A stretch of DNA of 23,050 nucleotides, from the IMG/VR virus record IMGVR_UViG_3300014325_000045, positions 1-23,050 of that record, one strand, 5' to 3'. Source of the stretch: a virus. Shown piece by piece: positions 1 through 23,050 of the stretch (positions are counted from its first letter, which is position 1; each line of letters opens with the position of its first letter). A program made the position numbers and the translations under genes. A model generated the notes under the pieces. That model saw only the letters and a list, made by a program, of their open reading frames with translations, was not told the origin of the DNA and did no database searches.

Positions 1-638
1 ACGAACGCCGCGAGCCTGACGACGCCGGTCTCGGTGGTCGTGGTCGACGAGTTGGTGAGCCGCTGGTGCCGTGCCAGGACCTTGTTGCCGTATACCGCCG
101 CGGTCGGTCGGGAGTCGGTGATGTTGGCGGTCTGCACGCTGGCCTGACCGGAGGCGATGGAGACCAGGGCGAGGGTGATCGCGGAGTTCGGCTCGGCCGG
201 GGTGCCGGAGCCGGTGTCTTCGAGGAGTTCAAGGGTCCAGTCGTAGGTGCCGGAGCCGATGACCTGCTTGTCGCGGATCCGGATGATGATGCGGTGGATT
301 CGGGTGCCCGAGCCGGGGGCGGACGGGGTGACGCAGTTGACCGTGCCGTTGCTGACCACCACGTACTTGCGCTGGTTGGTGCCGTCGTCGCCCTGCACCA
401 CGGCCTTGCCGGAGCCGATGTCCACCGAGAAGTTCGCGCCGGCGCCGCGCTGCGCGACCAGGAACCCGGTGCCGGCGGTGACGGTCAGGACGCCCTCGTT
501 GGGGACCAGGGCGTCGATGAGGGCCCGGTCGTCGCCGGCGTTGTACTGGATCGCGCTGTCGCCGCCGGTGGCCTGCATCCATAGCGGCTCGTCGACCATG
601 TTGCTGTCGGAGGTCGACACGATCACGGTGTTGGCCAC
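1..638 (-). CDS. Minor tail / baseplate-type protein, N-terminal part (cut by window edge)
   Basis: The reading frame opens with GTG at 638-636, has a GGAGGG ribosome binding site about 9 bases upstream, and stays open for about 212 codons to the left edge without a stop. The N-terminus reads MANTVIVSTSDSNMVDEPLW. A Gly-rich segment around residues 55-85 (TGFLVAQRGAGANFSVDIG, then a GDDG turn) resembles the N-terminal domain of actinophage minor tail or baseplate proteins that carry host-binding modules further downstream. A beta-rich segment follows (RIHRIIIRIRD). It lies directly after the distal tail gene, where receptor-binding and baseplate proteins usually lie. The C-terminus, which would show the binding module, is outside the window. 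The family call is from sequence flavour and position; exact function is inferred. Confidence 0.75.
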   Translation of the reverse strand, partial: MANTVIVSTSDSNMVDEPLWMQATGGDSAIQYNAGDDRALIDALVPNEGVLTVTAGTGFLVAQRGAGANFSVDIGSGKAVVQGDDGTNQRKYVVVSNGTVNCVTPSAPGSGTRIHRIIIRIRDKQVIGSGTYDWTLELLEDTGSGTPAEPNSAITLALVSIASGQASVQTANITDSRPTAAVYGNKVLARHQRLTNSSTTTTETGVVRLAAF

Positions 639-691
639 GGATCAACGCCCTCCGAAGTACAGCTTTTGTAGTTGTCAGCCAGCGGTTTGTG

Positions 692-1582
692 TCAGGAGAA
701 GTTGTCGTTCCAGAGGACGTCGAGTTCGCAGCTGGCGTCCTGAGTGCCGGTCGTCATGGAGATCAAGTTGGCGCCGGGTTGGAGTTCCCACCAGCTCGTC
801 GTCGCAAAGTTGATCTTGTTGTAGTAGCTGAGCGACGGATCCCCGTTCAGCAGGACGGTCCGGGCGCCGACGTCGATCTCCAGATACGACCCGGCCGACA
901 CCGACACCGCGTCCAACTCGATGACCCCACCCGTCGTCAGGTTCGTAATCACCGGCTCCGTAAACGCCCCGTACGCCCGCAGGATCGGCGGGGTCGGGAT
1001 CGTGCCGCTGCTGGTCACCGTGACCGTGGACCCAGCACCGGCCGGCGTGTAGCTCCAGCCGGACCCGGACACGTAGGACCTCGGGTAGGACCTGCCGGTG
1101 TGCGAGGTCGTCGGCCGTAGCGTGCCGACCTGCTGGGTCGGGTCTTCGAGTACACCGGCCGGGACGACCCATTGCAGCGAGATGTCCAGCATCACCGCGG
1201 AGATCTTGTCGACCACGTACGACGCCGAGTCGCCGCGAAGTTCCGCCCGCCGCTCCCCCGACCACCCGTCCCGCTGGATGTACAGGAAGGGCCGCTTGTG
1301 CGCCGCGGTGAGCGAGCGGAGCAGGTCGGCGATCTGGTGCCGGGTGCCCAGCGACCCGACGGCGTCGTTGCGGACCAGCAGCCGGCACCGGAACGTCGTC
1401 GAGTCGTGCAGGCTGGTCAGGTCCGTCACCCCGGACCGGCCCACCCGCTGCTGGCCGACCACCCGGGGCGCGGCGAGCGGCAGCTCCGACGAGGCGCAGA
1501 TGATCGCGTCGGAGGCGCTCGGTGTCGGCGGCCGCAGCCACACCGACGTGGCGCCGTCGACGATGCGGATCGAGTTGGTCAC
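692..1582 (-). CDS. Distal tail (Dit-like) / siphovirus tail component
   Basis: 296 aa, GTG start at 1582 overlapping the tape measure stop by four bases (GTGA), so translation is probably coupled. The protein is beta-rich with few helices; an N-terminal region (MTNSIRIVDGATSVWLRPPT) is followed by a segment like the first domain of Dit proteins (STTFRCRLLVRNDAVGSLGT at about 61-80), and the C-terminal half is a galectin/CBM-like beta region (YLEIDVGARTVLLNG, ending CELDVLWNDNFS). The position directly after the tape measure and before a minor tail protein is the standard one for Dit, which forms the hub joining the tail tube to the baseplate. The call rests mainly on synteny plus general beta character; a different minor tail protein is possible. 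Confidence 0.7.
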   Translation of the reverse strand: MTNSIRIVDGATSVWLRPPTPSASDAIICASSELPLAAPRVVGQQRVGRSGVTDLTSLHDSTTFRCRLLVRNDAVGSLGTRHQIADLLRSLTAAHKRPFLYIQRDGWSGERRAELRGDSASYVVDKISAVMLDISLQWVVPAGVLEDPTQQVGTLRPTTSHTGRSYPRSYVSGSGWSYTPAGAGSTVTVTSSGTIPTPPILRAYGAFTEPVITNLTTGGVIELDAVSVSAGSYLEIDVGARTVLLNGDPSLSYYNKINFATTSWWELQPGANLISMTTGTQDASCELDVLWNDNFS

Positions 1583-4500
1583 GGCGCCACGCCGGCGACG
1601 GACAACCCGAGGTCAGGTCCGCTGATCTCCACCTTGACCGGCCGGGCGGACAGGGCCTGCGCGAGCCGGGCGATCGTGTAGTCGTCCAGCCGGGTCGGCA
1701 GGTCGGCGTTGCGCATGTGCTCGTCCGCCCCTGTCGCGTTGTTCACGACATTGAGACCGCGGCGCAACGTGCCCCCACGGTCGAAGCGCGGGACCGTGAC
1801 CAGGCCGCCGGAGGCCATGTGCCCGAGGTGCGCGAACGAGGACAGCGGGGTGACGCTGCTGCCGAGGTGCACGCCGCGTGAGCCGGTCGACTCGAAGGCG
1901 AGCCCGGCGAGCCAGCCTGCGGTGTGACCTACCGAGCCGCCGCCGGCTTCGCCCGGGTTGGCCCAGCCGGCCGAGAAGACACCCATGCCGGGTTTCGGGA
2001 AGAAGCCGGCTTCGTTGCTGGTGGAGAAGGTGTGGCTGTAGGGCGACCTGCCGTGAAGGATGTTCCAGACCGCTGACACGATGCCGCTGCAGTCGTACCC
2101 GTCCGGGCCGGCCGACGCCCAGATGTACGGTTTGCCGTCCTGGGCGCGGAGGAAGTTCTGTGCAGCGCCGACGTCGCCGCCCTCTGCGCCGAAGCCCAGC
2201 TTGTTCTTGACCCAGCTGACCAGGGTGGTGACGAGCTTGCGGGCGGCGCCGATGCCGAGTCCACGGATCGCGCCTGCGCCGGGGATCTGACCGAGCAGCC
2301 CGTCGACCTTCCCGCCCAACCATTTCGCCGGGTTGATGATGGCCTCGACCAGGCCGCCGTCGGCGTAGCGGCCGATCGCGATGCCGGACGATCCATCGCC
2401 GGGATGGGGGGGCTTGCGGCGGCCGATCAGCGAGTCGAAGTAGTTCACGCCGAGGTCGCGGACCACGTGGGCGGGGATGACGTACTCGCCGTTGGACGCC
2501 CAGATCGGGATCCTGTCGTCGCGGGGTCCGCCCGGCCCGCTGAGCAGGCCGCCGTCGGCCATCGCCGAGGGTGGCTTGCCGCCACCTCCTCCCCCGCCGC
2601 CACCGCCGAAGGGATTGCCGACGCGGGGGATGCGGTCCTTGACCCCGACGAAATCCGCGACCTTGTTGATCGAGTCGATGATCCCCCGGTTGATCACGTT
2701 GTCGATGACCCAGGAGATCGGCGTCGCGACAACGGACTTGATCCTGTCCCATGCCTTGCCGATGAAATCGACCGATTTCCTGAACGCGTTGGGGATGGTC
2801 TCAGTGACGAAGAAGGCGAGCTCGCTGAAGATTGGCTTGATGCCGTGGTTCCAGATGGTGCCGAAGAAGTCACTGACACCACCCCAGATGATCTGGATGC
2901 CGTGCCAGACGGCCACGAACTGCGGCCAGATCACTGCGGTGATGTAAGTGATGAAGGCGCTGAAGATGGCCTTGGCCACGCCCCACCAGAAGCCGATCGA
3001 GTCGCCAATCGCTTTGAACGCCGGTCCGAAGATGGTGTGCCACAGCCACAGCACGACGGGCGCGATCACCGCTTCGAAGTAGATCTTCAGGGCGGCGAAG
3101 ACGATCTGGATGACCACCCACCACGCGTGGATCATGAACTTCATCGCCGTGAAATATGGGTGGATGATCGTGTGGTAGAGCCACATAACCACGGCGCCGA
3201 CCACGTCGATCGCGCCCTTCACGAACGCGAAGTACATCTTGATCCCGGCCCACCACAACCGGACCACGACCATGATCCCTTCGAAGGCCGGCTTGATTCC
3301 GTGCTGCCACAGCCAGATCGCCGCGTCCGCGACGGCGTGGAACGCAACGACCAGGGCAGCCCAGACAGCTTTCCCGGCGACGACCAACGCCCGGCCGACC
3401 GTGTCGACGATCTTCCGGAACCGGTCGAAGTGGAAGTAGGCGTACACGATCGCCGCGACCAGGGCGATCACGGCGATGACGATCAGCCCGACCGGACTGA
3501 ACGCGGCGTCGAGGATGAACTGGGCGACCGCCCATGCCTTCGTCGCCACAGCGGCAGCCCGCGACGCGACCAGATACGCGGCGATCTGGATGTCCGCCGC
3601 CGACGTGATCGCGAACGTCGTCCCCACCGCCGCGTTGAGAAGCCACTGTGCCGCCGCCGTGATCCGCAGCACCGCGGACAGAGCCTGAAGCGCCGAGGCC
3701 ATCTTCGTGACGACGATGACCGAGGTTCCGAGGGCGATGAGCCCGCCCGCGGTGCCGGCGATCGCTGCGGTCGCCTTGGTATGACCGGTGATCCAGTTGC
3801 CCATCGGGCCCAGAATTTCGGTGATCTTTACTGTGATCTGGCCCATCAACGGCAGCAGCGACTCACCGAGTGCCACCCGCACCGTGCCCAACGTCGAGTG
3901 GAGCTGCGCAAGCTTGAAATTGAAGGTTTCCTGGATCACACCCCAGCCAGCGACGTGGTTACCGGCCTCCGTGCTGGCCTTGGTGACCATCCCGATTGCT
4001 GTGGCCGTCTGCCCCGAGTTGTCCCCGGTGAGCATCAACGCGACATTGAGGCCGGTCGCGTCACCGGTCGCACGGGCGAGGGCGGCGCCGTAGGACTGCA
4101 TCACCTGGGCGCCGGTGGTCTGCTGGTCACCGATGCGGTGCGTTGCCCCGGCCAGGGCCGCGAAACTCATCGCCTGCTGCGCCTGGATCGGTGTCAGATC
4201 CCGCGCCGCCTTGCGGTATTCGATGAAGCTGATGTTTCCCTGGACCAACTCCAGGCCCAGCTTGCGCACCTCGGGTGACAGACCGTTCAGGGCGGTTTTG
4301 AGTTCCAGAATGACAGCGTCCCCGCCGGGCGGGATCATCTTGCGGATCGCGTCGGAGATCTCCCCCAGCGTCCCGGACAGGCCCTTGCTCTTCAGGTCTG
4401 CGGCGAGCTGGTTGGTGGTCAGCCCGAGCAACGCGAGTTCTTTCGCCTGCACGGAGGTGGGGTTCTGCATGTGCCGGATCACGTCGGCGAGGTTCTGGGT

Positions 4501-5202
4501 GGCCTGCTCCGCCGACACGCCGTGCAGGGTCATCGAGGCGAGAGAGCCGAGGATGTCGTCCATGGCGACGCCGGCCGCCGATGCCGCAGGCAGCACGCTG
4601 TGCAACGCCCCGGTTAGGTCCTCGAACGTGGTCTTGCCGGCGGCGGTCGCCGCGACCAGCTTGGTGACCACCTCGGCGCTGTGATCCGCACTCAGGTGGT
4701 AATCGACTAGGGCGGTCGTGGTCGCGTTGGTGACCTTGGTCAGGTCCGCGTTTTCGGCCTTCGCGCCCTCGGCCGCAGCCCGCAGCACCTTCAGCGCCTC
4801 AGCGCCGTGGAACGAACCGGACTCGACGGTATACATGGCCTTGCCCAAGGCTTCGACCGTCGTGCCGACCGGGCCGGCCATCGCCAAGATCCCATCGGAG
4901 ACGATCTTCAGGTTGCCGCTGACCCGGGTACCCGTCTCACCGGCGGACGTGGTGAGGCGGATCATCTGCGCCTCGAAGTTGCCGGCCGCCTCCACCGACG
5001 TCTTCAGCAGCGCACCCAGCCCCACCGCGAACCCGACGACCATCAGCTTGCTTGCAGAGCCGGCGAACGACTTCCCGAACGCGGCACCCTGGGTTGCGCC
5101 GTGCTGCCCGAGCCGGGCCGCGGAGATGCCGGCGGCCGCCTCGCCCGCGAACGTCACCATGTTCGGCCTGACCGCCACAAACACCGCTGCGAGAGGGGCC
5201 AC
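1579..5202 (-). CDS. Tape measure protein with C-terminal NlpC/P60-like domain
   Basis: 1207 aa, by far the longest gene here. GTG start at 5202 with GGGGAG about 8 bases upstream, four bases after the chaperone stop. The N-terminal third is helical and Ala-rich, as expected for the protein that sets tail length. Hydrophobic stretches lie near residues 475-500 and 570-595 (SPVGLIVIAVIALVAAIVYA). Residues about 610-800 form Trp-rich tandem repeats of about 44-45 residues, with recurring W-L-W/Y-x-H...P-F/Y and WW pairs. A Gly-run linker precedes a GEYVIPAHVV segment. Near the C-terminus a DCSGIVSAVW motif (Cys about 1038) and VGHTAGW (His about 1093) fit the Cys/His pair of NlpC/P60-like peptidoglycan hydrolases, suggesting local cell-wall cutting during DNA entry. 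Activity is inferred from motifs only. Confidence 0.93.
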   Translation of the reverse strand: MAPLAAVFVAVRPNMVTFAGEAAAGISAARLGQHGATQGAAFGKSFAGSASKLMVVGFAVGLGALLKTSVEAAGNFEAQMIRLTTSAGETGTRVSGNLKIVSDGILAMAGPVGTTVEALGKAMYTVESGSFHGAEALKVLRAAAEGAKAENADLTKVTNATTTALVDYHLSADHSAEVVTKLVAATAAGKTTFEDLTGALHSVLPAASAAGVAMDDILGSLASMTLHGVSAEQATQNLADVIRHMQNPTSVQAKELALLGLTTNQLAADLKSKGLSGTLGEISDAIRKMIPPGGDAVILELKTALNGLSPEVRKLGLELVQGNISFIEYRKAARDLTPIQAQQAMSFAALAGATHRIGDQQTTGAQVMQSYGAALARATGDATGLNVALMLTGDNSGQTATAIGMVTKASTEAGNHVAGWGVIQETFNFKLAQLHSTLGTVRVALGESLLPLMGQITVKITEILGPMGNWITGHTKATAAIAGTAGGLIALGTSVIVVTKMASALQALSAVLRITAAAQWLLNAAVGTTFAITSAADIQIAAYLVASRAAAVATKAWAVAQFILDAAFSPVGLIVIAVIALVAAIVYAYFHFDRFRKIVDTVGRALVVAGKAVWAALVVAFHAVADAAIWLWQHGIKPAFEGIMVVVRLWWAGIKMYFAFVKGAIDVVGAVVMWLYHTIIHPYFTAMKFMIHAWWVVIQIVFAALKIYFEAVIAPVVLWLWHTIFGPAFKAIGDSIGFWWGVAKAIFSAFITYITAVIWPQFVAVWHGIQIIWGGVSDFFGTIWNHGIKPIFSELAFFVTETIPNAFRKSVDFIGKAWDRIKSVVATPISWVIDNVINRGIIDSINKVADFVGVKDRIPRVGNPFGGGGGGGGGGKPPSAMADGGLLSGPGGPRDDRIPIWASNGEYVIPAHVVRDLGVNYFDSLIGRRKPPHPGDGSSGIAIGRYADGGLVEAIINPAKWLGGKVDGLLGQIPGAGAIRGLGIGAARKLVTTLVSWVKNKLGFGAEGGDVGAAQNFLRAQDGKPYIWASAGPDGYDCSGIVSAVWNILHGRSPYSHTFSTSNEAGFFPKPGMGVFSAGWANPGEAGGGSVGHTAGWLAGLAFESTGSRGVHLGSSVTPLSSFAHLGHMASGGLVTVPRFDRGGTLRRGLNVVNNATGADEHMRNADLPTRLDDYTIARLAQALSARPVKVEISGPDLGLSVAGVAP

Positions 5203-5205
5203 GGG

Positions 5206-5480
5206 TCAGCTCCCCATCTGCTCGATCAGTGACAGTTGCAGCGCCTCGGCGGCCGGGTCGGCGTAGAGCTCCGCGTCGAAGCGGTCCAGGTCTTCCTGGG
5301 TCACGCCGTCGCCGGAAGGCTTGAGCAGCACGTAGACGAAGTTCAGGAGCGCCCGGACGGGCAAAAGGTCTAGCGGCCCAGATCCGCCACGGAAACCATG
5401 CCCTCGGTCAATAAGGGAGCCTTCGAGCTCGCCGAGGTTGTCGACCGCCCAGCCGAGGAGTCGCCAGGCGGCCGGGTAGG
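5206..5480 (-). CDS. Tail assembly chaperone extension (gpT-like), reached by -1 frameshift
   Basis: This is the second part of the G/T-type chaperone pair. The frame is -1 relative to the upstream chaperone gene, has no good start of its own, and ends four bases before the tape measure start. Its protein is well formed from YPAAWRLLGWAVDNLGELEG onward, then has a Leu-rich stretch (DLLPVRALLNFVYVLLKP) and an acidic C-terminus ending SLIEQMGS. The arrangement of gpG, a -1 overlapping gpT and then the tape measure is conserved in siphophages; the fusion binds the tape measure during tail assembly. The exact slip site is not certain. A Pro codon CCT at 5480-5478, which would re-pair as CCC one base back, would join SARP to YPAAW and give a product of about 223 aa. 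The coordinates given assume that site. Confidence 0.75.
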
Positions 5481-5876
5481 GCGGGCCGAGATCGCCTCGA
5501 TACACCGCTGGACGACGGGCATCAGTTCCTCGCCGCCGGCCTTGTGGTCGATGGCGTGGCGCTGGAACCGGTCCCATTCGCTCGGGCCGTCATCGACCAA
5601 CTCGCCGTCGACCTCCTTCTGCGGGCGGGTCTGGTCGATGCAGTCGCGGATCACCGCGTACAGGGCGGCCATGCCCTCCATGTCGCTGGAGTCGAGGCCC
5701 TGCTTGGCGGCGTGCGCGAACTGGAGCAGCGGCATGAGCCCGATCGACTCCGCCATCTGGAAATAGACGCCAAGGAACTCCACCTTGCCGTCCGGTGGGA
5801 CGACAACACCCTCGACCGCAGCCTGCATGGCGTGGGTGCCACCCTTGCCGGACTTGCCGGCCCGGGGGTTAGCCAC
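5370..5876 (-). CDS. Tail assembly chaperone (gpG-like)
   Basis: 168 aa, GTG start at 5876 overlapping the major tail protein stop by eight bases. The N-terminus is basic (MANPRAGKSGKGG), followed by a compact helical region around residues 35-95 (FQMAESIGLMPLLQFAHAAK and MEGMAALYAVIRDCID) typical of the first tail chaperone in actinophages. The last 35 residues in this frame (Ser/Thr/Pro-rich, ending VSVADLGR) look unlike coding sequence, because the better protein there is in the -1 frame. Position between major tail protein and tape measure is diagnostic. The product acts in tail assembly and is not expected in the virion. Confidence 0.85.
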   Translation of the reverse strand: MANPRAGKSGKGGTHAMQAAVEGVVVPPDGKVEFLGVYFQMAESIGLMPLLQFAHAAKQGLDSSDMEGMAALYAVIRDCIDQTRPQKEVDGELVDDGPSEWDRFQRHAIDHKAGGEELMPVVQRCIEAISARPTRPPGDSSAGRSTTSASSKAPLLTEGMVSVADLGR

Positions 5877-6462
5877 GGCTCACACCAGCCCCATACGGGG
5901 TGTAAGGCCGGCCGCTGGCGCCGATCTCGAAGTTGAACTCTGCGGTGAAGGTGCCGACGTTCGCGCCCTTCTGCCGCTTCACGCTCAGGGTGCCGGTCTG
6001 CAGGCACTGCTCGGCGACCCACCGCTCGGTGTTGTCGTCGGATTCCCAGCCGAGCGCGCACCGCACCTCCTGGCCAGGTGCGGGCAGGATGCCCGTGGAC
6101 AAGAGCGTCGTGCCGGAGCCGGTGGTGGTGACCGCGCCGGAGCCGCCGTTGACAACCCGCTTCCAGGTGGTCAGGTTGACCTGCATCAGCTCGACCTTGA
6201 CGCCGGTGGTGCGGCCGGAGGTGACGTAGGCGACGACGTCGAGGTATTCCTCCGCCTCGATCGGGTCGACCTTCGGGGCGTAGGTGAGCTCGTGGCCGTT
6301 CTTCGTGATGCCGATCGGCAGCCATGCGCCGGCGGTGGCCCACAGGTCCGTGAAGACACTGCCGACGACGGTGTTGGCGGGGAACGCCGTTCCCAGCGGG
6401 GCGGAGTAGAGCACGCCCGCGCCGATCGCCAGGGAGGTCTTGGGAACTGCGACATTAGCCAC
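5869..6462 (-). CDS. Major tail (tube) protein
   Basis: 197 aa. GTG start at 6462 with a strong AAGGAG ribosome binding site eight bases upstream. The protein is beta-rich with the plan of siphophage tube subunits: N-terminal MANVAVPKTSLAIGAGVLYS, a central KNGHELTYAPKVDPIEAEEY segment in which the acidic motif and following beta strands are typical of actinophage tube proteins, and a C-terminal beta segment (GTFTAEFNFEIGASG). Position before the chaperone pair and the tape measure supports the call. It follows an intrinsic terminator, so it may have its own promoter in the short space before its ribosome binding site, although no clear -35/-10 pair is visible. Confidence 0.9.
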   Translation of the reverse strand: MANVAVPKTSLAIGAGVLYSAPLGTAFPANTVVGSVFTDLWATAGAWLPIGITKNGHELTYAPKVDPIEAEEYLDVVAYVTSGRTTGVKVELMQVNLTTWKRVVNGGSGAVTTTGSGTTLLSTGILPAPGQEVRCALGWESDDNTERWVAEQCLQTGTLSVKRQKGANVGTFTAEFNFEIGASGRPYTPYGAGVSRG

Positions 6463-6503
6463 GGACTAACTCCTTTGGTGGCACATGGTTCGGGGGAACG
6501 CAA

Positions 6504-6528
6504 AAGCCCACGCCATTGGCGTGGGCTT
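6504..6528 (-). terminator. Intrinsic terminator before the major tail gene
   Basis: A perfect 11-bp stem (AAGCCCACGCC paired with GGCGTGGGCTT) closes a 3-base loop. Read on the minus strand it is followed by a short T-run (GGGCTTTTGC). It lies after the stop of the 115-aa gene (6551) and before the ribosome binding site of the major tail gene, so it can separate the neck genes from the tail genes in transcription. Confidence 0.85.
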
Positions 6529-6550
6529 AAGAGGTGGATCGGGTGGACCG

Positions 6551-6898
6551 TCAGGGCTTGGGCTGGGCCTTCTCCGCCTTCGGCTTCGGCTCGGCCTTTG
6601 GTTCCGGCTTGTCCGGGTCGGGGAACCGGCGGATCAGCTCCGCCCGGGACAGGTCGTCGACCTCATCGCGGCTCAGGACCTTGTCCTGCACGAGGGCGTA
6701 GTCACGCCACACCGCCGTCGGGGCGGAATCGGCCGGACGCTCGATCAGATCCGGGCGGGCTGCGTCGACATCGGCGCCCAGGCGTAGGCCGAGGTCATCG
6801 ACGACCTGCTGGTACATGCCGTCACCGGCGCGGTAGCCGACGACGCCGTTGACGGGAATGTCGCGTCGGGCGGTGTAGTCGTAGGGTGGGTACGCCAT
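6551..6898 (-). CDS. Small structural-region protein of unknown function
   Basis: 115 aa, ATG start at 6898 sharing its A with the stop of the upstream gene (TGATG), so expression is coupled. The N-terminal 90 residues look folded (MAYPPYDYTARRDIPVNGVV, then VVDDLGLRLGADVDAARPDL and a helical SRDEVDDLSRAELIRRF). The C-terminal 25 residues are a Pro/Lys-rich tail (PEPKAEPKPKAEKAQPKP), probably disordered and positively charged. I do not recognise a family. Its place between the neck genes and the major tail protein suggests a virion or assembly role. An intrinsic terminator follows 22 bases after the stop. Confidence 0.8.
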   Translation of the reverse strand: MAYPPYDYTARRDIPVNGVVGYRAGDGMYQQVVDDLGLRLGADVDAARPDLIERPADSAPTAVWRDYALVQDKVLSRDEVDDLSRAELIRRFPDPDKPEPKAEPKPKAEKAQPKP

Positions 6899-7224
6899 CA
6901 GATTCCGCCCAAAATGTAGTATTTCAACTCCGTCGGGGTGGCGTTCGCAACAGCCATCGCGACCCGGCCGTTCGCGTCACCCCACAACGAGTTGATCCGC
7001 ACACTCTTGATTGCGCTCGCCGCCATCGTGACGGTGCGGCTGGCCACGGTCAGACCGTCCTGGGTGGCGCTGTTGGTGAAGGTCACGTCATGGGAACCGG
7101 CGCCGGTATTGCGCATCACCACGATCGCGCCGGCCGGGACCGTGTCGCCGGACGCAGCCCCCGATCGCTCAGTCAGAGACCCGCCAGATGTGGATCCGGC
7201 GGTTTCAGCACTGAAGTCCGTCAT
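6898..7224 (-). CDS. Small beta-rich structural protein
   Basis: 108 aa, ATG start at 7224 with TAGGAG upstream that overlaps the previous stop. After a Ser/Gly/Thr-rich N-terminus (MTDFSAETAGSTSGGSLTER) comes a beta domain: VPAGAIVVMRNTGAGSHDVT, then TVASRTVTMAASAIKSVRI and GRVAMAVANATPTELKYYIL. The pattern of a gauge-like VPAG...NTG motif and alternating hydrophobic residues is common in small phage head or tail decoration proteins. Function beyond a structural role is not shown by the sequence. Confidence 0.8.
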   Translation of the reverse strand: MTDFSAETAGSTSGGSLTERSGAASGDTVPAGAIVVMRNTGAGSHDVTFTNSATQDGLTVASRTVTMAASAIKSVRINSLWGDANGRVAMAVANATPTELKYYILGGI

Positions 7225-7236
7225 CGGCTGGTGCTC

Positions 7237-7539
7237 CTATCGGTATCGGTCGGCTGCAGGGACGAGGAATGGGCGGGCCGGTAGGTGGACGGTGCCCAGC
7301 TCGTGGAAGCGCAGGTAAAACCTGGCCCGCTCCCAGCTCACGTGGACCTCGGGATCGAGTCCGGGCTGCGGTTCGGGGTGGATGGAGTCGGCACCCTCGC
7401 CGCTGCGCCGTGGTGCGCGGGAGCGGGCCTCGGCGGCGATCTGCTCGCCGAGTTCCATCAGCGCCTGCATCACGAGCGGGTCGCTGGTGAGGTTGGACAA
7501 CGCTGAGCGGTCCCAGGTGGTTTCGACGTCGTCGGCCAT
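7237..7539 (-). CDS. HK97 gp10-like neck protein
   Basis: 100 aa, ATG start at 7539 sharing its A with the TGA of the upstream gene (TGATG). The longer frame upstream is an antisense-like extension inside the neighbouring gene; the coupled ATG is the natural start. The protein has a helix (DPLVMQALMELGEQIAAEAR), RAPRRSGEGADSI, and the C-terminal signature FYLRFHELGTVHLPARPFLV, which is characteristic of HK97 gp10-type head-tail joining proteins. It sits beside the putative tail terminator, as expected for the neck. Confidence 0.85.
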   Translation of the reverse strand: MADDVETTWDRSALSNLTSDPLVMQALMELGEQIAAEARSRAPRRSGEGADSIHPEPQPGLDPEVHVSWERARFYLRFHELGTVHLPARPFLVPAADRYR

Positions 7540-7982
7540 CAGGTGAGCACCGCCCCGACCATGACCTGCAGCGACAGGACCGCCTCGGGGCCGTCCGGGG
7601 AGTTGGAGTAGTCGCCGGTGGCGGACTGGATGCCCATCCACGTCATGCCGCCGGCCATGTCCGGGTTCACAGCCATTGCCGTGGCGATGGTGTCTGCGAC
7701 CGCCTCCAGGTCGGCTTCGGCGGCTTCGACGTCGGCATCGGGTCGGATCACCCGCGCGTAGACGCCGACGGTGACCGCCTCCGACACCGCCGTACCCAGC
7801 TCCGCCGCGAGGTCGGATGTGACGCCACGGGTTCCGCCGAAGTAGATGACCTTCCTGGTGACGTCGCGGGCCGGATAGGAGTAGGCAACCTGCCACCCGT
7901 CCAGGGCCCCCGCCGGGGCCGCGAGAGCGGTGAGAGCGTCTCGCAGGGCCCGTTTCGCGGCGTAGGCCATCGTGGACTTCAC
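7539..7982 (-). CDS. Tail terminator / tail completion protein
   Basis: 147 aa with GTG start at 7982, chosen over an internal ATG 12 bases later because AGGGAG lies at proper spacing upstream of the GTG. The fold pattern is an N-terminal helix (AAKRALRDALTALAA), beta strands (WQVAYSYPARDVTRKVIYFG), an EAVTVGVYARVIR strand, a long Ala/Glu helix (DVEAAEADLEAVADTIATAM) and C-terminal strands (AVLSLQVMVGAVLT). This is the plan of gpU-like tail terminators, which cap the tube and join it to the head. The call is from fold pattern and synteny. Confidence 0.7.
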   Translation of the reverse strand: MKSTMAYAAKRALRDALTALAAPAGALDGWQVAYSYPARDVTRKVIYFGGTRGVTSDLAAELGTAVSEAVTVGVYARVIRPDADVEAAEADLEAVADTIATAMAVNPDMAGGMTWMGIQSATGDYSNSPDGPEAVLSLQVMVGAVLT

Positions 7983-7992
7983 GGCGCGCTCC

Positions 7993-10848
7993 CTAGCCGA
8001 CGGTGGACACGGTCGTGGCGGCCTCGGCCGCGGAGGCTCTTGCGGATCCCACGTCGGCGCCGGTGAGGATGGTCGCGGCACCCAGCGTGCCGGTCGCGGC
8101 TGCGGGGCCCTGGTCGGCGCCGGTTCCTGAGCCGGTGCCGTCCACACCCCAGCGGGGGGTGTAGATGCTGGTGGCCGGCGCGTTCAGGGCCAGCCGTCCG
8201 ACTCCGGTCTGTAGCCGGATGTCGATACCGGTGACGACCGGTCCGGGCAGGACGGCGAGGCCCGCCCGCCCAGCGGCGACGGCGCGTTTGAGGTCGAGGC
8301 CGGTCGTGGCGGTGACGAGCAGCACCCGCGTGGTCTGCGGGGCCACCTTGCGACCGGTGGCCGCTGCCCGCAGCGGAATTGCGGTGGTGCCGGACTGGGC
8401 CCGGGCGGCCTGTGTGGTCTCGACGCCGACAGTGGTGAGGACCACCGTGGCGGTGGCCGTGGCGGTCGCCCGTTTCGTCGCCGCGCCGGTGGGGCGTGGG
8501 GTGACCAGTGCGCGGCCGGCACACCCGATGCTCTTCCGTGCCGCCGCGGCGGCGCTGACGGCAACAGCGCTGGCGCCTGTGCGGGACACCGCCTTGCGGG
8601 CGGCCGCGGTGCCGGCGACGGCGATGGTGCAGGTACCGGTCTGCTGCCGGGCGGTGCCGCTGGTTTCCGCGCCGCCGCTGGTCAGTGCGGCCCGGGCGGT
8701 GCCGGCCTGCGGCGCCGCCTTCGCGGCCGTCGCAGCCGTTCGCAGCGCCACCTCGGCTGTGCCGGTACGGGATACCAGCTTCGCCGCCGCCGCAGCTGTG
8801 CGCGTTGCGAGTTCCGCCGCGCCGGCCTGGCCGTGCGCCGCGAGACCAGCCGTGCGCAGCGCGACCTCGGCGCGGCCCGTTGTCGGCGCGGTTTTCGTCG
8901 CGCGGCCCGTGGCCGTCACGGCGAGGGTGGTGGTGCCGGCCTGCGACACCACCTTGACGGCCGTCGCTGCGGCGCGCAGCACCGCCTCGGCCGTGCCGGT
9001 CTGGCCGTGTGCAGCCAATGCGGCCGGGCGGAGTGCGGCCTGGGCGCGGCCGGCCACGGATGCGGTCTTCGCTGCCCGGCCCGCGGCGGCCGCCGCGACG
9101 GTGGTGGTGCCGGTCTGCTGCCTGGCCGCGGCGGTCGTCTCGGTGCCGGTGGCGGCCAGCGCCAGCCGCCCCACGCCGGCCTGCGGCGCCGCCTTGACCG
9201 CGGTGGCGTCCGCACGCACGCACAGCTGCGCTGTGGTTGCCGCGGTCGCCGTCTTGCGGGCCGATCCGGACCCGACGGCCGCGAGAGTGCAGGCCCCCGT
9301 CTGGGCGGCCGATTTGACCGCGGACCCGGCCGCGGTCAACCCCAGGGGGGTTGACCCGGTCTCGGCGGACCCGCCACTGACTGCGGCGGGCAGGATCTCG
9401 ATGTACGCCCAGTTCGCCTCGGTCGACGTGCCGGGCAGGTGGAACCGCAGCAGGTTGGACTGGCTGGAGACGTCATCCGGCACCAGCCGTTTGATCATTC
9501 CCCAGCCGATTTGACCGGCGATGGTGCCCAGGCTGGACGCGGCGGCCTGATAGCAGCCCTGACCGGCCTTGGCCGTCCCGACGACCGTCCAGTCGCACAT
9601 CACCGCGAAGCCCTGGCCGAGGGTGGCGGATGCGGTGTACGTCTGGTCGAGCATCGACACGGACGCCGAGCCCGCCTTGCCGTGGGCACCGACCGGGGTC
9701 GAGGAGTCCTGGTTGGTGACCACCAGCACCTGGAGGGCGGCCTGCCGCGTCGGCGACGCGGCATTGTTGTTGACCGTGACACTCATCGGTGCGCCGGTGA
9801 CGACCGGGGCCGTCCAGATGGCGGCCTGCCCGTTGCGCCCCGCCGCGTCTGCCCGGGACTGCCAGTCGCGCAGGGTGTAGGTGAGCGGCACACCGAGGCT
9901 GTCGGTGATCGTGGGTGTGGACGGGTTCACGCCGGCGCCGCTGTTGCCGGCCCACAGCACCAGCAGCATCGACCCGGACGGTGGGCGGAACGTGCTGGTC
10001 GCGGTGCCGGTTGCCGTGCCCGCAATGTTCAGGGCCACCTCGGGCGAGGTCTCACTGATCCGCAGGCCGGTGTCCGTCGGCGCCGCATCGGCCGTCCCCG
10101 ACCAGGGGCTCCACACCCCGTTCGGGGAGATCCCGTCCCCGGGTGGGTGAGACCACACAAACGGTGGCGGGTCCTTCTCCGGCGGGTCACCCACCAGCGG
10201 GACCAGCTCCACGTACACCCAGTTCAGAGACACGCTGGAGCTGGGCAGGTTGCTGATGAGGGTGGTGGTGGCGCCGTTGGTGCCGTCCGCCGCGGTGCGC
10301 CGCGGGAACGCGTACGAGATCTGCCCGGAGATGCTGCCGGCCGGGTCCTCGGTGCATCCGGTGCCGGCGGTCTGGGTGCCGGTGGTGTCCCAGTCGCAGA
10401 TCGCCATGAAGCCCTGCGAACTGTCCGCGGTGGCGGTGTAGGACTGCGACACCGTGGTCGTGGAGAAGCCGTTGCCACCGGACCCACCGGTGCCGACGAG
10501 GGCGTTGGTGACCACCCAGACGCGCAGCGCCCCATGGGTGGCGGCGGTGGAGTTGTTGGTGACGCTCACCGTCATCGACGCGCCGACGGTGACGGCGGCC
10601 GTCCACATGGCGGCCTGGCCGTCGGGGTGGCCGATCGGGTCGTCCTCCGCGCTGCGGTGGTCGACCAGGATGTAGCTGAGGTGGGCGCCGAGGTTGTCGG
10701 TGACCGTGGGCATCGGCGGAAGCTCGCCGGTGCCGGAGTTACCCGCCCAGCCGACCACTAGGACAGAGTTGTCCGGTGGGGTGAACGGCGCCGTGGTCGC
10801 GGTCGGGTTGCCGGTGACCAGTGAGGGAGATGAGGCGTCGATGTTCAC
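7993..10848 (-). CDS. Large repetitive virion protein: duplicated beta domains plus Ala/Thr-rich repeats
   Basis: 951 aa, GTG start at 10848, GGGAGGG about 10 bases upstream. Residues about 1-215 and 250-485 are two copies of one beta-sandwich-like domain. Both share the patterns PP-x-S-x-LVLWAGNSG/VVGWAGNSG, TDNLG/TDSLG, GQAA-W-TA, VVTN, QGF-CDW and a C-terminal NW-Y-E segment. Residues about 492-890 are about 19 degenerate repeats of 18-22 residues with a core like K-x-x-x-Q-TGT-x-x-x-AL-R-x-A-G; longer ETT-AARQQTGT variants recur at intervals. The last 60 residues are Gly/Ala/Thr-rich (TPRWGVDGTGSGTG). It may be a head or neck fibre, tail fibre or adhesin-like decoration with a repetitive shaft; no enzyme motif is visible. 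Its position upstream of the tail terminator is unusual for a tail fibre. Confidence 0.85.
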   Translation of the reverse strand: MNIDASSPSLVTGNPTATTAPFTPPDNSVLVVGWAGNSGTGELPPMPTVTDNLGAHLSYILVDHRSAEDDPIGHPDGQAAMWTAAVTVGASMTVSVTNNSTAATHGALRVWVVTNALVGTGGSGGNGFSTTTVSQSYTATADSSQGFMAICDWDTTGTQTAGTGCTEDPAGSISGQISYAFPRRTAADGTNGATTTLISNLPSSSVSLNWVYVELVPLVGDPPEKDPPPFVWSHPPGDGISPNGVWSPWSGTADAAPTDTGLRISETSPEVALNIAGTATGTATSTFRPPSGSMLLVLWAGNSGAGVNPSTPTITDSLGVPLTYTLRDWQSRADAAGRNGQAAIWTAPVVTGAPMSVTVNNNAASPTRQAALQVLVVTNQDSSTPVGAHGKAGSASVSMLDQTYTASATLGQGFAVMCDWTVVGTAKAGQGCYQAAASSLGTIAGQIGWGMIKRLVPDDVSSQSNLLRFHLPGTSTEANWAYIEILPAAVSGGSAETGSTPLGLTAAGSAVKSAAQTGACTLAAVGSGSARKTATAATTAQLCVRADATAVKAAPQAGVGRLALAATGTETTAAARQQTGTTTVAAAAAGRAAKTASVAGRAQAALRPAALAAHGQTGTAEAVLRAAATAVKVVSQAGTTTLAVTATGRATKTAPTTGRAEVALRTAGLAAHGQAGAAELATRTAAAAAKLVSRTGTAEVALRTAATAAKAAPQAGTARAALTSGGAETSGTARQQTGTCTIAVAGTAAARKAVSRTGASAVAVSAAAAARKSIGCAGRALVTPRPTGAATKRATATATATVVLTTVGVETTQAARAQSGTTAIPLRAAATGRKVAPQTTRVLLVTATTGLDLKRAVAAGRAGLAVLPGPVVTGIDIRLQTGVGRLALNAPATSIYTPRWGVDGTGSGTGADQGPAAATGTLGAATILTGADVGSARASAAEAATTVSTVG

Positions 10849-10895
10849 GGCTCAATGCCCTCCCGGGCCGCCAGGTCAGGGATGCGGCATCGCTC

Positions 10896-11204
10896 CTACG
10901 CGACGTTGGTGCCCATGAGGTGTTTCGCGTCGAACCAGAAGTCGTTGGTGCTGGCCTGGGTGTTCACCGCCGTGGAGATCAGCCACAGGTTGTTCATCGC
11001 GGTGAACGCGGCCCGCAGCTGTGTGTCCTCGCCGGAGCCGTACCCCAGCGTGCCGGTCATGTAGGACGAGGACAGCAGCGTGGTGTCGTCGAGCTGCTGC
11101 GTCTTGAACCGCGCACAGACGAACAGGCTGTTACGCACCGCCACGAGCGCGCCGCCCATGAAGCTGTCGAGTCCGGCCTTGGTGATCGTGTAGCCAACGG
11201 ACAT
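10896..11204 (-). CDS. Small structural-region protein of unknown function
   Basis: 102 aa, ATG start at 11204 with AGGAG overlapping the previous stop (TAGGAG). It starts MSVGYTITKAGLDSFMGGAL and contains VRNSLFVCARFKTQQLDDTT, a Gly-rich turn (TGTLGYGSGEDTQ) and NNLWLISTAVNTQASTNDFW. It has no signal peptide or membrane segment. I do not recognise a family; the composition and tight spacing with neighbours suggest a virion component of the accessory island. Confidence 0.75.
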   Translation of the reverse strand: MSVGYTITKAGLDSFMGGALVAVRNSLFVCARFKTQQLDDTTLLSSSYMTGTLGYGSGEDTQLRAAFTAMNNLWLISTAVNTQASTNDFWFDAKHLMGTNVA

Positions 11205-11214
11205 CGGGGGTCTC

Positions 11215-11754
11215 CTAGGACCAGATACGCACGGACAGGTCGTTGCAGGTGACGGTGTTCAGCGTGCTGGGCGTGCCCCACTGGGCGCCGACCGTGATCG
11301 TTTTGACGATCGTCGTATCGATCGTCACCGTTCTCGCCGCCGCAGTGGTGGGCAGCGCGAAGTCGCTGTACGCGGTCAGCGAGGTGGCGAAATGGCAGTG
11401 GCCGGTGCCGACGATCTGGCCGGACGTGCCGGGCAGGCGGACCCGGCCGTGGTAGGTCAGAATCCACGGCACGGCCGTGACGCTGGCCGTGGTGGTGATC
11501 GCGCCGGTTGTTGCCAGGGCGACACCTGCTACTCCGCCGTAGTAGAAGCCCAGCAGCAGGGTGGGCGGGCCGGTGGTGGTCGAGAACTGCCCCCACGCCT
11601 TCAGTTCGATCTCCACGCCCTGTTCCAGGGTGTACGCGGGCAACTGCTTCTGCGGCAGCGTGGAGATGTCGGTGAGGGTCGTGGTGTTGGCCAGCGCCGC
11701 GCCGTCGGTGATGTGGAGCGGCGGCAGGACGGTGGGCCAGTACTGGCGTGCCAT
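11215..11754 (-). CDS. Beta-rich structural protein (179 aa)
   Basis: 179 aa from ATG at 11754. Longer upstream extension of this frame has no support: it overlaps the 51-aa gene, which has its own good ribosome binding site. The N-terminus (MARQYWPTVLPPLHITDG, then TTTLTDISTLPQKQL) is followed by a jelly-roll-like beta domain (VEIELKAWGQFSTT, PPTLLLGFYYGGVAG, GQIVGTGHCHFATS, VTIDTTIVKTITV) of the kind found in phage capsid or tail decoration proteins. Its first 38 residues match the N-terminus of the upstream 51-aa ORF in pattern, so the two genes are related by duplication. Function is inferred as structural only. Confidence 0.8.
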   Translation of the reverse strand: MARQYWPTVLPPLHITDGAALANTTTLTDISTLPQKQLPAYTLEQGVEIELKAWGQFSTTTGPPTLLLGFYYGGVAGVALATTGAITTTASVTAVPWILTYHGRVRLPGTSGQIVGTGHCHFATSLTAYSDFALPTTAAARTVTIDTTIVKTITVGAQWGTPSTLNTVTCNDLSVRIWS

Positions 11755-11765
11755 GTCACACCGTC

Positions 11766-11921
11766 CTAGATCGCGCTGGCGTCGAGCGCCAGGGCGCCGA
11801 TCGCCGCGAACTGCTTCTGCGGTGCGCGGCTGACATCCGTGAGGGTGACGCTCGTGTTGTAGCTGGCGCCGCTGGCCACGTGCAGGGGCGGCTGTGGGGC
11901 GGCCCACCATTGCGCTGGCAT
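11766..11921 (-). CDS. 51-aa chimeric ORF: N-terminus of a 179-aa-type gene joined to the shared C-terminal tail
   Basis: ATG start at 11921 with a good AAGGAG ribosome binding site five bases upstream; stop TAG at 11768-11766. The first 38 residues (MPAQWWAAPQPPLHVASG, then VTLTDVSRAPQKQF) align with the start of the downstream 179-aa protein (MARQYWPTVLPPLHITDG, TTLTDISTLPQKQL). The last 13 residues, AAIGALALDASAI, match the C-terminus of the 227-aa protein encoded upstream (AAIGALVLDASAI). It therefore looks like a recombinant or deletion product joining the two families. The start signal suggests it is translated; whether the product is functional is unknown. Confidence 0.65.
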   Translation of the reverse strand: MPAQWWAAPQPPLHVASGASYNTSVTLTDVSRAPQKQFAAIGALALDASAI

Positions 11922-11936
11922 TTAGACTCCTTGGCG

Positions 11937-12043
11937 TGCAGTGCGTCCGGACCATGTGGCGTAACGGCGTTGCGGCGAATGGCAGGAAGAAGTTGGGCCG
12001 TAAGCGGTCCAGACCGGTGAGCACAAGCCCCGGGCGCACTGCA
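11937..12043. repeat. 107-bp segment bounded by 14-bp inverted repeats
   Basis: TGCAGTGCGTCCGG at 11937-11950 and CCGGGCGCACTGCA at 12030-12043 are inverted copies with one mismatch. The 79 bp between them have no convincing gene. The segment fills most of the gap between the displaced gene tail at 12057-12149 and the 51-aa ORF. It could fold into a long hairpin in the transcript or be a small mobile-element relic. No clear target duplication flanks it, and it does not fit a tRNA (no T-loop). Confidence 0.5.
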
Positions 12044-12056
12044 TAGGTCCCACGGC

Positions 12057-12149
12057 TCAGATCGCGCTGGCGTCGAGGACGAGGGCGCCGATCGCCGCGG
12101 TGATCTGCCCCTGACCGGCGAAAACCTCTGGGACGACCTTTAGCAGCAC
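12057..12149 (-). pseudogene. Displaced native 3' end of the 227-aa gene (possible 30-aa ORF)
   Basis: The last 27 codons before the TGA encode exactly the same residues as the last 27 of the 227-aa protein (KVVPEVF, AGQGQIT, then AAIGALVLDASAI), but in GC-rich codons like the rest of the phage (24 of 27 codons end in G/C). The frame is open upstream only to a TAG that ends the 84-aa gene. A GTG at 12149 lies six bases after GAGGAG, so a 30-aa product is possible. The likeliest reading is a remnant of the original gene end, cut off when the HNH cassette arrived. Confidence 0.7.
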
Positions 12150-12152
12150 GGC

Positions 12153-12407
12153 CTACTCCTCATAGACGTAGACGAGTACGCCCCACGAGGACGGAGGGCT
12201 GGGCACGTAGCCCTCCACCGTCCAGCCCTCACCCTCGCCATCGACCAGCACCGGGTAGTTGGCCCGGACCGTGATCGCGGTGTTGGTGTTCACGCCAGTG
12301 ATCACGAAGCCGCCCGCCTTGATCTTCTTGCCGGACGTTGCGGTGACGGTCTTGGCAAACTCATGGTCCGTTGAGGCGTAACTGACCGACTCATATTTCC
12401 AGGCCAT
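12153..12407 (-). CDS. 84-aa beta-rich protein of unknown function
   Basis: ATG start at 12407 with GGGAG about ten bases upstream, 16 bases after the HNH stop. Sequence features: MAWKYESVSYASTDHEF, then a Thr/Val/Gly-rich beta region (KKIKAGGFVITGVNTNTAIT, VRANYPVLVDGEGEGWTVEG) and an end WGVLVYVYEE. Codon use is GC-rich like the phage, unlike the HNH gene. Its TAG stop is in frame with the displaced tail directly downstream, so the two may once have been one reading frame. It could be a cargo gene of the HNH cassette or a native structural gene whose end was altered. No family recognised. Confidence 0.65.
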   Translation of the reverse strand: MAWKYESVSYASTDHEFAKTVTATSGKKIKAGGFVITGVNTNTAITVRANYPVLVDGEGEGWTVEGYVPSPPSSWGVLVYVYEE

Positions 12408-12422
12408 CTCGGCTTCAACTCC

Positions 12423-12870
12423 CTTAAGAAGATGCGCTCAATTCGCGAGCCCGCTTCGCGCGCTGGTAGTCACGGGACCGGTTGCGGCTACAGGTGCGGC
12501 ATGAGCGCCATGAAGTCCCGACAACTATGATGTTGTCGGGAGTGAACTCGTGGCCGCGAATGCAACGGGTCTTCTCGCTATTGGCAGCCTGGAAAGTATT
12601 TCCACGGAGTAGGTTCGTCTGACAGGTGACGGGCTCTAGGTGATCCGGCCTTACGCAGCCAGGATTTCGGCACAGATGATCTAGTTGCAAGCCGGTCGGA
12701 ACCTTACCCACAATCGCTTGATAGAGCCAGCGGTGGGCTAAGACGGTCTTCCCGCCGTACTTGAATCTGCCGTAGCCGCCGCCAGTTACAGCAGCATTCC
12801 AGATCCAGCACGAGTCGGTCTTATCTACTTTCGCCAAAAGCGTTGGAGAGCAGCAGCGATCACTTAAGAA
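12423..12870. repeat. Direct repeats CTTAAGAA bracketing the HNH gene
   Basis: CTTAAGAA occurs at 12423-12430, covering the HNH stop codon, and at 12863-12870, immediately beside the stop codon of the 227-aa gene. They enclose the HNH gene and its 33-bp leader as a 440-bp unit. This could be a target duplication or microhomology from insertion, but an 8-base match could also be chance. Confidence 0.45.
12424..12837 (-). CDS. HNH homing-type endonuclease
   Basis: 137 aa, TTG start at 12837. No Shine-Dalgarno is visible before it, and its frame is continuous with the 227-aa gene across that gene's TAG, so start or expression mode is uncertain. CWIWNAAVTGGGYGRF (residues 10-25) and AHRWLY precede the HNH core QLDHLCRNPGCVRPDHLEPV (51-70; D53-H54, C56, C61, H66), and NLLRG follows. 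A C-terminal zinc-ribbon-like set (C92, H96, C113, C116) precedes a basic tail (SRNRSRDYQRAKRAREL). This is the HNH_3 type of small phage homing endonuclease. The gene is visibly more AT-rich than its neighbours, a sign of recent transfer, and is bracketed by 8-bp direct repeats. Confidence 0.93.
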   Translation of the reverse strand: MAKVDKTDSCWIWNAAVTGGGYGRFKYGGKTVLAHRWLYQAIVGKVPTGLQLDHLCRNPGCVRPDHLEPVTCQTNLLRGNTFQAANSEKTRCIRGHEFTPDNIIVVGTSWRSCRTCSRNRSRDYQRAKRARELSASS

Positions 12871-13554
12871 CTATATCGCAGATGCATCCAGAACGAGCGC
12901 GCCGATAGCGGCCGTAATTTGGCCTTGGCCGGCGAATACTTCCGGCACCACTTTTTCAAAATATAGCTCGCCCTGAGTGGTTACCAGGTCGACAGCGGCG
13001 CCGCCGGAGGTGAGCGCGAGCTGGAAGGTGTCGGTTGCGGAGCCGACGACGAAATAGCAGCCGCCCTCGGTGACGCCACCGGGGATGGTCTCGCCGACGA
13101 CGTTGAAGAGGATCACCCGGTCGGTGTTGACGAGCCCGTGTGCGTTCGACGTGATCGTGTTCGCGGTCAGGTCGGCGGCGTCGACGGTCCCGAACCCCTT
13201 CTTCGGCGTCGCGCCGCCGAACACGGAGTAGCCGCGGAAGTTGTTCGTGTTGCCCGAGCTGGCGTTCCACAGCGTGAAGAAGCCGTACGTTCCGGCCGGC
13301 ACGTCGAACGTCAGCGCACCGGTGTTGGAGACCGAGCCGGAGGCCGGGGTGCCCCAGGTCACCGCGATCCGGGCGTAGGCCGGCGACCCACCGGTCGCCT
13401 CGGTCGCCGCGGCGTTCGTACCCGTGCCGGGGGTGGTGTCCGTGGGTGGGGCGGTGGTCAGGGTGTTGATCCCGACGTGGGTGATGATGCCGGCGATCCC
13501 GCCACCGGTGCCGGACTTCAGGGCCTCGTTCTGGGCAATCGCGTTGAAGGGCAC
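12871..13554 (-). CDS. Structural (fibre/decoration-type) protein with recoded 3' end
   Basis: 227 aa, GTG start at 13554 with an AGGGGAAG ribosome binding site. Residues 1-100 (MPFNAIAQNEALKSGTGGGI, then ARIAVTWGTPASGSVSNTGA) and a beta domain (AGTYGFFTLWNASSG) are typical of small phage tail/fibre proteins. Residues about 125-195 match the common phage motif of HGL-N-D-RV-F and GVTEGGCYFVVGSATDTFQL, followed by GGAAVDL. The body is GC-rich, but from about 12985 the DNA becomes AT-richer (TATATTTTGAAAAA) and the last 27 codons use codons different from a second copy of the same peptide at 12060-12140. The recoded end joins the HNH gene directly, suggesting that both arrived together. The role is structural by inference. 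Confidence 0.85.
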   Translation of the reverse strand: MPFNAIAQNEALKSGTGGGIAGIITHVGINTLTTAPPTDTTPGTGTNAAATEATGGSPAYARIAVTWGTPASGSVSNTGALTFDVPAGTYGFFTLWNASSGNTNNFRGYSVFGGATPKKGFGTVDAADLTANTITSNAHGLVNTDRVILFNVVGETIPGGVTEGGCYFVVGSATDTFQLALTSGGAAVDLVTTQGELYFEKVVPEVFAGQGQITAAIGALVLDASAI

Positions 13555-13580
13555 GGACTTCCCCTACTTTCCTGCGTGGT

Positions 13581-14450
13581 TCACGCGACGACCGGGCGGC
13601 GGTCCCGCCGGTAGCGGTGGTAGACGGCGTCGATCTCCTGGTAGCCGGTGTGGTCTTTGTCCGCGACGGCCATGACGGTGGCGTGCAGGGTGCCGGCCTC
13701 GTTGCTGTAGGTGGCCAGCCGGTCGGGGATGCCGGAGCGGGGCTCGTTGAGCAGGTGCCGCAGGTGGCTCATCCCGGCGCCCGCGACCCGGCCGGGGGGC
13801 CGGTCGAGGCCGTGTTCGTACTCGACGACGATGTTCGACCCGCCGGCCGGCCAGATCGACCCGGTGGGCAGGGTGAGCATCCCCGACTCGGACAGGCCGA
13901 CCGCGGCGACGGTGGGGGTGGACCAGGCGACCCCGGACACCGTGACGGAGCGGAGCGCGCGCAGCCAGGGCCAGCGCACGCCGATACGGTCGCCGCCGTT
14001 GCCGGACAAGGTTTCCCGCCAGTACCGCGGGACGAACGCCTGGCGGCAGATGCGCTCGCAGTCGTCCTCGACCTCGATACGTCTGGCCACGATTGCCGAG
14101 GTCGGATAGGTCGTCGTGTTGGCCAGTGACGGGTCACTGGCCCGTGCCTCGGCAATGCCGAAGTGGAAGCCGCCGACGATCTCGACCCGGTCGGTCAGGG
14201 TGACGATGCCGCCGCCGAGGGTGCCGGTCCAGGCGACATCAAGCCAGTCGAGGTTCGTCTGGCTTGGCAGGACGAATGAGTAGGTGCCGGTGGCGCCGTG
14301 TGTGGCTGCGCCCGAGGTCACCACGGTCCCGTCTGCCGCCCGCGTGACGGCCACGGTTACGGCTCCGCCTGCGTCGGTTGGTGTCTCGTCGACGTAGAAG
14401 ACCCGGGTCAGGTTTGCTGCTGCGGTGCGGACGACCCGGATCAGGGACAC
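13581..14450 (-). CDS. Head-tail connector with N-terminal beta domain
   Basis: 289 aa. GTG start at 14450 with GGAG upstream, overlapping the upstream glycosyltransferase by ten bases; the longer open frame is antisense noise within that gene. Residues 1-95 form an Ig-like beta domain (VRTAAANLTRVFYVDETPTD, then ATGTYSFVLPSQTNLDWLDV). Residues about 120-289 resemble gp6/adaptor-type connectors: SAIVARRIEVEDDCERICRQ, FVPRYWRETLSG, WPWLRALRSVTVSGV, then EYEHGLDRPPGRVAGAGMSH and a C-terminal YHRYRRDRRPVVA. Such proteins bind beneath the portal and start the neck. The extra Ig-like N-terminus is not part of the minimal adaptor and may be exposed. Confidence 0.8.
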   Translation of the reverse strand: MSLIRVVRTAAANLTRVFYVDETPTDAGGAVTVAVTRAADGTVVTSGAATHGATGTYSFVLPSQTNLDWLDVAWTGTLGGGIVTLTDRVEIVGGFHFGIAEARASDPSLANTTTYPTSAIVARRIEVEDDCERICRQAFVPRYWRETLSGNGGDRIGVRWPWLRALRSVTVSGVAWSTPTVAAVGLSESGMLTLPTGSIWPAGGSNIVVEYEHGLDRPPGRVAGAGMSHLRHLLNEPRSGIPDRLATYSNEAGTLHATVMAVADKDHTGYQEIDAVYHRYRRDRRPVVA

Positions 14451-15172
14451 CGGGTGCTCCGCGCCTCGACGAGGGCCTTGACCTTCGCTACGTCGCCGGC
14501 GAGACCGGCGCCGCGCCACGCGTCGAACGCCTGCCGGTCGGCCTGGTGCCGTGCTGCGGCGTTCGAGGCCCGGTAGCTGTCGTCCCAGGCCGCCTTGCCC
14601 GCAGCGGGGTGAAGGTGCTCGATGACCACGTCGGGCCGGTAGGCGATGCACCCGGCCGCCCGGCCCAACTCCAACACCGCGTTGTCGACGTACATGTGCG
14701 CGCAGGTAGGCAGCATCATCCACCCGACCGCGCGGACGAGATCGGCGGACACGACCCAGGCGGTGGGCAGGTCCGGTCCCTGGAGCAGGTCGTTGCCGTA
14801 GGCGATCCCAACACCGCCGGGGAGCGTCTCGATTGCCTCGATCAGGGTGCGGTCCCACGCCGTGGTGCGGGGCAGGTGGTCGTCGCCGAGCGAGGCGAGG
14901 TAGCGGGGCGGCTCGCCCATCAGCCCGTCGAGTGCTCGCTCTGCGAGGTCGTTGGTCCATGCCGACAGCGACCGCCGGCCGCCTCGGGTACCGACGATCA
15001 TCTCCGCTCCGGGCAGGCCCCGTAGCGGTGACAGGTAGTCCGACGGGTCGTCGGTGTCGATGCCGGGCCAGATCTCCACCGAGCCGACCGCGGTGCGGTG
15101 GACCGAAGTGACCAACTCGGCGAACCGCTCGGGGCGGCCACGGGTCGGGACGATGACGGCCAGGTCAGCCAT
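14441..15172 (-). CDS. Family 2-like glycosyltransferase
   Basis: 243 aa; ATG at 15172 overlaps the stop of the upstream gene by eight bases. It opens MADLAVIVPTRGRPERFAEL, the nucleotide-sugar-binding start of GT-A enzymes, and has the acidic metal-binding signature SLGDDHLP (Asp 97-98). Further motifs are GNDLLQGPDLPTAWVVSADL, a CAHMYVDNAVLELG segment and IEHLHPAAGK with a His that often completes the metal site in this family. No signal peptide or membrane helix, so it should act in the cytoplasm on virion proteins or nucleotide-activated intermediates. With the fused glycosyltransferase upstream it forms a block between capsid and connector genes, which suggests glycosylation of virion proteins. 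Confidence 0.85.
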   Translation of the reverse strand: MADLAVIVPTRGRPERFAELVTSVHRTAVGSVEIWPGIDTDDPSDYLSPLRGLPGAEMIVGTRGGRRSLSAWTNDLAERALDGLMGEPPRYLASLGDDHLPRTTAWDRTLIEAIETLPGGVGIAYGNDLLQGPDLPTAWVVSADLVRAVGWMMLPTCAHMYVDNAVLELGRAAGCIAYRPDVVIEHLHPAAGKAAWDDSYRASNAAARHQADRQAFDAWRGAGLAGDVAKVKALVEARSTRCP

Positions 15173-15401
15173 CGGTCCGTGCCTCGATCTCGCGGATCTC
15201 ACCGACGCTGAGGCAACCGGCGGGCTTGTACGCGGCGATCTGGTCGGCCGCGAGCACCACGACGTTGACGCCCGGCACGCGTCCATGAAGGCGCGTCTTC
15301 AGCTCGTCGGCCTCGGCGAGGGTGGTGTCCCTACCCACCCGAACGATGAGCGTGTCGCCTGGACCAACGACGACGGCTTCGAGGACGACCTGCTCACCCA
15401 T
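15165..15401 (-). CDS. 78-aa protein of the glycosyltransferase block, unknown function
   Basis: ATG at 15401 overlaps the end of the fused glycosyltransferase by eight bases and its stop overlaps the next glycosyltransferase by eight bases, so all three are translationally coupled. Sequence: MGEQVVLEAVVVGPGDTLIV, then a helix (TTLAEADELKTRLHG), VPGVNVVVLAADQIAAYKPA and an acidic end. The beta-alpha-beta pattern with DTLIVRVG and a conserved Ala-Asp-Gln resembles small uncharacterised actinophage proteins. No enzyme motif is seen. Confidence 0.75.
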   Translation of the reverse strand: MGEQVVLEAVVVGPGDTLIVRVGRDTTLAEADELKTRLHGRVPGVNVVVLAADQIAAYKPAGCLSVGEIREIEARTDG

Positions 15402-16869
15402 TCCGCACCCACCAGCCGGCCGGGTTCGAGCTGACCGGGTCGATCCGTTCGATGGCGAGGTCGCGGGACCAGTCCGGGTTGTCGACCAGCATCTTGGCGA
15501 TGGCGTCCAGCGCGGTGCCGTCGAGGTGGCCCATGCCGTGTTGCTGCCGGATTTCGGCGCCGTAGCCGAAGATCGCGTCCTCGACGACGAGGTAGCAGCC
15601 GGGGGTGACGAGTGGCCCGTACAACTCGATCTCGCGGGCGACGTGCGGGGCGCTGTGCTCGGAGTCAAGCACGACCATGCAGCGGCGGTCGCCGACGCGG
15701 TCCTCGACCGCTCCGACGATGGCGGGGTCGGTGCTGCTGCCGAGCAAGTGCAGGATCGTCGGCGAGCCGGGCGGCGGTTGCTGGAGTGCGCCGTGGTCGA
15801 CGTCGATGGTGATGACCTCGGCGCCTGATTCCTGGGCCAGCCATAGGGCGGAGGCACCGGTGTGGGTGCCGCACTCGACGATGACCTCGGGCCGGGTCGC
15901 GGCGATGATCTGCCGGTACCGGTCCAGGTCGGGTTGGAGTTTCAGCATGCCGCCGCGGTCATGTTCGTGGCGGGCGAGCGCGCCGAAGCTCTTCTCCAGG
16001 TCGATGACCACGGTGAGGTCGGGGTAGGGCGTTAGCTGGACGGCCTGCTGGAGGATGTAGTCCATTTCGCCGAGCCAGACCTCTTTGTGGTGGGTGGTCT
16101 GGACACCGGTGTGGACGACGGGGACGATGCCGGCCTTGAGGAGCCGGCCGCAGAATGCGATGTCCTCGCCGACGATGTCACCGGCCCGGTCGTAGACCAT
16201 GTCGTACCAGTGGTCGCCGTGCTCGGCGCGCAGCTTCTCCAGCACGGAGCGGTGGATGAGGATGAACGCCCCGCCGGTGGCGGCGACCTGCGTGATCGTG
16301 TCCGGTTCGTAGTCGCCGTAGTAGCAGAACGACGGCTCCCCGGATTCCTTCTGAGTGCCGATCTTGTACATGGTGGGGACGATGGTTCGCCGCCACCCGC
16401 CCATGCCGTCGTAGGCGGCTTCCATGAACGCGAAGCACAACCCGCCGACGACGGGGCGTTCGACCGGGTCGGCGGCGGCGAGGAGCCGGTGGACCGCGTC
16501 GGGTTCGAACCCCATGTCCGTGTCGACCCACATGAGCCACTCGTGGTCGGTCTTGTCGAGGAACAGCCGGGCCCCGTAGTTGCGGGTGTGGGCGACCATG
16601 CCGGCGCCGCAGCGCAGGTTGAGCGGCTTACGGGCGATCCGCCCGAGGGTGAGGTCGTGTTCCCACATGCGGCGCATCGACTCGGCCCAGGAGTGTGAGA
16701 CCTGCTCACGATGCAGGTAGGCGATCTGCACGATGCCGTCGAGGTTGGTCACCGGGCGCCGGGCCTGGCCTGCGGTGCGTTCGAACCGCTGGTAGATGCC
16801 CAGCCGCACGCACCAGGCGCGGGCTTCGCAGTCGGGTGCGCATTCGTCGATGGAGCAGCCAATGGCCAC
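15394..16869 (-). CDS. Glycosyltransferase fused to a CmcI-like SAM-dependent domain
   Basis: 491 aa, GTG start at 16869 with GAAAGGG upstream. Residues 1-30 hold a Cys cluster (C5, C10, C14, C20), possibly metal-binding. Residues about 40-275 are a GT-A glycosyltransferase: MVAHTRNYGARLFLDKTDHE, DxD motif VDTD (116-118), ATGGAFILIHRSVL, GEDIAFCGRLLKAG (235-248) and VVHTGVQTTHH (252-261). Residues about 290-491 match the CmcI/cephalosporin-hydroxylase-like Rossmann family: a VECGTHTGASALWLAQ SAM loop (331-346), IDVD (355-358), VLDSEHSAPHV (400-410) and YLVVEDAIF. One polypeptide could thus add a sugar and methylate it. The gene directly follows the capsid gene, so capsid or tail proteins are likely targets; this is inference. 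Confidence 0.88.
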   Translation of the reverse strand: MAIGCSIDECAPDCEARAWCVRLGIYQRFERTAGQARRPVTNLDGIVQIAYLHREQVSHSWAESMRRMWEHDLTLGRIARKPLNLRCGAGMVAHTRNYGARLFLDKTDHEWLMWVDTDMGFEPDAVHRLLAAADPVERPVVGGLCFAFMEAAYDGMGGWRRTIVPTMYKIGTQKESGEPSFCYYGDYEPDTITQVAATGGAFILIHRSVLEKLRAEHGDHWYDMVYDRAGDIVGEDIAFCGRLLKAGIVPVVHTGVQTTHHKEVWLGEMDYILQQAVQLTPYPDLTVVIDLEKSFGALARHEHDRGGMLKLQPDLDRYRQIIAATRPEVIVECGTHTGASALWLAQESGAEVITIDVDHGALQQPPPGSPTILHLLGSSTDPAIVGAVEDRVGDRRCMVVLDSEHSAPHVAREIELYGPLVTPGCYLVVEDAIFGYGAEIRQQHGMGHLDGTALDAIAKMLVDNPDWSRDLAIERIDPVSSNPAGWWVRNG

Positions 16870-16891
16870 ACAGGCAGGCCCTTTCTGGGTT

Positions 16892-16953
16892 GGGGGAGAG
16901 TCCCGGGGCCCGTTCCGCGGCGTTCGGGACTCTCCCCCGGCGCCGCGGAACGG
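16892..16953. promoter_or_regulatory. Two interleaved long inverted repeats downstream of the capsid gene
   Basis: Pair A: GGGGGAGAGTCCCG (16892-16905) with CGGGACTCTCCCCC (16925-16938), 14 bp perfect. Pair B: CCGTTCCGCGGCG (16910-16922) with CGCCGCGGAACGG (16941-16953), 13 bp perfect. The order is A, B, A', B', so forming one hairpin blocks the other, as in an attenuator, unless a pseudoknot forms. It begins ten bases after the capsid stop codon in the direction of transcription. There is no U-tract after it. Possible roles: Rho-independent-like termination or attenuation, or protection of the capsid mRNA 3' end. Confidence 0.8.
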
Positions 16954-16962
16954 ACGTTGAGG

Positions 16963-18339
16963 TCAGCTACCGGAGTAGGTGATCTTCGTGACGGCCTTGG
17001 GGCGGCGGCCGAAGGTGACGGCCTCGTAGCCCCACACGCCGATCCGGATCAGCGCGGGGCCGGCGGGCTGCTCGAAGGAGAACTCCATCGGCGGGCTGAC
17101 GGAGAACAGGTGCTCCTGCGAGTTGAGGATGAACCCGGTCGACGCCGCCACGGTCGGGGAGGTGACCGCGAGGAGGTTCTCCAGGGTGCCCTGCACCGGG
17201 GACCGGAACCCGTTCTTGGCCGAGCCCTCACCGACGGCGTTCTGCGGCTGGTATGCCTGCGCCAGGATCAGCGGCCGGCCGACGGTGTCCTGGAACTTCA
17301 GGTACGTGGTCCACCGCGAGGTGCGGCCGACGAACACGTCCGCGTCGCCGGCGGGGGCATCGGAGATCGCGGCGATGCCGTCGAGGAGCCCGGCCCGTTG
17401 GTTGAGGATGTCGGTCGTGGTGGCTGCGCCGGCGGAGACGGTGACAGTGTTGACGCCGGACTGGCCGTTGAGGGCGGCGATGACTTCCAGCTCGACGTTG
17501 TCGTAGAAGTCGCCGATCATGTCGCCCCAGATCACGGCGTCGACCGCGGGGTTGCTCGCTTCGAGCATCTGCCGGGACACCTCGCTGTACCCCATGATCG
17601 CCTTGGGGGTGACGGTGAGGACCGTGTACTGCGGGTCGGTCTCGGTGGTGTTCACACCTTCCGCGACCGAGCTGGTCTTGGCGACCGTGCCGGCGACCGG
17701 GATCGACCACGGGAACGGACCCGACCACGGCACCTGCCGCAGCAGGGTCGCCAGCCGTAGCCGTCGGTGCATGACCGGGGCGAACTGCTCGGCCAGCCAC
17801 ACCGGGGGGACGAGGCCGGCGCCGAAGGTGGTCGCACCGGCGCCGAGGACGTCACGCAGGTGGGTGTCGTCCCGCAACGCGTTGGAGTGCTTCACGAGGC
17901 GTTCGGCGGCGGCGGTGTCACCCATCTTCATGGCGCGGAACTGGTCGCCGATGTAGGAGTGCTGGGAGCCGCGCAGGTAGAAGCCGGGGTCGCGGTCCTG
18001 GGTGCGGGCGCCGCCGAGTTTGACGGGCCGGCCGGCGGAACGCAGCTGCGCAGCGTCGCCTTCGTCCTCACCCTCGGCTGGGTCTTCGGTGTGGGCGACG
18101 GCGCTGGCGATGTCGGCCTGCATCTTCGCCACCTTGGCGTTACGCAGTTCGACCTCGGTGAGCTGTTCGATCTGGGTGAACAGCTGCTGTGCCTTTTCGC
18201 CCTGCTCGACGACGGAGCGCAGTTCGTCCTCGGTGAGGTCACGCTTGGCGTCGGTGGCGCGGTGCTGGAGGCCGTCGATGTTCTTGCGGAGCGTGTCGTA
18301 CTGCTCCCGCAGGGCCTTCAGGTAGACGTTTTCTGCCAC
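16963..18339 (-). CDS. HK97-fold major capsid protein
   Basis: 458 aa, GTG start at 18339 with AGGAG seven bases upstream. Residues about 1-80 are a charged coiled coil (YLKALREQYDTLRKNIDGLQ, LFTQIEQLTEVELRNAKVAK), the delta-type scaffolding domain usually removed by the protease; an acidic linker (EDPAEGEDEGDAA) follows. The rest has the HK97 capsid plan: GAGATTFGAGLVPPVWLAEQ, RLRLATLLRQVPWSGPFPWS, VTPKAIMGYSEVSRQMLEAS, and a C-terminal PAGPALIRIGVWGYEAVTFG. It follows a prohead protease gene, as expected. The cleavage site is not determinable from sequence alone, but probably lies between residues 95 and 125. Confidence 0.95.
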   Translation of the reverse strand: MAENVYLKALREQYDTLRKNIDGLQHRATDAKRDLTEDELRSVVEQGEKAQQLFTQIEQLTEVELRNAKVAKMQADIASAVAHTEDPAEGEDEGDAAQLRSAGRPVKLGGARTQDRDPGFYLRGSQHSYIGDQFRAMKMGDTAAAERLVKHSNALRDDTHLRDVLGAGATTFGAGLVPPVWLAEQFAPVMHRRLRLATLLRQVPWSGPFPWSIPVAGTVAKTSSVAEGVNTTETDPQYTVLTVTPKAIMGYSEVSRQMLEASNPAVDAVIWGDMIGDFYDNVELEVIAALNGQSGVNTVTVSAGAATTTDILNQRAGLLDGIAAISDAPAGDADVFVGRTSRWTTYLKFQDTVGRPLILAQAYQPQNAVGEGSAKNGFRSPVQGTLENLLAVTSPTVAASTGFILNSQEHLFSVSPPMEFSFEQPAGPALIRIGVWGYEAVTFGRRPKAVTKITYSGS

Positions 18340-18479
18340 GGTCGTTTCTCCTGGTCACGGGGCGGAATGGGGGAAGCTCCGCGAGTGACCGGGGTGCCCG
18401 TATCGCCTCAGGGGTGCCGGCGTCAGTGAGCGGCCGGGGTGCCTGGCGAGGGACGAGGGTGCCGGTGTCGAGCCGGGGG
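18340..18479. repeat. Protease-capsid intergenic gap with four spaced GGCACCC repeats
   Basis: The 140-bp gap carries GGGTGCC (GGCACCC on the coding strand) at 18392-18398, 18412-18418, 18437-18443 and 18457-18463; the first three are part of GGGGTGCC. Starts are spaced 20, 25 and 20 bp. The gap contains no gene. The capsid ribosome binding site lies at its downstream end. The array may be a binding site for a regulator or part of the capsid transcript leader. Confidence 0.55.
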
Positions 18480-19106
18480 TTAGCGGTTGGCCTGCGGGAG
18501 CTGGAGGCCGAGTTGTAGGGCGCGGATCTCCAGGTCGTGGTTGGGTGCCTCGGGCAGGCCGAGGAGGTACTGCTCGGCCTGGGCGCGTAGCGCCGCGTTG
18601 ATCGGGGAGTCGTCGCGGGGGCGGGCGCTGCGGATGCCCGCGGCCGCGGCGAGTTCGCCGTACGCGCCTTCCATGACGACCGCCACTTCGCGCAGGTCGG
18701 CGGTGACCCGTTCGGTGATGCCGCCGGACAGGCGCCGGTTCTGCCGTTCCCGGAACGCGATGGACAGCTGGTCGAGGGCGCCGTCGCGGACCAGTTCGAG
18801 GGTTTCCTCACCGACCGGGGTTTTCGACGTCTTCAGCTCGACGTACAGGCCGGCGGCGTCGTCGCGGAGCAGGGTGGCGGCGCCGATCAACGTTCCTCCG
18901 ATGAGGGCGTGTTCGCGGCTGAACTTGACCCGGGACGGCTCGCGGAGTTGGTGGTTGAACGCGCCCCGGGCGAACTGTTCGACGAGGGTGTCGTCGATGC
19001 GGACGGCCCGCTGGTAGGGCACGGCGATCCCGTACACGGTTCGGCCGTCGCCGCCGTTACGGACGGACAGGTCGGGGTGGAAGGACCTGTACTGCATCTC
19101 GGCCAT
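18480..19106 (-). CDS. Prohead protease, S78 (HK97 gp4-like) family
   Basis: 208 aa, ATG at 19106 sharing its A with the upstream TGA. It has the expected N-terminal GRTVYGIAVPY strand, then REHALIGGTLIG with the catalytic His (H66), and the DGALDQLSIAFR region with catalytic Ser (S115). LREVAVV (E140) fits the acidic residue of the triad. The C-terminal region from about 150 is Ala-rich and helical and is probably self-processed. The enzyme cleaves the capsid delta domain during maturation; the capsid gene follows directly. Confidence 0.92.
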   Translation of the reverse strand: MAEMQYRSFHPDLSVRNGGDGRTVYGIAVPYQRAVRIDDTLVEQFARGAFNHQLREPSRVKFSREHALIGGTLIGAATLLRDDAAGLYVELKTSKTPVGEETLELVRDGALDQLSIAFRERQNRRLSGGITERVTADLREVAVVMEGAYGELAAAAGIRSARPRDDSPINAALRAQAEQYLLGLPEAPNHDLEIRALQLGLQLPQANR

Positions 19107-19354
19107 CAGCGACGCGTCCCGTCCGCCTTGTAGTGCAGGGCGTGGTAGGAGCAGACCTTGCCGTTGACGGCGCGGCCGACGTGCATGCCCCGGCCGCCGT
19201 TGACGACGCAGTCGCTGACAACCGGCTCGCGCCCGTCCGGCGCCGTAGCACCCGTGTCGTCGGCCGGTGGGGTGTCGGTCGGCTGCTCGGTCTTCGGCGC
19301 GCGCGCCGAGGTGTCGGCTCGGGTGTCGGTCGCCTTGCTCGTGCTCGCGGCCAT
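19106..19354 (-). CDS. 82-aa Cys/His-containing protein of unknown function
   Basis: ATG at 19354 with AAAGGA upstream; its TGA overlaps the protease ATG. The first 45 residues are disordered and rich in Thr, Ala and Asp (SKATDTRADTSARAPKTEQP). The C-terminal 37 residues are compact: SDCVVNGGRGMHVGRAVNGK followed by VCSYHALHYKADGTRR. C49, C68 and nearby His (H58, H71, H74) could bind a metal ion. I do not recognise the family. Its place between portal and protease hints at a procapsid role. Confidence 0.75.
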   Translation of the reverse strand: MAASTSKATDTRADTSARAPKTEQPTDTPPADDTGATAPDGREPVVSDCVVNGGRGMHVGRAVNGKVCSYHALHYKADGTRR

Positions 19355-19368
19355 GGTGTCCGGTCCTT

Positions 19369-20589
19369 TCAGCCCGTTCGAGCGGGGTTCTGCCCGATGC
19401 CTGCGGGGTTCGGGCTGTATTCGTCGGTCATGGCGGGCTTTTCGGGCAGAGGTGGGCGGTGTTCGAGTTCCCGGACCTCGTCCACGGTGAGGAACTGGTT
19501 GGTCAGGGCGATGGCGTGGGCCTGGTAACGGGTGAGGGTGTCCGCGCGTAGGACGGCGTCGGTGTTGGCCCGCACGCAGGTGCCCCGGGGGAAGGCGAGC
19601 CCGAGGGTGTGCTCGAACCGGACCAGATGACCGCCGAGGGAGAACTTGAGCAGGTTCACGGCGTCCTGCTCGATGTTGCTGTACTGCCGGGCGGAGTTCA
19701 TGCCGCCGAGCCACCCGACCGGGAGCCCGAACACGAGTTCGAGTTCGTTGATGGTCATCTTGCGGGCGTCGACGAGTTGCAGCTGCTCCGGATTCCACGA
19801 CAGCGGCTCGAAGCTCGTCGTCGAGTTCAGGACCGCGACGGTGCGGGTGCGCTGGTTCGCCAGCCACTGCGCTTTGAGGTCGAGCGCCTCAGCCTCGGTG
19901 AGGTCCGGGTTCTCGCTCTTGAGGACACCGGTCGGCACGCCGTGGGTCGACAGTGACGCCGCCTGGGTCTGCTGGTCGCGGGCGAGCTGGAACGTCGCGA
20001 GGTGGTTTTCGAGGACACCTTGCCCCCGGACCGCCCCGGGCTCGCACGGCCCCTTGATGTGGATCACGTTCTGGCTACCGAGCCGCATCGACCCGATCGA
20101 GTACTCCAGCGACCCCACGGGCAGCGGGGAGTCCATGAAGGGGGTGACCCGGCGGACCCCGACCGACGTGGCCGGCACCGGGATGGCCGCGGTGGGCCAG
20201 CCGGCGTAGTTGCGGGCTGCGACGACGCCGATGGCGTTGCCGTGCCAGATGAGGTCCAGCCCCCACGACGAGAAGGTGGTCATCCGGGTGTCCGGCGGGG
20301 CGGGCTGTTCCAGCAGCGGCGGGGTCGGGTAGATCCGCTCCTCGGGCTCCCCCGCGTACTCGCGGTACGCGTTCCACGGCACCTGCCCGAGCAGGTCGGA
20401 GAGCAGGACCGCGGCCCGCCACGCCCCGGGGATGCCCATCGCTCCGCGGTAGGTGCCGGAGGTGATGAAGTCGGGGGCGATGTTGTCGACGACGACGTAG
20501 CTCTGGGAGGTACCGGTCACCGTGTCCGTCGCGGTGTACCGCGTGGACCGGGTCGACGCGGATCGGGTGAACAGCCGCCCCAGGCCCAT
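19369..20589 (-). CDS. Portal protein (HK97-type)
   Basis: 406 aa using ATG at 20589, which lies one base after the upstream stop (TGACATG); an upstream GTG in the same frame would extend into the membrane-protein gene and is not favoured. Typical portal features: SYVVVDNIAPDFITSGTYRG, GIPGAWRAAVLLSDLLGQVP, STHGVPTGVLKSENPDLTEA, the QLVDARKMTINELELVFGLP segment with a VGWLGG, and a C-terminal LTVDEVRELEHRPPLPEKPA. The portal forms the dodecameric DNA channel at one capsid vertex and docks the terminase. Confidence 0.94.
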   Translation of the reverse strand: MGLGRLFTRSASTRSTRYTATDTVTGTSQSYVVVDNIAPDFITSGTYRGAMGIPGAWRAAVLLSDLLGQVPWNAYREYAGEPEERIYPTPPLLEQPAPPDTRMTTFSSWGLDLIWHGNAIGVVAARNYAGWPTAAIPVPATSVGVRRVTPFMDSPLPVGSLEYSIGSMRLGSQNVIHIKGPCEPGAVRGQGVLENHLATFQLARDQQTQAASLSTHGVPTGVLKSENPDLTEAEALDLKAQWLANQRTRTVAVLNSTTSFEPLSWNPEQLQLVDARKMTINELELVFGLPVGWLGGMNSARQYSNIEQDAVNLLKFSLGGHLVRFEHTLGLAFPRGTCVRANTDAVLRADTLTRYQAHAIALTNQFLTVDEVRELEHRPPLPEKPAMTDEYSPNPAGIGQNPARTG

Positions 20590-20590
20590 G

Positions 20591-20818
20591 TCAGATCTTG
20601 CCGGCCTCGCGGAGCATGCCGACCACGACGAGCGTGACCCCACCGACCATGAGGGTGACGGCGAGGCCCCATTGCAGGTAGATGCCGGTGCCGGTGCCGG
20701 CGGCGCCGCCGAGTTGGGCCAGCAGCGGCCAGGACGGCAGGGCGGGGAACCGCAGGCCCCGGACGCGTGGCTTGGCGGGGAGTCGTGCCGCAGCCTCGAA
20801 CGTCTCGTAGGTGGTCAC
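20591..20818 (-). CDS. Small one-helix membrane protein between terminase and portal
   Basis: 75 aa, GTG at 20818 with GAGGAGAG upstream; the longer open frame lies antisense-like inside the terminase gene. The N-terminal 50 residues are basic and Pro/Ala-rich (ARLPAKPRVRGLRFPALPSW), and residues about 50-68 form a hydrophobic helix (GLAVTLMVGGVTLVVVGMLR) with a short charged tail. It lacks holin pairing with a lysin nearby. Small membrane proteins at this position occur in actinophages, but the role is not shown by the sequence. Confidence 0.75.
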   Translation of the reverse strand: MTTYETFEAAARLPAKPRVRGLRFPALPSWPLLAQLGGAAGTGTGIYLQWGLAVTLMVGGVTLVVVGMLREAGKI

Positions 20819-20832
20819 GTCTCTCCTCGCGG

Positions 20833-22392
20833 TCAGTAGACCTTGGACCTCGGCATAGTCATGTTTCTCAGTCCGTACAGGGCCGCGGTCGCACCACCGA
20901 GAGGCGCGTGGTTCAGCGAGGCTTTCCGGTCCCATGCCCTCGCGTCCCCGACCGGGCGCGCCACACCGCCGGACACCCCGCCGTTGAGCGACGCCTGATT
21001 GCCGTGCCGCAGGTCCCGTTTCTCGACGACCGGGCCGGCGACCGAGTCGAAGAAATCCCCGAACGCCTTCGCCTGATCGACGGCCGACATCTTCACGAAC
21101 GGGATGCCGGCATCCTCGAAGTCCTTGTGCAGCGATCCGGCCGGCCCCTCGGGGATCACGAGCACCGATCCGGGCCACGCTTCGAGCAGTGCCTTGCCGC
21201 GGGCAAGGCACCACGCGGTGCCGGGCCGGTGGTCCACGCCCGAGTCATCCTGGGTGATCTCGGCCTGCCGCAACCCGTCGGCCCGTCGCCAGGCCACCCC
21301 GAACGCTGCGGCGGAGCGGTCCCATTCGACTTCGAGGCCGAACGCGACCGGCCCGGTCGGTGGTGGGGCCACGTCGGACGCGGCTTCCCACTCGGCCTTG
21401 CCGATCACCGTCCACGTGCCCACCTCCAGGCTGGGAACGTGCTGGCAGAGGCATTCGGTCCGGAAGACCGGCTGCGGGTCGGTGGCCAGCGCTGATGCGA
21501 GCCCTTCCTCGGTCACCGTGTAGCCGAGGGACGGGTTGGCCATGGCCCACGCCCGACGGTCCTGTAGCCGGCAGTCAGCGAGGTGGGGCTCGCCCGGTCC
21601 GCAGTCGCAGGTGCAGCACACGTCATCCGGGGCGGACCATTCGAACAGGCCCAGGCCCGGGTCGGCCACTTCGGGGTTGGCCACGGCCATCCGGCCCTTG
21701 GCCTGTAGGTCGTTCAGCACGACCGACTTGTCGTCGCCGGCGTTGCTGAAGGCGTACACCTGCGGGTTGCGGCGGGCCATCGTGGTCTTGGTGACCGCGG
21801 CCCACGATTCCCACGTCTGGTGTTCGCGCAGCTCGTCGAGGTTGACGTCGTCGCCGGACAGGCCACGGCCGCCCTTGCGGCTCGCTGCGGCGATCTTCCA
21901 CCGCGAGCCGTTGATCAGGCGCAACGCCTTCTTCCCGTTCGTCCGGTCGACGTGGGCGACCTCGGCGTTCATCTCCGGGACGCTCTCCACGATCTCGACG
22001 GCCTTGTCCCAGGACTCCTCGGAGATGTCCAGGTTCTGCGCCGTCCCGATGATCATCGGGACGCGGAGCACGAACATCTTCCACAGGTTCTTGACCTCGA
22101 CGAGGGTCGTCTTGCCGTTCTGACGAGCTACGAGGATCAGCACGGTGCGGTACCGGAACCGCCCGTCCGGGCGCAGCTCCAACGCGTGGATGAGGAGCCA
22201 ACGTTGCCACGGGAGCAACTCGATCCCGATCACATCGCGGGCGAAGTCGACCGCCGAGTAGCCGAGCGAGGTCGCCCGGGTCAGCGCACACCCACAGCCG
22301 CACGGACCTGGGCTTCCCTTCACCAGGGGCGGCGTCCAGATCCTAGGTGTCGTGCTGCCCAGCAGCGTTGGCGTCGGCGCGTAGCTGAGCAA
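20833..22392 (-). CDS. terL: Terminase large subunit
   Basis: 519 aa. Start is TTG at 22392 with GGAGG five bases upstream, overlapping the small subunit by 50 bases; the family-like PRIWTPPL at residues 16-23 supports starting upstream of it. An N-terminal CGCGC (31-35) precedes LLPWQRW (PWQ adenine motif, 61-63), the Walker A-like ARQNGKTT (89-96), and Walker B VNLDE (183-187), with FSNAGD as motif III. A Cys-rich insert (CCTCDCGPGEPHLADC, 259-274) may bind zinc. The nuclease domain follows from FGLEVEWDRSAA. The usual first acidic residue is Glu rather than Asp, and the late DxxPL position reads NHAPL. The protein drives DNA packaging into the procapsid through the portal. Confidence 0.95.
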   Translation of the reverse strand: MLSYAPTPTLLGSTTPRIWTPPLVKGSPGPCGCGCALTRATSLGYSAVDFARDVIGIELLPWQRWLLIHALELRPDGRFRYRTVLILVARQNGKTTLVEVKNLWKMFVLRVPMIIGTAQNLDISEESWDKAVEIVESVPEMNAEVAHVDRTNGKKALRLINGSRWKIAAASRKGGRGLSGDDVNLDELREHQTWESWAAVTKTTMARRNPQVYAFSNAGDDKSVVLNDLQAKGRMAVANPEVADPGLGLFEWSAPDDVCCTCDCGPGEPHLADCRLQDRRAWAMANPSLGYTVTEEGLASALATDPQPVFRTECLCQHVPSLEVGTWTVIGKAEWEAASDVAPPPTGPVAFGLEVEWDRSAAAFGVAWRRADGLRQAEITQDDSGVDHRPGTAWCLARGKALLEAWPGSVLVIPEGPAGSLHKDFEDAGIPFVKMSAVDQAKAFGDFFDSVAGPVVEKRDLRHGNQASLNGGVSGGVARPVGDARAWDRKASLNHAPLGGATAALYGLRNMTMPRSKVY

Positions 22393-22774
22393 GCCGGCCT
22401 CCGATCGGCTTGTCCGGTTTCAGGGCCGCCCGGGATGCCGGCGCACCACCCAGGTCGCGGAGAACACCCTGGAGTTGGGGTCCCAGCCAACCGACGGTCT
22501 TCGTGACGTCGCACATGGCTTCGAGCTTCTGGAGCCGCTTGTACGCGCCCAGGTCACCGGCGAGATCGCGGCATGCGTCGGCCAGTTCCTCGGCACGGTC
22601 CAGCGCCTTCTCGATCTCCTCGGCCTGCCGCAGCGCCAACGCCCTCATCGCCTGATCGCTCGGCTTCAGCCAGTCCATCGCATCGACAGCCGCGCGTACC
22701 GCATCGCGCAGGTCCGGGGCACGTTCCCGTGCCGGGGTGGCGGGGACGGCCGCGAGTTTACGGCGAGGCGGCAC
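22343..22774 (-). CDS. terS: Terminase small subunit
   Basis: 143 aa, GTG at 22774 with GAGGAGG four bases upstream. Residues 1-20 are a basic, Pro-rich arm (MPPRRKLAAVPATPARERAP). Central helices (ALALRQAEEIEKALDRAEEL) and the C-terminal KTVGWLGPQLQGVLRDLGGA motif with ASRAAL are the family signature of actinophage small terminase subunits. It lies directly upstream of the large subunit, next to the repeat-rich non-coding end region. It recognises the packaging site and loads the large subunit. Confidence 0.85.
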   Translation of the reverse strand: MPPRRKLAAVPATPARERAPDLRDAVRAAVDAMDWLKPSDQAMRALALRQAEEIEKALDRAEELADACRDLAGDLGAYKRLQKLEAMCDVTKTVGWLGPQLQGVLRDLGGAPASRAALKPDKPIGGRLAQLRADANAAGQHDT

Positions 22775-23050
22775 CGGCCCTCCTCGGCTGATTACAATTA
22801 GTGATGTGGACCGAAGGGCCAGTGGGAAGCCACCAGCGTAGGCTGATTACGTTATGCTACTTTGCTCGGTTGCGTTGCGTTAGCTACAGCGCTGGATGGG
22901 CACCGCAGCGCTGGAGGGAGGCACCGCCGGTCACTCGACCAGTCTCCCGCCGGGCAAGTCACCGCAAGGCCCTGACCTGCATAAACACTGGGTCGCACCT
23001 GTTCAGATGGGGGGTACGGGGGGTCCCGGGGGGAGAGGGCAAGGGGCCGG
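22775..23050. other. Non-coding region upstream of the terminase genes (candidate packaging/regulatory region)
   Basis: No gene is supported in these 276 bp. It contains a 10-bp direct repeat GGCTGATTAC (22786-22795 and 22841-22850), the nearer copy adjoining the small terminase ribosome binding site; a relatively AT-rich stretch 22786-22880 that could hold a promoter, although no convincing -35/-10 pair is seen; two tandem repeats with palindromic CAGCGCTG (22887-22926); and G-tracts near the right edge (23009-23046). Position beside the terminase genes fits a cos or pac region, but the cut site is not identifiable from one window. Confidence 0.5.
22887..22926. repeat. Tandem repeat with CAGCGCTG palindromes
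   Basis: Two adjacent copies, CAGCGCTGGATGGGCACCG (22887-22905) and CAGCGCTGGAGGGAGGCACC plus G (22906-22926), differ by one substitution and a 2-bp insertion. Each begins with the perfect 8-bp palindrome CAGCGCTG. They lie about 110 bp upstream of the small terminase start, so they are candidate binding sites for that protein or for a regulator. Confidence 0.6.

Follow-up and report, generated by a model that had tools for sequence, protein, structure and literature searches.

An HNH endonuclease gene in a phage contig lies between a codon-divergent and the native copy of the 3′ end of its target gene

The window analyzed here is the whole of a 23,050-nucleotide stretch of viral DNA (positions 1 to 23,050 of IMG/VR record IMGVR_UViG_3300014325_000045). 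Within it, an HNH endonuclease gene lies between two copies of the 3′ end of a gene for a 227-aa protein, with an additional ORF separating the HNH gene from the distal copy (Table 1). The 227-aa protein weakly matches a phage head-protein family, and no homologue was found when it was searched against INPHARED phages. The HNH frame starts (TTG at 12837) 33 nt past the stop codon of the target gene, and its product contains an intact HNH domain in which the motif residues are invariant (alignment A1). Elsewhere in the window, positions 7993–10848 encode a predicted 951-aa protein with degenerate Ala/Thr-rich repeats.

Table 1. Features at the HNH locus (window coordinates).
Feature	Position	Strand	Evidence or remark
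Whole 227-aa gene	12871–13554	minus	
Target gene body, resident copy (227-aa protein)	12957–13554	minus	phrog_240 (E 3e-7); relative L003
Recoded, foreign 3′ end completing the target gene, including TAG stop	12871–12967	minus	Codon comparison with distal copy, L003 and L005
HNH endonuclease gene, 137 aa from TTG	12424–12837	minus	Open frame reaches 12870; Pfam HNH_3 (E 2.9e-12), phrog_826 (E 6.5e-49)
84-aa ORF between HNH gene and remnant	12153–12407	minus	Absent from L003–L005 at the same site
Native 3′ end of the target gene, displaced (remnant)	12057–12146	minus	TGA stop; at most a 30-aa GTG ORF
Paralogue fragment (N-terminal part of the next gene's paralogue) and third partial gene end	11766–11921	minus	Outside the cassette

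The two ends encode the same peptide in different codons. The terminal 27 residues (K-V-V-P...A-S-A-I), encoded at 12874–12954 and again at 12060–12140 on the minus strand, are identical in all 27 positions; 6 of the 27 codons are the same and 21 differ, and the stop codons are TAG in the proximal and TGA in the distal copy. At the nucleotide level the ends share 60/86 positions (70%), and the longest exact run in common is 8 nt. Codons ending in G or C number 15/27 in the proximal and 24/27 in the distal copy, and GC content is 0.57 in both the recoded end and the HNH gene, compared to 0.68 in the body of the target gene and 0.69 in its distal end copy. The AT-rich codons of the recoded end begin at CTA TAT TTT GAA AAA, possibly up to ~8 codons earlier, leaving the left border of this patch uncertain by about that distance. 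The peptide identity, the counts of differing and G/C-ending codons, and the 33-base spacing to the start of the HNH gene reproduce the values given in the preliminary description of this locus.

We identified three viral contigs (L003, L004, and L005) that encode the target gene without an HNH gene at the same site. As the preliminary description had anticipated for intact relatives, the gene in these contigs runs straight into the native-codon tail, and in L003 and L004 it leads directly into the next gene (MARQYWPT...). The window is 93% identical to L003 over 2047 nt that include the target gene and 89% identical in the region of the distal remnant. Across the terminal 27 codons, the distal copy has 20/26 codons in common with L003 and 18/26 with L005, whereas the patch has 8/26 in common with each, the level expected from random synonymous choice. 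From this difference in codon sharing, we conclude that the distal copy is the native end, now displaced, and that the patch is foreign, in keeping with the earlier proposal that the native end was left behind. We found neither a cassette-free relative with the recoded codons at its gene end nor an intact related gene ending independently in the distal tail, the sequence patterns that had been named as speaking against that proposal.

Neither a group I intron nor an intein accounts for the arrangement. A group I intron was rejected because an Rfam search of window positions 11700–13700 returned no intron at E ≤ 1 and the host gene is complete without splicing; five other cases, described below, likewise yielded no intron at the gathering threshold. 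A weak Rfam match to HIV-1_SD, far below its gathering score, was judged to be due to chance. An intein was rejected because the host ORF terminates (TAG, 12871–12873) ahead of the HNH gene. The 84-aa ORF (..GGFVITGVNTN..GWTVEG..VLVYVYEE) has no relatives in the viral contigs or phage records searched and is probably cargo of the insert.

Beyond the distal copy, a paralogue fragment (MPAQWW...RAPQKQ) is fused to a third, incomplete copy of the gene end (AAIGALALDASAI; 11766–11807). From position 11808 downward the window is 99% identical to L003, compared to only 93% on the target-gene side, and the junction of the third copy coincides with the onset of this higher identity. Because the 99% identity begins at 11808 and L003 contains only one gene end in the corresponding region, the third copy is best read, from these alignments, as the product of an independent event outside the HNH cassette, an unequal recombination with an L003-like phage. 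Ordinary recombination thus also occurs at this locus. It does not account for the HNH insert and the foreign end that belongs to it.

HNH genes paired with recoded ends recur in other phages, at genes unrelated to this one, as the preliminary description had suggested checking. We collected relatives of the HNH gene and asked, for 170 non-redundant loci of this one HNH family, whether a peptide encoded before the HNH gene is also encoded after it, using composition-adjusted tblastn (E ≤ 0.01) and, as a control, flanks swapped between different loci; short or decayed ends are missed by this test. Raw-score comparisons without composition correction had been swamped by GC-rich noise and were replaced. 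Duplicates in a locus's own flanks were detected at 14/170 loci, whereas swapped flanks gave 4/2550, corresponding to 0.27 expected among 170 loci (Fisher p 2e-14). In a second control, in which positions were shifted within the same contigs, duplications were found at ~9/595 non-HNH positions compared to 9/91 at HNH genes (p 1.5e-4). About a dozen of the 14 positives hold up on reading by eye. The 14 positives lie dispersed on the HNH tree, where 14 changes are needed to account for them. In about 90% of the HNH relatives no end duplication was detectable, with the proviso that very short or decayed ones would escape detection, and additional HNH loci sampled from bacterial genomes added no new case.

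Both ends of genes are affected. The 3′ end is replaced in L081, L037, L148, L114, and L116, and in L081, L037, and L116 the HNH frame enters the remnant and uses the remnant's frame up to its stop. The 5′ end is replaced in L051, L033/L010, L076, L089, and L155; in L033/L010, L076, and L089 the start of the remnant is in frame with the HNH gene. L022 is of an antisense 3′ type, in which the target gene runs antisense to the HNH gene. The targets include a RusA-like gene (named from reading of the translations), and when HNH-free sites were sought for L051 and L081, the matches obtained were only to those loci themselves. In L148 (2600–3450), the gene with the replaced 3′ end appears to be another HNH gene, so that one cassette is nested in the end of another. 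L016 and L175 were judged doubtful, and L227/L235 were rejected as tandem HNH paralogues; L227, from a bacterial genome, has two tandem HNH genes, each beside a similar short Cys-rich segment (LCxCGCG..). L167 was counted only as possible, since the DNA past the remnant appears to continue the terminase gene and relatives differ there; in L167 (2880–4000), an apparent terminase gene contains an HNH gene together with a further ORF and a copy of a gene end, and seems to continue past them as a separate frame.

The clearest case is in the complete genome of a cultured virus, Gordonia phage Malisha, which emerged from a screen of 18 HNH loci in phage records; the other 17 contained no convincing case. 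In Malisha, the HNH gene is inserted at codon 23/24 of lysin B. Gene 29 starts with MRVVKLRGAGESLGGRNMLSSIAGEDL, the start of lysin B, and continues as the HNH protein, whereas gene 30 (lysin B) starts with MTRVYKLRGAGEPLDGRNMLSSIPGHEV and then proceeds as in relatives. The product of gene 29 (L189:1213–1872), annotated as an HNH endonuclease, takes its N-terminal 27 residues from lysin B. Compared to the HNH-free phage Spooky, the remnant is the same in 24/24 comparable codons, whereas the restored start has 5/17 codons in common; past codon 23/24, the Malisha gene is native-like again (20/27 codons). Duplication stops at the insertion codon, and the sequence on either side matches HNH-free phages; the HNH gene is absent from this site in the HNH-free Gordonia relatives. 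Although the lysin B start occurs in 88 phage records, the full interrupted region occurs only in Malisha, and a search for a donor of its patch gave no candidate, the best match having 75.8% nucleotide identity.

We compared codons between restored and remnant copies in 14 cases (L167 and L155 included), comprising 174 positions with the same amino acid and a choice of codon. The copies agreed at 56/174 positions, compared to 54–58 expected under random choice; a deficit below random, looked for in these 14 cases as a sign of active avoidance, was not found. For the lysin B stretch, native sequences have 192/278 codons in common among themselves and 31/102 with the restored copy; for the stretch of the window gene, the corresponding values are 53/77 for natives and 22/79 for the patch. 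Native homologues therefore share ~69% of codons and patches ~30%, even at equal protein identity, in comparisons that are not independent of one another. With ties set aside, 12 of 13 cases had a lower GC3 in the restored copy than in the remnant (sign test p 0.003), which agrees with the higher AT content of the HNH gene. Thus, synonymous sites in the patch are saturated, and its composition is shifted toward AT, as is that of the HNH gene. Because the divergence equals random synonymous choice, a divergent donor would explain the codon differences as well as selected recoding would.

Homing endonucleases depend on conserved targets, yet their insertion would disrupt a coding gene unless an intron or intein is involved. 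The phage loci suggest a simple natural answer, in which the severed end is carried along in different codons. For the window, we consider it probable (roughly 0.7) that an end-restoring mobile HNH cassette occupies the locus, free-standing and equipped with a substitute for the end that it severs. From this arrangement we infer a course of events in which a free-standing gene for a homing-type HNH endonuclease would have inserted into the 227-aa gene ~30 codons before the stop, bringing an in-frame, protein-identical, codon-different 3′ end that completes the host gene and displaces the native end downstream. During co-infection, the enzyme would cut HNH-free alleles at a target site near the gene end, and repair would copy the donor patch and the HNH gene by way of homology in the gene body, with the far side joined at the break. 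The patched allele would no longer be a target, and the runs shared by patch and remnant would be too short for recombination to delete the cassette. In the mirror form, which occurs at 5′ ends, the displaced start is fused to or lies ahead of the HNH frame, and a new start is supplied after it. The earlier proposal of a homing cassette with a synonymous patch is partly supported, by the HNH-free relatives, the distinction between native and foreign ends, and the recurrence; its suggestion that codons were selected to differ gains no such support, agreement being that of random choice. We give even odds to a broader claim, that these loci represent a recurrent class of natural phage home-and-rescue elements at the 3′ or 5′ ends of conserved genes, whose codon-randomized substitute would confer immunity to the enzyme and prevent recombining-out, and which would constitute a third way for homing endonucleases into a coding target besides introns and inteins.

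Several results count against the cassette reading, namely the large majority of relatives without a duplication, the 17 negative cultured-phage loci, the codon agreement that does not fall below random, and the 84-aa ORF within the insert. A weaker form of this reading, in which the HNH enzyme cuts without any adaptation for rescue, would have breaks repaired one-sidedly from a divergent donor, with duplicated ends as a by-product and survival of those events that leave the gene intact. We rate it a serious contender at somewhat short of even odds; it overlaps with the cassette reading, and the two estimates are not exclusive. It would account for saturation without active codon avoidance, for the scatter over the HNH tree, and for the minority frequency of 14/170. 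On its own it does not predict that duplication should stop at the insertion codon, the pattern seen in Malisha, and is otherwise hard to tell from the end-restoring cassette by sequence alone.

Ordinary mosaic recombination seems unlikely to us. Here, a divergent phage with an HNH gene beside its own copy of the 227-aa gene would have contributed both by unequal exchange that left two gene ends, making the HNH gene a passenger and the codon differences a matter of species divergence. An event of this type probably did occur in the window, given that an L003-like phage supplied the third gene end and a right arm with 99% identity. Codon differences at the level of random choice also agree with this reading, and an AT-rich patch resembling the HNH gene is what a single donor would give. 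However, mosaic exchange does not fit the enrichment of end duplications at HNH genes over both shifted positions and swapped flanks, the Malisha duplication that stops at the insertion codon between flanks matching HNH-free phages, or a patch whose divergence far exceeds that of every homologue sampled at the same protein identity (31/102 versus 192/278 codons shared). A chimera of metagenome assembly is very improbable, even though the window is an IMG/VR contig fragment: a k-mer join does not explain the pair of ends because their longest exact match is 8 nt, and the same architecture occurs in many unrelated contigs and in the complete Malisha genome, where an assembly error is not a reasonable explanation.

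The closest described parallels to the end-restoring cassette are the mobile ORFs (mORFs) of fungal mitochondria, which supply genes with a foreign C-terminus and include Allomyces macrogynus atp6; Glomus atp6, atp9, cox2, and nad3; Rhizopus atp9; and Mortierella cox2 (PMC3630166). In these elements, too, an endonuclease ORF accompanies an in-frame substitute 3′ end, with the native end downstream; for atp6, the inserted end has 91% amino-acid but 63.5% nucleotide identity, and the native end matches relatives (PMC3630166). The mORFs differ in encoding LAGLIDADG or GIY-YIG enzymes, in residing in organelles, and in affecting, as described, 3′ ends only (PMC3630166), whereas the phage loci have HNH_3 enzymes in dsDNA phages, also involve 5′ ends and antisense targets, and have HNH frames that sometimes borrow the start or stop of the host gene. 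The window element works like a fungal mORF and is not a member of that group, being an HNH_3 enzyme in a phage contig. The preliminary description's remark that such cassettes are not a standard described class therefore stands for phages, as far as we found, and does not stand generally, as mitochondrial mORFs had already been described (PMC3630166).

Among phage elements, the free-standing seg and mob endonucleases of T4-like phages resemble the loci studied here in lacking an intron or intein, in being present or absent among related phages, and in adjoining conserved genes; they differ in being intergenic or gene-splitting (mobE in Aeh1 nrdA, mobA in T4 gene 60), and the sections covered of the review describing them contain no mention of gene-end duplication or replacement (PMC2988022). 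HNH homing endonucleases of actinobacteriophages and lactococcal skunaviruses are likewise mobile among related phages, and marker exclusion has been shown for the latter (PMC12724721); the covered portions of these mycobacterial and lactococcal phage papers yielded no end duplication or replacement (PMC3029335, PMC12724721). More broadly, no phage example of end replacement was found in a search of largely open-access literature. The HomeR home-and-rescue drive follows a similar logic, placing a nuclease gene within a needed gene together with a re-coded version of the severed 3′ end of PolG2 (PMC7968924). HomeR is an engineered Cas9/gRNA drive in flies (PMC7968924); the likeness is an analogy of design with no kinship. 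Bringing the severed end in other codons, as the phage loci suggest, is how engineers design recoded-rescue gene drives.

End-restoring insertions would also explain scattered short duplicates of gene ends in phages, sudden patches of synonymous divergence at gene ends, and annotated phage HNH proteins with odd fusions at the N or C terminus, such as Malisha gp29. Malisha and its HNH-free relatives share one laboratory host, so the question is directly testable. Annotated HNH proteins with odd termini may serve as a quick marker for insertions of this kind.
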